Below are positions 1-64,000 of a stretch of DNA of 64,000 nucleotides, in pieces. Positions within the stretch are counted from its first letter, which is position 1; each line of letters begins with the position of its first letter. Source of the stretch: a virus. The position numbers and the translations under genes were made by a program. The DNA lies in the IMG/VR virus record IMGVR_UViG_3300033998_000095, positions 1 through 64,000 of that record, one strand, 5' to 3'. The notes beneath the pieces are model-generated. The model was given only the letters and a program-made list of their open reading frames with translations, was not told the origin of the DNA and made no database searches.

Positions 1-233
1 GTAACAATCTCTAAAGTTCCACCATTATTCTTTAACTTTGGACCACCTGTACCAATATAAAATGTAGATGAACTTGTTCCTAAATCTGTGTTTTGAACAT
101 GCCTTTTTGCAACAGCATCATCAATTAATGGCCCAGTAGAGTCTAGATCAGAAAACTGATTAACACTACCTGATTTTAATGCCAAATCTGGAAATATTTT
201 CATCTGATTATTAGCTATCTTTGTGGTTGGCAA
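1..233 (-). CDS. Tail fibre-like protein, N-terminal part (runs off window)
   Basis: The reading frame continues past the left edge. The translated start includes KIFPDLALKSGSVNQFSDLD and then NTDLGTSSSTFYIGTGGPKL, which closely parallels an internal segment of the large fibre protein at 6549-9443 (ALKSDSVNQFFDL and NTDTGTNNTSFYIGTNG). That makes it a fibre or fibre-associated paralogue. I chose a TTG start (231-233) because an AAGGAG site lies about 11 bases upstream and no ATG has a ribosome site; an in-frame ATG at 203 is the alternative. Function beyond fibre relationship cannot be judged from 78 codons. Confidence 0.6.
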   Translation of the reverse strand, partial: MPTTKIANNQMKIFPDLALKSGSVNQFSDLDSTGPLIDDAVAKRHVQNTDLGTSSSTFYIGTGGPKLKNNGGTLEIV

Positions 234-270
234 TTATTATCTCACTCCTTGTAGCTATATTATTTTTTAC

Positions 271-957
271 TTATCCAAATATTGTAATTACAAATGTGTT
301 TTGCTGTGATGTATTGTTTGTGATATTTAATATACTACCTGTTGAATTTACCCATAGAGAGCACATACTATCATTTGTTTCTATATATCTGTTAGATGAA
401 GTATCCAAGATATATACTTTAATAATTGTATCTAAAAAAGTTTTATTTTCTTTATACATTAAATTACATGCAGCAAATGATAATGTGCTTGTACTACCAG
501 CATTTATAACCATAGTATGTTTTGCAAATGAAACCATATTACCAATATCCAAATTTGGAGATACATCAAATGGAGTTACAGATGTAATAGCTGATGATGA
601 TGTAATTACCTTTGCAATACATATTTTATTAAATCCATTTGGTTCTGCTGATGATGAGTATGTTATGTTTAATATATTTCTATTTGTTCCTCTACTCAAA
701 TATACATATACAGTACTATTTGTTGGTAGTGTTATAGAATCATTAACTAAAGAATGATAACCTCCAAGAAATACATGTGTATTGACAATATTAAGTGTAA
801 GACCAGATATAGAATAAGAGATTCTTCTATTAGCATATGACAACCCTATTTTTGGTTCAAAATTAATAAAATCAAGAGCATCTACTTCACTTTTAGTGTA
901 AATGTCATTTTCCATATATTCAAAATATTTAGTTGGTTTATTAAATTTATATACCAT
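271..957 (-). CDS. Small tail-fibre-cluster protein sharing ends with the 860-aa fibre
   Basis: A 228-residue beta-rich protein without a recognised catalytic motif. Its N-terminus (MVYKFNKPTKYFEYME) matches that of the neighbouring 860-residue protein (MVYKYNKSPKYFEDLE). The C-terminal 70 residues are also similar in pattern (a string of beta strands ending in ITIFG versus LIIIGD). I infer that the short shared N-terminus is a docking peptide and that the C-terminal module is a common fibre domain. The protein looks like a short version of its neighbour lacking the central propeller. It lies in a minus-strand run with the other fibre genes. An assembly or chaperone role is an alternative. 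Confidence 0.6.
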   Translation of the reverse strand: MVYKFNKPTKYFEYMENDIYTKSEVDALDFINFEPKIGLSYANRRISYSISGLTLNIVNTHVFLGGYHSLVNDSITLPTNSTVYVYLSRGTNRNILNITYSSSAEPNGFNKICIAKVITSSSAITSVTPFDVSPNLDIGNMVSFAKHTMVINAGSTSTLSFAACNLMYKENKTFLDTIIKVYILDTSSNRYIETNDSMCSLWVNSTGSILNITNNTSQQNTFVITIFG

Positions 958-999
958 TTAATTTATATATAACATTCCTTTCTTTATAATATTATATCA

Positions 1000-3582
1000 C
1001 TAATCACCTATAATAATTAAAGATATATTCTGCGTTGTGGAATAATTTGATTTGATATATAATTTTGTTAAATCAGATGATTTTGAGACAGTAAATGTAT
1101 TGTCTAAATAATAATTTAAACCATCTTGTCTATATATAGAGTATATAATATTATCAAAATTAGTAATATCTAATTGGATATTATTGTAGGTTATTTCTCC
1201 ATTTGCTGGAATAGAAATGTTTTTTAACATTATCTTTTTATGATTATAATAATCTGGTAATGATAATTCTCTTACTTCATATAATTCTTGTGATATGGGG
1301 TCTGTAGCATTTGTTGTTATTTTTGCCAATAATATACGTTGTGCAGTATTAGATAATTTAACAGTATCAACATACAAACTAATATTATTATTATTTAATA
1401 TAGCATAAATATAATTATCTGTATTAGGATTTAAAGCAACATCTTCATTAGGTAGATAATATAATCTTCCATCCATATATATGGGGAAATTTACTACAGT
1501 TGCTGCTAATCCAGAGGAAGGTACTGTATATATGTATCTAGATGTTTGATTAACATTATTTAAGAAATCTTGTAGATTTTGATTAAAGTAGAAGCGTTGT
1601 CTCCATGATTCATAGGAAACACCAGCATAATAACCATAAATAGGATGCCATCCAAATCTTCCTTGCATATCAAACCAAGGTCCTAAAAAAATATTATGTT
1701 GTGTAATTGTATTTGTGTTTTTATCATAACTATCTATATGTGTTCCTGCCTCTCCTCCAACAGTACCAAATACGCTACCACTATAGAATATTCCATTTTC
1801 TATAAATCCATTTATACTGCGTACATATCTAGCCACTCCATCTCCATATGATGTTGCACTAGTATTAGCTTCAGATGCACTGATTCTTGGGCTTTTATTC
1901 CAGGTTGCTCCATTATCAGAAGTCCATACAACTACAGATCTTCCATAATCATTCACATCAGTGCAAATCCAATATACAGTATTTGTGTTGAAATCATAAC
2001 CCCATGCATCTCTTCTTATATACAAAGAAGAGGGTGGTACTGGCAATGTAATATTCATATCAGTATAAGATATATTAAAATTAGACCCAATATTTATTTT
2101 ATATACTTTAAAATTACTATCATATATATAATGACTTACATTACTTCCTGATTTATAAATAAACCATTTACCTCTATCATGTATAGGTATTCTAGAATCA
2201 GGATTAATTTGAGTTAATATTCTCCATTGTCCAGGTAAAAGATCTACTTTATCATCAAGCATATTTATCTTTGAAATATACATTACAGAATTACCATATT
2301 TCTGACTTTTTCCTGCTGTAATTATATAATCATCTATAAAAAATCCAGCTCTATAATTTTGTTTAGCATATGGACAACTGTCTATTACATCACGTGTTTG
2401 ATCTGGATATACTCTGACCATTGTATTGGCATCATTTATATTATTAAAATAAAATGATGATATACGAACAGGTAAGCCACCATGCATACCAATATGTGGT
2501 ATATATAACACATTATTATATTTATCAAATGATAAAGAATATGTATTTGAACCATAAAATGTAGAAATTCCTTTGCAATTAGTAGAATTAAAAAAATTAT
2601 ATTCAGATATGTCTCTAGGAATTAGATAAGAATATGAAACAGTACCATTATTTCTCATTATATCATCTAATTTAATAGATATAACAAAAGATTTAACTGA
2701 TAATGTTCTTAAATTAGGTTGTATCCAGAAATATATAATACATTGAAGATGTATTAATAACTCACCAGTATTATAGTTAAATGCACAGCCTAATCCTCTA
2801 TATGCTAAACCCTTTGAATCAATACCATAATAAGCATTTATATCTACATCTACATTCATATCAAAGATTTCATACGAATTTATAAAATCAAGTGTATTAA
2901 GATCATACATATATAATTTGATTTTACCCCAGCCAGTTAAGTTCTCAGCAGCATCTACACATTTAACAACATATAATTTATTATAATTTACATCAACACA
3001 ACATGATTGTAATTGTGTCAAGAATAATGCTTGTGATAGTTCTTGTGATAGTGGTGTTAATAAATTGAATCCAATTTTTGCAGTTAAATTTTGTTTTAAT
3101 TGCCATGTCATTTCGTTATAGTCTGCATTTGTTTTGATTAACCAAAAATTATACGAAGCAGAATTATCATTGTTTATTGTTTTAATACTAGCAACTATAT
3201 AATCACTACACACATAGTCAATATAATCTATAAATTGATTATTTAATAAAAATGGTGGTTTCAATGGTGTATTTTCAAATATAAATGTTTCTGATGGAGC
3301 ATATCTGTATGCTTTAAAATAAGAATTTGTATTTGGATTTCCTTCTGAACCTGGTAATAATAATATCTCTCTTCCTTTATTATCTACGAACATGTGAAAG
3401 GGGACATTCCACAATGTAAATGCAAATTTCAAATATCCATATACTGGAATTGTTTTTTCATCTAAATAACCTGTTTTTGTAATATATGGTTTATAATCTC
3501 TCTCTTCTACTTCTGGTTTTAAAAAGTAATTTGTTTCAAGATCTTCAAAGTATTTAGGTGATTTATTATATTTGTAAACCAT
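1000..3582 (-). CDS. Tail fibre / receptor-binding protein with BNR (Asp-box) motif
   Basis: An 860-residue protein rich in aromatic and polar residues with a repetitive beta-strand pattern. Around residues 550-560 it contains TSDNGATW, a good match to the Asp-box (S-x-D-x-G-x-T-W) of BNR repeats found in sialidases and other beta-propellers. Only one clear copy is visible, so enzyme activity is not implied; the motif supports a propeller-like receptor-binding body. The first 16 residues match the gene just downstream and probably attach the protein to the tail. The last 90 residues resemble the C-terminus of that same gene. An ATG start with an AGGAG-like site upstream fits. Likely role: host-surface recognition. 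Confidence 0.65.
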   Translation of the reverse strand: MVYKYNKSPKYFEDLETNYFLKPEVEERDYKPYITKTGYLDEKTIPVYGYLKFAFTLWNVPFHMFVDNKGREILLLPGSEGNPNTNSYFKAYRYAPSETFIFENTPLKPPFLLNNQFIDYIDYVCSDYIVASIKTINNDNSASYNFWLIKTNADYNEMTWQLKQNLTAKIGFNLLTPLSQELSQALFLTQLQSCCVDVNYNKLYVVKCVDAAENLTGWGKIKLYMYDLNTLDFINSYEIFDMNVDVDINAYYGIDSKGLAYRGLGCAFNYNTGELLIHLQCIIYFWIQPNLRTLSVKSFVISIKLDDIMRNNGTVSYSYLIPRDISEYNFFNSTNCKGISTFYGSNTYSLSFDKYNNVLYIPHIGMHGGLPVRISSFYFNNINDANTMVRVYPDQTRDVIDSCPYAKQNYRAGFFIDDYIITAGKSQKYGNSVMYISKINMLDDKVDLLPGQWRILTQINPDSRIPIHDRGKWFIYKSGSNVSHYIYDSNFKVYKINIGSNFNISYTDMNITLPVPPSSLYIRRDAWGYDFNTNTVYWICTDVNDYGRSVVVWTSDNGATWNKSPRISASEANTSATSYGDGVARYVRSINGFIENGIFYSGSVFGTVGGEAGTHIDSYDKNTNTITQHNIFLGPWFDMQGRFGWHPIYGYYAGVSYESWRQRFYFNQNLQDFLNNVNQTSRYIYTVPSSGLAATVVNFPIYMDGRLYYLPNEDVALNPNTDNYIYAILNNNNISLYVDTVKLSNTAQRILLAKITTNATDPISQELYEVRELSLPDYYNHKKIMLKNISIPANGEITYNNIQLDITNFDNIIYSIYRQDGLNYYLDNTFTVSKSSDLTKLYIKSNYSTTQNISLIIIGD

Positions 3583-3603
3583 TGATATATATTTATAACT
3601 CCT

Positions 3604-6534
3604 TTAATTTAGTAATATAATAGAATTTTCTGTTATATAAAAAATCTTACCAGTCTCTGGATTGGTGACTTCTCTTGGATAACCAAATACATCTTGAGCA
3701 GTTAGTCCTGTTTCGACCCATTGGTTATTAATATATTTATATACCTTTCCACTTTGTGCATCTACAATTGTTTTATAATCTGCTCCACCAGTTAGAACAA
3801 TATTTTGATAATAACTATTTGCTTGAGATGCATTACAATAACCATAGGATTGCTTACCTTTAAATACAGCTAATCTTGAATCGCTATTTAAATCAACTAT
3901 CATTTCTGATGCTGGTTCATAAACATCACTATTCCATTTTGTGCCTAATACTCTTATATAATCACCTTGTCGTTCAACTTTTACTCTTATTCTTTTACCA
4001 GCCCAATAACCTTCACCTGAATTTGGAGATGTATTGACAATGTCGTAATCTCTCACTACAACAGTCCACGCATTATTATTATATGATATACCAAGTATTT
4101 TTCTATGAAAAGTACCACCATATGTACAAGTAGCAGATAATACATAGTTTTTACCCTCAGTTGCATTATATGTGTGTGCAATAACTACACCTATCATATC
4201 ATCGTCATTAGAAGGAGATGTCAATGTAACCTCGTGTGTATAATAATCTAATTTTTCTTTGCTTACAAATCCATTGTAATAATCACTATTATATGTTTGC
4301 TTAATAGAATCTAATGCAGCATCATATACCCATGTTTTATATGGATCTCTATCTGGTGCTAATGATATATTATCATAATATTCATCAGCAGTACTATGCA
4401 TAGCAAATACACCCCAGTTATTATATATAGCTTGCATAGATGGTGGTACAAATGAATTTAATATTGCTGTAGTTTCTGCAGTAGTAGCATATATAAATCC
4501 ATTTGTTGGAGGTAATGGTAATGTATCATATATATATTGTTTTAATAGTGAAACATTAGATGATGTTCTATTTGTTGGTTGCTGTTCAACTAATTCTAAT
4601 GCATTTTTAATATGTGCAATCCTATTGTGAAATGGAGAAGGAAATGGATTAATATCCCATTCATATTTTTTAGTTGTTGTTATGAATCTAGCTAATGCTA
4701 TTTCATCTTTTACTGGTGGTTGAAATCTATTGACTAATAATGATTTTGTATATTCAATAGGATTTGTAATCTGTACTACAATTCTATCTCCATTTTTGAC
4801 AAATATTCTATTAGTATCTCCATACCATATAATATTTTGATTTGTACCATCATGGCTGGTTTCACCAATTACATCTGAATTTAGCTTTATTAATCCAGAT
4901 AATGATCCAAGTTCACCTGGTATTAATCTAAAGTTAACATCAACAGTATTAAATACAGACATGGGTGTTTCAGTTATAACGTTATTATTATTATCCAAAA
5001 ACTCAACTAACTCTTGTGTACTTAATCCATAAGTAAATGATATTGGAGAAGTTGAATTATCATGATATCTCAACAAGAATTTATAAATAGTGTATCCTTC
5101 TTCATCTAATGATAATAAAGGTAATTCTGAAGCAGTATAAGTATCATAAATTGGAACAACTACTCTTGATTCAGATCCACCAGCATGTATATTTTCATCA
5201 TCAGATAGATTATTCCATAAAGGATGATCACCATAAGTTTGTCTTAAGAATCCAACATTTACAGGTGTTCTATCATAATTATCTGTAAAATATGCACCAT
5301 AGTTGACAGCTAAATAATTTGCTGTTCTAAAGAAACCAGAATAAGTACCATTTATAGCAGTATCTAAATCAGGTATATGTTCACCATGATCTGTTATAAT
5401 AAATATACCATTCTTATTTTCTCTAAATGTAACTAAATTATTTATACATGAATCTGTTATAAGTTTACTGTTTGTATATTTTGTGGAAAATAATAAAACA
5501 CAACAATATTGATCCAATTCTGAATATGTTGCATCTAATAGACCACTTGCATAATCAGATCTAACTTTGTATGTAGGAGTATATCCAATAATACTACAAA
5601 CTTTATCTATAGATGTTTTAAAATCAGAAGAAGCAGTACCTTTTATATAATAAGGATCACCAGATATAGCATCTCCTAATATTAATATCTTTTTATTCCC
5701 ACTTGATACTTTAGCTGGATTAGCAATATAATTGATTGCATTAGCAAGATATTTATAAGATGCTGACATTGCGCTAAAGGTTGTCCATGATGTATTACAT
5801 TGTCCATTATACCATTTAGGGAAACCACCATCAAACAATACATTGCCTAATCCATCTTCAACTACAGCTATAAATGGATTAGGTGGTGTTAAATTATCAT
5901 ATGCAATATATTTTGCAATAGTTGGATTTGTTCCATCTGTTGTATAAACTAAATCTTGAACAGAGTTATCAATTATTATTTCAATTTTTATAGGTGAGGA
6001 ATATATTTTAGCCTCTGGTTCTAATATAATTGGTGTAGTATATTCTATTTCCTGAGCTAATAAAGTAAAAGGACTTTGTTGTATATCTAAATATTGATAT
6101 GTATTATTAAAACTCAAACATTTAATATATTCTATATTTGTTTGACTAATAATATTAATAGTGATATCTGTAAATGATTCTATATTATCTATGATAATAT
6201 AATCTAAACTATTAACATTCCAATTCAAATTGGATGTTATACTAGATGAAGATGTTATAGATCCAGTTCCTATTATAGTAAATGAGGAAGGTAAGTTAGA
6301 TATACCCAAAGAACAACTACCTTCAGATGATATATATCCTCCTCCAATGATTACCAATGAAAGAGATTTAGTAGCATAATTCTTATACAAATATAATGCT
6401 AAGCATCCATTTTCAAGATCTTGGTTTATATATGTTGATATGTTGTTTTCATAAAATAACTGGGAAGATATATTATCTTTATAAGGAATTAAATTAAAAT
6501 CTTCTAAATAATACTTTTTTAAAGATATAGTCAT
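3604..6534 (-). CDS. Large adhesin-like tail fibre protein with chitobiase-type module
   Basis: About 976 residues. Around residues 172-205 the segment ending in DLVYTTDGTNPTI matches the chitobiase/beta-hexosaminidase C-terminal type repeat, a small beta-sandwich common in cell-surface proteins. A following region (about 285-390) has an alternating strand-helix pattern (KKILILGDAI, CCVLLFSTKY, GIFIITDHGEH) that looks like a Rossmann-type fold. The C-terminal 250 residues are beta-rich and resemble a concanavalin-like sandwich. I infer a receptor-binding or cell-wall-binding virion protein. The start is set at the ATG at 6534 because an AGGA site is seven bases away; a TTG three bases upstream is less well spaced. 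Confidence 0.6.
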   Translation of the reverse strand: MTISLKKYYLEDFNLIPYKDNISSQLFYENNISTYINQDLENGCLALYLYKNYATKSLSLVIIGGGYISSEGSCSLGISNLPSSFTIIGTGSITSSSSITSNLNWNVNSLDYIIIDNIESFTDITINIISQTNIEYIKCLSFNNTYQYLDIQQSPFTLLAQEIEYTTPIILEPEAKIYSSPIKIEIIIDNSVQDLVYTTDGTNPTIAKYIAYDNLTPPNPFIAVVEDGLGNVLFDGGFPKWYNGQCNTSWTTFSAMSASYKYLANAINYIANPAKVSSGNKKILILGDAISGDPYYIKGTASSDFKTSIDKVCSIIGYTPTYKVRSDYASGLLDATYSELDQYCCVLLFSTKYTNSKLITDSCINNLVTFRENKNGIFIITDHGEHIPDLDTAINGTYSGFFRTANYLAVNYGAYFTDNYDRTPVNVGFLRQTYGDHPLWNNLSDDENIHAGGSESRVVVPIYDTYTASELPLLSLDEEGYTIYKFLLRYHDNSTSPISFTYGLSTQELVEFLDNNNNVITETPMSVFNTVDVNFRLIPGELGSLSGLIKLNSDVIGETSHDGTNQNIIWYGDTNRIFVKNGDRIVVQITNPIEYTKSLLVNRFQPPVKDEIALARFITTTKKYEWDINPFPSPFHNRIAHIKNALELVEQQPTNRTSSNVSLLKQYIYDTLPLPPTNGFIYATTAETTAILNSFVPPSMQAIYNNWGVFAMHSTADEYYDNISLAPDRDPYKTWVYDAALDSIKQTYNSDYYNGFVSKEKLDYYTHEVTLTSPSNDDDMIGVVIAHTYNATEGKNYVLSATCTYGGTFHRKILGISYNNNAWTVVVRDYDIVNTSPNSGEGYWAGKRIRVKVERQGDYIRVLGTKWNSDVYEPASEMIVDLNSDSRLAVFKGKQSYGYCNASQANSYYQNIVLTGGADYKTIVDAQSGKVYKYINNQWVETGLTAQDVFGYPREVTNPETGKIFYITENSIILLN

Positions 6535-6548
6535 CAATAATTCCTACT

Positions 6549-9443
6549 TTATTTAATAGTTATATAAAAAGATATTGTGGATGTATGGTTGTTTATAACT
6601 CTTACATATCTATTATCTCTTATAGCCACAGTTGCAACTGCTTCACTATTAATCCACATATTTTGAGTAACACTTCCAGATACACTATCTAAAATCTTAA
6701 CATCAACTATTCTACTACGTGCATCTGTATCAGTACCAAATGTCAGCCAAGTATCATATTCCCAATAACTACCAGCATTAACATTAGCTGTTGTTGAATA
6801 TGTTAATGTATATGGATGAAAATCTACAACTTTAACAAAAGCAGTGCTATCGAAGCCATCTAACAAATCAGCATCTAATCCAGACCCAGTACCATCTACT
6901 GTTTTTAGTTTTGTTAAAATATTATCGATACTAACATTAGTAGCTATAGATGCATCTGCAGACCCATCAAATTGTGCTGATCCAGTTACATCACCAGATA
7001 ATGTTATATTTCTGGGTGTTTCTAAATATGCAGCAGATCCTGTTATATCAATATTATATGTGCCTGATAACCTTGGTGGACTTATTATACCAGTATCTAA
7101 ATGACTTGCATCTGTATAAAATGAACTGTCTCTACCATCTAATAAATCAGCATCTAATCCAGAATCTGAACCATCTACAGTTGATATCATCATTAATAAT
7201 TGCAAAGCTGTAAACTGAGAAGCATCCAGTTTAAGGTCAAGTTGTTCAGCAAGTCCAGTTATATTATCCATAGTATGATTATGACTGTTATCTAATACTT
7301 CAGTTATAATAGTTACATTAGAACTACCATCAAATTGCACAGATCCAGTTACATCTCCATTTAATTCTATTGTTCTAGAATTTGTAAGCATATTAGCACT
7401 TGATGCAGTGCCAGAAATATTTATATCATATGTTCCACTCAGCCTACTGGGGGATAGTATACCTGCATTTATATTGGAAGCATCTCTATAAAAAGAACCC
7501 TCATATCCATCCAATAAATCAGCATCTAATCCAGAATCTGAACCATCTACAGTCTTAATCCTATCCAATAATTCCTGAGGAGTAAAATCAGCAGAATCTA
7601 GTTTGCTGTCAAGAATAGATTGTAAGTTAGTTATATTATCTATAATGTGATTATGAGAATTATCAGCAACAGTAACTGTTATATTGACATTACTACTACC
7701 ATCGAAGTTAACTGCACCAGATACATCACCAGATAATCTTATTTCTCGTGCTGTATTAAGTTTACTAGCAGAAGAAGCATTAGCATTAATGGAACCTGAA
7801 GTATCTCTAACAGGAATTGTATTAGCTATATTAATTAAACTCGCATGATATCCATCCAATAAATCAGCATCTAATCCAGAATCTGAACCATCTACTGTCA
7901 ATAATAGATTTAAAATGGTAGATGCTCCAAATGTAGATGTATCCATTTTTGAATCCAAAATAGCCTGTAAACCATTTATATTATCTATAGTATGATTATG
8001 AGAAGCATCCACAACAGTAGTTGTTATTGACATATTTCCAGATGCATCAAAAGACGCACCACCAACTACATCTCCAATTAAAGTTATAGTATTACCTTGC
8101 AATACTATAGTTTTTTCATCACCAAATAATCCAGCTTGCCATTTATCTATAGTTTCATTCCATATCAAAGATGATTGTGTAACTGATCCTCTGTTGACTT
8201 CTATACCAGCATTTTCAGTTGGTGTACTTCCACTATAGTTACTATTTAATACTAAAATGTTATCAGCAATGGATACCACTTCAGAATTTATAATAGTCTG
8301 TGTTCCCTTAACAGTTAAATTGTTGACAGTTAAATCAGCATAATTAGAATCATCATAAGATTTTAATTCTAACGATCCTGATACATTTTTTAATAATACA
8401 CCATTAGTACCAATATAAAATGAAGTATTATTAGTACCAGTATCAGTATTTTGATCATGCATTTTGCTTACAGCCATATCTATTTGATATCCATCACTAT
8501 TCAAATCAAAAAACTGATTTACTGAATCTGATTTTAATGCAACGTTTGTCAAATCAAGAAATAATTGTGGTTTATTTAATACATTATCCCAATCTACTTG
8601 TTTCTTACCATCAGTAGATGTACCTTCAAAAAAGTTATCAATTTGTGGTCTAGTATAATATCTAGAATCAAGAGCACCATTATCTAAATCATATATAGTA
8701 TATGTACCAAATTCTTCAAGTTCACTATTGGCAAAACCCCACATCTTAGATAAAAAGATCATTATATCTCCAGCATCCAATGGCTCCGTCATAGTGATAA
8801 TTTTAGTGGTGGGATCTAAAATGAAATCATATCCTTCTAATTGTAAAAGACCATTTCTATATAATGCATATTCTTTTACATACTCATCAAAATATAAAGA
8901 TATATCTAATGTTGTTTCTCCACCAAGAGCAGTCATAACATATTTCTTAGCAAGACGTTCTACAAATACAGGTTGTGCTAATTCTTCATCACTGAATGCT
9001 AATTGTTCATAGGCTAAATCAGTAGGAAATACATTTCCTGTTTTTGTTATTTTAAACAAAGCATAATGTTCTAATCCATTTAATTGAGTTTCAGGTATAA
9101 AAACTATTCTTGCTACAACAGGTGGATATTGCTTAACGTACTGATATTCAACTGCTAAATAATATACACCATCATTAAATGGCCACGTACCTGCTAATAT
9201 ATACATATCTGCAGTGAATTCAAGAACTACATAATCTTTAACTACAATACCTGGTGTTAAATGGAAATATACTTTGTTATCAGTGTCATACAATATATCC
9301 ATATCTAGACCAGATACTTTATATCTATCTCCACCACCAATAACAGTTAAATGATTAAGAATATCAGAATCAAGTTTACTTTTTGGATCTATTGTTCTTT
9401 TCTGTATACCAGACCAATTGCTTGTGGGAGTATATGTAGACAT
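6549..9443 (-). CDS. Long tail fibre protein with DADLLDG repeats
   Basis: A 964-residue fibre. The N-terminal about 150 residues (SNWSGIQKRTIDPKSKLDSD, then GLDMDILYDTDNKVYFHLTPGIVVKDYVVLEF) align by eye with the N-terminus of the fibre at 36013-37728, so this is probably the virion-anchoring domain. From about residue 480 a unit of roughly 115 residues recurs: SHNHTIDNI, then VDGSDSGLDADLLDGY, then LSGDVSGAVNFDGS. Five copies of the SGLDADLLDG core are visible. Such repeats form triple-stranded shafts in fibres of T4-like phages. The C-terminal 90 residues are unique and probably form the tip. Upstream of the ATG is an AAGGAGG site. Confidence 0.85.
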   Translation of the reverse strand: MSTYTPTSNWSGIQKRTIDPKSKLDSDILNHLTVIGGGDRYKVSGLDMDILYDTDNKVYFHLTPGIVVKDYVVLEFTADMYILAGTWPFNDGVYYLAVEYQYVKQYPPVVARIVFIPETQLNGLEHYALFKITKTGNVFPTDLAYEQLAFSDEELAQPVFVERLAKKYVMTALGGETTLDISLYFDEYVKEYALYRNGLLQLEGYDFILDPTTKIITMTEPLDAGDIMIFLSKMWGFANSELEEFGTYTIYDLDNGALDSRYYTRPQIDNFFEGTSTDGKKQVDWDNVLNKPQLFLDLTNVALKSDSVNQFFDLNSDGYQIDMAVSKMHDQNTDTGTNNTSFYIGTNGVLLKNVSGSLELKSYDDSNYADLTVNNLTVKGTQTIINSEVVSIADNILVLNSNYSGSTPTENAGIEVNRGSVTQSSLIWNETIDKWQAGLFGDEKTIVLQGNTITLIGDVVGGASFDASGNMSITTTVVDASHNHTIDNINGLQAILDSKMDTSTFGASTILNLLLTVDGSDSGLDADLLDGYHASLINIANTIPVRDTSGSINANASSASKLNTAREIRLSGDVSGAVNFDGSSNVNITVTVADNSHNHIIDNITNLQSILDSKLDSADFTPQELLDRIKTVDGSDSGLDADLLDGYEGSFYRDASNINAGILSPSRLSGTYDINISGTASSANMLTNSRTIELNGDVTGSVQFDGSSNVTIITEVLDNSHNHTMDNITGLAEQLDLKLDASQFTALQLLMMISTVDGSDSGLDADLLDGRDSSFYTDASHLDTGIISPPRLSGTYNIDITGSAAYLETPRNITLSGDVTGSAQFDGSADASIATNVSIDNILTKLKTVDGTGSGLDADLLDGFDSTAFVKVVDFHPYTLTYSTTANVNAGSYWEYDTWLTFGTDTDARSRIVDVKILDSVSGSVTQNMWINSEAVATVAIRDNRYVRVINNHTSTISFYITIK
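6856..7895 (-). repeat. Tandem DNA repeats coding the fibre shaft
   Basis: Four near-identical segments coding for the DGSDSGLDADLLDG core lie at about 6856-6899, 7135-7178, 7507-7552 and 7850-7895. Copies two to four share a 35-base stretch that looks identical. The first copy has diverged (TGSGLD instead of SDSGLD). The spacing of 280-370 bases equals the protein repeat unit. Such identity between copies suggests recent duplication or gene conversion, and copy number may vary between phages. Confidence 0.8.
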
Positions 9444-9463
9444 AATATAATAATTAACCTCCT

Positions 9464-10507
9464 TTATTCACTATCTTTCTTATATTTTTCTTCAGCTGCT
9501 TCTTGATTCATTCTGATAAATAGATAATTTTTATCATCTGTTTTAACCAATGAATAAAATCCCTTAACTTTATTACCAAAGAATTCAACTACTATAGTAC
9601 TACCCCATTTATATATTATACATTTACCTTTATCATAGATATCTACAGTTCCTGCACCATATTCTCCTTCAGGTATTTCACCTTTAAAAGACATCCATTT
9701 GAGATCATGATCTGGTGTTCTTACAGCGAGGATTCTTTCTCCATCTTTAGAAGGAATGTGTGCTTTTGGAAGAGCCCAAGAGGGTGCCTTATCTCCTTTT
9801 TTAATTCTTAAATCAAAATGATGATGAGAGGCATAATGATCATGTATTGTAAATCTTGTAGTAAATGGATAAGCTTCTTGATCTTCTCTTAAGGTATTCA
9901 TATATAAATGTCTGATATAATTTTCAATGATATTTGTATCTGATGCTCGTAATGATTTAATTATTTCCTCAACATATTCTAATCTGGTTTGAATATCTGT
10001 TACCTTTAATTCTTCATATATTTTATATCCAATTAGTTTATATATTTTAATTATATCATAATAAATAGACCATTGTTGTTCAGCTGTCATATATTCTTCA
10101 TCTATGGCAACTGGTAACAATATTAATACTGCTATATCTTCTTTGTCAACATTCATCAATTTATAAGTAGGAATCCATCCATCTAAATCAATATGTTTAG
10201 TTTTATTATAATAATAAGCTAATATATCTTCTAATGATCTATCCATTATTATCAAATCAACATCATCTGGAATAGATTGTTTTTGTTGAATTTCAGCACG
10301 TAATAATTCTTTTTCAAATTCTTCAAATAAACTTTCATTATCAGGATCTTCCCATGGGAGTGTTCTCTTTTCATGCTGCCATTGTCTTATGACCTTTATA
10401 GCCATTTCTTCAACTGTATAATATCCTTTTTTGGCAAGTTCATTAACTAAAGTTGTTTTACCAGAAGCAGCTGGACCTGTTATGATTACTATCTTTTTAT
10501 TGGACAT
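9464..10507 (-). CDS. P-loop kinase fused to LigD-type 3'-phosphoesterase
   Basis: A 347-residue two-domain protein. Residues 1-185 form a P-loop NTPase/kinase with Walker A GPAASGKTT (11-19), an acidic strand LIIMDRS (85-91) and a Q-rich helix, a pattern seen in AAA_28/NadR-like kinases. Residues 215-335 match the 3'-phosphoesterase (PE) domain of bacterial NHEJ ligase LigD: H224, H230-F-D232-L-R234, SWALPK (243-248), TPDH267 and EIPEGEYGAGTVDIYDKG. These correspond to the metal-binding and catalytic residues of LigD PE. Established PE activity removes 3'-ribonucleotides and 3'-phosphates from DNA ends. I infer an end-healing enzyme for nicked or broken phage DNA or RNA, analogous in logic to polynucleotide kinase-phosphatase. 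Its ribosome site overlaps the stop region of the upstream tail gene, so it is co-expressed late. Confidence 0.8.
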   Translation of the reverse strand: MSNKKIVIITGPAASGKTTLVNELAKKGYYTVEEMAIKVIRQWQHEKRTLPWEDPDNESLFEEFEKELLRAEIQQKQSIPDDVDLIIMDRSLEDILAYYYNKTKHIDLDGWIPTYKLMNVDKEDIAVLILLPVAIDEEYMTAEQQWSIYYDIIKIYKLIGYKIYEELKVTDIQTRLEYVEEIIKSLRASDTNIIENYIRHLYMNTLREDQEAYPFTTRFTIHDHYASHHHFDLRIKKGDKAPSWALPKAHIPSKDGERILAVRTPDHDLKWMSFKGEIPEGEYGAGTVDIYDKGKCIIYKWGSTIVVEFFGNKVKGFYSLVKTDDKNYLFIRMNQEAAEEKYKKDSE

Positions 10508-10514
10508 TATTACT

Positions 10515-12485
10515 TTACGCCTCCATCACTATTGTAATATCATTATCGATACCATTTAATTGAGGCTTCAGAATCTCATTTAAAATAGAAGATGAAGTAA
10601 TAACTGATACAGTATCAAATACATTTGACATCGCATCAACAAAGCTTCCCAAATCTTTACCCATAGCAATGGTTCTTATTTCATTAGTTACGTTGGGATT
10701 ATTGCCAAATCTTTTAGCAAATTCTTCAGCAGCATGTTGTAGATACCTTTGAGCATCAATAGAATATTTGATTTGATTATCCAATATTATATCATTTTCT
10801 TTAATTCTTTTCAATGAAGATGCTACTATCGATTCTGGTGTTACTACCTCATTATTTATTATAGATGGTAGCTTATAACTTATTCCTCTTGTAATATTAG
10901 ATAATACTGATATTAAAGTTCCAATATTAGATCCACTTTCATTTATAAATCCACCCAATTCTCTGGTTAATATAGCTTGAATAATAGCTAATTCATTTAA
11001 AGTAGCATTTGGTACTTGTGAAAATAGATTATTGGTAAAATGCTGCATAGAAAATGGATTAAATACATCTTGAATCATAGATAACATTTTTCCTTCTAAA
11101 CCTGAGAATAATAAATTGTTTAACATATTCTTTCCAGATATAGTGAATTTACTAATATTGTTCATATTGAAATTCAATGGACTTCCATTTACAAAATCAT
11201 ATGTTATCATATTACCAGCTATATTTTTTATGTTATCTAATTTAAATATTGTATTAGTATAATCCGTTTTAATTGAAAGTGATTTTTGCAAACCATCAAA
11301 TCTAGCTGATACATTTGATAGTTTAGGATTATCTATTAATTTTTTCACATTAAAATCTTTAACTTGAGCAGATGGAATAGCTGGTTGTGAAATACTGCTA
11401 TAATTGGGTTGTATCATAGATGAAGCCACATCACTTGCTTCTTCAGCTGCAGATCCCATTTTAATATCATATTCTTTACTAAGTACTCTAGTAAATGTCT
11501 TTCCTTGTATTCTATTTTTATAGTTTCTAGACATATTAGTTATAAACTTTTCAGCAGATGGGAAGTCAGGATTCTCTGATCCAGATTGAACCATTACATT
11601 ATATAAATCTTGAATAGTAATAGATACTTCTATATGTCTAGGTACTTCATTAAAATTAAACTCATTAAGTGGTGCAGACCAAGATAAACTAGAAATACCA
11701 CCAAGTTTAACATCCATAATATTACCTAATCTGGCTGAAATATAAGGTGGTTCCAAATAAGATATATTATATCCACCTACAGGTAAAGACAATTTTAATA
11801 ACACTTCTAATGGTTGTATTATGTCTCTAAAATACATCTCACTATTTGGATCAGTAGCAAATGTTCTTAGATCGATAGTAAATGTCCATGACATAGTTGT
11901 GCTAGAATCTTCCCATATATTTGGGATATCTATTCTTCCACCACCAAGAAAAGTACGTGATACATCAGCACCCAATGCTGTATATAATTGTGCAGCATTA
12001 CCACCAATTCTTGTACCATATGTTTGTAATACATCTGTCATTTGTCTTATAAGTTCATCCAAATAAGCAACACCTACACCAGAGAATGCTTGACCAGTTG
12101 GACCTTTTGATACTAAGGCAAGTTGTCTTATTTCTCCAGCTGTATTAAGTCTAATTAAGTTAGCTAAATCTTGTTCTATATTAGATGCATAATAATTATT
12201 GGTATGAGAATATGAGATAGATGTATCAGGTATAACAGCAAATTGATATTCCTGACTTAACTTCTTAACGTTCATGGGTTTTGTTATATTTTCCCATTCA
12301 CATGCTGATGCTATAATATGAAGTATTGGGAAAGTAACTTCAAGAAATGATCTTGTATCAAAATATTCTCCATCTGTTTCTGCACCAATTGGTGGTAAAC
12401 CCATTATTCTATCTACTTTAGGAAATGTAATATCCTTTGAACTTTTAGCAGGTGATGATGATTTTGAAGAGTTTACAGTAGCCAA
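10515..12485 (-). CDS. Putative tail/baseplate tube-associated structural protein
   Basis: A 656-residue protein directly downstream of the tape measure gene. The central part (about residues 195-300: MSWTFTIDLRTF, LEVLLKLSLP, PPYISARLG, SSLSWSAPLNEFNF, IEVSITIQDLYN) has the strand pattern typical of contractile-tail tube-like or tube-initiator domains. The N-terminal 30 residues are Ser/Lys-rich and probably flexible; the C-terminal half is helical. The start is TTG with a GAGGTGA site about 10 bases upstream. By position and pattern it may be a counterpart of T4 gp48/gp54 or a tail-terminator-like protein, but I see no decisive motif. Confidence 0.5.
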   Translation of the reverse strand: MATVNSSKSSSPAKSSKDITFPKVDRIMGLPPIGAETDGEYFDTRSFLEVTFPILHIIASACEWENITKPMNVKKLSQEYQFAVIPDTSISYSHTNNYYASNIEQDLANLIRLNTAGEIRQLALVSKGPTGQAFSGVGVAYLDELIRQMTDVLQTYGTRIGGNAAQLYTALGADVSRTFLGGGRIDIPNIWEDSSTTMSWTFTIDLRTFATDPNSEMYFRDIIQPLEVLLKLSLPVGGYNISYLEPPYISARLGNIMDVKLGGISSLSWSAPLNEFNFNEVPRHIEVSITIQDLYNVMVQSGSENPDFPSAEKFITNMSRNYKNRIQGKTFTRVLSKEYDIKMGSAAEEASDVASSMIQPNYSSISQPAIPSAQVKDFNVKKLIDNPKLSNVSARFDGLQKSLSIKTDYTNTIFKLDNIKNIAGNMITYDFVNGSPLNFNMNNISKFTISGKNMLNNLLFSGLEGKMLSMIQDVFNPFSMQHFTNNLFSQVPNATLNELAIIQAILTRELGGFINESGSNIGTLISVLSNITRGISYKLPSIINNEVVTPESIVASSLKRIKENDIILDNQIKYSIDAQRYLQHAAEEFAKRFGNNPNVTNEIRTIAMGKDLGSFVDAMSNVFDTVSVITSSSILNEILKPQLNGIDNDITIVMEA

Positions 12486-12503
12486 TTAAGTATCACCTCT
12501 CTT

Positions 12504-15500
12504 TTATAATCCTAATTCATGTGAAAATATTGGAGCTGTAACCCAAGCAAATGCTGTATTATGATCATCATCTTTTGTTTGATTATTATTTGAAGTAACA
12601 TTAGAAGAATTCGTAGTTGGGCTATTAACTATAACTATATTGTTTCCAGCAGGCTGTTGTTTGTTATTTTGTTGTGCTTGAGATGTCCCAAGTCCAACAG
12701 TAGATACCTGTGTTGTTACTTCTTTAGTTTGTAATGATTGCATGGTATCTACTTGTGCTTTAACTGGTTTGACTAAATTTAGAGTGACTGCTCTTTCTTT
12801 TAGTTGAGCATCAGCCAAATTTACATCAGGAAGATATTTTGTTAAAATAGAATCTATAAAAGGCATTGGGTTTATGGTATCAGATGAACCTAATTTTCTA
12901 ACTTCAAAATGCAGATGAGGACCAGTTGATCTTCCTGTAGAACCTGATAAGGCTATTTTATAACCAGGATATACTACCTGCCCTGATTTAACTAATATTT
13001 TTGATAAATGTCCATACAATGTTCTTACATTTTCTTGAGGATGATCTATTATAACAGTATTACCATAACCATTTATCCATCCAGCTTTAGAAACTTTACC
13101 TGCTAATGGAGTATATATTGATGTACCATGTTTTACACCAATATCTACACCTTGGTGCTGACTGATCTCACCCTTTGAATTTACACGTGTTTCACCATAT
13201 TTGCTGGTAATTTTTTGACTGCCAAAATATAATTTTAATAATTGCTGACGTGTAATATCTGCTTTTAGTTTCTCTTTTTCAATAGTTGCTGCTTTTGATA
13301 TTTCAGGTGCTCCAGTTGTTTCTGCAACACCAATAGTGGCTAATGATTTAATAGTATTTATTTGTTCTACATTTCTCTTAACGATTCTTGGTTCATTGAT
13401 TACATTTGGTGCACCAATAGAAGCTAATCCTCGATAGTTTATCGTATATGCTAATGTATCAACAGACTCTTTAAAAACACCTACTGATTCACTAAAAGTA
13501 TTAGCAGCACTAACTTGGGTTTGAGCAGACCTATTTGCTAAATCCAAAACAGATTCTCGTGTTCTGCCCAATATTCCAGCTAATGTACCATATCCCTTTT
13601 CTCTTGCTATTTGGGTGATATCTGATAAAAATCCTGCAGCTTTATCTGTACCCATTAAACCAGATAGAAATGCACCCAAAGTAGATCCCATAGATGTTAT
13701 AAATCCACCAAATTGACCTTTTGCAAAGTCAAATATACCAACTAAAACATCAAATGCTGATCTAACTGCCTTTCCCACAGATTGAGCAAGTTCCATAATA
13801 TCAGTTTTGAATGCTCCACCTTTAAAGTATTCTGCAATCATAGTCATACGTTTTCCTTGTTCTTCTGCCTGCTCAATCATATTTTGGTAAAAGTTTGCTT
13901 GTTCTTCTTGCTGTTCTCTAACTGCAGCTACTTCACTAGCTGCAGTTTGTATAGTTGTTGCTTCTGCAATAGATCGACCAGTAAATGTTCTTTTAATGGC
14001 ATTCCAGCCCCATTTAAAGATTTCAATTATAGCATCTTTTATGCCACCTAAAATCTCTCCACCTATTTTAGCTGTAACACGTACATACTTGGGAATATTT
14101 TTTATAAAATTTATAACCGTATCAATTGTTCCAGTAACTAATTTCACCATTAATCCAGATACAGTATCCCTTAGAGAAGATGGCACATTGTTTTTTCCAC
14201 CAAATACTTTTGGTAATAATACATTACGAAAGAAAGATATACCTTCCATAAATAAAGGCAATGTCAGTGCTATACCAATGCCAATTGGACCTAATGTCAT
14301 TAAAGCACCTTTGGCAAATGGTAATATTTTACCTATTACACCAAATACAGTTTTACCTGCTGTTCCTATCACTCCACCAGCAGCACCTATACCACGACCA
14401 ACAGTCTTCATTCCTGAAAATGTTTTATTAATACCTGTTAATAAGATATCTGTTATATTATGCATCAAAGACATTACTTTAGTTTTGAATTGATTACTAG
14501 GTTTTACATTTTCAGGTAATGTTATTATCTTCTGAGTTTGACCTAAAATATTTTGAGCAGTATTGTTTACTATATCTACTTGCATAGTCTGTACAGTCTG
14601 TTTAACTTTTGGTGGGATAAATCCTGTTCTTCCTAATCTACCTGCTCTTGACACACCTCTACCAAAACCAAACATTACATTTCCTACTTCTCTGACACCA
14701 AAGATACCTGTAGATTGTAATATACCACCAATTGTTCTGAACAATCCACTAGTAAGAGACATTACAATAGCAGGTGCATTAATGTTTTTAGCATAAGCAG
14801 CACCAGCTTTTTCCATTGAAGCTAATATAGCACGTTGAGATTTAGATAATCCTTTTAAAAATGCTTGAGATCCCCATAACCCTCCACCAAAAACACCTTG
14901 TGTAAGGATATTCTTCATACCATATACTGCAAATACAATAGATATTACTTTAGTAATAGATGGAAGGGCAAATTTATGCCAGAATACATCTAATGCAGAT
15001 ATCATTTTCTCTTTAAAATAGTCTCCAATGGTTTGATTTTGTGGTATTTTAATTCCAATCATACTTAAACCAACTCTAGTAGCTGTAGACATAACATCAA
15101 CTATAGCAGATACAAAACCATTGTGTTTAAATAGATTTGCAAAAATAGGACCTAATACATAAGACATAGCTCTATAAGTCAAATATCCATAAAATAATTT
15201 ACCAAATAGAGATCTTGGTGATAAAAGATATCTAGCTATTTGAAATAGAGCAGTACCTACTTTCATGGTACTCTTTAAGACATCCTCTATCTTCTTTGTA
15301 AATGTAACTTTAAGATCTTTTAATCCAGTTACTTGTTGTTCAGCATATCTTTCTAACTTTTTAAGATTAAGCTGTTTCCTTAATTCTTCTGTTGTTGTTG
15401 AATATGGTTTTAATACATCTTTTAAAACATCACGCATATTATCTGTGGATACTGGTCTATATGTGAGTATAGTTAAAAGTACATTCTTCATATCTGCTAA

Positions 15501-16235
15501 ATGTCTGGTGATAATATCCATTTTACTTAAAACAATTTTCTCATATGCTTGTTTAATCTTATTATTAGCTATTGTTAATGTTTTTATATTCATAAATAAC
15601 GTATCAAAATAATAAGGTGTCATCATTATGGTTTTGTATAATTCAAAAGTGAGGGGCATTGGTTTCATTCTACCCTTAAATTCAATAGCTTCATAGCCAA
15701 TAAAACCTCTAAGAAATTTAATGTTACCCAGTAACCTAACCAATGCCATTTCAGCAGCCTCTGCTGCTGTTTTAGAAGAGATAAGCTCTTGCATTCTTAG
15801 AATATTTTTTCTAAAGTTTTCTCCAAAAACACCCAAAAATCCACTTAATCTAAATGTTATCTTAGTAAAATTACTATCCAGTTGTTTTTGTAAGTCTATT
15901 TGATATTTGAAAACAGAATTAATTGTTGTATTTAAAGTATGCATCTCTTTATATAATGATTCTAATCTTACAACCAATGATACCTGTAATTTTTCCAATA
16001 AAGAGTGCGTTTTTCTATGCGCACTTTCAATTCTATTAGTCATTACAGCTAATGCATCCATTAATTTAGCAAATTGTTGATCACTATTAGCATAACCATT
16101 TGAAATAGTTGGAAGATTGGAAATTACAGATGCTTGATTTTGTTGTCTAGGTCTCTGAGATGCATTTGTCTGTAAATTAGCTACATCTCTTATAGACCCA
16201 GTTAAATTAAGTTTGATTTCCTCTTCATTGGGCAT
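12504..16235 (-). CDS. Tail tape measure protein with M23 (LytM) peptidase domain
   Basis: A 1243-residue protein with long helical stretches and several hydrophobic, Gly-rich segments (for example around residues 640-690) typical of tape measure proteins. Near the C-terminus residues about 1027-1112 form an M23 metallopeptidase: H1027 and D1031 in HQGVDIG, and H1107/H1109 in GPHLHFEV, the zinc ligands and catalytic His. The surrounding strands (GWINGYGNTVIIDH, TLYGHLSK, ALSGSTGRSTG) are all conserved. The family cuts peptidoglycan cross-links. In tape measures it is thought to open the cell wall during DNA injection. The last 90 residues are Gln/Asn-rich and look unstructured. It is followed by the 656-residue tail gene. 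Confidence 0.88.
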   Translation of the reverse strand: MPNEEEIKLNLTGSIRDVANLQTNASQRPRQQNQASVISNLPTISNGYANSDQQFAKLMDALAVMTNRIESAHRKTHSLLEKLQVSLVVRLESLYKEMHTLNTTINSVFKYQIDLQKQLDSNFTKITFRLSGFLGVFGENFRKNILRMQELISSKTAAEAAEMALVRLLGNIKFLRGFIGYEAIEFKGRMKPMPLTFELYKTIMMTPYYFDTLFMNIKTLTIANNKIKQAYEKIVLSKMDIITRHLADMKNVLLTILTYRPVSTDNMRDVLKDVLKPYSTTTEELRKQLNLKKLERYAEQQVTGLKDLKVTFTKKIEDVLKSTMKVGTALFQIARYLLSPRSLFGKLFYGYLTYRAMSYVLGPIFANLFKHNGFVSAIVDVMSTATRVGLSMIGIKIPQNQTIGDYFKEKMISALDVFWHKFALPSITKVISIVFAVYGMKNILTQGVFGGGLWGSQAFLKGLSKSQRAILASMEKAGAAYAKNINAPAIVMSLTSGLFRTIGGILQSTGIFGVREVGNVMFGFGRGVSRAGRLGRTGFIPPKVKQTVQTMQVDIVNNTAQNILGQTQKIITLPENVKPSNQFKTKVMSLMHNITDILLTGINKTFSGMKTVGRGIGAAGGVIGTAGKTVFGVIGKILPFAKGALMTLGPIGIGIALTLPLFMEGISFFRNVLLPKVFGGKNNVPSSLRDTVSGLMVKLVTGTIDTVINFIKNIPKYVRVTAKIGGEILGGIKDAIIEIFKWGWNAIKRTFTGRSIAEATTIQTAASEVAAVREQQEEQANFYQNMIEQAEEQGKRMTMIAEYFKGGAFKTDIMELAQSVGKAVRSAFDVLVGIFDFAKGQFGGFITSMGSTLGAFLSGLMGTDKAAGFLSDITQIAREKGYGTLAGILGRTRESVLDLANRSAQTQVSAANTFSESVGVFKESVDTLAYTINYRGLASIGAPNVINEPRIVKRNVEQINTIKSLATIGVAETTGAPEISKAATIEKEKLKADITRQQLLKLYFGSQKITSKYGETRVNSKGEISQHQGVDIGVKHGTSIYTPLAGKVSKAGWINGYGNTVIIDHPQENVRTLYGHLSKILVKSGQVVYPGYKIALSGSTGRSTGPHLHFEVRKLGSSDTINPMPFIDSILTKYLPDVNLADAQLKERAVTLNLVKPVKAQVDTMQSLQTKEVTTQVSTVGLGTSQAQQNNKQQPAGNNIVIVNSPTTNSSNVTSNNNQTKDDDHNTAFAWVTAPIFSHELGL

Positions 16236-16242
16236 CTATGTT

Positions 16243-17271
16243 CTACCTCTTCCATAAAATTAGTAAAATACATAACATTAATATTAAATCTCTATGTGAT
16301 TGTGTTACATTATCCACATTCAATGATTTCAGTATATCATCAGTCAATGCTATATAATCATCTTTTTTATTTATTCTTTTCAACAACGTAAAGGGATCCA
16401 TATCTCTAATCCTATCTATAGAATCATAATCAACTAAGAGTTTAGCTACTATACTCTTAAGTAACTCATGTATATCTGTATTGTTTTCCATATCAAATAA
16501 TATGCTTTCTATTTCTAATTGCGTTAATTGTGTGATATTAGATAAATAAGATATTACCTGAGATGATGTAATAACTTCTGATAAATTTTGTACTATATCT
16601 TCTGCTTTCTCCATAACATCGGGTGTTTGTTTTGATATAGACATATTCTGATAGTATTTACTAGCTATTGCTTTTAACGATTGATTTAATTTATTTCGTA
16701 TATCTATCAAGAATCTATAATAATAATATGGGTTTATTTCTTTTATCATATCATCCTTATACTTATCTAATGTTTCATCAGCAATTTTTAAAACAAGCCC
16801 TGAAAAACCATATTTACCTGCTACTGATAATCCATGAAGGTTGCTAAGAGTATATTTAAGAACTTCTGGATTACATGACTGAAAATACTTTTTCTTAAGA
16901 TAACTTATTGTAAAACAAGCATACAATCTAGCAGTAGCATATGCATCATCTATTCTATTGTGTGCTAAGAATGCTAATATATATAAAACTAGGAGATTGT
17001 ATAATGGATTAGTTATAACATATCCCAAAGCTGGAGCATTTAACAAACTGCTTTGCTGTTTAAACTGTGCAGTTAAATATGATTTAAATTCTTCTTCAGT
17101 TATTCCTGCAGTTTGTAATAAAGTAGAATATATATTCTTACTAATTAAATAAAGACCACATGGTTGATCAATCGTGCTCATAGCTGTTGTTATATTTTTG
17201 CCTATATATTCAGCCATCTGTTCTACATTGGGCGACATTTTGGTTAAGATATCCAATAATTGCTTATCCAA
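16243..17271 (-). CDS. Helical protein of unknown function between wedge and tape measure genes
   Basis: 342 residues, mostly alpha-helical, with a hydrophobic helix at residues about 90-105 (PLYNLLVLYILAFLAH) and a very hydrophobic C-terminus (LILMLCILLILWKR). I do not recognise the family. It ends eight bases before the tape measure start and begins 15 bases after the baseplate wedge gene, so it is translated with the tail module. The start is a TTG with a GAGGGAG site. A tail-assembly chaperone or baseplate component is possible, but no frameshift signal of the usual tail-chaperone kind was seen. Confidence 0.55.
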   Translation of the reverse strand: MDKQLLDILTKMSPNVEQMAEYIGKNITTAMSTIDQPCGLYLISKNIYSTLLQTAGITEEEFKSYLTAQFKQQSSLLNAPALGYVITNPLYNLLVLYILAFLAHNRIDDAYATARLYACFTISYLKKKYFQSCNPEVLKYTLSNLHGLSVAGKYGFSGLVLKIADETLDKYKDDMIKEINPYYYYRFLIDIRNKLNQSLKAIASKYYQNMSISKQTPDVMEKAEDIVQNLSEVITSSQVISYLSNITQLTQLEIESILFDMENNTDIHELLKSIVAKLLVDYDSIDRIRDMDPFTLLKRINKKDDYIALTDDILKSLNVDNVTQSHRDLILMLCILLILWKR

Positions 17272-17286
17272 TTATTATCTCCCTCT

Positions 17287-20200
17287 TTAATCAATCATAT
17301 TTGTCTCAATTTCAATTTTATCTTTAGAAAACCATATAAATTCAGGACAATATTTGTATACTATATCTCTATATGTGGATGGTATATTCTCAATGTCAAA
17401 ATCATATACTATATCTTGAGTTGGTTCCAATATTTCACAAAATTCAACATCATCAACAACATCATGAAGATATCTTGCCATCTCAGATCTATAAATATTA
17501 CTATGAAAACCAGCCTTTAGAGTTAAGAATGTATATAACACATTTTTACATTCAGATATAACTGAATTGATAGATAATCCACTCTTACGTTTGACATATA
17601 TTCTTACTTTGATCTTTGGTGGTATTTCTATTGCAAATGTATCTGGATAAGTTATAACAGCTTTAGAATTATATAAATTAAGTTGCATATTATTAGAATA
17701 ACCAGATGTTTTGACAAACTTTATATTAATATTATCAGTTAGCATTTTATACTCACTTAATGCTGTTGAAAACTTTGCTAATTGATTCAATATTAATTCA
17801 TCTATAACATCTTTTTTGGCATCATAATACTCCTGTTTTATGACTGGAACACCAAATACATATTGTACTCCATCTGATGCTACTGCTATATTACTATGGC
17901 ATATATTTGTTACTTCCTGTTTAAGTACAACTGATTGTTTATATGATGCAAAAAACTCACCTTTATAATATATATTAATATCAAATGTGATTAAACCAGG
18001 TTGTATTATATTTGTATTGATATTATCAGTTTCAAATACAGCCAGTCCTTCAGGAGTATCCCCAATCAAATGAAGAGAATATGTTTGCTCTGCTATATTC
18101 AAATGTAAAGAGATATTCATACTACTATTCTCTGGTAATTTACTTACATTGCATATAAACTTATAAAACTTATTATCAGGTGTGCTTTTAATTTGAATAG
18201 AATTCAAACCAATATGCACCAATTCTATTTGAGGAGTATCACTCTCTTCAACAGCTGCACTTATTGTATTAGATATTATACGTTTTCCATTAGATAATAT
18301 CTCTATATCACCAGAAAATTGATGTAAATTACCAAGTTCATATGTTATATCTATAGTCCAATGTAAATCACCAACAACAAAATCATCTAGTGGTATGTTA
18401 TCTGTAATAAATGTAAATCTATCAATCTGAGCAGTATTTAAATGCATAGTATAATCTCTATTATTGATATGCAATGTTACTGATAATTTAGTAGTATCTA
18501 TATTTGATGCCAAATTTAATATATCTACTGAAAACATACATTTATCTTCTAAGCCCGCTAAGTATTTAAAATCCAATGTATAAACATTAAACATAGCTGG
18601 AGTTGGTACATTAGAAGATGTAGCATTTGAAACAATATCTGTATCTATAGGTAATCCAGATTTAAATAATGTAATACTGCCTCTGTATGTATTATAAAAA
18701 CTAGTTGCATATAGATCTTCCCAATAATTAGGATCAGCTAAAGATTTATTAACATTATTATCAGCAAGAGATATATAAGTTCTATTATTATAATTTACAA
18801 CATCATTAATAGAATATACATAAGTTGGATTATATATGCCTTTAAAGTTCCAATTTCTTTTTAGATCATCAAAGTATAAATACAGATACCACATCTGAAC
18901 TCCTGTATTTATAATATATGATTCATAGTCTATATAATTGGAACTGAATATACATGTAGTATTATCATCATATACTTTAGTTAATGTTAATGGAATTCGA
19001 TAATTGTTCCCTATTTGAAACTCAGCATGAATCTTATCAGCAGTCATATCTGTAAGCTTATATACTTCTGTTGTAATAGACATTTGATGTGTATTTGGAT
19101 ATAAATATACAGATATTGTTCTTGCACCCATTAATATATCTTCATGCTCACTTTTAAATGCTAGGCTAGGTGATACTTTTAAATTATTCAGATTATAGAA
19201 ATATCGTGCCAATGGTATATCATAATTATCATCATATTCTATTTTAAAAGGAGAGACATAAGAAATATTATCATACGTTAAAACAGAACCCTGTTCTATT
19301 ACATTATTTATATTATCCATTTGAACAGGAATAGAAGCAGTTGGCATTGGAACTTTATCACTATCATATTTGACTATATAAAGAGTGATTTCATTGCCAT
19401 AGACATCTCTTCTCTGTAATACAGGTAAAGCTATTAAATCTGTAATACCTGTTACTCCTTGAAACCCTTTATAATCCTTTTCAGTTACCAATCTTTTTGC
19501 TGCTGATATATTCTCTATAATATGTTTTTTTACTTCTTCCAATGTTTCACCATTGGAACCATTCATAATAGGTAATGGATTATAACTTATGACATTAACT
19601 ATATCACCAGATATACCATCTATTACACGATCAGCCAATTGGGCTGTATTGGCTGCTATATTTCCTTCTGCACCAAGAGTGGAATATATAGTTATTAATG
19701 CTTGTGCTCCATTATGTGGAAGATATCCATGAATACCATTACCAAATCTGACAACTAGACTTCCTTCAGATTGATTCATCATTAGTTCATATACTTTATC
19801 TGATGATGATGCTATATAAATGGAGTTGATTGGTTTATATAATTCTCCACCAACATTAACTACTACATCATATATATAACCTTTAAATCCAGATATTGGT
19901 TCATCATAAAACTTATATAATTGAGTATTTTCAAAAGTAAAAGAATGTGTATATATTTCTAATTGTTGTATTTCTACATCAAAAACAAGACTTGGTTGTC
20001 CTGAACTAATTTCTATATTATATGTTACTGGAGTAACTATACCAGTAGCAATATCTTCCTTTATAATTTCTATAGTTGTAGAATCTTTTGTAACATAATA
20101 ATTATGAATTACTTTATATGCAGCACTTTCTGAGGTAACATTAGAACCTGCTGGAATCTTAATTTTCATATCACCAGAAGCTAAGGGAATAACCACTTTC

Positions 20201-20493
20201 AATGTGCCTGAAGCTGGTACTACATTTTGGATTTTATAATCTAATTGTGCAGCAATATTATATACTGTAGATGGTAACGTTGCTCTTATTAAAAATGCTT
20301 CATTGTACGCTAGTGCATTTTGAAATAACATATCTGAAGTCAGATATGTTAATGCTTGGATAAAGTACCCTAAAAAGCCAGATTCATACAAGTCTATATT
20401 TTTTAATTGAAAATATTCATCAGTTAAATCAACTAAACTCTTTTTAATATCATAAGGATCAAATGTTGGTAGATTTCTCGCATCTATAGCCAA
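17287..20493 (-). CDS. Baseplate wedge protein, gp6 / baseplate J-like, with CBM5/12-like insert
   Basis: About 1068 residues. The N-terminal region (KKSLVDLTDEYFQL, GYFIQALTYLTSDMLFQNALAYNEAFL) and the segment KRLVTEKDYKGFQGVTGITD match the layout of T4 gp6/baseplate J proteins, which form the inner baseplate ring. Around residues 550-595 a short module (GIYNPTYVYSINDVVNYN, then a Trp-containing end) resembles the CBM5/12 chitin-binding type fold. Upstream of the gene a GTG (20503-20505) is almost fused to its GAGG site; the in-frame TTG at 20493, about 11 bases from that site, is the better start. A hairpin separates this gene from the tail tube gene. Confidence 0.8.
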   Translation of the reverse strand: MAIDARNLPTFDPYDIKKSLVDLTDEYFQLKNIDLYESGFLGYFIQALTYLTSDMLFQNALAYNEAFLIRATLPSTVYNIAAQLDYKIQNVVPASGTLKVVIPLASGDMKIKIPAGSNVTSESAAYKVIHNYYVTKDSTTIEIIKEDIATGIVTPVTYNIEISSGQPSLVFDVEIQQLEIYTHSFTFENTQLYKFYDEPISGFKGYIYDVVVNVGGELYKPINSIYIASSSDKVYELMMNQSEGSLVVRFGNGIHGYLPHNGAQALITIYSTLGAEGNIAANTAQLADRVIDGISGDIVNVISYNPLPIMNGSNGETLEEVKKHIIENISAAKRLVTEKDYKGFQGVTGITDLIALPVLQRRDVYGNEITLYIVKYDSDKVPMPTASIPVQMDNINNVIEQGSVLTYDNISYVSPFKIEYDDNYDIPLARYFYNLNNLKVSPSLAFKSEHEDILMGARTISVYLYPNTHQMSITTEVYKLTDMTADKIHAEFQIGNNYRIPLTLTKVYDDNTTCIFSSNYIDYESYIINTGVQMWYLYLYFDDLKRNWNFKGIYNPTYVYSINDVVNYNNRTYISLADNNVNKSLADPNYWEDLYATSFYNTYRGSITLFKSGLPIDTDIVSNATSSNVPTPAMFNVYTLDFKYLAGLEDKCMFSVDILNLASNIDTTKLSVTLHINNRDYTMHLNTAQIDRFTFITDNIPLDDFVVGDLHWTIDITYELGNLHQFSGDIEILSNGKRIISNTISAAVEESDTPQIELVHIGLNSIQIKSTPDNKFYKFICNVSKLPENSSMNISLHLNIAEQTYSLHLIGDTPEGLAVFETDNINTNIIQPGLITFDINIYYKGEFFASYKQSVVLKQEVTNICHSNIAVASDGVQYVFGVPVIKQEYYDAKKDVIDELILNQLAKFSTALSEYKMLTDNINIKFVKTSGYSNNMQLNLYNSKAVITYPDTFAIEIPPKIKVRIYVKRKSGLSINSVISECKNVLYTFLTLKAGFHSNIYRSEMARYLHDVVDDVEFCEILEPTQDIVYDFDIENIPSTYRDIVYKYCPEFIWFSKDKIEIETNMID

Positions 20494-20541
20494 ATTAATG
20501 CACACCTCTTTATATAAATATTATAATACAAAAATATATTT

Positions 20542-20603
20542 GGAGAAGAAGTATTCTTGTTTCTCCTTCAAATAAGAATGGATATTGAGAATACTTCTTC
20601 TCC
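20542..20603 (-). terminator. Strong hairpin between tail tube and wedge genes
   Basis: Two 16-base arms (20542-20557 and 20588-20603) are perfectly complementary and separated by 30 bases. On the minus strand the second arm is followed by an AT-rich run with five Ts. It lies directly downstream of the tail tube gene, a place where a terminator or mRNA-stabilising hairpin would let the tube be made in excess of the wedge. Partial readthrough is likely because the wedge gene has no obvious promoter of its own. Confidence 0.6.
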
Positions 20604-20641
20604 TGATACAGTTAATCAAAAAGATTAAAACCTATATTAAC

Positions 20642-21340
20642 TTATATACCACCAGTTGCCTCCTCATACATCGCATCAATAGCAGTAATAGAAGCAGCCA
20701 CTGTGCTTTGAACCAAACTCTGTGCAGTATATATTGCCTGTTCACCAGTATACATCATATCAAAACTAAATTCAATCTCTGGTTCTACTTTTTCTTGAGT
20801 AGTTCTATCACTAGAGAAAGAATCAGTTGGTATCTTAAGAGGATATACTCCAGTAAAGGCAGCAGCATATTGAACTGTCCTAGCGTCTGGTAGAGTTGTA
20901 GCATAAATACATTTACCTTTATAATCCACCTGTGAAGCTGAACCTATAGATGGATCAGCTATACCATATATTACATTTCTAAATATGGTTACCCATTTAC
21001 CCATTATTTGGGTTATAGGTAGTCCAGCAAATTCAACAAATCTCACTGTAAATCTCTTGTTATCATATTCAACAGTACCTGGTACTGACCAAGACATATT
21101 GTTTGTACCATTGTATTCAATTGGATTAACAGTAATTCCTGGTACAGTAACTGATTGACATACAGTAGTTAGAAATTTACCAACTTCTGCTGACAATGCA
21201 GATGGCAGTTTAGTAAAAAATAGAAAATGATAACCTGTTTGATAGGGATCTATTGCAGTTGCATGATCACCAAACATACCCCTCAACTGATCAGGCCACC
21301 TATATTTATCAAATGATCCCATTACAAAAGGATTTGGCAT
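20642..21340 (-). CDS. Probable tail tube protein (gp19-like)
   Basis: 232 residues with the beta-strand pattern of contractile-phage tube proteins: LTTVCQSVTVPGITVN, then NNMSWSVPGTVEYDNKRFTV, then FVEFAGLPITQIMGKWVT, and a late FTGVYPLKIPTDSF strand pair. T4 gp19-type proteins are shorter, so there is an N- and C-terminal extension here; the C-terminus is helical and Ala-rich. An AGGAGG site precedes the ATG. Hairpins downstream and separation from the sheath gene fit a highly expressed structural protein. A tube-like baseplate protein is the main alternative. Confidence 0.65.
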   Translation of the reverse strand: MPNPFVMGSFDKYRWPDQLRGMFGDHATAIDPYQTGYHFLFFTKLPSALSAEVGKFLTTVCQSVTVPGITVNPIEYNGTNNMSWSVPGTVEYDNKRFTVRFVEFAGLPITQIMGKWVTIFRNVIYGIADPSIGSASQVDYKGKCIYATTLPDARTVQYAAAFTGVYPLKIPTDSFSSDRTTQEKVEPEIEFSFDMMYTGEQAIYTAQSLVQSTVAASITAIDAMYEEATGGI

Positions 21341-21378
21341 TAGTTATTACCTCCTAAGTATTCTTTTTTCTAAGAATG

Positions 21379-23115
21379 TTATTTCTTATTTTCCTCTGCT
21401 TGTGTTCCTTTAAATACATCTCTTCCAACAAAGATATCAATTAAAATATTCCACAATGCTTTAAAAAATTGAATTTGAGCATAAATTAATACTGGTATAC
21501 TTGCTTTTACTACTAAAGGCTGACCAAGCGTTACTCCAAGTGAAAACAGAACATTTGCAGTTACAGCTGCAAAAAAGTTTTTAACTACACTTAAAGCTGT
21601 TTTTTTAGTTGATTGGAATAATGTTGGTATCCTCTTTTTGAGACTATTATAATGTTTGTCAATTTTAGATAAATTTTTGACTAATAAGTTAGAACTAATA
21701 AAACCTATAGCAATATTAAAAGCAAATTTATTTAATCTCTTATCATTAGCATAAACTGGGTTCTTTTTTGCCTCTGTTAAAATAAAAGTATATAACATCT
21801 TTGCATAGCTTAATATTGTATTTAAGATCGTCTCAGCTGGCTTCTGATCTTCAGGTAAAATATCAACTAACATCTGAAAAGCAATTTCTATACTATCTTC
21901 AGTGGGTGGTAAAGAATTGATTTGATTTACTAATGAGTCAGCTTCTGGACTCTGCGTCTTTTTAAGAATACTATCAAGTTGTTTTAAAGCATTTACTGTA
22001 GATGGTTTGGCTTCAATTACTCTACTTTCTTCTGTCTCAATAGGCTCTAAAGAATTTAATAAATCTGAAAATGTTAATGCCAAGAATGTGATTCTTTGCA
22101 CCTCATGATCATAGAATACAACAGTTGGATTTTTATCTTTCTTATTCTTGTACAGGAAACAAAAATAATTGCCATACCCGTCACTGCCAAATGGGAATAG
22201 AAGACCGTTGCTTTCTTTTTCAAATAATCGATAATAAATTAAAACGAAATCTTCATCCTCTTTATTTAGACTATGTAAATGATCAATTTCAGTTTCGATA
22301 TCAGGCAGTCCAGAGGGGATAGGTGTTCCTCCATTATGTTGTAATACACAGACAACGTAGTCATCTGGCAACATCAAACCAGTTTCTTTCTCTACAAATA
22401 GCACATCATCCATCGTTATAGGACTACTAAGATTTATCCACTTCAATGGTTTGGCTTCAATTACTCTACTTTCTTCTGTCTCAATAGGCTCACTTGTATT
22501 GGCCATACCTTCAATCATACTATATTGTGCAGCATATATACTGAAAGCAGCGTGTATTAATGCTGGAATTGCTGTGAATACTGTTTCTGTTTTACCCAAT
22601 ACAGCAGCAGCTGAAAGAGTTAAATCTGTAATTTGTTTTCCAACAATAATATCTAATACTTTCTCAGCATCTTCTTCAGAATCAAACAGATTAGGTATCT
22701 GCTTAGCCATAAATTGATAACGTTTTTCAACATCTTTTGCATCACCAGCAAAGAGATTTGAGCATGCAAATCCAAGTGCCATAAATAGTGCTAATTTGTC
22801 AATACTTTCATTATCTAATGCTTCATTTTCACTTTTTACAAGATCAAAAAGTTTTTCACATTTAGACAATATAGCATCTAATATCTCCTGAGCAGGTGCT
22901 TTATCTTCAGGTAGATTATCAAGCAACATATTAATACCTATATTAATATTGCTTTTAGTTGGTTTTAAAGAATCCAAACGTTTAAATAAAGTAGCTCCTT
23001 CAGAACTCTTTGTTTTGGATATAATTTTATTAATATTCTTCAGTAGATTACTTTCAGCTTCTTCTATTAGCTTATGTGCTTCTTTTATTCGTACAAATTT
23101 AGATGTTTGATTCAT
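21379..23115 (-). CDS. Duplicated helical protein carrying an inserted SUKH (SMI1/KNR4) domain
   Basis: 578 residues in three parts. Residues about 20-205 and 372-560 are two related copies of a helical domain (for example MLLDNLPEDKAPAQEILDAI versus MLVDILPEDQKPAETILNTI). Between them residues 224-356 form a SUKH/SMI1-KNR4 domain (FVEKETGLMLPDDYV, VLQHNGG, LFPFGSDGYGNYFCF, VVFYDHE). Both borders of the SUKH part carry the same 15 residues, EPIETEESRVIEAKP. SUKH proteins are best known as immunity proteins against toxins of contact-dependent systems, but also occur in phages. The protein is next to the tail tube and may be a virion or injected protein. The C-terminus is hydrophobic. Confidence 0.7.
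   Translation of the reverse strand: MNQTSKFVRIKEAHKLIEEAESNLLKNINKIISKTKSSEGATLFKRLDSLKPTKSNINIGINMLLDNLPEDKAPAQEILDAILSKCEKLFDLVKSENEALDNESIDKLALFMALGFACSNLFAGDAKDVEKRYQFMAKQIPNLFDSEEDAEKVLDIIVGKQITDLTLSAAAVLGKTETVFTAIPALIHAAFSIYAAQYSMIEGMANTSEPIETEESRVIEAKPLKWINLSSPITMDDVLFVEKETGLMLPDDYVVCVLQHNGGTPIPSGLPDIETEIDHLHSLNKEDEDFVLIYYRLFEKESNGLLFPFGSDGYGNYFCFLYKNKKDKNPTVVFYDHEVQRITFLALTFSDLLNSLEPIETEESRVIEAKPSTVNALKQLDSILKKTQSPEADSLVNQINSLPPTEDSIEIAFQMLVDILPEDQKPAETILNTILSYAKMLYTFILTEAKKNPVYANDKRLNKFAFNIAIGFISSNLLVKNLSKIDKHYNSLKKRIPTLFQSTKKTALSVVKNFFAAVTANVLFSLGVTLGQPLVVKASIPVLIYAQIQFFKALWNILIDIFVGRDVFKGTQAEENKK
22002..22491. repeat. 46-bp perfect direct repeats flanking the SUKH domain
   Basis: The segments 22002-22047 and 22446-22491 are identical over 46 bases and lie in the same reading frame. 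They bracket about 398 bases that code exactly for the SUKH domain. This is the footprint of a recent domain insertion or duplication within the gene, and also a site where recombination could cleanly delete the domain in frame. Confidence 0.9.
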
Positions 23116-23249
23116 TTTATAATTCTTCCTCCTTTAATATGTTTAATATGCTCTATTATTTGTTATGCTTGATAATTAGATGTTTATATTGATCTTAAAA
23201 CCTCCTTTTTCAAGATTCTATATATAAAAAGAACATTATTTATCATAAA

Positions 23250-23293
23250 GTGCAAGAAGACACCCACCTCTATAGGTGGGGGATGAATTGCAC
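23250..23293 (-). other. Right-end hairpin of the IscB element
   Basis: Inner stem 23263-23269 with 23274-23280 and loop 23270-23273. The outer stem pairs 23250-23254 with 23289-23293, and ATTCATC lies on one side and CTTCT on the other (minus strand). The iscB stop codon directly abuts the outer stem. IS200/IS605-family transposases recognise such subterminal hairpins. Confidence 0.75.
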
Positions 23294-24601
23294 CTATAGT
23301 ACACAAAATCCTTTTCTAAACATATAAGGCTTAACTAAACTTGTTTTAACTGGTTTAGACAGTTCCACTAACCTAATATATTCTCCTTTGTTTTGTATGC
23401 CTTTAACGGTATACTTTTTACCATTAAAGATAACAATATCCTTAGGTTGGTAGAAATATCTTTGTTTGCGAATGTTTCTCCTTCCACTTGATTTTTTAAT
23501 TCCACGATACTTGCGAAAGCTTTCTTTGCTTAAATTCTTGTTTCGTGTTCTTCTGCCACAAAACAGTTCTTGTCCTGTTTTAATCAAATTATCTCTTATG
23601 TCGATATATTTTGCATCGTAGAATTTTTCAAGTGAACGATTATTTCGTCTGACTTGTTCAAAATAAATAGGTTCTATTCTTTGTTGACTATTACCACCTG
23701 CTATGCAAAATGCATCATTGTAGTGCGTCTTATCTAATTTAAGACTTATCCTTTTAGACTTAGTAATATATCCATAAGTATGACTACATTTTAATACATT
23801 AACTAATTTCCACCTTACAGTAGACATAAATGTTGCCTCTTTTAATGGCTTTTGTACAGGTTTCATTCCATATAGAATGTTGCCTTCTTTATGGTTTTTA
23901 GGTGTGTGGCATTTAGTGCAAAGTGTAATTAAGTTACTTGGTCTATCTGTTCTATCTTGTTTCCAATAGCCTATATGGTGTACTTCAAGTATGGTATCTT
24001 TTCTACCACATAGTTGACAGGTATAGTTATCCCTATACAGAACATATTCCCTAATATTCCAAAAGCCTTGTTGTTCACCTTGTTGATAGCCTTCACCTTC
24101 TACATTCGGATTTTTAAGTTTATGCGTATCAAAATTAGCTACTTCTATGACTATATTAGTTATAGGAAGTAGCTTTTTAAGGTACTCTATAAACCTAATA
24201 TGAGAGTCTAACTTATGCTTAATAGAAGGTGCAAGCCAACCTTCCTTTTTAGAAGATACTCTATTAGTGAATCGTGGTTTTCTATATCTAAGTTTGCTAC
24301 GTCTAATTCTACGATACATTAATCTTTCTTTAAGTAGTTCTGATATATCACCTCTTAGTTTAACTTCACCAGATATAAGTTCTTTCTTTTCAGTTATAGC
24401 TGAAAAACCTATATGGTTATACCCACTATCTATACCAAGTGTGATATTTTGTGTATAGGTAGTAGTATCATATAAAAGCTGAATAGTAAAAGGTTTAACT
24501 TTAACTACTTTAGCAAGTCCTTGCTTAAGTAGTCTTCTAACTTTACCATGCCTATTAGTTGGCATTAAAGGCTTTCCTTCAATAGATAGTACATATACCA
24601 C
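23294..24601 (-). CDS. iscB: IscB RNA-guided nuclease (RuvC + HNH)
   Basis: 435 residues with all IscB parts: PLMP domain (PLMPTNRHGKVRRLLKQG, 11-28), RuvC-I with D58 in GIDSG, Arg-rich bridge helix (about 97-114), RuvC-II with E153 in VIEVANFD, an HNH domain with two CxxC pairs (195/198 and 228/231), HH208-209, N223 and H232, RuvC-III KTHYNDA with H293 and D296, and a Lys/Arg-rich C-terminus. IscB is the Cas9 ancestor family and cuts DNA using an omega-RNA guide. All catalytic residues are present, so the gene looks active. The start is GTG; a CAAGGAGG site lies eight bases before it. It should be expressed by readthrough from the helicase gene upstream. Confidence 0.93.
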   Translation of the reverse strand: MVYVLSIEGKPLMPTNRHGKVRRLLKQGLAKVVKVKPFTIQLLYDTTTYTQNITLGIDSGYNHIGFSAITEKKELISGEVKLRGDISELLKERLMYRRIRRSKLRYRKPRFTNRVSSKKEGWLAPSIKHKLDSHIRFIEYLKKLLPITNIVIEVANFDTHKLKNPNVEGEGYQQGEQQGFWNIREYVLYRDNYTCQLCGRKDTILEVHHIGYWKQDRTDRPSNLITLCTKCHTPKNHKEGNILYGMKPVQKPLKEATFMSTVRWKLVNVLKCSHTYGYITKSKRISLKLDKTHYNDAFCIAGGNSQQRIEPIYFEQVRRNNRSLEKFYDAKYIDIRDNLIKTGQELFCGRRTRNKNLSKESFRKYRGIKKSSGRRNIRKQRYFYQPKDIVIFNGKKYTVKGIQNKGEYIRLVELSKPVKTSLVKPYMFRKGFCVL

Positions 24602-24863
24602 TTTAATAACCTCCTTGAAAGGTAAGTCAGGCTAAAGCCTGTAGGTCCACATCGCCAATGTTATATGGGGTTTTGTATGGCAGCAGCACTTCTCCTACCC
24701 TCAGAGATGTTTAACCACTGCCCTCAGAGCATAGGACTTGTGGAGCATCCTATGGTGACTATATATTCCCATATAACGTAGCTAAAGAGTAATCCTTTTA
24801 GCTTAGGCTAATCAACCGAGCTTGTTTTTCTACAAGCCCCCACCTCTATAGGTGGTGGGTAGT
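24602..24863 (-). ncRNA. IscB omega-RNA (HEARO-type) scaffold
   Basis: This 260-base stretch between the helicase stop and iscB is noncoding, richer in GC than its surroundings and full of pairings. Seen on the minus strand: the left-end hairpin (24840-24855), a CTTGTAG/CAAG hairpin, a TAGCCTAAGCTAAAAG/CTTTAGCTA pairing, a long-range GTTATATGGG/CCCCATATAAC stem, and a nested CATAGGA/TCCTATG hairpin. It ends in the iscB ribosome site. In known IscB systems the omega-RNA is encoded directly 5' of iscB and its guide is the DNA flanking the left end. Here that would be the last codons of the helicase gene (from about 24864 upward). Confidence 0.75.
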
Positions 24864-26759
24864 TGACTCTTCTTCTATTTCTACTGGTGGTTGTTTACTA
24901 CCCATAACAATAGAACTCATCTGTGCAGACCATTGCATTATATCATGAGTATGTGTGAGTATATTTGGTTTCTTTGTATTTAATAAAGCTTTCCATATAT
25001 ATACTTCTGTATCTTGACCAATTCTATGTATCCTATCAACAGCTTGCTGAAAATCAGCATCCCTATAAGGTAAATCTAAAAATATAGCTTGATTAGCTTC
25101 AATTAATGTAACACCAGTTGATAGCTTCTTTAATGATGCTATAAGCACATCTATGTCATCATATAATCTGAATTGCTTTAAAACTTCATCACTATCTTTA
25201 GTATCTCCAGTTACTACCACATGTTTAACACCTTTTGCATTTAATAAATTTGAAGTATTAGAGATAGTATCTTTAAATGTAGACCAAATAATGGTTTTCT
25301 TTTCTGCTTTATTAATAAGAGCAATTATAACATCTAAGTTTTCAGACACCATATCATTTATAGCTTGAATCTTACGTTTTGTATATATTTGACCCATTGC
25401 TTCTCCTAATGCTTTCATAATAGCATTAGTGATAGATACTTTTGTTTGTCTTAATAAATCTCTAAGACGTTTATCATATGTATTCAACCAATTAAAACAT
25501 ACATTGTAGATGAAATTAAATCTATTTATATCATCTATCTTTTTAATATCATAATTACGTATCATCTTCTTCATAAACTTAGCTTCTTTACGAGTTATAA
25601 CATTATTATTCTCACAATATTCTATTACTATATCAAAATCCTTTATATATTTATCAGTATTCTTAACAAGTTCATTAAAACGTTTCTCCATGTAATCATG
25701 CATATCTTTTACAATATTATCTATTAAATATTTTTCAGGATTTTTTATCTTTAGCCATAAATTAGCTATATGCTTTTCTGGTAAATTTAGAACTTCTGAT
25801 TTCAGCTTTCTGTCCATCATTATACTTAATCTATATTGCAAAATGTCATATGCAAATTCTCTATATTTCTTATATACGTTCATAAAAAGTCTCATAGCTT
25901 CTTTATCAAATAATGGATCCAATAAAGCTATTATTGGGATAAGCTCTGAAGCCAATGCCTTTATTGGTGTACCTGATAATGCCATAATATCATTTATATG
26001 CTTTGCATTTCTTAATGCTAAGATATCACCAGCACGTTTAGTATCCATATATCTAATATTATGAGATTCATCTATAATCATAGTAATATTTCCATCCAAT
26101 AAATAATCAACAGCTTTGTTTACTCTCTCATAATTACTTATTACGTAATCATAATCTGTTGAAACTGGATCTTCATCTACATATGCAATTTTGTATTTGG
26201 TTTTAAATACCTTACCAATTTCTTTTCTCCACACATCAACTACTGACTTAGGGCATATTATAAATACCTGTTTATTATCTATTACTTTAGCAGTAGCCAG
26301 AGCTGTAAATGTTTTACCAAGACCTTGTTCAAAAGCTAATATAGCCCCTCTTAAGTTAAGTTTGACTTTAGATTCAAAATAACTCTCAATAAATTCTTTC
26401 TGATATGGTTTTAATTCCCAGTTTAAATCATCAAGTTTAGAATAATCTATTGGAGGAATTGATTTGGTAACACTTATCAGCCAAGTATTATTTATTAATT
26501 GCTGAGCAATATTTATATAATTACGTTTTCTAAACTTATTTGCTAATTGCTCAAAAAGGTAATATACTTCTGGTGCAAAGAACTTATGAAATTGAAGAAT
26601 AGCTCTATGTTTAAACCATCTAGTCTTAATATGACCAAATAGGCCTATTTCATCCATTATGTTGGTTCCATATAATCTAACCATGTGCTTCATAAACATT
26701 TTATAATGTATATTATATACGTAGATGTATTTTTCATCTTCAGTTACATGAACAGCCAC
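24846..26759 (-). CDS. SNF2-type DEAD/DEAH helicase, 3' end replaced by IscB element
   Basis: 637 residues. Walker A EQGLGKT (144-150), motif Ia FIICPKSVVDVWR, DESHN (230-234), LSGTPI (motif III), motif V STGVTLIEANQAIFLDLPY and motif VI DRIHRIGQ mark a superfamily-2, SNF2-like translocase. Phage proteins of this kind act in recombination or replication restart. The last five codons (TTHHL) and the stop lie inside the left-end hairpin of the IscB element, so the native C-terminus has been exchanged for element sequence; no motif is lost. The ATG follows a GGAGG site. The gene sits between tail genes, away from the replication block. Confidence 0.88.
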   Translation of the reverse strand: MAVHVTEDEKYIYVYNIHYKMFMKHMVRLYGTNIMDEIGLFGHIKTRWFKHRAILQFHKFFAPEVYYLFEQLANKFRKRNYINIAQQLINNTWLISVTKSIPPIDYSKLDDLNWELKPYQKEFIESYFESKVKLNLRGAILAFEQGLGKTFTALATAKVIDNKQVFIICPKSVVDVWRKEIGKVFKTKYKIAYVDEDPVSTDYDYVISNYERVNKAVDYLLDGNITMIIDESHNIRYMDTKRAGDILALRNAKHINDIMALSGTPIKALASELIPIIALLDPLFDKEAMRLFMNVYKKYREFAYDILQYRLSIMMDRKLKSEVLNLPEKHIANLWLKIKNPEKYLIDNIVKDMHDYMEKRFNELVKNTDKYIKDFDIVIEYCENNNVITRKEAKFMKKMIRNYDIKKIDDINRFNFIYNVCFNWLNTYDKRLRDLLRQTKVSITNAIMKALGEAMGQIYTKRKIQAINDMVSENLDVIIALINKAEKKTIIWSTFKDTISNTSNLLNAKGVKHVVVTGDTKDSDEVLKQFRLYDDIDVLIASLKKLSTGVTLIEANQAIFLDLPYRDADFQQAVDRIHRIGQDTEVYIWKALLNTKKPNILTHTHDIMQWSAQMSSIVMGSKQPPVEIEEESTTHHL

Positions 26760-26810
26760 ATTAATAATCCTCCAATCTTAATAATATATGCCATTAAGTA
26801 ATTTAATTAC

Positions 26811-27593
26811 CTATACTACGTTAGATGGTGGTAGATTTAAAGAATCTTTAAGTATTATCACTATCAATCCTATCAATATTTTTGCACAATCATTGGGTAA
26901 TGATACTTTAAATACTTTCTTAGCAACTTCTAATGCTACTATTGTAAAAGCAACTTCAGCAGATTTGAACATTGCAAATCTATCTTTGTATTTATTACAT
27001 ACACCAGCTATCTCACTTGCAGTACGCATATGAATACCTAATACTGCTATTATATTAGCTAATAACCATTTACTATTTTCATCTACATCTGTTATTGAAT
27101 TAAAAAGATTAAAAGCCTCTTGTACTGCTATATCAGTGTTCTCCCTATTAATAAACATATCAGCATCAGGAATTAATGACTGTATATATGCCAGATTATC
27201 TTTCATAGCATCTACTGTTTTATCAGAAGAGGAAACCTTTTCATATATCTGTTTTACAATATTAACTTCTTTTTCATCAACAGATGCAATTACATTAATG
27301 ATTGATTGAATAATATTTTCATTCAATCGTTTACTTTCAGTCACTCTTTTATTTTCTTCTGTAACTGTGATAAATGTTCCATTGTGTTCTTTACAGTGTA
27401 CTTTAGCTTCATTTTGATCCCATTCATCTTTCTTATATCTATATGATTGCTCACTAGTTGAAGTTGAACCTTTCTTTTTACCTAATACTACATAATAGGT
27501 CTTTCCTTCATGCTCCCTAGACATACGTTTAAAAGATTTATCATCAAATAAGTCAGCATCTTCTAATGTACAAATATATTCTGTCTTTGCCAT
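26811..27593 (-). CDS. Unknown helical protein with W-x-EAK-x-CKEH motif
   Basis: 260 residues. The N-terminal part has YRYKKDEWDQNEAKVHCKEH, a motif reminiscent of the short segment that precedes or follows prohead-protease and head-morphogenesis domains in other phages. The rest is helical and ends with a hydrophobic stretch (ILIGLIVIILKDSL). I cannot name a function. An upstream in-frame ATG exists at 27608, but the GGAGG site lies between the two and is eight bases from the second ATG (27593), so the shorter form is the likely one. It sits just downstream of the sheath gene and its terminator. Confidence 0.6.
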   Translation of the reverse strand: MAKTEYICTLEDADLFDDKSFKRMSREHEGKTYYVVLGKKKGSTSTSEQSYRYKKDEWDQNEAKVHCKEHNGTFITVTEENKRVTESKRLNENIIQSIINVIASVDEKEVNIVKQIYEKVSSSDKTVDAMKDNLAYIQSLIPDADMFINRENTDIAVQEAFNLFNSITDVDENSKWLLANIIAVLGIHMRTASEIAGVCNKYKDRFAMFKSAEVAFTIVALEVAKKVFKVSLPNDCAKILIGLIVIILKDSLNLPPSNVV

Positions 27594-27647
27594 TTCAATT
27601 ACCTCCATATTATCAATCTTTTAATTAAATAATATTCATTGATTTAG

Positions 27648-27686
27648 ATAAGAGGAGAGAGATTAATAGAATCTCTCTCCTCATCT
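27648..27686 (-). terminator. Terminator-like hairpin after the tail sheath gene
   Basis: A 13-bp perfect stem (27652-27664 with 27670-27682) with a five-base loop lies immediately after the sheath stop codon, extended by further imperfect pairs. On the minus strand it is followed by AT-rich sequence without a long T run, so it may act as an RNA-stabilising end as well as a terminator. Confidence 0.6.
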
Positions 27687-27693
27687 AATGGAA

Positions 27694-29307
27694 TTATTGG
27701 ACAGTAAGAGTAATACTAATAACTTCTATTGCGCCAGTTATTTGTAGATTAATCTGTACTTGGCATCTGTTAAGCTTTTTATCATAATCGTTTGCAAATA
27801 CATTTACTTTAAACCATTCAAGTGCTCTCTTGGATCTTAGTTCCCCAAGGAAGGCAGTCACGTTACCTTTGATCAATTCCCAAGTATATTCATCATTTAG
27901 ATCAAAGATATAATACTTTAAATTCCATTCAAGTACTCTCTTAATATACAATAATGTCAAAACAACGTGAATATTCTGTAAAGCACTTGGCCTAGATTGA
28001 GTAGTCCAGTTACCCCATATACAATCTCCACCATTGGACCATCTCATTATTGGATTAAGTTGATTTAACTTAAACTGATCTTTATATCCACCAACCAACT
28101 TATACCTTATATCTTTGATACCATCAACAACGCCTCTGGTCAATCCAGCAGTTGGCCACCATAAATCATAATCTCTATCTGTTTTAGCAAATGCTTTAGC
28201 AACATGATATATTGGAGAAAACCAATAATATTTACCAGTATATGCATCATATACTTTAGTATACATTTCAAATAATGCTGCTCTATAGTTATTATAATTA
28301 TGATCAGTTGTTCTAGTTTGGATAGCTGCAGCAGGAGAAGGATTATCTCCATTATCCAAGAATGCAAAACAATCTGTTCTTATATCACACAAATCTACAA
28401 TGGCATCTTTTACTGCAGTTGGATATCCTGCATCAAATACTACTGAAAACATTAAACACTCAGGATCAGTCAATTCATCATTTAGATTGCCAGTAAAAGG
28501 ATTTGTAAGTGTACCAGTGTATCCTCTTACCAGAAGTTGAGTGCCAACAGTCCAATCAAGAAATCCAGTAGTTGCATTAAAGAGGTTACCATCATCACCA
28601 TTTTTTAAATTAAGAAAAGTTGTAAAGGGAACAGACCAATCTTTAGTAGCGTCTATATTATCAGATACTTTAACTCTCAATAGTTGAGAATATTTATCTA
28701 AAACATATTCTACAAATAGACTTTCATTAGTATAATCTACAGCATCTTTGTCAAAGGAAATTAAGAATGATTCTGCTATAACATATTCTCCCTCAGATGT
28801 CTTTTGATAAATATCTATATTATAGCAACTAAACAGACCAGCATATTCTGAAGATGGTGTTAATTTAATAGCAACATCATTGTACCAAGATCCTCTTCCT
28901 ACTGGGTAAAATATTGCATCAGCATTACCATCAGTAATCTTTGTTGATATAGCATCTACTGAAGCTATATTCGTTAAAAACACTGTACTAACGCTATCAG
29001 TACCAACATTATATTTTAATCCCAAATTAGCAAATCCAGCAGTTTCTGGTAATACTCTCATTACATAAAGATTACCAAGAATGCTTAAATACTGTTTTGC
29101 TACATACCAACCTTGTCCATATTTGGCAGGATTACCTACACCATAGGTATTAATTAGATCTTGTACTGAAGTGGTCATCCTAGGTACATTATCAGGTCCT
29201 TTTTCTGAAAATAAACAAATAAATCCAATAGTACCTGGAAGTGGCTGCATAGTGAAAGATTCATCGACTATTGTAGTATAAACTCCTGGAAAAATATTTG
29301 TTGCCAT
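27694..29307 (-). CDS. Tail sheath protein (gp18-like)
   Basis: 537 residues. The start (FPGVYTTIVDESFTMQPLPGTIGFICLFSEKGP) and DLINTYGVGNP are the classic N-terminus of contractile tail sheath proteins, and the C-terminal part (ALEWFKVNVFANDYDKKLNRCQVQINLQITGAIEVISITLTV) matches the conserved sheath C-terminal domain that interlocks subunits. The protein forms the contractile outer cylinder that drives the tube into the host. A GGGAGGAATG ribosome site precedes the ATG. A hairpin directly downstream fits high expression. Confidence 0.93.
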   Translation of the reverse strand: MATNIFPGVYTTIVDESFTMQPLPGTIGFICLFSEKGPDNVPRMTTSVQDLINTYGVGNPAKYGQGWYVAKQYLSILGNLYVMRVLPETAGFANLGLKYNVGTDSVSTVFLTNIASVDAISTKITDGNADAIFYPVGRGSWYNDVAIKLTPSSEYAGLFSCYNIDIYQKTSEGEYVIAESFLISFDKDAVDYTNESLFVEYVLDKYSQLLRVKVSDNIDATKDWSVPFTTFLNLKNGDDGNLFNATTGFLDWTVGTQLLVRGYTGTLTNPFTGNLNDELTDPECLMFSVVFDAGYPTAVKDAIVDLCDIRTDCFAFLDNGDNPSPAAAIQTRTTDHNYNNYRAALFEMYTKVYDAYTGKYYWFSPIYHVAKAFAKTDRDYDLWWPTAGLTRGVVDGIKDIRYKLVGGYKDQFKLNQLNPIMRWSNGGDCIWGNWTTQSRPSALQNIHVVLTLLYIKRVLEWNLKYYIFDLNDEYTWELIKGNVTAFLGELRSKRALEWFKVNVFANDYDKKLNRCQVQINLQITGAIEVISITLTVQ

Positions 29308-29376
29308 ATTACATTCCTCCCAATAAAATTTTGTTTTTATTACTAAACTTAATATTACAAATAAAATAAAAGAATA

Positions 29377-30345
29377 TTATGACAAAAAAGATATCCCACG
29401 TGCACATATTGTTTGAATATTTGGATCAGCTAATAATTTAGCATTTATAGATAAAGCATAGATATATTGTGCCATAGGCTCACTTGTTACAAAAAGCTCT
29501 CTAAATATGGGCACAGGATATCTAAAATCTACCACTTTAACTGTACTTATAAGGGAATATGATGTATCTAAAGATTTAATAGATAATACTTTAAATTCAT
29601 ATCTATCAAGAAATTCCTGATTAAAGATCTTTAATCTGTGATTTTGATTTCTTACACATATAATAAACTCTTTAATAAATGTATCAAACCATTCTTTATA
29701 TGAGTCCAAACTTGGTTGATCTATATCACGTTGATTCAGATATTCTAAAGTATCTTTATATATTTCATTAAATAAATAGATAACTGTATTGATTGTATTC
29801 TTATTTATTTTTGACATGCCTTGAAGCATAGGTATTTCAAAATACTCAAGAATGATATTGAGATATCTTTTATACCATAATGATGCCAACATTTTAGACA
29901 TTGTAGATAATTGGGTAAATTCATAAAGTAATTTAAAAAAGAAATTCTTATAAAATGTATCATTTGATTCATAATTAATGAGAGAACCACGTTGATGGGC
30001 ATTATATGCATGGATACCACTATATAATATTGTGGCAAGGACTTTTCCAATGTTTTCTCCCATCATTCTTTTAAGTATATCTTTCTCATTTTTTAATAAT
30101 ATATTTTTAGCAAGAAAGTTTTTAACACTTGTAGATATATTATCTATTGCTGTAAGTATAAAAGATTCATCATAATATATTTTATTTGTTCTCCAATCAA
30201 ATATAACTCCATTAGGTGCTCTATTGCCTCTTGGATATATTCCTCCTGAATCCATTTGGCCTATAATAACTGTACTTAAAGGAGATTCTATTAATTTGTT
30301 TTCTTCAAGTTTGAGAATAAAATTTCTAAATGTTTCTGGCGTCAT
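29377..30345 (-). CDS. Unknown structural-cluster protein (322 aa)
   Basis: A 322-residue, mostly helical protein with a beta-rich C-terminal 70 residues. No motif is recognised. It lies between terminase-side genes and the sheath gene, a position often used by neck or tail-completion proteins (gp15-like), which is only a positional guess. The ATG follows an AAGGAG site at good spacing, and the gene follows the 335-residue gene by 22 bases, so both are probably co-translated. Confidence 0.55.
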   Translation of the reverse strand: MTPETFRNFILKLEENKLIESPLSTVIIGQMDSGGIYPRGNRAPNGVIFDWRTNKIYYDESFILTAIDNISTSVKNFLAKNILLKNEKDILKRMMGENIGKVLATILYSGIHAYNAHQRGSLINYESNDTFYKNFFFKLLYEFTQLSTMSKMLASLWYKRYLNIILEYFEIPMLQGMSKINKNTINTVIYLFNEIYKDTLEYLNQRDIDQPSLDSYKEWFDTFIKEFIICVRNQNHRLKIFNQEFLDRYEFKVLSIKSLDTSYSLISTVKVVDFRYPVPIFRELFVTSEPMAQYIYALSINAKLLADPNIQTICARGISFLS

Positions 30346-30367
30346 TTACTTTAATCTCCTTATGATC

Positions 30368-31375
30368 TCATATAGTTATATTACTGAATATTGATGATAA
30401 AATAGGATATATCTCATTTACATAATGTGCAAAATCTATTCTATTATGCATATCATTATATGATGATAGATCAATATCATCACTGTTGATTATAGCTGTC
30501 ATGTTCTTTAACTTTAATTTTATGCTTGAGCCATCTGTAGTTTTATAAGCAAAATCTAATAATGAATCAGTATTATTAAATAAGAAAGTATCAATAATAT
30601 AATCCATATCACGTTCAGATGTAGCTAAACACAATCTGGATATTAGACTATAGAATATATTGGGGCTTAAAGAATCAAATCCTTTAAATGTAACCTGATT
30701 ATTTTTGTTTATTACACCAATCATATACTTTTGTTTAAAGAGTACCCATTTATAAACAGTTGTTGATATTTGACCATATATATCATAGATATCATTTAAT
30801 ATCCTCATTTTATATGGTTTTATATATGCTCCATCTACTTCACTTTTAATGATGTCCCCAATACGTTCAGCAACATACAATACATCATCATAAACCATAT
30901 ATCTTAGTTTATATAATGTATCAATACCCATACAATGAATAATAATGTTTGTTAGAAAATAATTATATAAAAATTTCTTTGCTCTTTTGGGAAGATAACT
31001 TGAGGATGCTAAAATAGTACACATCTTAGTATAAAGAGCTAATGCATCTGCATCTAATACTTGTTCAGCATACGTTGTAAATGCTCTTTGCATATCTATC
31101 TTTATAATATTAGATGTAAATAATTCTTGTTTTGGATATATGTACTTTATAATAAATTCATCATTAGGTTTAGATGGTGTTGTTCTTTTAGAATATGGTT
31201 TTAATTCTTTCCAAAATAAATTAATTATATTATTATAATTGGTTAAAATATTATTTAATACATCATATGAAACAATCCAATCATAATAATGCTTTACATC
31301 ATAAAGCAAAGTCTTTTCACAAACAATATATTTCATACCACATATATCTTTTAAAAAATGATAAAGGTTATACAA
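30368..31375 (-). CDS. Unknown structural-cluster protein (335 aa)
   Basis: A 335-residue, aromatic- and Ile-rich protein with helical character and no recognised motif. It lies directly downstream of the large terminase gene with 22 bases between them. The start is TTG, preceded by a GGGAGATG site. Location suggests a head-tail connector, neck or tail protein; this is inference only. Confidence 0.5.
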   Translation of the reverse strand: MYNLYHFLKDICGMKYIVCEKTLLYDVKHYYDWIVSYDVLNNILTNYNNIINLFWKELKPYSKRTTPSKPNDEFIIKYIYPKQELFTSNIIKIDMQRAFTTYAEQVLDADALALYTKMCTILASSSYLPKRAKKFLYNYFLTNIIIHCMGIDTLYKLRYMVYDDVLYVAERIGDIIKSEVDGAYIKPYKMRILNDIYDIYGQISTTVYKWVLFKQKYMIGVINKNNQVTFKGFDSLSPNIFYSLISRLCLATSERDMDYIIDTFLFNNTDSLLDFAYKTTDGSSIKLKLKNMTAIINSDDIDLSSYNDMHNRIDFAHYVNEIYPILSSIFSNITI

Positions 31376-31397
31376 TAATAATCATCTCCCTTACTCT

Positions 31398-33086
31398 TTA
31401 AACAATATATCTGGCAATATCATCTTCTTCATCATTATTGTTCATAGATTTGTTCTTGTTGCCTTTTAATAAATTATACTCAACTATAGATCTAACTAAG
31501 TCTGATTTAGTATCAGACAAAATAAAGAAATCATCATTATTAATTTGTATATTTGAGCTTCCAGCTACACTTACAGTATCAAATATATCTACACCACTGT
31601 TCTCAAAGTCTAGTATATCAAAATACTTTGTCAAGTTCAAATGATTTGTTACCAAGAAACACATTCCTATAGCAAATACTAAATCATCATTTGGCTCTCC
31701 TTCTATTCGTCCTGATGATTTTCTGATAAGTGATGTTGCCTGTAATCTTAGGTTCTTAGATTTAACAAGATTATCATGTCTTGTAAATAATTCATATATC
31801 TGTTCCATTAATAAGGGTCTAGTAACTGCTGACATAGTTATACCATATTTATCTTTATTTCTGCTCAATTCATCTCGTATTATATATTTTTCATATTTTA
31901 CTTTTAGCATTTCTATTGTTTGATTTCCAACAGCATTGGATTCTATTACTAATAATTTATTTTTTAATTTATCTACTATAGCTGGAATATATTGTTCACA
32001 GAATTTAATAACTTGACATTTGAACATACCTTCAGCTACTTGTTCTCCAGTATCATAATTAATAACTTCTACAGCAGAATAATCTGTACCATTGGATGTA
32101 GCAGTATCTATACCTATTATATATCTCTTATTATCATCTGGTTCTTCAAACCAGTAAATGTATCCATCTGGCAATGTTGTAGTTGATATTGGTGGATAGG
32201 AAAGTGATTCATCTTGTAATCTTTTAATAATATCATCAGGAAATATAGAATCTGAGCTACCTAAAAATAACAATTCATATTCCTGATTCATTGTTTTCTC
32301 ATCATAGTTATTTAAAGCTTTTTGCTTTTCATACCAATCATTATCATATACTGGTATCTCAGACCAATGGATTTTAACTGGAATATATGCTGATCTCTCT
32401 GGATCAGTAATACTTTCCATCCACATCTTATAAAACTTTTCACCTTTACCAGTTCTTCCATTTGGAGTAGAAGATAAAACTACACCATAAGGTATGTTAT
32501 TTTCTCTAGCTACTTTAAACGTATATCCAGCTGCATTTAAAATAGCCTTTAAATGGTCCTCCAAATGTATAAATGCAGCCTCATCTATCCATATAAATGT
32601 AGGTCTCAAACCTCTACCTTTAGATGAGTTAATATCTCTAGTCTTATTACTTGCTTGTAAAATCAAAGATGAACCATTTGACAATTTAAACTCTTCAGCT
32701 TTATTAATAGTATAAGATGGCCTCATCCAATCAGGCAATCTATTTATGATATCTTTAACTTCTTGTAAAGTTTCTCTACCCTGCTTTAGATCTCTTGTCA
32801 TAAAGAGCACATCATAATTATCATTAAATATCATTAAATATGCTATAACAGCTTCATTCATTACAGTTTTACCACATTGTCTCGATGCAAGCAAAAGAAT
32901 ACCATCTTTTTCTTTTTTAGTCCAAATTTCTTTTAGAGCGTTGATATATTTCATCTGACTGGGATATAGATTCAAATTGACTGTTGTACCCAATCCAGGA
33001 ACAGGTATCAATACATAATTTTTAAAGAAGTATGTTATATCATATAAGCATTTAAAGAATTCTTTAGCTTGCTCTTCAGCTTTCAA
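31398..33086 (-). CDS. terL: Terminase large subunit (DNA-packaging ATPase/nuclease)
   Basis: 562 residues. ATPase: Walker A SRQCGKT (68-74) and Walker B with catalytic Glu in FIWIDEAAF (164-172). RNase-H-like nuclease: first Asp in IIGIDTATSNGTDYSAVE (about 320), central LLVIESNAVGNQ, and late DDLVFAIG. This is the T4 gp17 layout. The enzyme pumps DNA into the prohead and cuts the concatemer. The start is TTG with an AAGGAAG site eight bases upstream; no better ATG exists nearby. No small terminase was recognised in this window. Confidence 0.93.
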   Translation of the reverse strand: MKAEEQAKEFFKCLYDITYFFKNYVLIPVPGLGTTVNLNLYPSQMKYINALKEIWTKKEKDGILLLASRQCGKTVMNEAVIAYLMIFNDNYDVLFMTRDLKQGRETLQEVKDIINRLPDWMRPSYTINKAEEFKLSNGSSLILQASNKTRDINSSKGRGLRPTFIWIDEAAFIHLEDHLKAILNAAGYTFKVARENNIPYGVVLSSTPNGRTGKGEKFYKMWMESITDPERSAYIPVKIHWSEIPVYDNDWYEKQKALNNYDEKTMNQEYELLFLGSSDSIFPDDIIKRLQDESLSYPPISTTTLPDGYIYWFEEPDDNKRYIIGIDTATSNGTDYSAVEVINYDTGEQVAEGMFKCQVIKFCEQYIPAIVDKLKNKLLVIESNAVGNQTIEMLKVKYEKYIIRDELSRNKDKYGITMSAVTRPLLMEQIYELFTRHDNLVKSKNLRLQATSLIRKSSGRIEGEPNDDLVFAIGMCFLVTNHLNLTKYFDILDFENSGVDIFDTVSVAGSSNIQINNDDFFILSDTKSDLVRSIVEYNLLKGNKNKSMNNNDEEDDIARYIV

Positions 33087-33104
33087 ATTGATTTCTTCCT
33101 TTAC

Positions 33105-34334
33105 CTATCCAGCATATGCATCATGAGTAGATACTGCATTTAACATTACATTTATAGTACCTTGTGCATTTTTGACCTTAGTTCGTTTGATATTAAATTG
33201 AATACCTGATATAAAAAATGTTATTTCACTTCCTATTTTATAGTTTACATGCTTATATTTCAATACAACTTTTCTACCTATATACCAGTGTGGAAATCTA
33301 AATGGTTGGGAAATACGAACAGATATAGGTTTAACAGTATTCAATATTATAGATGCTATACTTTCTCTTAAAGAATATTCATTATTCTGATCTAGATATA
33401 TTTTAGTGTTTGGTTGTACTATCTTGTCCAAATAATTCTCAAACGAATCAACACTATCTACAAACTTCATAGAACGTATTAAACTCATTACATCTATTTC
33501 ACTTTCTTTATACAGACCAGTATCACTTTTTTTGCATAGTGTTATTTTCTTTGGAATGAGTGCAGCAATACTATTAAATGAATTTGTTAATGAAGGAAGA
33601 TTTGGCAAAAAATACTGTCCATCATCTATCCTTATTTTATCTTGATCTTCTTGTGGTAAATCACCATATAATTCCAAAGCTTTTTCAGTTGTTGCATCAT
33701 TTAAGGATTTAATATACGCTACATTATCATGTAAATTAGTATAAATGATAGGGGGAATATTGAACATTCCATATCGTTGAGATATATATGCTAAATTGAC
33801 AAAGAACTTATTATTTGGTATCCATATCTGTTCATATTTCTCAGAATTATCTAATTTGGATACATTTAATCTTAATTTTCCATGATTTGTTTTTGACCAT
33901 AGACTATTAATAACATCTATAACTTTAACATTCTCATAAAGACCACCAACTACAGTATTAACACCAGTATACGCATCTTTAGCAACATATTCATGTCTGA
34001 CATTTATTATATCTGGTCTGGAAGATAAATCTGCTTCTCTATGTATATCAATCACAGCTTGACCAAAACTCAACCATTCACTATCTATTAAAGTTCTTTC
34101 TGTTTCACCCATATTCTTTTCAACGATAGTAATATGGACAGTATAAGGCATAAGAAGTAGATTTCTATATCTATTATCAATTCTAAAGTTCATTTTCATA
34201 CGTGGCACTAATTTATGATTTTGCATAATAAATGCAACTTCAAGAATCTCTTCTTGCAAAACAAGAGAAGTCTTAGTAAATTTAAACTCTGCCTTTATAT
34301 CAAATGCACTTTGCTTAACATCTGCATCAGGCAT
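33105..34334 (-). CDS. Probable baseplate hub protein (gp27/VgrG-type)
   Basis: 409 residues with a beta-rich plan: two barrel-like halves separated by a helical insertion. The pattern of FIMQNHKLVPRMKMNFRID, SLWSKTNHGKLRLNVS, NNKFFVNLAYISQRYGMFNIPPIIYTNLHD and the final PHWYIGRKVVLKYKHVNYKIGSEITFFISGIQFNI resembles hub proteins that cap the tail tube. I have no catalytic motif to anchor this, so the assignment is by pattern and by location next to other tail genes. It starts at an ATG two bases from the end of the preceding gene, indicating translational coupling. Confidence 0.45.
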   Translation of the reverse strand: MPDADVKQSAFDIKAEFKFTKTSLVLQEEILEVAFIMQNHKLVPRMKMNFRIDNRYRNLLLMPYTVHITIVEKNMGETERTLIDSEWLSFGQAVIDIHREADLSSRPDIINVRHEYVAKDAYTGVNTVVGGLYENVKVIDVINSLWSKTNHGKLRLNVSKLDNSEKYEQIWIPNNKFFVNLAYISQRYGMFNIPPIIYTNLHDNVAYIKSLNDATTEKALELYGDLPQEDQDKIRIDDGQYFLPNLPSLTNSFNSIAALIPKKITLCKKSDTGLYKESEIDVMSLIRSMKFVDSVDSFENYLDKIVQPNTKIYLDQNNEYSLRESIASIILNTVKPISVRISQPFRFPHWYIGRKVVLKYKHVNYKIGSEITFFISGIQFNIKRTKVKNAQGTINVMLNAVSTHDAYAG

Positions 34335-34335
34335 G

Positions 34336-35322
34336 TTATATCATCTCTATCTCTTTGTTGTCTGATGATTGTAATAATGATTTCAATTGTGTTAGTATAG
34401 CATTCTTAGCAACTCTAATTGCACTTGGATTGATGCTTCCTATTCTTGTGTAGAATATATCTGAAGCAATATTAACTGTATTCATCATAGCTACTAATTC
34501 AAAGCCAGATGATACACATATAGTACATGTTGCACCAAACATACGTGTAATTCTATTTCTGAAATCATCAACAGTAATATTCGGCATTATATTATATTCA
34601 GTTAATATTCTAAATATATCATTCCAACTTGAAACATCATCACTTGGTAGTTTTTCTGTTTTAATATTAAATCTAATCTTAGAATTCTCTTCTTTGGAGA
34701 AGAATCTTCTCAATGCACCAAATGCAATTGCTTTTTCATTACCCTGAAAATCAAAATAATGTGAACATATTAACCTAGCTATAAGATAAAAAACAGTACC
34801 AAGCTCCTGATCTGAAGCTTTTAAAATATCAAAATCTCTTATATAACATCTCATTAAAAGAGAATAACAGAATGCACAAGCAGCAAAATACAATGAATTT
34901 AATACTGTTTCATTATCAATATCATACAATATTAACTTTGTTAAACCATATGATATACATGATGCAAAATTGTTATAGTCTTGGATTATAATTTTATTTT
35001 TAGTCATATCTAAACGAGCAGAGCACACATCTATATTCAACACAACACCTTTAGATGTTGCATCAGTTACATATATCAATGCTGGTAATAAGCTAATTGC
35101 TTGGGGGAAAACAGATAATGATATATTGTTCAAAGTTAATTGCTTGATATATTCAGCATATGATGCTGAAAGTGCACTGGCTAATATATTATTAACTCTA
35201 TCAATACCATCAAAGTGTCTATGTGGTTCTTCTAAATTAATTCTCTTATCTGGTGGGTTTCTCAATATTGGTATTGTTATATTAAATATATCTGATGGTG
35301 TATTAGTCAATCCTTTAAACAT
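34336..35322 (-). CDS. Unknown virion-cluster protein (328 aa)
   Basis: A 328-residue helical protein with a conserved-looking, hydrophobic middle (AACAFCYSLLMRCYI) and an N-terminal acidic/basic segment. No known family is recognised. It is coupled tightly to the hub-like gene that follows (one intergenic base). A structural or tail-assembly role fits the context but is not shown by the sequence. Confidence 0.5.
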   Translation of the reverse strand: MFKGLTNTPSDIFNITIPILRNPPDKRINLEEPHRHFDGIDRVNNILASALSASYAEYIKQLTLNNISLSVFPQAISLLPALIYVTDATSKGVVLNIDVCSARLDMTKNKIIIQDYNNFASCISYGLTKLILYDIDNETVLNSLYFAACAFCYSLLMRCYIRDFDILKASDQELGTVFYLIARLICSHYFDFQGNEKAIAFGALRRFFSKEENSKIRFNIKTEKLPSDDVSSWNDIFRILTEYNIMPNITVDDFRNRITRMFGATCTICVSSGFELVAMMNTVNIASDIFYTRIGSINPSAIRVAKNAILTQLKSLLQSSDNKEIEMI

Positions 35323-35342
35323 AATTATTCCACCTTTTAATT

Positions 35343-35999
35343 TTACTTCTTAATATATTTGTCTAATATATAAACATATTGTGTGAGTTTGTCCAAACCA
35401 ATTTCTTCTACTAACTTCTTAAATGCAGGCGTATTCTGAATATCTGTATAGTCAAAATTGGGAATTTTAATATTAAGCCAATTATCTATAGATGTTTCTG
35501 GATCTTTACCATTCTTTATGTATTCTTCATATATTTCTATAAACTCTTCAGGTGATGTTATCTCCTTAGCAGTATATGAATTAGATTGCTTTTTAGATAT
35601 TAATATATCCTTTATTTGTTCATTCGATAATAACTTAATGTTAGGATAATAATCAGATCTGAAGTTAGCATTAGTAGTTATTTTATTAAGTAAAAGAACT
35701 AAAATAAAGAAAGTAGTATTGTTATATTCATCATATGCTAATACTGGTGATTTATAATCCATATCAGGAGACATATTATATTGTTCTGTAGTCTCTACCA
35801 CTTGATCTATCTTATCCAATAAAAAAGAAATAGATATATCTGGAACATTCAAATATGTTAGAGAATCTCCAACATATACATATTTGTATTCTTCGACTGA
35901 TTTACCAGTTGCCTCTATAGTTAATGTTTCTATAACCTTACCAATTCTGAAATCACTTTCTTCTTTAACATGCTCTCTTATATCAGGAGATGTCCACAT
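35343..35999 (-). CDS. Unknown small baseplate-cluster protein (gp53-like position)
   Basis: 218 residues. The middle contains YDEYNNTTFFILVLLLNKI, a pattern that recalls the W/F-rich helix of gp53-type wedge proteins, but the similarity is weak. An ATG (35999) 10 bases after the AGGA site is preferred over the TTG at 36005. It is placed between a fibre gene and the hub-region genes, so a small baseplate component is plausible. Confidence 0.45.
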   Translation of the reverse strand: MWTSPDIREHVKEESDFRIGKVIETLTIEATGKSVEEYKYVYVGDSLTYLNVPDISISFLLDKIDQVVETTEQYNMSPDMDYKSPVLAYDEYNNTTFFILVLLLNKITTNANFRSDYYPNIKLLSNEQIKDILISKKQSNSYTAKEITSPEEFIEIYEEYIKNGKDPETSIDNWLNIKIPNFDYTDIQNTPAFKKLVEEIGLDKLTQYVYILDKYIKK

Positions 36000-36012
36000 A
36001 TACAATCATTCC

Positions 36013-37728
36013 TTAGGATGGTATAAACATAACTCTAACTTGATTGGCTGATTTATTAATATTAATAATTCTTCCAACTATTTGATCAGCATATTGTTTT
36101 CGTTCTGTTTTACTAATAACTTTCCCATAACCATTGTCATCAGGTATAATATAATCTCCAATTTGAGCATCTTCAACATTTACTACATCTACCCATACAT
36201 ATCCAGCAGAACATATTGGAAGTTTTTTACCAGATTTAATTTCTTCTTCACTACCACCAGCTAAATAAGCATAAGAATCTGAAACTATACCAATTACAGA
36301 TGAAGATCCTTTACTGGCTAATGCTACAGTATCATTGTCTACTATTGCTACTATTTTATTTTTTGCAGTTTCATATGAGAGACCATCTTCAGGTATCAAA
36401 CAATCAGCAAAGTCATTATATACTGCATTATACACTCTTGTAGCATAAAAATATCCATCTAAATTCAATCTATAAGCTGCTGTTGGTGCTGTAGATCCTG
36501 CATATAAATAACCTTCAGCTTTAGTGGTACCTGATATCTTCAGAGTACCAGTCATTACATCTCCAGCTTTTTTAACATAAGTATTGGTAGCTTCTGTTTT
36601 TGTAGCAAAGGTATTATTAGCATATGTTCTAAGACCAGTGATTTCATTATCAACATATCGTTTTGTAGCAGCATGCAATAAATTAGTTGGATCTGCATGG
36701 AGAGTAAGATAACCAGTCATAGAATCTCCAGCTTTTTTAACATAAGTTCCAGTTGCTTGGTTTTGTGTAACAAAATTGGTATCAACATAATTTTTTAAAT
36801 TATTTATACTGGTATCAACAAAACCCTTTGTAGCTGCATGCATTGTATTAACTGGATGATCATATAATGTTAAAAATCCAGTCATTGTAGTACCAAGCTT
36901 AGGCACATAATCAGCAACCAATCTATTATCTATTTCTTGAGCAGCATAGTCTACATACCCTTTAGTAGCTGCTTGTCTACTACCCAAGGGATCTCTAACA
37001 GTTGATGGGTGTACACTTAAAGTTAATACACCAGTCATAGTGTCTCCAGATTTCTTAACAAACCTATCATCATGTTGAGAATCATGATTGGCTATTACTG
37101 TATCCACATATTCCTTATTCGCTGCTTGATTTGGTTCAGTTGGAGTAACAACATAGATTATTGTATCTTCATCAATAACACCACCATATATAGGCGTAAA
37201 GCTTCCAGTTAACCATTTGGGAAGATAAGCTGGGTCTGCTCTTAAATCTTTAAAATTATCCTCATTAGCAATCCAAGTATTAAATGCTGATTCACTTGGT
37301 AAAGTTAACCAGTTACCAGTTTTAAGATAAAATAATTTTAAATGTTTCGTTTCATTATATGTTTCTATTGGAATAGTCTTAATGGAAGCAACTGCTAGTG
37401 GTTGTATTTTTCTATATTCATATTCAACAACTATAAAATATTCTTTTTGATTTATTGGGCCTGCATTAGGATCTAATACTACTATGGTAGATGGTTGTTT
37501 AAATTCAATACATACATAGTTCATAACTACAATACCATTGGTCAACTGCATAACTATCTTCTGTTGTGCTGAATCATATATAAACGTATAATCTAATCCA
37601 TCGATGTATATATTCTGTCTTCCAAGTATCTTTAATAATTTATTATGATTATCAGAAAATACTGGTGAAAATGGATCTATATTTCTTTCCTGAATAGCAT
37701 CCCATTGAGTTGTAAGCACATAAGCCAT
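36013..37728 (-). CDS. Second tail fibre with AATKxYVD repeats and Peptidase_G2-like tip
   Basis: 571 residues. The N-terminal 150 residues resemble the anchor of the 964-residue fibre (QWDAIQERNIDPFSPVFSD, GLDYTFIYD, LTNGIVVMNYVCIEF). Residues about 220-400 hold repeated units KxGDxMTGxLTL followed by HAATKxYVD (five visible), a common fibre-shaft repeat. The C-terminal 150 residues (YNDFADCLIPEDG, VIGIVSDSYAYLAG, PICSAGYVWVDVV, IGDYIIPDDNGYG) resemble the Peptidase_G2/tip domains that often end phage fibres and may self-cleave or chaperone trimerisation. I do not see proof of catalysis. An AGGAGG-type site precedes the ATG. Confidence 0.8.
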   Translation of the reverse strand: MAYVLTTQWDAIQERNIDPFSPVFSDNHNKLLKILGRQNIYIDGLDYTFIYDSAQQKIVMQLTNGIVVMNYVCIEFKQPSTIVVLDPNAGPINQKEYFIVVEYEYRKIQPLAVASIKTIPIETYNETKHLKLFYLKTGNWLTLPSESAFNTWIANEDNFKDLRADPAYLPKWLTGSFTPIYGGVIDEDTIIYVVTPTEPNQAANKEYVDTVIANHDSQHDDRFVKKSGDTMTGVLTLSVHPSTVRDPLGSRQAATKGYVDYAAQEIDNRLVADYVPKLGTTMTGFLTLYDHPVNTMHAATKGFVDTSINNLKNYVDTNFVTQNQATGTYVKKAGDSMTGYLTLHADPTNLLHAATKRYVDNEITGLRTYANNTFATKTEATNTYVKKAGDVMTGTLKISGTTKAEGYLYAGSTAPTAAYRLNLDGYFYATRVYNAVYNDFADCLIPEDGLSYETAKNKIVAIVDNDTVALASKGSSSVIGIVSDSYAYLAGGSEEEIKSGKKLPICSAGYVWVDVVNVEDAQIGDYIIPDDNGYGKVISKTERKQYADQIVGRIININKSANQVRVMFIPS

Positions 37729-37747
37729 TAATAATAACCTCCTCTAT

Positions 37748-38320
37748 TTAAAACACAAAAAACCATTCAATAATTATCTTATCCATATTAGATTTAGGAA
37801 TAGAAGGAAATGTTACATGAGATAACATAACAAAATTGATTTCATTGTGATCTTCTGATGGAGCAGCATATAATCCAGCTTCATTTATGTATGTATCTAT
37901 ACAATCATTATAGTCAATAGTCATAGAAAATTTAGCAGTAAGATAAGCAGAGTATGATATACTGTCTATTAATTTTTTATTTTTAGTTGGATTATATAAT
38001 GGTCCTCCTAAATCATTAAATGGTAATATATTATAAAGCTCAGCATCATTATCAGTTGGCCAAGTTGGCTGAAAGGGAGCATCTATTGTGGCTGCACCAT
38101 TACCTACAGAAAACCATCGTGGAACCCATTCGTTCTTAGCATTTGTATCACTATAAGGCAAATCAAATAGTCGCTGCATGATATAATTTCTACCAGTTAA
38201 TACAATTTTGTTGTTCTTATCAACTACAATATCATTGTTTTTATAGATCTTTACTCTACCCTCGAATGAATATCTATCCTTATATTTAATATTATCATAT
38301 AACTTAAGATGCTTGTCCAT
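37748..38320 (-). CDS. Tail fibre/baseplate accessory protein (190 aa)
   Basis: 190 residues, beta-rich, with the segments VLTGRNYIMQRLF, RWFSVGNGAA and INEAGLYAAPSEDHNEINFVMLSHVTF, a layout seen in small tail proteins that link fibres to the baseplate. It lies just upstream of the second fibre gene in the direction of transcription. No catalytic features. A connector role is an inference from its place. Confidence 0.55.
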   Translation of the reverse strand: MDKHLKLYDNIKYKDRYSFEGRVKIYKNNDIVVDKNNKIVLTGRNYIMQRLFDLPYSDTNAKNEWVPRWFSVGNGAATIDAPFQPTWPTDNDAELYNILPFNDLGGPLYNPTKNKKLIDSISYSAYLTAKFSMTIDYNDCIDTYINEAGLYAAPSEDHNEINFVMLSHVTFPSIPKSNMDKIIIEWFFVF

Positions 38321-38356
38321 ATTATATTCATTTCCTCCTTTATTTATACACTCTAT

Positions 38357-40153
38357 TTAATATATTATATTTACTGGATTATATGATATATTTGTTAGAT
38401 CATATGGTATATTTGTTGGATAAGGATATATCATATTTTTTATTCTCATATTAAACGTTACATTATTAAAACTTTTTCCACGTGGTATATATACCACAGG
38501 TATAATCCAGCCAACATTATAAGGTAAATATGTTATATTAGCAATATCATCACAAGTCATAAACTCAGACATATCTAATACATCTGTAGGTCTAAGTTCT
38601 CTTGGATATGGATCTATAAATTGTGCTGAACCTATATCATATATATATGGTAATTTTTTCTTATACCAACCAATATTTTGTTTATAACACCAACAATTGC
38701 TTAATAATTCATTATGTCTATTATGGTGATGTATTATATTCTGTTCTGCATCAAAATTAAATGCAAATCTCACTTCTGGATCACACAATGCAGATATTTC
38801 TACATCAACAACACCATGTAATATTTTATATTTAGTTCGTCCTACTAAAATAACATCCCTATTCCAAGTATTAACAACAGTACCAGATATATGATCCCAT
38901 GTTAAATGTTCCAAATTTTGACGTAATTTATCTATTGTGTTCATTGTGGGTATATAAAATTTCCATGTAGAAGGAAAATGTCCACTATATGCTTTAGTAT
39001 ATATTTCTTCTTTAAATACTCTAGTTTCTTCATCTATTATTTCATCTTGTGTGTTAACCAACAAGGAATAATCAAAAACATTAACTACAGCGTCATCATC
39101 GTCTAAATTTGGTACATATCTTATATAATCAATAACAGAACGATATATAATTCTCTTTATATAATCTCTTATTTTGACGATGACATCATATAAACTATCA
39201 TCTTTAGTATCATCATAATCATATAATCTGTGCATTACACCAGTGACAATCTGTTTAGTTATTATTCTAGATATATAATCTGATGATGTTACAGATTCAT
39301 CTATATCACCATCTATTCGTAGTATGGGTGCAGTTTGTAAATTATAAGCATGATATGGTTTTACAAAGTCAACAATTATTTTCATATATATCTTGTACAA
39401 ATAAGAGAAAATAGCATATATACGCAATGGAAACATCTTCTTTGTAAAACCATATAATATCTGTTCTAATACAGCTAAAAAAGATAAATAGAATCTATTT
39501 CCATCAAGCAATGCTTTATTAAATAAGTTTAAATCGTCATCAATTGGTGTGTATTGACTATCAAAGAATTTAGCAAAAGGTTTAATATCAAATATGTAAT
39601 CTCTTGATACTCTAGTAATCATAGTAACTGAATTTAAAGCATCTTCAATAGCTTGTAGTCTTGCTTCTATCCAATTATAAAAAGGTTCATTCATTGTTTT
39701 TAATACTTCATATGATGAATAATTTAAAAAATTTGGTCCTGGTTTATAAAACCATTTTTCAATTGTTTGCATACGTAGAAACTTTTCATCTGTGTCATAT
39801 ACATTAGCAGAAAGTTCATCAAACATTTCCAATGCCATTGGGATATCAACATATGGATTATCAATAGGGCCATTCCATCCCATTGATGATATCCCCACAC
39901 TCTCTTGAACTTCTGGGGGAAAACCCCAATACATTCTATCAAATACCATCCACAAACCTAAACATAATTCATTAAAAGATATAAATTCTCCATATCCTTC
40001 AATTGATAATACTCTAGTATTGTATCCATGCAGTTCCTGATAATCATAATATTGTTTGACTATATCTAATGCAATAGCTGTTTCTTGTATCATATGTGTT
40101 GTTAAGAAATTATTTATTGAAAAATATGATGTTCGTTGTGGAAAATTAGACAT
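38357..40153 (-). CDS. Unknown large baseplate-cluster protein (598 aa)
   Basis: 598 residues. The N-terminal two thirds are helical and Tyr/Phe-rich; the C-terminal third is beta-rich and ends in repeated short units (YPTNIPYDLTNISYNPVNIIY). No family is recognised. Genes on both sides are tail or baseplate components, spacing is short (28-37 bases), and the ATG has a ribosome site, so this is a real gene and probably a virion protein. Confidence 0.55.
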   Translation of the reverse strand: MSNFPQRTSYFSINNFLTTHMIQETAIALDIVKQYYDYQELHGYNTRVLSIEGYGEFISFNELCLGLWMVFDRMYWGFPPEVQESVGISSMGWNGPIDNPYVDIPMALEMFDELSANVYDTDEKFLRMQTIEKWFYKPGPNFLNYSSYEVLKTMNEPFYNWIEARLQAIEDALNSVTMITRVSRDYIFDIKPFAKFFDSQYTPIDDDLNLFNKALLDGNRFYLSFLAVLEQILYGFTKKMFPLRIYAIFSYLYKIYMKIIVDFVKPYHAYNLQTAPILRIDGDIDESVTSSDYISRIITKQIVTGVMHRLYDYDDTKDDSLYDVIVKIRDYIKRIIYRSVIDYIRYVPNLDDDDAVVNVFDYSLLVNTQDEIIDEETRVFKEEIYTKAYSGHFPSTWKFYIPTMNTIDKLRQNLEHLTWDHISGTVVNTWNRDVILVGRTKYKILHGVVDVEISALCDPEVRFAFNFDAEQNIIHHHNRHNELLSNCWCYKQNIGWYKKKLPYIYDIGSAQFIDPYPRELRPTDVLDMSEFMTCDDIANITYLPYNVGWIIPVVYIPRGKSFNNVTFNMRIKNMIYPYPTNIPYDLTNISYNPVNIIY

Positions 40154-40180
40154 TAATAATTCATCTCCTATCTACAACTA

Positions 40181-42445
40181 TTATAATAAAACAATTTCAT
40201 TATAATGTTGAGGATCCAATAAAGGACCAATCTGAAGAGGCTCGTAGGTTGTAATTATTAAATATGGTGTATTATAACTTAACCAATCGTAGTAAGCTAA
40301 ATCTAATATTGGTTTAAAGGTAATTATAAACTGAGTATCAACTTTATAATATCTATCCCCATATAAAAACAATTGCCATTTGAAATTATTATCATCCACA
40401 CATCTTAAATTACCCATACAATCCATACCAATTATTCTCAATAATGATCCAGAATGTAATATCTGAATAGATCTCTCTAAATACATATCATAGCATATAC
40501 ACATATAATCATCTACAACAGATCTGTAATTTGATGAATTGTAATCATAATTTATAACTTTACCACTAACATATAGCCTTTTATCTCTACCAATAAAAAA
40601 TGAAATATTATCATCCAAATAAAACTCGTCTATGTCATACATAAATATATCATTACTTATATTTTGAGTAAATACTTCTCTTTCAGGTAAAGTATCTAAT
40701 AAAGAGCATTGTTGTACGTAGTTTTCTAATTTATAGACATCAAATCCAATAACACCTGAAGTATTATCTATGAAATACATAAAATTGTTAGTGCACATAA
40801 ACTTGTTTAATGGTCTTGATCCAAGATCAATATTAAATGTAATAGTTAGCTTATCTAAGAAATCAGATTTCATCGAAAACCATGTATTGTTTGTTTTATT
40901 AATAACTATTATATCACTTGAAAACAAAATAAATAAAAATTCATTATAATCATAACTCTGTTTAATATGCAATGAATTATCATTCAAATAATCTGTTAAT
41001 GACATATTGTTTATAATATGAACTATATTATTAAAACTTAATGTTGAAACGACATTGCGAAACGTATCTATCATCATACCATTAGTGTTGTCATCACTAC
41101 TTGTAAACAATAGATATTTATCAGACATAAAAGCACAAGCTATATCTGATAGATGAGAACAATTAAATGCTGAGATATAATTATTTTTGACCCACCAATT
41201 GCTTTCAACACTAACATCTATCCACGTTGGTTCACCATCTTGATTATAATTAAATGTAGTTCCAGATAGATGTGTTCTAATACACTCTTTTGGTGTACCA
41301 TTATGAATAACTATACTACCAACTAGATATTGTGTGTTTGGTTGCCATGTACTATAAGCATCAAGGTATTCCTGTAAATAATAATCATACCATTCTTGAT
41401 CATATAATACATATTTTGTTTCAATATTGTTGTTTTTAGTATTTATTATGTAACATATTGTTTTGGTCTTAAATTGTGGTGGTCCAGATATATCAGCTAC
41501 TGGTTTGGTAGTCATAACATTACCATGACCATCTTCTACATCATAGGATATTCTAAACTTATTTAAGGGTATATTATCGTGATCTACTGAAACAGGATAG
41601 TCTAATTTAACTACAACAGCAGCCTTATTTGTAAAGGAATTAAAATTGAAACTCCCTACTTCTTTAATAGATATATAATCTGGTAAGTTTAGATATTTCT
41701 GTAAATGTTTAAAATTATCTAGATTGTATGTACATAACCAGTTTTTTGGATATATAAATGTATTTTTCAAAGCTATACTATCTAATGTCTGCTCATCTAA
41801 ATACCATAATATATCATCCACTTCACTAAGTTTTATATCATTAGCCACTAATACATTTTTATATTGTTTAGCCACATCAGAATAATATACTGTATCTGGA
41901 ACTAGATACCATTCATCCAATGTTCTATTCAGATCATATTCATTTATTGTAAAAAATGTATAACCCAGTTGAACTAAAAAGTCTCCTAATAAATTTGGTG
42001 TGCCTTTTTTGCGCAAAAAAGAATATATTTTGTATGCTATATTCTGTCTAGAATTAAAATCGAATATATCATATATATCGAACCCATATGATATTAATAT
42101 ATCATTGATGATATCACTATCCAATTCATATACATTAGTTATATTTCTTCTTGTGGTAACTAATGTATTTATGACAGAAAATATTTTAGTAATTAAAAGC
42201 ATTATATTATTATAATCTTCATGATTGTATATATTTTGATACACTACATTATCAATATGTGTTGTAACCAGATCTTCAGACTGAAAATATCGTTCTTTCA
42301 TCATTGTTTGTGATATTTTAGAAAAGTCATTAGTTCTAATTGCATCTAATAATAATTTAAACATAACAATAGGTACATTAAGTGTAGAAAGAGAAGCCTC
42401 TAACTCTTGCAATGAGGATGTGTTTTTTAAATTGATATTATTCAT
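40181..42445 (-). CDS. Baseplate-cluster protein with tail-protein-I-like segment and CBM-like module
   Basis: 754 residues. Around residues 130-155 the segment YKIYSFLRKKGTPNLLGDFL resembles the helix of phage tail protein I / gp7-like wedge proteins, in which RxRGTxxGL is conserved. Around residues 365-405 a short module (TWQPNTQYLVGSIVIHNGTP, a later Cys and a closing Trp) resembles the CBM5/12 carbohydrate-binding fold. The C-terminal half has beta-propeller-like strands (FLFILFSSDIIVINKTNNTW). I infer a baseplate wedge or peripheral protein that may bind cell-wall glycans. Start ATG is well placed. Confidence 0.55.
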   Translation of the reverse strand: MNNINLKNTSSLQELEASLSTLNVPIVMFKLLLDAIRTNDFSKISQTMMKERYFQSEDLVTTHIDNVVYQNIYNHEDYNNIMLLITKIFSVINTLVTTRRNITNVYELDSDIINDILISYGFDIYDIFDFNSRQNIAYKIYSFLRKKGTPNLLGDFLVQLGYTFFTINEYDLNRTLDEWYLVPDTVYYSDVAKQYKNVLVANDIKLSEVDDILWYLDEQTLDSIALKNTFIYPKNWLCTYNLDNFKHLQKYLNLPDYISIKEVGSFNFNSFTNKAAVVVKLDYPVSVDHDNIPLNKFRISYDVEDGHGNVMTTKPVADISGPPQFKTKTICYIINTKNNNIETKYVLYDQEWYDYYLQEYLDAYSTWQPNTQYLVGSIVIHNGTPKECIRTHLSGTTFNYNQDGEPTWIDVSVESNWWVKNNYISAFNCSHLSDIACAFMSDKYLLFTSSDDNTNGMMIDTFRNVVSTLSFNNIVHIINNMSLTDYLNDNSLHIKQSYDYNEFLFILFSSDIIVINKTNNTWFSMKSDFLDKLTITFNIDLGSRPLNKFMCTNNFMYFIDNTSGVIGFDVYKLENYVQQCSLLDTLPEREVFTQNISNDIFMYDIDEFYLDDNISFFIGRDKRLYVSGKVINYDYNSSNYRSVVDDYMCICYDMYLERSIQILHSGSLLRIIGMDCMGNLRCVDDNNFKWQLFLYGDRYYKVDTQFIITFKPILDLAYYDWLSYNTPYLIITTYEPLQIGPLLDPQHYNEIVLL

Positions 42446-42465
42446 TATTCAATCTCCATCTATTG

Positions 42466-43635
42466 TTAGAAATTAATACTAATTTGAGACAACGTATGTA
42501 ACTTCCTGGATATAATAATAAATTCCAATGTTGCTTCTAATAGATTAGTTGCTTTCATATCAGAAGATGTTTCAGTTATATCATTAACTGGATCAACTGA
42601 ATTTAAAAGATATAAAAACTCTCTTAACAATGCTGTTAACATCAATTCATTTTGGGGAATATCTAATGTAGGATTGGATATTGCTTCTTTAAAAGCATTT
42701 ATTGATAATTTAGCTTCTAATACTTTATCTGGATAGAAAGACTCTATTACATCTATATCATATGTATCTGTAATAGAAGTAGTATATTCTTGATAATCTA
42801 AAAACAGTTTTATTCTTGGATTGAAATAAGATCTTGTAAACTTATAATTAATTTCATCTGCATTGAACATATGTGGTAAAAACAATAAATTAAAAACACT
42901 ACTATTAATAATATGATCTACATATTTTTCTGATAGCAAGGTTACATTTGGAGGAATTATTGTTTCATAAGTATTAAGTATAAAATCAATTTCAGGAAAT
43001 GAATGTTTATTATCATTAAAATGTGCACATATATTTGTATGATATAACGAATTTAAATAGTTAATTACTTTCTCAAGACGTGATAATAATATTAAGAATG
43101 TCTGTCCTTGAGAGAATGGCAAAATAGATTTTAAATATTCTATGAATATATATTCACCATTTATATTATATTGTTCCCAATTTGCAAATGGTCTAAACTG
43201 TTCAACTACACATCTATAATAAGCTCTATTTAATGCTGCTGAACGTTCTATATTAACTATCATCCAATATACATAATCTCCATCTATATTAAAATGCAAT
43301 ATATCTCCAACTGTTGGTACAACATTAGTAGAAGGATCTATAACAATAGATGTCTGCGTATCTTGAGAGTAATTAACTCCTCTTTCAGAGGAATTCATGG
43401 CAGGTAATACCTGTTGAATAAATGTTATTGGAAGCATATATATCTTATGCCATTTCCTACCAGATAACTCACCAGTAGTTCTATATGTTTGAATATAATT
43501 TTCATCAAATACTGTATTTTGATAATCTAATTTATAATACGTAGAGTATATAACATTGTTCCAATCAGCATAATCATTATATACTAATTTCTGATACTCA
43601 TCAGCATAATTTGTTAATCTAATAGTAGGTTGCAT
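42466..43635 (-). CDS. Unknown baseplate-cluster protein (389 aa)
   Basis: 389 residues. The N-terminal 150 residues are beta-rich (GELSGRKWHKIYMLPITF, DILHFNIDGDYVYWMIVNIE), the rest helical. It ends one base before the gp25-like gene in the coordinate sense (starts just after it), so the two are translationally linked. No specific family is recognised; a wedge component is the best contextual guess. Confidence 0.5.
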   Translation of the reverse strand: MQPTIRLTNYADEYQKLVYNDYADWNNVIYSTYYKLDYQNTVFDENYIQTYRTTGELSGRKWHKIYMLPITFIQQVLPAMNSSERGVNYSQDTQTSIVIDPSTNVVPTVGDILHFNIDGDYVYWMIVNIERSAALNRAYYRCVVEQFRPFANWEQYNINGEYIFIEYLKSILPFSQGQTFLILLSRLEKVINYLNSLYHTNICAHFNDNKHSFPEIDFILNTYETIIPPNVTLLSEKYVDHIINSSVFNLLFLPHMFNADEINYKFTRSYFNPRIKLFLDYQEYTTSITDTYDIDVIESFYPDKVLEAKLSINAFKEAISNPTLDIPQNELMLTALLREFLYLLNSVDPVNDITETSSDMKATNLLEATLEFIIISRKLHTLSQISINF

Positions 43636-43636
43636 T

Positions 43637-44074
43637 TTAATCCTCTACTCTTTCTTCTTTAACTGTTTTTAATTCATATAATGACTGGCTTAATAAATCT
43701 ATATTATCTAATATAGGAAATCTATAAGTATAATCTCTATCAGCATAATTAAATCTAATAGTTATACCAATACCTTTATTATATCTATCTCCTATGAATT
43801 CACTTTGTACGTCCAATACCCTAATTCTAGGTTCCCATTTTTCTAATGCATATCTAACTTCTTGATTTGCTTCAGTTAGTATATCATCAGTTTCCAAAGA
43901 AAATAAAAGTTTAGTTATATTACAACCAAACTCAGGTTGCCATATTCTACTGCCTGGAGGAGTAGCAAGAATGACAAATATGGACTGTAGAATAACACCA
44001 ATATTTCTACTTTCATAAAAGTCTCCATTTGGTGATAATTCTGGTAAACATCCAATCAACTCTTGATATGCCAT
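43637..44074 (-). CDS. Baseplate wedge protein gp25-like
   Basis: 145 residues. It matches the GPW/gp25 family: a start loop (ESRNIGVILQSIFVILATPPGSRIWQPEFGCNITKLLF), a helix (EANQEVRYALEKWEPRIRV) with the conserved W-E-P-R-I signature, and two final strands. gp25 is a small wedge subunit that nucleates sheath assembly on the baseplate. The length fits the family. The ATG is preceded by an AGGAG site. Confidence 0.9.
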   Translation of the reverse strand: MAYQELIGCLPELSPNGDFYESRNIGVILQSIFVILATPPGSRIWQPEFGCNITKLLFSLETDDILTEANQEVRYALEKWEPRIRVLDVQSEFIGDRYNKGIGITIRFNYADRDYTYRFPILDNIDLLSQSLYELKTVKEERVED

Positions 44075-44098
44075 TATTTGCTACTCCTCCTATTTTAA

Positions 44099-44287
44099 TT
44101 ATTTCTTTTTCATTGATGTTGCTTTTTGCCTGGACAATTCTTCTTCTACTCTTTGTTGCTTGGTTTCTTCATATTTTACTCTCCAATTTAAGATAGCATC
44201 AAGTTTACCTACTGGCATTGCCATAATATCACTGTATGGTACTCCTCCAAATAGGGTCATAAATAATGCTACCTTTTCAGTAAGCAT
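44099..44287 (-). CDS. Small protein downstream of gp26-like gene; possible frameshift extension
   Basis: 62 residues (MLTEKVALFMTLFGGVPYSD and onward), helical, with a Lys-rich end. The ATG has no visible ribosome site. The same frame is open upstream across the end of the 290-residue gp26-like gene (overlap begins about eight codons before that gene's stop), so this could be either a separate small gene or the C-terminal part of a +1 frameshift product. In T4-type phages the small gene next to gp26 encodes gp51, a baseplate hub chaperone; the match here is by place only. Confidence 0.5.
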   Translation of the reverse strand: MLTEKVALFMTLFGGVPYSDIMAMPVGKLDAILNWRVKYEETKQQRVEEELSRQKATSMKKK

Positions 44288-44315
44288 CTTTTTGTATGTT
44301 TCTTGTGCTTTAGGA

Positions 44316-45182
44316 TTACTGTGATAAGCGAAAAAGCTCAGCTATTAAGCTGACTGGATTCTCCTCTGACTTCCCACAATTGGGACAGGTTCCTCTAACA
44401 TATAAATCTATACCATAATTTCCATACGCTTCATTCCATGCTTTTCTAATAGCTATTTTATCTCTTGATGGTAGGTTACGTAGATAAGAATATATTTCAA
44501 ACACATTTTTAACAACCAAATATTTCTTATCATCTTCACTATTATTTGTTGATGATTCATTTTCTATATTCTCATCTGGTTTCTGCTTCATTGCTACTTG
44601 TTTCTGTGGAATATGCAATTCTCTTATAATAATATAACTATCTGCTCTTCGTAAGATTTCCTGAGATATTCCTTTACTCGTTGCAAACTCACGTTCATCT
44701 TTTAAAGTAGGTAGGCAAAGCACAGCCTTATATTTACTTATAGGTAATGTTACATCCACTGTCTTTGCAATTAAACTTTCTCTTCCCTCATATAATCTTA
44801 TATCAACATTTTCAGTGATATTCTCTTTAACAGTGTATTGAAAATCACAAGCAGAGCAATTGATTGTAAAGTCTTGTTCTTCACCATATGATGCTACTAA
44901 TATTCCATAAAGCAAAGCTTCTCTATCTATTATAGAAACATTTCGTTCGAAATTATAAATAGTATCCAAAGGTGGTTCCTTTTCAGTAATACATTCATAT
45001 ACAGTTTGATTAAGTAATGCTGTTGCTTTAGCAGCAGTAAGAGCAGATTCCCTTAATCTCTCTTCCTGTGCTACTGTAAGAGACCTAACAGTTAAATGTA
45101 ATTTACTATGTGGTGTTATAACCTCAAACGTAGGAAACTGAAAATCCTCAAATTTTGGTAAATCTTTTGCTTGATAAGCCAT
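44316..45182 (-). CDS. Baseplate hub assembly protein, gp26-like, with zinc-binding cysteines
   Basis: 288 residues. The N-terminus (LPKFEDFQFPTFEVITPHSKLHLTVRSLTVAQEERLR) is the pattern seen in T4 gp26-type baseplate proteins of large phages. Two Cys pairs, NCSACDF in the middle and GTCPNCGK near the C-terminus, should bind one zinc ion. A low-complexity Glu/Asn linker precedes the last 70 residues. The start is ATG 45182: an AAGGAGG site is nine bases upstream, whereas the TTG at 45188 is too close to it. The role would be hub assembly, not necessarily present in the finished virion. Confidence 0.65.
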   Translation of the reverse strand: MAYQAKDLPKFEDFQFPTFEVITPHSKLHLTVRSLTVAQEERLRESALTAAKATALLNQTVYECITEKEPPLDTIYNFERNVSIIDREALLYGILVASYGEEQDFTINCSACDFQYTVKENITENVDIRLYEGRESLIAKTVDVTLPISKYKAVLCLPTLKDEREFATSKGISQEILRRADSYIIIRELHIPQKQVAMKQKPDENIENESSTNNSEDDKKYLVVKNVFEIYSYLRNLPSRDKIAIRKAWNEAYGNYGIDLYVRGTCPNCGKSEENPVSLIAELFRLSQ

Positions 45183-45261
45183 TAACAAAATCCTCCTTGT
45201 AATTAATTATTATTCGTTATTATATTTTACATCATTCAGTACAAAAATGCAATACAAAAAT

Positions 45262-45294
45262 ATATTGGTCTCCCTTTATCAGGGAGACCAATAT
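45262..45294 (-). terminator. Terminator after the major capsid gene
   Basis: A 14-bp perfect stem (45262-45275 with 45281-45294) with a five-base loop lies 45 bases after the capsid stop codon. On the minus strand the stem is followed by ATTTTTG and another run of five Ts soon after. This is the clearest rho-independent terminator in the structural region and fits the need for much capsid protein. Confidence 0.8.
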
Positions 45295-45338
45295 GATATA
45301 GTATTACATGTTACATTGAAATGTAGTTTAGTATAGAA

Positions 45339-46817
45339 TTAGTTAGTTATTTCAATAAGTCCTACACCTTCATGCCTTATAAACTTAGCAGCATACCTGC
45401 TAAGGAAGGTCATGACTGGTTTCCTGCCAAGAGGGAATGGTGTAATGGTTAGTGGCCTATATGGTGCAAACACAAACACAGCATGATCTGGATTCTCAGG
45501 CTTTAACAATACTATCATTTTACCCTGAGGAACTACAGGAGAGCTTAGCACTTTCCAAGTATCATCCAGCACACCAGCTATAGGCGAATTACCAAATGCT
45601 CCACCACCAACAGTATTACCCTTGAAAGAATAATCAGAAGTAGTTTTCAGAATAGCAACATCAAGAGGATTGGCTACTATAGTATTGGCCACTCCAATAT
45701 TAGTATCAACATAAATCTGGTTGCTTACTTCATTCAGCTGAACTACAATCTGGTTGTACCATTCTTTTCTACCAAATGCAAAATTAGCATCAGGTGTCTT
45801 GGAGAAAGTTTTTATTGCATTGGGATGGAAAATGCTTGTTTCCCTAATAAGGGCATTAATCAGTTTCCTATCAATATCCAACGCTATAACATTTCCAAAC
45901 GTATCTACCAACTGAGCCTGGACATCCATATCAAAATATGCTTTGACATCCTGCTCATACTGAATCGTCCATTCAGCCTGCACTTCATGGTCAATAGCAT
46001 TCATTCTAATCTTAAGATGTTTAAAACTAATTTTATTAGCATACATTTCCTCAAATCCAGAAATGCTTGCTACTATGGATATACCAGTTACTCTTTCAGC
46101 TTCTCCTGCTCTAGTATTAGATACAGTTACTGTTCCTTTGAAATAGTCTACATTACCAGATACATGATCTACGAGACCACTGGTTCCAAGTTCAACATCA
46201 AAATTAAACATACCTTCTTCATTGGGCTCAACCAATATATCTACATCAGAAGTGGTGCTACCATTATCAGTAGTAAAAGTAACACTAACAATCTGAAAAT
46301 CTCTCTGTAGATGAGCCTGAGAAGGATTCAATCCCTGAGCAGCCAGCAAATCAGTAATAGAAGGAACAGCAACAAGAGCAGGAGCAGTTACTCCTATTTG
46401 AGTTGCACTAGAAACATCCCTCTGTAGATTAGGCAGATCAAACTCTTCATTGCCAACTTTAGCTACAGCAATCAAAAAGGGCCTTATAATTTCAGGCTGC
46501 TCCATTGGCAACACTGTCAATGCTTCCCTAGCAACCAATGCAGGCCACATTTTCCTAAACACAGGAAGAATTAGCTGAGCCTGTGGTTTAAATCCATAAA
46601 CAGTTTCAGCAAGTATTCCTTCCCTAACCAGACCAGACATAGTCTTGAATTCATCTTTCATATTTAATTCAAGACCTTCTGAAAGAGCTTCTACATAGTA
46701 ATCGAAAAGAGCATCATCAGCCAATATCTGTGGATAGTTTGCTACTACATCCACACCCTGCTTCTTCATAGACTTTGCAGTTTCCTGCAACAACGATTTT
46801 ACAGCACTATATTGCAT
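45339..46817 (-). CDS. Major capsid protein (T4 gp23-like, HK97 fold)
   Basis: 492 residues. The region GLVREGILAETVYGFKPQAQLILPVFRKMWPALVAREALTVLPME and the C-terminal AVFVFAPYRPLTITPFPLG and TFLSRYAAKFIRHEG match gp23-type capsid proteins of myoviruses. It is in the typical order portal, core, protease, capsid. The gene has visibly less extreme AT codon use than its neighbours, as is common for highly expressed genes. The upstream noncoding stretch of 106 bases holds a GGGGG ribosome site and TATAAAC-like sequence that may belong to a promoter. Confidence 0.9.
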   Translation of the reverse strand: MQYSAVKSLLQETAKSMKKQGVDVVANYPQILADDALFDYYVEALSEGLELNMKDEFKTMSGLVREGILAETVYGFKPQAQLILPVFRKMWPALVAREALTVLPMEQPEIIRPFLIAVAKVGNEEFDLPNLQRDVSSATQIGVTAPALVAVPSITDLLAAQGLNPSQAHLQRDFQIVSVTFTTDNGSTTSDVDILVEPNEEGMFNFDVELGTSGLVDHVSGNVDYFKGTVTVSNTRAGEAERVTGISIVASISGFEEMYANKISFKHLKIRMNAIDHEVQAEWTIQYEQDVKAYFDMDVQAQLVDTFGNVIALDIDRKLINALIRETSIFHPNAIKTFSKTPDANFAFGRKEWYNQIVVQLNEVSNQIYVDTNIGVANTIVANPLDVAILKTTSDYSFKGNTVGGGAFGNSPIAGVLDDTWKVLSSPVVPQGKMIVLLKPENPDHAVFVFAPYRPLTITPFPLGRKPVMTFLSRYAAKFIRHEGVGLIEITN

Positions 46818-46923
46818 TTATTTTACCCCCATATTAAAAAGTGTTTATAATTTATTCCCAAATAAATTATTATCTTCTGTCTACTATACTTCATATCTTC
46901 TTAGTCTATTATCTTTCAGCTAA

Positions 46924-47349
46924 TTAACAATAAGAAATATAACCACTTATCTTATTAGTACTACCATTATCATTAACTATTATTAACTTTCTAAGCAAAT
47001 TACTTTGAATATTATTGAATACATATCTTCCAGCTTTTAAATAAGCAGGAGTAGAATTCATAGAATTGAAGTATAATTTTAAATTAGATTCACATTCTAT
47101 AACAACGTTCAATCTATACATCGACGACATTTTTTCAATTGGTAATTCAATTGTAAATTGATCTACTAAGTTATCTTCTTTAAAGCTATAAAGAATAGGA
47201 GAAACTGGTGGATCGTCTGAAATAAATTCTATATATTTGTTAAGCTCTGCTTTAGAAAGATATCTACTAAGAGTAAAAGTAGAATTACCTTTTGCGATAA
47301 AATCACCAACAACTACATCTTTAGGATTGTGATTCTTATATGTAGGCAT
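46924..47349 (-). CDS. Small beta-rich head-module protein (141 aa)
   Basis: 141 residues, nearly all beta-strand (SFKEDNLVDQFTIELPIEKM, YRLNVVIECESNLKLYFNS, AGRYVFNNI). It lies between protease and capsid genes, where head decoration or head-stabilising proteins are often encoded. No family is recognised. The ATG has a strong AGAGAGG site. A capsid-surface decoration protein is a reasonable but unproven guess. Confidence 0.5.
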   Translation of the reverse strand: MPTYKNHNPKDVVVGDFIAKGNSTFTLSRYLSKAELNKYIEFISDDPPVSPILYSFKEDNLVDQFTIELPIEKMSSMYRLNVVIECESNLKLYFNSMNSTPAYLKAGRYVFNNIQSNLLRKLIIVNDNGSTNKISGYISYC

Positions 47350-47377
47350 TATTTTTTTACCTCTCTTTAGATAATAA

Positions 47378-48271
47378 TTATTCTATCCCAAAATATTTTT
47401 TAAATAAGGTATCAATTGGTTCTTTGTTATTTATATAATCATCGAGAAAATCTATAAGATTCTTTTCTTTCTTATATTCTTCTTCATCATATAGATAATT
47501 CTCAATTAATTTATCTACAGTGTTTTCTGCTTCCACTAATTTGTTATGTTTCAAATTAATTTCTAGCAGTTCCAATAAAGTTTCAAAATCATTCTTTACT
47601 TTATTTTCAGCTAATGGTTTAGAATTAAACATACCATTAACAATATCAAATCTATCTACCAGAATATTGGATTCTGTCAAATATGATGCTCTCTTTTTAG
47701 TATTTGCAAAATGTTCTTTGACAATCTCAATCATACGTGCCTTTTCATGTGAAGGATTACTAACACAATCATATGTTATGATTTCAAATGGGGCTGTTAT
47801 TTCAGTAATTCCATCAGATCTTGGTTTACATTCACCTACTGCTCTAACTGAAAATCCTACCTTAACACCATCCATTATTAAACCAGCTAATTTATATCCA
47901 TTATCAGTAGAGGTGGTCTCAATCTCTCCCAAGACCATATTACCATCCATCCACATTTTATTTATTATATGTGAAACATTATCATATAATACAACAAAAT
48001 GCCTATATTCATCTACTTCAGTATTACCTGTAAGCACAGGATGATCCAGTTCTCCAAGCAATGTCCTTGCTTGAATAAGTGGTTGTAAGGAATTAATCGC
48101 TTTCTCAACTAGATATTTAGGATACATACGTTTATTAAAATTAACATCATCAGTAGTCTGCAATACAGTTCTAATTTTAACTTTTGGCATCCTGGCACCC
48201 ATATACTTTGAATCAACTACTTCAGTATATAGGTTAGTTTTATCTATACCATTATCCAAATATATATACAT
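47378..48271 (-). CDS. Prohead core protease (T4 gp21-like, S80 family)
   Basis: 297 residues. Motifs in order: NFNKRMYPKYLVEKAI, LGELDHPV with the catalytic His, VKVGFSVRAVG with the catalytic Ser, and YDCVSNPSHEKA. This is the gp21/S80 layout. The enzyme cleaves scaffold and capsid proteins during head maturation. I start it at ATG 48271; a TTG at 48295 is in frame, but its first codons contain the ribosome site itself. That site overlaps the stop codon of the upstream acidic protein, so the two are coupled. Confidence 0.88.
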   Translation of the reverse strand: MYIYLDNGIDKTNLYTEVVDSKYMGARMPKVKIRTVLQTTDDVNFNKRMYPKYLVEKAINSLQPLIQARTLLGELDHPVLTGNTEVDEYRHFVVLYDNVSHIINKMWMDGNMVLGEIETTSTDNGYKLAGLIMDGVKVGFSVRAVGECKPRSDGITEITAPFEIITYDCVSNPSHEKARMIEIVKEHFANTKKRASYLTESNILVDRFDIVNGMFNSKPLAENKVKNDFETLLELLEINLKHNKLVEAENTVDKLIENYLYDEEEYKKEKNLIDFLDDYINNKEPIDTLFKKYFGIE

Positions 48272-48287
48272 TATGTTTTTGAACCTC

Positions 48288-49055
48288 CTAACCAATTGTA
48301 TTTAATAAAGAGTCAATATCATCATCTTGTTCTTTTGGAGAACTAGATAATTGATTATCCTTATCAGATATATTATCTTCTTCACTATTAGTTGCACTGT
48401 TATCCTCATCACTCTTTTTATCATCATTATTATCATTATCCTGATTATCTTGTGATAAGGTTTCATCATCAGAATTATATTTCTTCAATATCTCTATAGC
48501 CTGTTTTACAACTTCTGCAGAAAATTCCTCCAGTTTTTTATTAACTTCATCTAGATTATCTTTCTCATATATGCTATCACCAATAGTTGCAATTGTTTGT
48601 AAAACTTTGTTTACATACTTTATTAAAGGAGTAAAATCAGCATCTCTTGTTTTAGTAGATGCCATATTGAGCAAATCTCTGATTCTGATTAATTGTTTAA
48701 GATTAAATAAGAATTTATCTTTGATACTCTCAGCATCTTGTTCATCTCCAGAATCTATCTCAGGAGTTTCTGGAATGTTTTGATCATTGGTGTTTAAGAT
48801 ATCTTCTGGTGTAATATCGTTGATATTAGAATCTGGATTATCATTCTGACCAGTAATATCAGAAGGTTCATTATTTAACTCATCATCATTAATTTGTTGA
48901 TCATCTGTTTCATTTTGATCATCATCTTCTTCATCTAACAAATCATCTACTTCAAATAAAACATCGTTTTCAGTATAATTATCGATATCATATATCTTAT
49001 TCAATAATTCATCAATATTCTCATACTTACTATATAATATATTGTCAATAGTCAT
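48288..49055 (-). CDS. Acidic prohead core / scaffold protein
   Basis: 255 residues, strongly acidic: long Asp/Glu/Asn/Gln tracts at residues 35-110 and 195-250 flank a helical, coiled-coil-like centre (FNLKQLIRIRDLLNMAST, DEVNKKLEEFSAEVVKQ). The position between portal and protease is that of gp67/gp68-type core proteins. Scaffolds are usually acidic and are degraded by the protease, which fits, but no sequence signature proves the family. Confidence 0.65.
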   Translation of the reverse strand: MTIDNILYSKYENIDELLNKIYDIDNYTENDVLFEVDDLLDEEDDDQNETDDQQINDDELNNEPSDITGQNDNPDSNINDITPEDILNTNDQNIPETPEIDSGDEQDAESIKDKFLFNLKQLIRIRDLLNMASTKTRDADFTPLIKYVNKVLQTIATIGDSIYEKDNLDEVNKKLEEFSAEVVKQAIEILKKYNSDDETLSQDNQDNDNNDDKKSDEDNSATNSEEDNISDKDNQLSSSPKEQDDDIDSLLNTIG

Positions 49056-49096
49056 TTTATACTATAACCTCCATCAATATTACTTATAATATGTTA

Positions 49097-51148
49097 TTAA
49101 GGAGTCTCTGGAGCTGGTGTTTCTTCTCCTCCAAACAGATCTGATGAGAGTTCTCCACCACCCATGTCTTCTTCATTGGATTCTTCTCTTGATTTCTCCA
49201 TCTGTTCTAGATAGAATTCATCAAAATCATATTCTGGTAAGAATCTCCTTAATATTTTCTCTTCAGGTACATTCATTTCTTTAAGTGAATTGTATATATC
49301 TCTAATTTCAGTGTACATCTTTGACAATGCCTCAGTAATAATGCCTCTTGGTGGCATAAACGTTAGAGATATATTATGATAATTACTATTTAGATCATCA
49401 TCATCTGAATGTACTAATATATATATTTTGTGCATTAACTCTGTAAAGTATTCAGAAAACATCTTTTGATATCTGATAACTGATCTCGCAAATAACATGC
49501 TTTCTTGTGCTAGGGTTGCTTTGGTTGAATTGAATTCTTCTATACCTAGATAAGATGGTGGAATTTCAATACCAGTTAATATATTCTTTATGAGTGTTGT
49601 ATCTTCACCCTGTCTGGTATCTGAATAGGATCCCATATCAAGTGTATCCATTTCAACATATCTTTTTCCATCTTTAGCAGGTAAATAATAATCTTCAAAT
49701 GTAGACACAATAGAAGGAATAGTTTCTATATCATTTAAATCAGATACCTTTACTTCTCTACTCTTAACTGCTCTTTTAACATTTTCTATTCTACTAGATG
49801 CATCTCTAGTACCTGAAACATCTACAGTAAATATCATATGCTTTCCTGCTCTAGAAAGCATATATATCGTAGATGATACTAATCTAGCAAGATACAGTCT
49901 AAATATAAACTCAAGATCTGCAAATATAGACTCTCCATATACTTCATCTTTAAGACTTATATTCTTAAAATGAATCATATTGCTTTCAGGCACATATCTT
50001 ACATTGACAGATTTAATAGAACTAATTTTATTATAACCTTTTATAATATTAATTAAAACATCCTTTATATCATCAGATAATGAATTTACATCAATTTGTT
50101 TGAGATATGAAGAAATAACAGCATACACTTTGTTTATAATAGTATTAAATGCCTCTTTTTCAGAGTCCATCTGCATCTTAGAAAAGGATCCTACATTACC
50201 CATTCTTGGACCTGCTGCTTCTTGAGCACTTGTTTCACTATCAATGACTAAATAACCAAGGCATATATTATAACGTTGTATCTTAATTACATTATGTGGT
50301 TGATGAAATATTAACGAAACATCATCATATGTTATATCATCTTTATTATTTTTTGCATCATCTTTATTTGATTCATCTTCAGTGATAAGATAATCTTCTG
50401 TGATGTTATCATCATTTTTATATTCTCTTAATTCCTTTGATACTAAATCATTTTCTATTAAATTATGTCTGCGAATATGCTTTATATCCTCTGTTTCTAA
50501 TAACTTGACTGATATCTGTTTATCTTTAAATAACTTATTATTTATTTCAGATAGATTGATCTTTTCCTCTCTTATGACACCACCAAACACATTCTCCATT
50601 TCACGCTGTCTGGTAGTTAATTCAACAAAGAAATCACCAAATAATAAAGTATTCTGAATAATATAATCAGCTTTCTTATCTATAGCTAATACTTTCATAG
50701 CATTTCTAAATTCTTGTTTAAGAAGATCTATTTCAGTCTCTATACCTTCAATATCATCCAACTCAGATATTACATTCAAAGATCGTTTATTAATATCATC
50801 AGGTGAAAGAATATTATCAGCCCATATACGTAAAGCTTTTCCTAATATTGGTATTCTATCTTTAACAGCAAGTATATTCTTATAACTATCTAATCTTTTC
50901 TTAGATGGTGTAAATTGAGAATATCCAGCATTAAATGAACTCAATACATTGTCTATAACATCTGATTCTTTTCCATTGTTAGATTTATTAACAACAGCAT
51001 TAACCAAATCAATCCAATCTTTTTTCCTATAGGGACTTAATAAATCAGCACTATTAACATCATCTAGATGACGTTCGAAGTCAATAGTTAGATCTCCACT
51101 TTTGTTAATACTATATAGTAAATTTCTAAATGTATCTTTAATAGACAA
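49097..51148 (-). CDS. Portal protein (T4 gp20-like)
   Basis: 683 residues, long for a portal because of N-terminal and central acidic insertions. The core (KDWIDLVNAVV, YKNILAVKDRIPILGKALRIWADNILSPDD, then FIFRLYLARLVSSTIYMLSRAGKHMIFTVDV, and GVIEFNSTK-like GIEEFNSTKATLAQESMLFARSVIRYQK) matches T4 gp20-type portals. Portal dodecamers form the DNA channel of the head and start prohead assembly. It is the first gene of the head operon portal, core, protease, capsid. The start appears to be a TTG behind a GAGAGGTG site; no ATG is nearby. Confidence 0.88.
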   Translation of the reverse strand: MSIKDTFRNLLYSINKSGDLTIDFERHLDDVNSADLLSPYRKKDWIDLVNAVVNKSNNGKESDVIDNVLSSFNAGYSQFTPSKKRLDSYKNILAVKDRIPILGKALRIWADNILSPDDINKRSLNVISELDDIEGIETEIDLLKQEFRNAMKVLAIDKKADYIIQNTLLFGDFFVELTTRQREMENVFGGVIREEKINLSEINNKLFKDKQISVKLLETEDIKHIRRHNLIENDLVSKELREYKNDDNITEDYLITEDESNKDDAKNNKDDITYDDVSLIFHQPHNVIKIQRYNICLGYLVIDSETSAQEAAGPRMGNVGSFSKMQMDSEKEAFNTIINKVYAVISSYLKQIDVNSLSDDIKDVLINIIKGYNKISSIKSVNVRYVPESNMIHFKNISLKDEVYGESIFADLEFIFRLYLARLVSSTIYMLSRAGKHMIFTVDVSGTRDASSRIENVKRAVKSREVKVSDLNDIETIPSIVSTFEDYYLPAKDGKRYVEMDTLDMGSYSDTRQGEDTTLIKNILTGIEIPPSYLGIEEFNSTKATLAQESMLFARSVIRYQKMFSEYFTELMHKIYILVHSDDDDLNSNYHNISLTFMPPRGIITEALSKMYTEIRDIYNSLKEMNVPEEKILRRFLPEYDFDEFYLEQMEKSREESNEEDMGGGELSSDLFGGEETPAPETP

Positions 51149-51180
51149 TTAATAATACACCTCTCAGTGTGAAATCAATC

Positions 51181-51555
51181 TTATCTAATAACGTTATAAA
51201 TCATATTCAAATGTCTATATATTTCTCTAGATATAAAATCAAAGTATTGATCCTTGGTCATAAATACCAAGGATTCTCTTTGTAATTTTCTAGGTATATT
51301 TTTCACAATATATGCAAATGCTTCTTTGTATATCATAAAGTATTCTTCAGTATTTAAATCCAAATTATTAACAAGTGCATCATGTACACCTTTTTCTTGC
51401 ATGAAAAAATCTATCAATGATGATATTGTATCTGAAAGCATAAAAAGAGTATTTCTCATTGATTTAATTCTATTTCGCTCTCTTATTGATGACAATAATC
51501 TAGACAACATGAATGTTAAGTATAATAACATAAAAATTATAATATATTTTATCAT
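51181..51555 (-). CDS. Small membrane-anchored protein upstream of portal
   Basis: 124 residues. The first 20 residues (IKYIIIFMLLYLTFMLSRLL) form one transmembrane helix followed by an Arg-rich stretch, so the soluble helical C-terminus should be cytoplasmic. No family is recognised. The gene precedes the portal gene by 32 bases. A membrane role in head assembly (as T4 gp40 near the head genes) is only a thought from position. Confidence 0.55.
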   Translation of the reverse strand: MIKYIIIFMLLYLTFMLSRLLSSIRERNRIKSMRNTLFMLSDTISSLIDFFMQEKGVHDALVNNLDLNTEEYFMIYKEAFAYIVKNIPRKLQRESLVFMTKDQYFDFISREIYRHLNMIYNVIR

Positions 51556-51584
51556 TTATGAAAAACTCCTCTCTCTTATTATCA

Positions 51585-51829
51585 TAATCAATCGAGTTGC
51601 AATGATGTGAACTACCCCCACCTATAGAGGTGGTGGCTTCGTGGTCAATGCTCCCATCGGAGCAAGATTACCCACGCTCAAAGGGCTGTTCCTTCCCCAG
51701 CTTTACCAATTACATGGCTAATTTTAGCAGGTTCTTTGATGCAGTCAAGCGACATTCATCACCCACTTATAGAAGTGGGCGACTTCTGTCGTTAATTAGG
51801 TTAATTTGACATTGCAACTCGATTGATTA
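51585..51829. repeat. 20-bp perfect inverted repeat surrounding the mini-element
   Basis: The arms 51585-51604 and 51810-51829 are perfectly complementary over 20 bases. They surround the IS200/IS605-like mini-element. Without the element the arms would form a hairpin with a short loop, which suggests an older terminator or palindrome whose loop was the insertion target. The orientation of an ancestral terminator would serve the minus-strand genes at 51.9-54.9 kb. Confidence 0.85.
51611..51791 (+). mobile_element. Non-autonomous IS200/IS605-like mini-element with structured RNA
   Basis: About 180 bases with no gene. The left end is ACTACCCC followed by a CCACCTATAGAGGTGG hairpin, nearly the same as the IscB element's left end. 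The right end is ATTCATC, a CCCACTT/AAGTGGG hairpin (51762-51779) and CTTCT, again as in the IscB elements. Between them are nested pairings: CGTGG/CCACG (51640-51644, 51672-51676) around GCTCC/GGAGC (51650-51654, 51659-51663), then GCTG/CAGC and GCTA/TAGC. This is a transposon remnant mobilised in trans or a stand-alone HEARO/omega-RNA-like RNA. It is read on the plus strand, opposite to the neighbouring genes. Confidence 0.75.
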
Positions 51830-51856
51830 CAAATGAGAATATTTTATTTTGTTTTA

Positions 51857-52150
51857 CTATTCATTTTCAGAACATTCATCATCAGAATAGTCTTCAGCCC
51901 CACCTCTTACATGTTTCTTAGTGGTAGCATAGAAAAACACAAGATCTTTCTTATTAAGTAATAAGACGTCTTGCTCTCTGGTTGGTATATCAAGCAACAC
52001 AAAATCAGTTTGACTCTCTGCTATCTTTTCAGCTATACGATGAATGTCTTGTTTGGTAACATTCTCTGCAGTGAGAACTGATTTGGTGTTATTAATATAC
52101 CCAAATACCAGCCTAATAGAACACGTTTTTTCCTTAACCTGATTTTCCAT
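51857..52150 (-). CDS. Small unknown protein (97 aa)
   Basis: 97 residues, mixed strands and helices with an acidic tail (EDYSDDECSENE). No family recognised. The ATG at 52150 is chosen because a GGAGG site lies eight bases before it; the in-frame TTG 15 bases upstream overlaps the site. It is the last gene of the minus-strand set that ends at the inverted repeat. Confidence 0.5.
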   Translation of the reverse strand: MENQVKEKTCSIRLVFGYINNTKSVLTAENVTKQDIHRIAEKIAESQTDFVLLDIPTREQDVLLLNKKDLVFFYATTKKHVRGGAEDYSDDECSENE

Positions 52151-52239
52151 AATTATACCCTCCAATATTCTTAGAATGATTTTATCTTTTCTTTTTGATT
52201 ATAAATGACATTTTGTGAAAAATCAAGTAGTTAATAAAA

Positions 52240-52464
52240 CTACTTTCCAATTTCTTCACTTTCTGGTTGTAATGATTTAGATTTCTTACCAGTGCTTTCT
52301 TGAGTATTATCTATAATCTCATATTGTACTCCTTGCACATCCAAAAGCAATAGCTGGTGTTCATATAATTCAACAATAGCTGGAGTTCTAAGGGAGTTAA
52401 ATCCAAATGCATTTAATGTGCCAGGAGATTTTATATTGACAAGTACCTTCTTTCTAGTATACAT
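52240..52464 (-). CDS. Small beta-rich unknown protein (74 aa)
   Basis: 74 residues. The first 50 residues form a compact beta pattern (KKVLVNIKSPGTLNAFGFNS, PAIVELYEHQLLLLDVQG) and the rest is a polar tail. No family recognised. The ATG has a GGAG site. Located between the acidic 482-residue gene and the 97-residue gene. Confidence 0.5.
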   Translation of the reverse strand: MYTRKKVLVNIKSPGTLNAFGFNSLRTPAIVELYEHQLLLLDVQGVQYEIIDNTQESTGKKSKSLQPESEEIGK

Positions 52465-52503
52465 GGCTGTAATCTCCTTTTATATAATGATGAACAAACA
52501 ATA

Positions 52504-53952
52504 TTACTTATTATCATTTGCAAGTTTACGCAAGACCATAGCTGGATCAAATTCTTCATATGTGCTATAGATGCTCAATAATCCAGAAGATTCTCTAAAC
52601 TTAAGATTACCTTCCTGCGATTCAGCTTCCTTCCAAGGTATAAGCATACCAAGCTGTTCGAGATATTTCTCCAGCTTTTGCCTCACTTCTTTAACTACAT
52701 TTTCATTAACCTTTAAAGCTTTAAGGGTAGCATCATTAGCAAATACATCAGTTAAGGTTTTAATAGCACCAGGTATTGCATAAAGTTTTCCATCAATAAT
52801 ATCTGCTATGGGATACTGATATGCATCTATATCATTTTCCTTACCAGGTTCAACATATAGATGGGCTTGTTTTATTAATTCAAAATTTACAGTATCAGTC
52901 TTAACTGCAGCTTCAAGTATTCTCTTACTAGAATTGACAGGAGACCAAGTAGCATTAACAGCAATTGGAAGTGGAACATAAGATTCAGTCTGTTTTTCTG
53001 GAGTTTCTGCTTCTTTATCTGGTGCTTTTTTATTTACTTCTGCTTCTTTTTTCTTACATTTTGCCTCTTCAGGCATCTCATCACTTACATCTTCTAGTTT
53101 GTCAATATCTCTTAATACAGTATCCAAATCAGCATCTTCTGCTTCAGTTGTTTTTACCATATCTTTATCATTTTTCATTTCAGCATCAGGATCTTCAAAA
53201 TTCTTTGCTACTTTTTCCATAGCTTTATCTACACTAGTTTTTGCTGCTTCAACCTGATTTATGAAATGCTCTACAGTAGAAAGTGTTTTATCAAGATCAA
53301 ATTCATCTTCAGATCCAGCTTCTGGTTCTAACTCAGCCTCAGGCTCAGTTTCCTGTTCTGGTTCCACTTCTTCAGGCTCTTCTGCTGGTTCTTCTTGAGG
53401 TTCCTCTAAAGATACAATTTTATCTAGAAACTCACTTATAATAGACATAAGTATATCTATATCATTGTCCTCATATACATCTACATCAGATGCATCTGCA
53501 GGCTCTTCAACAGATACTACAGATTGAACTACATCATTCTCATCATCTACAGGAGTATCAACTGTAGAAGCAACAACAACAGGTTCTTCCTCATCTTCCT
53601 GTTCTTTTAAAGCTGTAAGTAAATTACGTAGTTCAGTAACATCATCAGATTTCTTGCTTACTGACTCTTTGATAGCGTTGTCAACTTGTTTAGCACTCTT
53701 TTTAGGTTTAGACTCAGCAACAGAGACCATCTTCTGAGAAACTATATCCTCAACCATAGCATTAAGTTTCTCAGCTTCCTTTGTTAACTTTGCTTTAAGA
53801 TCAGCAGTAATATCAACAGGAACTATATTACTCTTTTCAAGATCCTTAATAATCCTACTAGAAAACAATTCACTTGCAATATCATTCATTGCAGGTTCCT
53901 TTGAAAACTCCATTTCTTGAACCATTTTATTCTTCTTCTTCTCGTTTGTCAT
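52504..53952 (-). CDS. Large acidic coiled-coil protein (482 aa)
   Basis: 482 residues. The middle (about 110-330) is extremely acidic with Glu/Pro/Asp repeats (EEPQEEPAEEPEEVEPEQ), and Lys-rich helical stretches lie on both sides. The C-terminal 150 residues look folded (ILEAAVKTDTVNFELIKQAHLY, ADIIDGKLYAIPGAI). No family recognised. The composition suggests a scaffold-like or internal virion protein, or a DNA-mimic, but none of these can be shown. Codon use is less AT-biased than neighbours, suggesting high expression. Confidence 0.55.
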   Translation of the reverse strand: MTNEKKKNKMVQEMEFSKEPAMNDIASELFSSRIIKDLEKSNIVPVDITADLKAKLTKEAEKLNAMVEDIVSQKMVSVAESKPKKSAKQVDNAIKESVSKKSDDVTELRNLLTALKEQEDEEEPVVVASTVDTPVDDENDVVQSVVSVEEPADASDVDVYEDNDIDILMSIISEFLDKIVSLEEPQEEPAEEPEEVEPEQETEPEAELEPEAGSEDEFDLDKTLSTVEHFINQVEAAKTSVDKAMEKVAKNFEDPDAEMKNDKDMVKTTEAEDADLDTVLRDIDKLEDVSDEMPEEAKCKKKEAEVNKKAPDKEAETPEKQTESYVPLPIAVNATWSPVNSSKRILEAAVKTDTVNFELIKQAHLYVEPGKENDIDAYQYPIADIIDGKLYAIPGAIKTLTDVFANDATLKALKVNENVVKEVRQKLEKYLEQLGMLIPWKEAESQEGNLKFRESSGLLSIYSTYEEFDPAMVLRKLANDNK

Positions 53953-53987
53953 TTTTAAATGACCTCCTATTTTAATATTTTCTTATT

Positions 53988-54875
53988 TTATGAAACAAGA
54001 GCAGATGTTGCTCCTGATCCCAATAGTGCTAAAATTGAAGATATTGATAATATTATACCAACTGGTTTAAACAATGCTTTAAGATACATAAGTTTCTCAT
54101 TAAGTTCTTCACTTAATCTATAAGCTATAACTGCCTTAAGAAATAAAACAAATAAACCACCCATGATTATATTAAGACTAGCTTGCTCATTAACAGTGTC
54201 TTCTTTAACAATAGTAAATGATATATTAGGTACTTCTGGTACTGGAGGAGTTAATTCTTCAGGAAGTGGTTCTGGTTCTTTTCCTAGTAGATTATTGTAT
54301 ATTTCTTTTGCATAATTTTTAATTTTACCCAACCAACTCTCTTTATCCTTAACATTGATAGATGTTAATTTTTCATTAGCTCTATTTAACCATATTGAAA
54401 GTGCTATCATTATAACACAAGCAGTCAATCCTCCAGTTAATCCAGCAAGCGATAAAGAAATTCCTGTTACTAATCCACCTACTGCTAATCTATCTACTAT
54501 ACCACTTTTAGATAATTTATCACCAATATATCTACCTACACTTTTAATAATATTATAAGCTAAATTAAGAGCAGCTTTGGCTGATTTTAAAATTAAAGTA
54601 AGAATTGACTTAAACCATTCTTTGTCTACTACATTTTCTATTTCTGCACCAACATGAGCATGTTTAATATATTCCTTTATTATGTTCTTAGGATTTTCAA
54701 GAACATTAGTAACTATTTTTTTACTGCTTGGGTATTTGTTTACAACATCATTTACAAATTCCTTAAAATTAGGAAGATCTACATTTAAGTATTTGCCTTT
54801 TTGTTTGGCATTCAATTCTACCTGTTGCATAATACGACTGCGTTCTCTTTTATCTGGTAGTGACATTTTTATCAA
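53988..54875 (-). CDS. Membrane-associated helical protein (295 aa)
   Basis: 295 residues with a charged N-terminus and at least three hydrophobic helices: AVGGLVTGISLSLAGLTGGL (about 130-160), LNIIMGGLFVLFLKAVIAYR (about 235-255) and VGIILSISSILALLG near the end. A Pro/Glu-rich linker lies between. No family recognised. Two starts compete: a TTG five bases after a GGGGAGG site (54875) and an ATG nine bases further in. It points away from the plus-strand membrane-protein gene at 55075, and the two share the same style (amphipathic helices then membrane helices). Confidence 0.5.
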   Translation of the reverse strand: MIKMSLPDKRERSRIMQQVELNAKQKGKYLNVDLPNFKEFVNDVVNKYPSSKKIVTNVLENPKNIIKEYIKHAHVGAEIENVVDKEWFKSILTLILKSAKAALNLAYNIIKSVGRYIGDKLSKSGIVDRLAVGGLVTGISLSLAGLTGGLTACVIMIALSIWLNRANEKLTSINVKDKESWLGKIKNYAKEIYNNLLGKEPEPLPEELTPPVPEVPNISFTIVKEDTVNEQASLNIIMGGLFVLFLKAVIAYRLSEELNEKLMYLKALFKPVGIILSISSILALLGSGATSALVS

Positions 54876-55074
54876 TGATTCCTCCCCTTTTCATTATATC
54901 AAAATAATAATCAGTATTGTAATTCATATTTGGTTATGATATAGTTTATTTAATTATATCATATTGTATCATTTATTTGTTACGATTTCTTTTAGAATAT
55001 GGAACAAATAATTGAATGAATGGGAACGAAATATAACCCAAAATAACAATAAATAATATAGGGGGTAATAAATA
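54876..55074. promoter_or_regulatory. Divergent intergenic region, probable promoters both ways
   Basis: The genes at 53988-54875 (minus) and 55075-55848 (plus) start away from each other across 199 very AT-rich bases, so at least two promoters must lie here. TTGTTA followed 15 bases later by TATGGA is a weak sigma-70-like candidate on the plus strand. I see no strong consensus and no known phage late-promoter motif. Confidence 0.4.
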
Positions 55075-55848
55075 ATGGAAATGCAGGAAAGATTTTATGG
55101 AAATTTGGATAAGATACTTGTTGATGTAAAATCAGGAGATCTAGAAAAAATGCTCCAATGGATGAAAGAGTTTGGATTGACTACATTTGCTGCTATATCA
55201 GGTTTTCTAACAAGCATAATTAGTTCTTTAAAAGATATAGCAAGTAAAGGATTGGATACTATAAGTGGCGTCATCCCTGTGGATCAAATACCTAAAGGAA
55301 TAGCAACATTCTTTCAAAATGCATATGCTAGTCTTATGCAGGTACTAAGTAATGTAGTATCTCATCTAACTGGTGCTGCTAAAGCAATAGCTACAAACGT
55401 ACCAGCTACTGTAACTGTTGGTGCTGTAACTATATCAACTGCTCATCTTATCCTTGGTGGTGTTGCAGCTTCTGTAGTATTGCTAGCATTGTTTAAACTA
55501 TTTAATAATCTTAAGGCACAGCCATCTGAAAATACGTTTAGTGATGCTATGGATATATTTAATGAGATGCCTCTATTTGCAGAGAGTATTAGCAAACATC
55601 TATCTGAAGAAAATGGAGAACCATCCAAGATGGGTAAAGTTATTTCTACCATCCTTAATAAAGGTAAACAAATAGCAGATAAAGTTGTAGATATGCTCTC
55701 TTCTGGTGTAGATAAGTTGGAAGGTGCAGCAAAAGTACTGCTCAGTTCCAAAGCAGTGCGTATCTTGTTAGGAGTATGTGTTCTGTTGATTTCTGTTGGT
55801 TTTATGCTATTATTTAGTGATCAGGTCCAGAATTTAACTGCTGTCTAA
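55075..55848 (+). CDS. Membrane protein on the opposite strand (257 aa)
   Basis: 257 residues. Hydrophobic helices at about 120-145 (STAHLILGGVAASVVLLALF) and at the C-terminus (AVRILLGVCVLLISVGFMLLF); the N-terminal third and the linker are amphipathic helices. It is one of only four plus-strand genes in the window. A GGGGG ribosome site lies nine bases before the ATG; a second ATG two codons later is possible. It is followed by a bidirectional terminator. Holin-like, pore-forming or injected-membrane functions are possible, but size and topology are not typical of a holin. Confidence 0.6.
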   Translation: MEMQERFYGNLDKILVDVKSGDLEKMLQWMKEFGLTTFAAISGFLTSIISSLKDIASKGLDTISGVIPVDQIPKGIATFFQNAYASLMQVLSNVVSHLTGAAKAIATNVPATVTVGAVTISTAHLILGGVAASVVLLALFKLFNNLKAQPSENTFSDAMDIFNEMPLFAESISKHLSEENGEPSKMGKVISTILNKGKQIADKVVDMLSSGVDKLEGAAKVLLSSKAVRILLGVCVLLISVGFMLLFSDQVQNLTAV

Positions 55849-55874
55849 ATTACTGTAAGAAGTAACAAAAAATA

Positions 55875-55907
55875 ATATAGCACTCAGGAAATACCTGAGT
55901 GCTATAT
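55875..55907. terminator. Bidirectional terminator between convergent genes
   Basis: A 14-bp perfect stem (55875-55888 with 55894-55907) and five-base loop. On the plus strand it is followed by TTTATTTGTTTT, on the minus strand by TATTATTTTTTG. It lies between the plus-strand membrane gene and the minus-strand helicase gene, serving both. Confidence 0.9.
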
Positions 55908-55916
55908 TTATTTGTT

Positions 55917-57650
55917 TTATATTAAAGTATCTATATCAACTTTCCATAAATCCTCTGTTTCCTCTTCATCAGTTGTGACTACTTCTTGCTCTTCTTCATT
56001 AATATCTTGAGTATTAACTGAAACTTTATACTTAGCTAATTTAACTGTGCTAGGATCTTCATCGAATATGATACTAATCCTCTCTGGAATATCAAACATT
56101 CTACAAACAGTATAATCAATCCTCATTAAAAATCTTATATTGCTAGGACCATCTCTATTTTTATCTATAATACCCCAAACTTCTTTATAGTTCTTATAGT
56201 TATCTGTATTGTTTAATATATCATCCACATCTAATGTATTATAATCAATTACAGTTTCTTCAACTTTAGAGAAATCAAATAGAACTAATACATCAGCATT
56301 TTCTCTCTTCCTAATAGAGCCAGCTATTTTATCTCCTTTTATGTTTTCACCATATCCACTTCTATTTACCTGTGTAACAGTTACAACAGGGATATTAAAT
56401 TCAACACTCATGGCTTTTAAATCATCTACAATCTTTCCTAGATCTATCCATTCTTGTCCAGTCTTACTCTCTGTGGTTGCTGCCAATTTATCAGCATAAT
56501 CTATAAATACTATCTTTATTTTAGTACCATATGTGCGTTCAATATCATTTATTAATGACATAATATCAAAAGTATTAATTGATCCAGGTGATCTCCATAC
56601 TATGAATATTTCAGTACTATTTGGCTTGACAAATACCTGATCATATTTTTCTTTCACATAATTATAGTTGTTTAATCTATAAGATGATTCAAATTCATGT
56701 TTGGCTATTCCAGTGGCACAACTTACAAATCTTGCCTGTGTTTCCTCTTTACCATTTTCTAATGTTAAATACAATACACCCCATTTTTCTGATTCAGGTA
56801 TATTGTCCAACTTTCTTCTTTCATCAAGAGATATCTTAGCAGTGTAAGCTAAATTAATTAATACTAGAGATTTACCTCCACCAGAAATACCTCCCATAAT
56901 GTAAACCCTTCCATTTTCAAAGCCACCATTAAAAGCATAATCAAATACTTTGTATCTAGTGGGTATATGCTCTTTATTAAGTTCTTGGAGAATATAATCT
57001 TCAAAATTAGAAGTAGAAAGACTTAGAATATCTCCTCTTGATAATTCACTTATTTTAGTTTTGACTACAGTCTCATCTATAATCTTATTAAAGATGCTCA
57101 TATATTCATCTAAATCTTTACATGTCTTGTAATCTTTAATGATGAAATTCATTAGCACTTGATGTTGTTCAAATATATTAAATAAACATTTCCTATATGT
57201 AAATTTCTCTTCAATAAGATTAATGACATCCATGGAAAGAACATCTTGAGCTACACAATATCTGGAAAGAATTTCGTTTTGAATAGATGCTAATCTTGAA
57301 TCTGATTGGAGTATCTTTTTGAAATCCTCTAAACATATATCTCCATCTATATACTTCTTTCTACTATCTATGCATTTATCAAGGATATTGACTGTAGCTG
57401 AAGCTATATCATCAAAAGCCAAAAATTTAATATTATATTCCTTTTCCTTTGATTTAATCATATTGATAAAGGTCTTGAATTCTTTGGCCAAAAGGGAAGC
57501 TATCTCCATAACATCTTTATCTGGTTTCTTACCAAAAGCACATCTAGTATAATATGCTACAAACTCATTACCCATAAATACTTTATCTGTTTCTATTATT
57601 CTTTTCAGTTCTTGAAACAACATATCTGGTGATATATTATCAGTAATCAT
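55917..57650 (-). CDS. Replicative DNA helicase (DnaB / T4 gp41-like)
   Basis: 577 residues. The N-terminal 200 residues are helical. RecA-like core: Walker A GGISGGGKS (253-261), VLYLTLENG (motif 1a/H2), Walker B KIVFIDYADKL, then PVVTVTQVNRSGYGE with a sensor Gln, and GSIRKRENADVLVLFDF with the Arg-finger region. This is the layout of DnaB-family hexameric helicases that unwind at the fork. It lies 33 bases downstream of the C-terminal polymerase gene, so helicase and polymerase half are co-transcribed. An acidic tail ends the protein. Confidence 0.9.
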   Translation of the reverse strand: MITDNISPDMLFQELKRIIETDKVFMGNEFVAYYTRCAFGKKPDKDVMEIASLLAKEFKTFINMIKSKEKEYNIKFLAFDDIASATVNILDKCIDSRKKYIDGDICLEDFKKILQSDSRLASIQNEILSRYCVAQDVLSMDVINLIEEKFTYRKCLFNIFEQHQVLMNFIIKDYKTCKDLDEYMSIFNKIIDETVVKTKISELSRGDILSLSTSNFEDYILQELNKEHIPTRYKVFDYAFNGGFENGRVYIMGGISGGGKSLVLINLAYTAKISLDERRKLDNIPESEKWGVLYLTLENGKEETQARFVSCATGIAKHEFESSYRLNNYNYVKEKYDQVFVKPNSTEIFIVWRSPGSINTFDIMSLINDIERTYGTKIKIVFIDYADKLAATTESKTGQEWIDLGKIVDDLKAMSVEFNIPVVTVTQVNRSGYGENIKGDKIAGSIRKRENADVLVLFDFSKVEETVIDYNTLDVDDILNNTDNYKNYKEVWGIIDKNRDGPSNIRFLMRIDYTVCRMFDIPERISIIFDEDPSTVKLAKYKVSVNTQDINEEEQEVVTTDEEETEDLWKVDIDTLI

Positions 57651-57683
57651 AATATAAAAATACCTCCCTTTTATTTATCTTTC

Positions 57684-58673
57684 TTACCAAGTTAAATTAT
57701 CCATATGATCAATATTAATTCCAAATATATCTATAATTGGTTCTAGTCTCTTATAAATTGCAATATCAAGCATGGCATCTATATCTGGATAAAAAATAGA
57801 GGTATCTAAATTAACTCCTTCAGGTACTGTAATAACATCAATCTGATCGTTTTTAATTAGCAAACCCTCAACACGCATTTGCTTTAATTTCTTATCATAA
57901 TCTTTGATCTTGCTACCATCTACTTTACTTATAGTAAATGTATATCCTCTATCTCCTTCATAAAAGGTAGGACCATATATGACATTGTATATTTTCATGC
58001 CTCTTATAGTCTTTGTCAATACTTTATATTCTCTAGCACCCCATCCACCAGGAACTCCTAAAGTATAATCACCAGCCATAAGTCTGGTTTTATATTCATC
58101 TATATATTTGTCTATTAGATTTAAAATTTGAAAAGAGCTGTATTCTTCTCTTAATATCTTATCTATAACATCTTGTAACATCTGTTTAGTAAACCTTGGG
58201 AAATCTGCTCTAACCACCTCCATACCAGTGATACTTAGATTATCTATTTTCTTTCCTTCTTTGTTGATGATCCATAATGCATACTTCTTCTTTGCATCTA
58301 AGAACATAGCTCTCTTAATAACTAATTCCTCTTTAAATGTAAAGTTATATTTAGTGGCAAGCTCAGAATCACCAGCATTATGCCTTTTAAGCATTTCAGG
58401 AATGATATATTTATTAATATATTCAGAACAATTTCTAACAATCTTTAAAGTGGTTTCTGTCTTTTCATCTTCACTTATTGAATCATATTTATCACCATAT
58501 AATGACTTGAGCACTGGTTCAATAAAGAGAAACATTGAGTCAGTATTATGTACTAAAATGTCATTAGCAAAAAACATATGGTTATTATCAACTTCAATAT
58601 CATATACATACTCTGGTACATTATTTTCAATTTTCTCAACAGATGCTATTCTTTCCTTTACTATAGGCATCAT
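57684..58673 (-). CDS. DNA polymerase B, C-terminal half, with C-intein at its start
   Basis: 329 residues. The first 43 are the C-terminal part of an intein: EYVYDIEVDNNHMFFANDI (block F) and ILVHN (block G) with the penultimate His and terminal Asn. Directly after comes TDSMFLFIEP, the second half of the polymerase catalytic motif C (YGD|TDS). The remaining 286 residues are the rest of the palm and thumb (KKKYALWIINKEGK, DNLSITGMEVVRADFPRFTKQM). The protein cannot act alone because the first catalytic Asp of motif C is on the other polypeptide (60194-63484). It has its own GGGGG ribosome site and ATG-ATG start. Confidence 0.93.
   Translation of the reverse strand: MMPIVKERIASVEKIENNVPEYVYDIEVDNNHMFFANDILVHNTDSMFLFIEPVLKSLYGDKYDSISEDEKTETTLKIVRNCSEYINKYIIPEMLKRHNAGDSELATKYNFTFKEELVIKRAMFLDAKKKYALWIINKEGKKIDNLSITGMEVVRADFPRFTKQMLQDVIDKILREEYSSFQILNLIDKYIDEYKTRLMAGDYTLGVPGGWGAREYKVLTKTIRGMKIYNVIYGPTFYEGDRGYTFTISKVDGSKIKDYDKKLKQMRVEGLLIKNDQIDVITVPEGVNLDTSIFYPDIDAMLDIAIYKRLEPIIDIFGINIDHMDNLTW
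58545..58673 (-). other. Split intein, C-terminal fragment (43 aa)
   Basis: Codes for the last intein blocks ending in His-Asn at codon 58547-58545; the +1 extein residue is Thr (58544-58542). Together with the 117-residue N-fragment it makes about 160 residues, the size of a minimal intein without a homing endonuclease. Confidence 0.92.
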
Positions 58674-59005
58674 CTAGTACCCCCTATTCAAAATATCCAT
58701 ATATATTATTATAATGATATGGAGTAAAATCCATATCGATCATATAGCATTGCCACAGCAGAACCACCAGGCTCCCTAAATAATATATCACATCAGGAGA
58801 TATATATCTCCAAATATTTTTTAACTGTCTTTGTGGATTAAGTATAGCATAATATCTCTCACTTATCAAGCATATTAATATTAATAATCTCTTTAATGAT
58901 ATAAAAATTTACATATATATTATTATAATGAAAGAAGAAGTTTGTAGCTGTGTTTTACAGGCTTTTTCTTTCAAATATTTTTTTTACTTTTAGGGGGGTA
59001 TTATT
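58674..59005. promoter_or_regulatory. 332-bp AT-rich region between polymerase half and plus-strand cassette
   Basis: No convincing gene. A 61-codon minus-strand frame (58684-58869) exists but starts with a TTG lacking a ribosome site. Structures seen: an identical 20-base AT-rich sequence at 58698-58717 and 58912-58931 ending in TATAATGA, a small hairpin 58716-58737, a 16-base perfect palindrome 58796-58811, and a long imperfect hairpin at about 58929-58975 with GAAAGAA/TTCTTTC ends followed by eight Ts. The repeated TATAAT-bearing sequence may be the promoter of the plus-strand genes, and the last hairpin an attenuator in their leader. Confidence 0.4.
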
Positions 59006-59224
59006 ATGTTTAAGGTTGTAATTGAATCTTTATTTAATGATAGGTATGGGAAAGGTAAAAGGAAAGAATTCGTAGTATTAAGTAAAGCAGTTGCTATTCA
59101 AAAAGCAACTGCATTTAGTAAGCATTCTTGTGTAGAAGTTATCGATCACCATAAACAATGTATTGCTTATGGAGATCCAGTAGTAGGATTCAAGGAGATT
59201 GAGAGTTATGAGCACAATTTGTAA
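59006..59224 (+). CDS. Small unknown protein of the plus-strand cassette (72 aa)
   Basis: 72 residues, Lys/His-rich with mixed strand-helix pattern (FKVVIESLFND, FVVLSKAVAIQKATAF, HSCVEVIDHHKQCIAYGDP). No family recognised. A GGGGGG site lies before the ATG. Its last 17 bases overlap the start of the next gene, so the two are translationally coupled and may act together. Confidence 0.6.
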   Translation: MFKVVIESLFNDRYGKGKRKEFVVLSKAVAIQKATAFSKHSCVEVIDHHKQCIAYGDPVVGFKEIESYEHNL

Positions 59225-59540
59225 GATATATAAAGCAGTACTGTCAACTACAGTACTGCCAAATGATGGAATTTATCAGGTAAGAACTCTTGAAACCTTA
59301 CCTGATATCACAGGGGTGCCTCATTATATAGGACACCCTGCAACAAAAGCAATTGTAGAACAGCTTGGAGCAGTTGAAGCTTCCTCCAAGCTGTTCCAAG
59401 GATTAGATGTTGGAGAAGCAGCTGTATGCTTTGCCATCAAGCAAGGGAGAAGTACTAGAAAGGATGAAGGGTTCACAACTCCTCATCAAGAAGTTAGCAT
59501 TGATGATCTTTCTGTAAGAGAGATCATCAGATTAGAGTAA
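59208..59540 (+). CDS. Probable AcrIII-1-like (DUF1874) ring nuclease
   Basis: 110 residues. The layout fits the DUF1874/AcrIII-1 fold: a first strand and loop (AVLSTTVLPNDGIYQV), the hallmark YIGHPATKAIVEQLGAV with the Gly-His that carries the catalytic His in AcrIII-1, then EAAVCFAIKQGR and a late VSIDDLSVREIIRLE helix. AcrIII-1 enzymes degrade cyclic tetra-adenylate and so switch off type III CRISPR defence; they occur in archaeal and bacterial viruses. The identification is by eye, so the catalytic claim needs a profile search. The ATG 59208 has an AAGGAG site 10 bases away; the in-frame TTG at 59199 is too close. Confidence 0.6.
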   Translation: MSTICKIYKAVLSTTVLPNDGIYQVRTLETLPDITGVPHYIGHPATKAIVEQLGAVEASSKLFQGLDVGEAAVCFAIKQGRSTRKDEGFTTPHQEVSIDDLSVREIIRLE

Positions 59541-59548
59541 TAGAAAAT

Positions 59549-59580
59549 GGAAATGATCTGAGAATACTCAGGTCATTTCC
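59549..59580 (+). terminator. Hairpin after the DUF1874-like gene
   Basis: 14-base arms (59549-59562 with 59567-59580), 13 Watson-Crick pairs and one GU, loop of four. It follows the gene's stop by nine bases. The downstream run is ATAAATACATAA, with few Ts, so it may be a processing or stabilising hairpin as well as a terminator. Confidence 0.5.
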
Positions 59581-59615
59581 ATAAATACATAATTAAGAAT
59601 AAGGAGATGATAGTG

Positions 59616-60116
59616 ATGATATCAATGAAAAGGTTAACAAAATTATTTGTTTTATCTTTTATTATAAGCTACTTCTGTATAAATACAGGATTAGCATATG
59701 GGAATAATCTACATTTAGGAACAATTCCAAATGTAGATTATAAAATAGCTGAAAATAATGGTAATAATACTATCACCATCAATGAAAGTGGCTCATCTAA
59801 CATTGATGTAATATTAGATGAGTATGGTGATGTTTGTTTTAATATCAAAAAGATAAATCTCTATTTTACTGCAAATATATTTGCTGTATTAGATATCCTA
59901 ACACAGCTTGATGTTATTGAACCAGGTACATATAGAAATATGATTTTGGATGACAATGGAGTGACATTTGAAGTTGGTGTTAGCTCTGTGAAAAAAGATA
60001 ACGTCATGATGTGCATTAGTAATCAAGATATATCACTAATTCTAGACATTAAAACACCTAAACAGTTTCAATGTCTAGAAGATATAGAAAACAATATTCG
60101 CTCCTTATTTAAATGA
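59616..60116 (+). CDS. Secreted protein with signal peptide (166 aa)
   Basis: 166 residues. The N-terminus (MKRLTKLFVLSFIISYFC and then NTGLAYGNN) is a typical signal peptide: two basic residues, a hydrophobic core and a likely cut after LAYG or at Ala-Tyr-Gly. The mature part is beta-rich and acidic (NTITINESGSSNIDVILDEYG, CFNIKKINLYF). No family recognised. It should act outside the cytoplasm, for example in superinfection exclusion or lysis control; that is a guess. I start at ATG 59616, nine bases after the AAGGAG site; ATG 59607 overlaps that site. Confidence 0.6.
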   Translation: MISMKRLTKLFVLSFIISYFCINTGLAYGNNLHLGTIPNVDYKIAENNGNNTITINESGSSNIDVILDEYGDVCFNIKKINLYFTANIFAVLDILTQLDVIEPGTYRNMILDDNGVTFEVGVSSVKKDNVMMCISNQDISLILDIKTPKQFQCLEDIENNIRSLFK

Positions 60117-60122
60117 ATAGAT

Positions 60123-60165
60123 AAAGATATCAAGCGTGATTAAACGAATCACGCTTGATATCTTT
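60123..60165. terminator. Bidirectional terminator at the end of the polymerase N-half gene
   Basis: A 19-bp perfect stem (60123-60141 with 60147-60165), loop of five. Plus-strand readout is followed by TTATTT after a TTTT run in the stem; minus-strand readout ends in TTTATC. It separates the plus-strand secreted-protein gene from the minus-strand polymerase gene, so transcription from the polymerase N-half should stop before the C-half. Confidence 0.88.
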
Positions 60166-60193
60166 TATTTAAGTAATATATTTCACTATATAT

Positions 60194-63100
60194 TTATTTT
60201 TGGTTTGTCAATACAAGATCAGAATCCAATATTTCATTTGGTTTAACTTGCATTAATTGTCCATCTCTCTCAATCATAATAGAATGGTCTTCAGTTACAA
60301 TTAATTCTTTTCCACTTTCAGTTCTAATTCTATACATTGGTTTATTAACTTTATGTCGTGATATATTATTTATTGATCTATATACAGCATCAGAATCTTC
60401 ATATGTAAGTACTTTGTCATTTGCAAAGATATATTCTCTTCCTATATAATTCATAAGTTTGTATTCCTTATGCCTTTCAAATAGATCTTTGATTGGTATA
60501 CCTTCTGGATATTGTTCAGTATTTATTTTTGTATTTTCATCAACAGAATCACCATATACTATATTCTCCAGTACATCAGCATCGAGAAATCTTGTATCAA
60601 ATTCATATGGTTCAATATCCATCTTGTGAGCATCTCTCATTTTATTTAAATACTGATGAATATGATATGCACCCATTGTTACTATTTCTCTTCCAGATGC
60701 AGTTATAGTCTCTGCAGATGGAAAATGAAACAGTCTAAAATATTGATTAGCAATTCCACCATATAGTGAGTTAGTAAGAACCTTATAAGTAAATTGCCAG
60801 TTATTATATCTTTCTGCTAACATATGATTATTATTCTCAATAGCTTTAAACATTTCATTTTTATATCGTTTACGTTCTCTAATAAGCATATCTATAATTT
60901 CATAATAAACTGACAATTTCGTGTTATGATTGACATACATTGTACCCATTATTGTTATTATCAAATTGTGTTTCGTTATAGTCTCATGCAATTTCTGTAC
61001 TGTTATCTGTTTAACATTTAAGTTCTTATCTTCATAATTAATAAGTCTATCTGGTTGAGGTAATAATTCATCTCTATTATAGATATACTCACGAGCTATA
61101 TATTCATCTACCTTACCAACATAGGTGTCAATAGAAATATTATATCGTGCAATGATATATGGATACAGAGAAGAAAGATCCAAATCAGCCAACCAGTTAT
61201 ATAATCCTTTTAATGGTTTTCTTACAAAAGCACCTTTAAGCTTTTCTGTTTCCTGATCATTATCTTTATCATATTCATATTTTTTACATATAACTGTCTT
61301 ATTTTGTTTATCCAATGTTGTAAATAGAATACCATCTATAATTGGAAGTGTGCTGAATGATTCCTCCCAACTGATGTTGGTAGCTCTTATAATGTTAAAT
61401 TGAATATCAATATATTTAAGTTTATTGTCCAACTTTCTAACAAGATGAACATCATTAATATTATAAGCAATGAATCTATTGGGATCTGATAACCACATAT
61501 CATCAAATCGTTTGTCAAGAGACAATTTCTTTATACCAAGTTCGAATTCAGCAATAAATCCAAGTGTATATGATTCTCTTTTACTGAATGTTCTTTTCTT
61601 ATACAATGTTAAATAATCACATTCCACGACATATGGAATGTATGGTTTATTAGTTCTCTCATTAATAAAAATACGACCATATTTGTTTTTACATTCTATT
61701 CCAAGATATTGTGATCTATTAATAATAATTGGCCAGTCAAATGCTGATGAGTTCCATCCTGTTACAAGATCAGGATCTATTTCATCAAATTTTTGAATAA
61801 ACCCGTTCAACATCTTTCTCTCATCATTATATACAAATATTTCAATATTACATTCGTCTTTATATTCAAGATGTTTGATTATTTCTTGTTTATCAATGTT
61901 CAAATTGAATGAGTTGTTTATAAATGTATAATAAGTATCAGTATAGTTATCATACAGGGTTATCAACGATATAGCATATCTCTTTGCAGCTGCCATCATG
62001 TCATCAAGAAGCATCATATTGCCATTGAGAAACAATTCGATATCTATAGCAGCAATTCTTAATGGTTGTTCAGTCTCAGTATAAGTATTTCTAAACTGAA
62101 TATTCTTATATACTGATAGATTCATATCTCCAAAGACATTAAACCCTTTACTCTTCAAATCATTTATTACATTTACTCTATCTTTAAACTGTATAACCTT
62201 GAGCTTTAGTTTATCCTTGTATTCAACAGTATTATTTGATTTACCATAATATAGAGCATATTTATCATCTGTAGTATGAATTATTTTATCTTGTCCTCTT
62301 CTTAATATATAATTAACTTCAGATTTAAGATAATTGTATACTGTATTGACTAACATTATATTATCTGATGTATTACTTGTGGTATCAGTATCACTCTTAT
62401 TGTCATTAACTGTTTCATATTTAGTATTGTTAGGAATAGGAAATAACTTCCTCACATCATCAGTAGTATAAGACATATGTGGTTGAACATTATCTTTTGA
62501 TTCTACAGCATATCTTATTTGTTTTAACCTATTAGCAAAAATATCGTATCTGGACATATTTCTGCATATTGCTGATGGATGAATACATGGCAATAATAGA
62601 TGATCATTATATTTATATATCTTTGTCATAGCATCAGTTATCTTATCTGTTATACCAAATCTACTACATGGATAATTACCAAGTGGAACTATAACAGCAT
62701 CAGCAGGTAATTTAGAAATGATTAACTCTAGATTGTCAAAACAATATGCTATCTCATCTTTCATTGGTGGGTTTGATGGTTGATGAAAACATAAACAAAC
62801 ATTCATAACACCCCAATGAATATCATTAAAACCAGTATTATCTAATGTTTGTCTTAATAACTGTCCTGCACGTCCAACAAAGGGTTTTCCTTCTTTAATT
62901 TCATTGACAGCTGGTGCTTCTCCAACAAATAATACTTTAACTTGAGATATATCATTTGTTGTAAAATCAAAAATAGTTCTTTGTATATCATCTTTATTAT
63001 TAGATTTGCATAATGCACATTGTGTAATGAGTCTCTTTTCTATCTCATCTTTCAATGGAGAGATAGTATCTATAGTATCTTCAACATTGCAAGAAACAAT

Positions 63101-63484
63101 AGATTCTTGATTAAGATTTTCAGTATTATTATTTTTTGTCAATGTAAGATATGTTTTAATATCTTCTTCTGATAAATAGGGATGTTGGTGTTTTAATTGA
63201 TTTATTTCATCAGTAACTTTCTTTGATTTGTTTGACATATATTGTATCTGTTTAGATCTATTAATATTTCTGTGAAATTCAGATAATTTATCAAAAGGTA
63301 CATTTCGTGCAAGTATAGGATTAGTATTAATTAACTGATCTAAGTATATACAAGATAACACATCATCTTCAGATATATTTAATATCGTAGATATATTAAG
63401 TTGTTTAACTGAATCATCCAATGAATCAGTCTTATGTTGTATATAATAAATGTATTTAGTTAGTGGTGATAACTCTTTTGCCAT
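60194..63484 (-). CDS. UDG-fused DNA polymerase B, N-terminal half, with N-intein at its end
   Basis: 1096 residues in four parts. Residues 150-330: family-4 UDG-like domain with four Cys for an iron-sulphur cluster (156, 159, 232, 248), GEAPAVNE (188-195), PFVGRAGQLL and HPSA (302-305). Residues about 470-690: 3'-5' exonuclease with AIDIE, GWNSSAFDW and YNINDVHL. Residues about 760-978: polymerase motif A DLDLSSLYPYI, motif B KVLTNSLYGG and the first part of motif C, VYGD. Then about 117 residues of intein, SVDENTKIN (block A) and VTEDHSIMI (block B), and a stop. The other half of the intein and of motif C is in 57684-58673. A GGGGG site precedes the ATG. Confidence 0.93.
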   Translation of the reverse strand: MAKELSPLTKYIYYIQHKTDSLDDSVKQLNISTILNISEDDVLSCIYLDQLINTNPILARNVPFDKLSEFHRNINRSKQIQYMSNKSKKVTDEINQLKHQHPYLSEEDIKTYLTLTKNNNTENLNQESIVSCNVEDTIDTISPLKDEIEKRLITQCALCKSNNKDDIQRTIFDFTTNDISQVKVLFVGEAPAVNEIKEGKPFVGRAGQLLRQTLDNTGFNDIHWGVMNVCLCFHQPSNPPMKDEIAYCFDNLELIISKLPADAVIVPLGNYPCSRFGITDKITDAMTKIYKYNDHLLLPCIHPSAICRNMSRYDIFANRLKQIRYAVESKDNVQPHMSYTTDDVRKLFPIPNNTKYETVNDNKSDTDTTSNTSDNIMLVNTVYNYLKSEVNYILRRGQDKIIHTTDDKYALYYGKSNNTVEYKDKLKLKVIQFKDRVNVINDLKSKGFNVFGDMNLSVYKNIQFRNTYTETEQPLRIAAIDIELFLNGNMMLLDDMMAAAKRYAISLITLYDNYTDTYYTFINNSFNLNIDKQEIIKHLEYKDECNIEIFVYNDERKMLNGFIQKFDEIDPDLVTGWNSSAFDWPIIINRSQYLGIECKNKYGRIFINERTNKPYIPYVVECDYLTLYKKRTFSKRESYTLGFIAEFELGIKKLSLDKRFDDMWLSDPNRFIAYNINDVHLVRKLDNKLKYIDIQFNIIRATNISWEESFSTLPIIDGILFTTLDKQNKTVICKKYEYDKDNDQETEKLKGAFVRKPLKGLYNWLADLDLSSLYPYIIARYNISIDTYVGKVDEYIAREYIYNRDELLPQPDRLINYEDKNLNVKQITVQKLHETITKHNLIITIMGTMYVNHNTKLSVYYEIIDMLIRERKRYKNEMFKAIENNNHMLAERYNNWQFTYKVLTNSLYGGIANQYFRLFHFPSAETITASGREIVTMGAYHIHQYLNKMRDAHKMDIEPYEFDTRFLDADVLENIVYGDSVDENTKINTEQYPEGIPIKDLFERHKEYKLMNYIGREYIFANDKVLTYEDSDAVYRSINNISRHKVNKPMYRIRTESGKELIVTEDHSIMIERDGQLMQVKPNEILDSDLVLTNQK
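60197..60547 (-). other. Split intein, N-terminal fragment (117 aa)
   Basis: Starts with Ser (codon 60547-60545) directly after the polymerase residues YGD and ends at the gene's stop codon. Blocks A and B are present; no homing endonuclease motif (LAGLIDADG or HNH) is visible. Confidence 0.92.
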
Positions 63485-63542
63485 GAATTAAAATCCCCCA
63501 TCATATAATAATCATATAGACAATGTTTTATTTAACTAAACT

Positions 63543-64000
63543 TGGCAAGAAGTCTCCCATCTTCTACAAGTGGGAGATGAATTGCCAATTATTGTTATGA
63601 TTTATGAACTCTATATGCTTAAAACTAACTTGTTTATAAGATTTATTTGGTATAGTGATATAATTACCTTCTATATCTTGTATATATGCACCACCATTAG
63701 TAAAGCCTGTTATAAAACCAACTTTACCAAATACCTTCACTTTATCATTAAGATAAAAGCCATTTCTATATTTAGTGTTTTTACTGTTTCTTTTTTGAGT
63801 TCGATTTGGTTCTTTTCTACCTTTTCTTGGTATTGCTTCATGTAAACTACGCTTCTTTTTTCTAAATTGCTTTATTTTGAAGTAGTTGTCTGGATTATGC
63901 TTTATACTTTCTATTCCTGTTATAGCTATCGCATCATTATAATGAGTTTTTTCTAAGCCTAATTCTTTTCTTCTTATAGTTGTATAACTGCCATAGACTA
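63543..64000 (-). mobile_element. Second IscB element, right end and 3' part (runs off window)
   Basis: Right-end hairpin about 63554-63576 with outer stem TGGCA/TGCCA (63543-63547, 63583-63587) and the same flanking words ATTCATC and CTTCT (minus strand) as the element at 23.3 kb. It is inserted between the promoter side of the polymerase gene and whatever lies beyond the window. Its left end, omega-RNA and any transposase are outside the window. Confidence 0.75.
63564..64000 (-). CDS. iscB: IscB RNA-guided nuclease, C-terminal part (5' end beyond window)
   Basis: About 145 codons. It includes RuvC-III (KTHYNDAIAITG, with His and Asp as in the complete IscB at 23.3 kb), followed by a basic stretch (FRKKKRSLHEAIPRKGRKEP) and the C-terminal strand domain (KVKVFGKVGFITGFTNGGAYIQDIEG). 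The stop codon TAG lies inside the right-end hairpin of the element. Sequence differs clearly from the first IscB, so this is a separate lineage or an older copy. The N-terminal catalytic parts cannot be checked here. Confidence 0.85.
   Translation of the reverse strand, partial: VYGSYTTIRRKELGLEKTHYNDAIAITGIESIKHNPDNYFKIKQFRKKKRSLHEAIPRKGRKEPNRTQKRNSKNTKYRNGFYLNDKVKVFGKVGFITGFTNGGAYIQDIEGNYITIPNKSYKQVSFKHIEFINHNNNWQFISHL

Follow-up and report, generated by a model that had tools for sequence, protein, structure and literature searches.

The window analysed here, 64,000 nucleotides long, opens a virus record of 112 kb (IMGVR_UViG_3300033998_000095). On its minus strand, positions 9464..10507 hold a complete gene for a protein of 347 aa that joins a P-loop kinase-like domain to a LigD-type 3'-phosphoesterase (PE) domain in a single intact ORF. 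A Shine-Dalgarno sequence, GGAGG (10520..10524, minus strand), lies 12 nt upstream of its ATG. The gene of a 656-aa protein is located 7 nt before the fusion gene and a tail-fibre gene 20 nt after it; on the side of the 656-aa gene, tape-measure/M23 and baseplate wedge follow. The first-pass annotation, made from the sequence alone, had described a P-loop kinase-LigD PE fusion within a tail operon, and both parts of this description are borne out: the two domains share one ORF, each with a Pfam match far above the cut-off, and the ORF lies in a tail operon. The record also encodes a T4-like terminase and a sheath protein, which mark the virus as a contractile-tailed phage distant from those in culture.

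Other features of the record were noted along the way. IscB-type genes are present at 23294-24601 (minus strand) and, in record coordinates, at 88563-89876 (plus strand) and 63564-64829 (minus strand); two of them have strong RRXRR and HNH matches, and the one at 63564 was assigned by sequence similarity alone. A HEARO RNA (Rfam, 160 bits; 24641-24867, minus strand) lies directly upstream of the IscB-type gene at 23294. A family B DNA polymerase is spread over two minus-strand genes: the one at 60194-63484 encodes an N-terminal uracil-DNA glycosylase domain, the exonuclease, part of the polymerase and the start of an intein, and the one at 57684-58673 encodes the end of an intein and the rest of the polymerase. 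Judged by this arrangement, the pair looks like a split intein.

The fused ORF is present in two further assemblies, which shows that it is not an assembly chimera. One copy is in another IMG/VR contig (3300034685_000067; L002), with 99% protein identity, and the other (L003), with 98% protein identity, comes from a public MAG contig. The DNA around the ORF is about 96% identical over 17 kb between assemblies. That the fusion has been seen in three closely related records only is the one point in favour of an artefact joining two genes, an explanation that these copies effectively refute. The search for further fusions proposed in the first-pass annotation yielded nothing beyond these two near-identical copies. 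The viral scans gave no other kinase-PE fusion and the scan of genome contigs gave L003 only, although these scans used short exact peptide patterns, which distant fusions may escape. No annotated phage relative of the fusion protein was found by tblastn among 50,697 phage records, plasmid matches covered LigD PE parts only, and 295 genomes of the phylum of the L003 MAG contained ordinary LigD/PE and unrelated P-loop proteins and no kinase-PE fusion. Members of that phylum have small genomes, and some read TGA as sense. A published kinase-PE fusion was likewise not found in the literature searched, whose reach excluded most subscription papers. The protein is thus a member of the PE superfamily in a new domain combination, for which we found no earlier report. 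A known anti-phage system was ruled out, PADLOC giving only weak P-loop matches.

The PE domain comprises residues 215-335 (9503..9865, minus strand). The Pfam family LigD_N (PF13298) matches residues 222-322 with an E-value of 1.1e-21 and 77.4 bits, against a cut-off of 31.1. The relatives of this part in the PDB include archaeal and Pseudomonas aeruginosa PE structures (3n9b, 3p4h, 3p43, 5dmp; E 3.4e-22 for 3p4h), and three archaeal PEs of solved structure share 42-45% identity with the PE half over the stretches that align. The score for the LigD PE equivalog TIGR02777 is 89 bits, below its cut-off of 144. Together with its place in a PE tree, the LigD_N and PDB matches assign the domain to the fold family of LigD PE and the archaeal stand-alone PEs, with which it shares the His-His-Asp metal ligands, the Arg and His phosphate ligands and the motif GEIPEGEYGAG. 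In the PE part, the three close strains differ by 0-1 nonsynonymous against 4 synonymous changes; the PE is clearly conserved among them.

In the PE of P. aeruginosa LigD, His42, His48 and Asp50 bind the metal, and Arg52, His84 and Tyr88 contact the scissile phosphate (PMC8656161, PMC4797286); mutation of His84 or Tyr88 inactivates the enzyme (PMC8656161). Alignment showed that five of these six catalytic residues are kept in the fusion protein: the metal triad H224, H230 and D232 together with R234 (9806..9838, minus strand), and H267. Four residues downstream of H267, the tyrosine (Tyr88/Tyr86) is replaced by Trp271 (9695..9709, minus strand, for the two positions). The earlier claim that all catalytic residues of LigD PE are present therefore holds, with correct numbering, for the five residues it had listed but not for the sixth. 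By analogy with the P. aeruginosa mutants, the tryptophan may leave the PE inactive or acting on another substrate. The same residue occupies this position in the viral PEs L009/L010, L078/L079/L104, L082, L094 and L095, so that kinship with PE stands while a strict six-residue set does not; moreover, separate lineages of the PE tree share the Trp form, which counts against a dead one-off. In other viral PEs (L096, L097, L099, L100 and L088/L089), which cluster together in the PE tree, the Tyr88 position is taken by Glu, Gln or Ala.

A second group of residues in the P. aeruginosa enzyme, Arg14, Arg15, Glu21 and Glu82, is required for 3'-phosphatase activity and dispensable for the removal of 3'-ribonucleosides (PMC8656161, PMC4797286). 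The first three have no counterpart in the fusion protein, which lacks the N-terminal R-D...E arm because the linker from the kinase precedes the domain, and Glu82 is replaced by Pro265; in addition, Gln40 corresponds to His222. The residues retained and lost make the trimming of 3'-nucleosides a more probable activity of this PE than the removal of 3'-phosphates, and the T4-like role in removing 3'-phosphates that had been suggested for it is not supported.

The kinase-fold domain comprises residues 1-187 (9947..10507, minus strand) and was assigned to AAA_28 and to a COG3911-like group by Pfam, profile comparison, an AlphaFold2 model and Foldseek. The AAA_28 match spans residues 7-101 (5e-16, 59.8 bits, cut-off 27), whereas AAA_33 gave 18-19 bits, below its cut-off of 27. 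The best profile match was COG3911-like (E 2.9e-13); the same comparison gave 0.02-0.2 for RapZ, CoaE, thymidylate kinase and NadR targets and 1.6 for T4 Pnk. The relatives themselves come from searches; the name COG3911 is given to the group on its motif pattern. With COG3911-like AAA_28 proteins such as WP_022650058.1, the domain shares the Walker A motif, LPW.D, DR..D..Y and the C-terminal GY..v..L...R. It differs from them in that identity over the domain is at most 30%, in that their 'GR' motif reads 'AI' and in that the lid region (residues 123-153) contains no Lys or Arg where they carry 'D.ER'. The COG3911-like relatives ('AAA family ATPases'), including the nearest plasmid relatives, are single-domain proteins, unlike the fusion with its attached PE.

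The Walker A sequence GPAASGKT (residues 11-18; 10454..10477, minus strand) has G11, G16 and K17 invariant in alignments A4 and A8, and the DR(S)xxD sequence (residues 89-94; 10226..10243, minus strand), the DR-G/S motif of this kinase class, has D89, R90 and D94 invariant in alignments A4, A6 and A8. Neither motif is broken in any of the three close strains, in which the kinase part differs from the window by few changes (3 nonsynonymous and 1-2 synonymous). The altered 'GR' motif and the non-basic lid would fit a P-loop that acts as an ATP-binding regulator or is a degenerate kinase, leaving the PE as the only catalytic part or the whole protein as a structural or injection-related component of the tail. 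Given that the Walker A and DRxxD motifs are unbroken, we regard this explanation as quite improbable; phosphotransfer appears plausible, if not assured.

As a joint alignment of kinase and PE misplaced the kinases, the kinase domain was modelled alone, with relatives. The AlphaFold2 model obtained from six sequences had a pLDDT of 77; a full-length model made without an alignment (pLDDT 36) was set aside. Foldseek ranked NadR, thymidylate kinases and deoxynucleoside kinases first, and no polynucleotide kinase was among the best 50. A T4 Pnkp-type kinase was ruled out by these fold neighbours and by the profile scores. NadR kinase was also rejected: its fold is near, but its motif is DTD and not DR..D, and the phage of the L094 contig described below has a separate NadR gene elsewhere in its record. 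A match to a metabolic kinase, which the first-pass annotation had named as evidence against its reading, was found in part, in the form of these fold neighbours.

Elsewhere in the genome, where the first-pass annotation had advised looking for one, the record encodes a ligase. It is a separate ATP-dependent DNA ligase of 285 aa (record 104595-105452) with nucleotidyltransferase and OB domains, matching PF01068 (2.7e-28) and phrog_114 (1e-75); the MAG holding L003 also encodes an ATP-dependent DNA ligase. No match to HAD-type PNK3P or to the RNA_ligase family was detected in the 112-kb record, and Ku (PF02735) was detected neither there nor in the L094 record nor in the L003 MAG, all of which may be incomplete. 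Of the components of bacterial NHEJ with Ku and LigD, the phage thus has an ATP-dependent DNA ligase, as a separate gene, but no Ku match. The lack of an RNA_ligase match weakens the role against host tRNA cleavage that had been considered for the protein.

These data bear directly on the comparison with T4 polynucleotide kinase-phosphatase (PseT), which is also a two-domain phage protein with the kinase fold first and the 3'-end domain second. A functional analogue would have its kinase act on 5'-OH ends and its PE strip 3'-phosphates, healing both ends for the phage ligase. The sharing of one chain by a kinase and a 3'-end domain, the ligase gene and the failure to detect a HAD-type PNK3P in the record are consistent with this idea. 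However, the kinase subfamily is COG3911-like and unrelated to that of T4 beyond the P-loop, the PE that replaces the HAD phosphatase lacks all four of the P. aeruginosa 3'-phosphatase determinants and has Trp for Tyr88 (PMC8656161), and the genome has a DNA ligase rather than Rnl1. We therefore consider such an analogue unlikely. As for the wider notion of an end-processing enzyme, a nucleic-acid role remains plausible for the PE half, but the kinase half is not Pnk-like.

The fold neighbours of the kinase suggest another pairing, in which the PE would free 3'-terminal (ribo)nucleosides and the fused nucleoside-kinase fold would phosphorylate these or other small nucleosides or nucleotides. 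The closest folds are NadR ribosylnicotinamide kinase, thymidylate kinase and deoxynucleoside kinases, and the product of the PE reaction is a free nucleoside (PMC8656161). The phage is furthermore active in nucleotide supply, since it encodes ThyX and NrdD/NrdG. The lid without a basic residue argues against this nucleoside recapture, as does the fact that no substrate is known for COG3911-like proteins. We also know of no precedent for such coupling and hold it to be a rather remote prospect. The genes for the NrdG/NrdD anaerobic ribonucleotide reductase, ThyX and a DHH-family protein (record 93223-95429, 99928-100572 and 109863-110849, plus strand), taken as a set, suggest that the host is likely anaerobic.

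The order in which the fusion was assembled can be read from a 122-kb viral contig, L094, in which a tape-measure/M23 homologue, a homologue of the 656-aa gene (30% identity, E 7e-70) and a PE gene follow one another as they do around the fusion. This PE gene (L094:5950-6705) is 51% identical to fusion residues 203-347 and has no kinase; it ends in a C-terminal extension of 100 aa that has no recognised similarity. The two PEs are paired in the PE tree with support of 97/92. Shared synteny and this pairing indicate that the PE gene is the older resident of the tail operon. Most simply, the kinase would be a lineage-specific addition in the lineage of the window; the alternative order, loss of the kinase in L094, is compatible with the same data. 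No COG3911-like kinase was detected in the L094 record, nor was a PF01068 ligase, and cooperation between PE and a ligase is therefore not general.

Apart from the fusion, the scans produced 40 viral PE loci, of which about 34 are distinct; PE genes are thus not rare in phages. None of the 40 has a Walker A motif in the same ORF (for L013/L014, a plain LigD, this was judged by reading). Some of these PEs stand alone and many are combined with further domains, whose names were read from the sequences and not each profile-tested: an ATP-dependent ligase, fused or adjacent (L015, L075, L083, L087-L089, L101-L103 and L105), or a primase-polymerase (L016 and L073). Such links with ligases or primases speak for the end-processing role proposed below. 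Still others lie within proteins of about 1,000-3,000 aa (L071, L072, L074, L080, L087, L098 and L102). By eye, some of these giant proteins have primase-polymerase-like or ATP-dependent-ligase-like segments, LigD-like parts in polyvalent-type proteins. The first-pass annotation had held that PE domains do not normally occur in phage tail operons. This proved incorrect: besides the PE gene of L094, near tape-measure genes, stand-alone tail-module PEs are found near a baseplate hub gene (L009/L010) and near sheath genes (L077 and L085/L086). Their recurrence in tail modules would also suit a structural or injection-related role, the explanation disfavoured above.

Taken together, we propose, with middling confidence, that the fusion protein serves this contractile-tailed phage in DNA 3'-end processing, that it arose when a COG3911-like kinase-fold domain was added to an older tail-operon PE, and that the phage ligase closes the ends it produces. 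In the proposed mechanism, H224, H230 and D232 would hold Mn2+, and the PE half would take 3'-terminal nucleosides, preferably ribonucleosides, off DNA ends. Sealing of the trimmed end would then fall to the minimal ATP-dependent DNA ligase that the phage itself encodes, and any residual 3'-phosphate could be cleared by other enzymes. The kinase half would bind ATP and probably pass a phosphate to a 5'-OH, either of a nucleic-acid end or of a free nucleoside or nucleotide. The position in the tail operon might imply late expression. A bolder version, which we think doubtful, would make the protein a new, independently assembled two-ended end-healer, with a nucleoside-kinase-type domain serving as 5'-OH polynucleotide kinase next to a Trp-variant PE and forming, with the minimal phage ligase, a set of three activities in a phage without Pnkp.

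In the literature searched, PE is mainly treated as belonging to NHEJ in bacteria and archaea. The present analysis shows that PE genes are numerous in phages, where they turn up repeatedly within tail modules and as parts of giant multidomain proteins, and that phage PEs vary at the catalytic tyrosine, with Trp, Glu, Gln or Ala in its place. A relative that shares the gene order but lacks the kinase makes it possible to read in which order the fusion was assembled and to test its activity directly.
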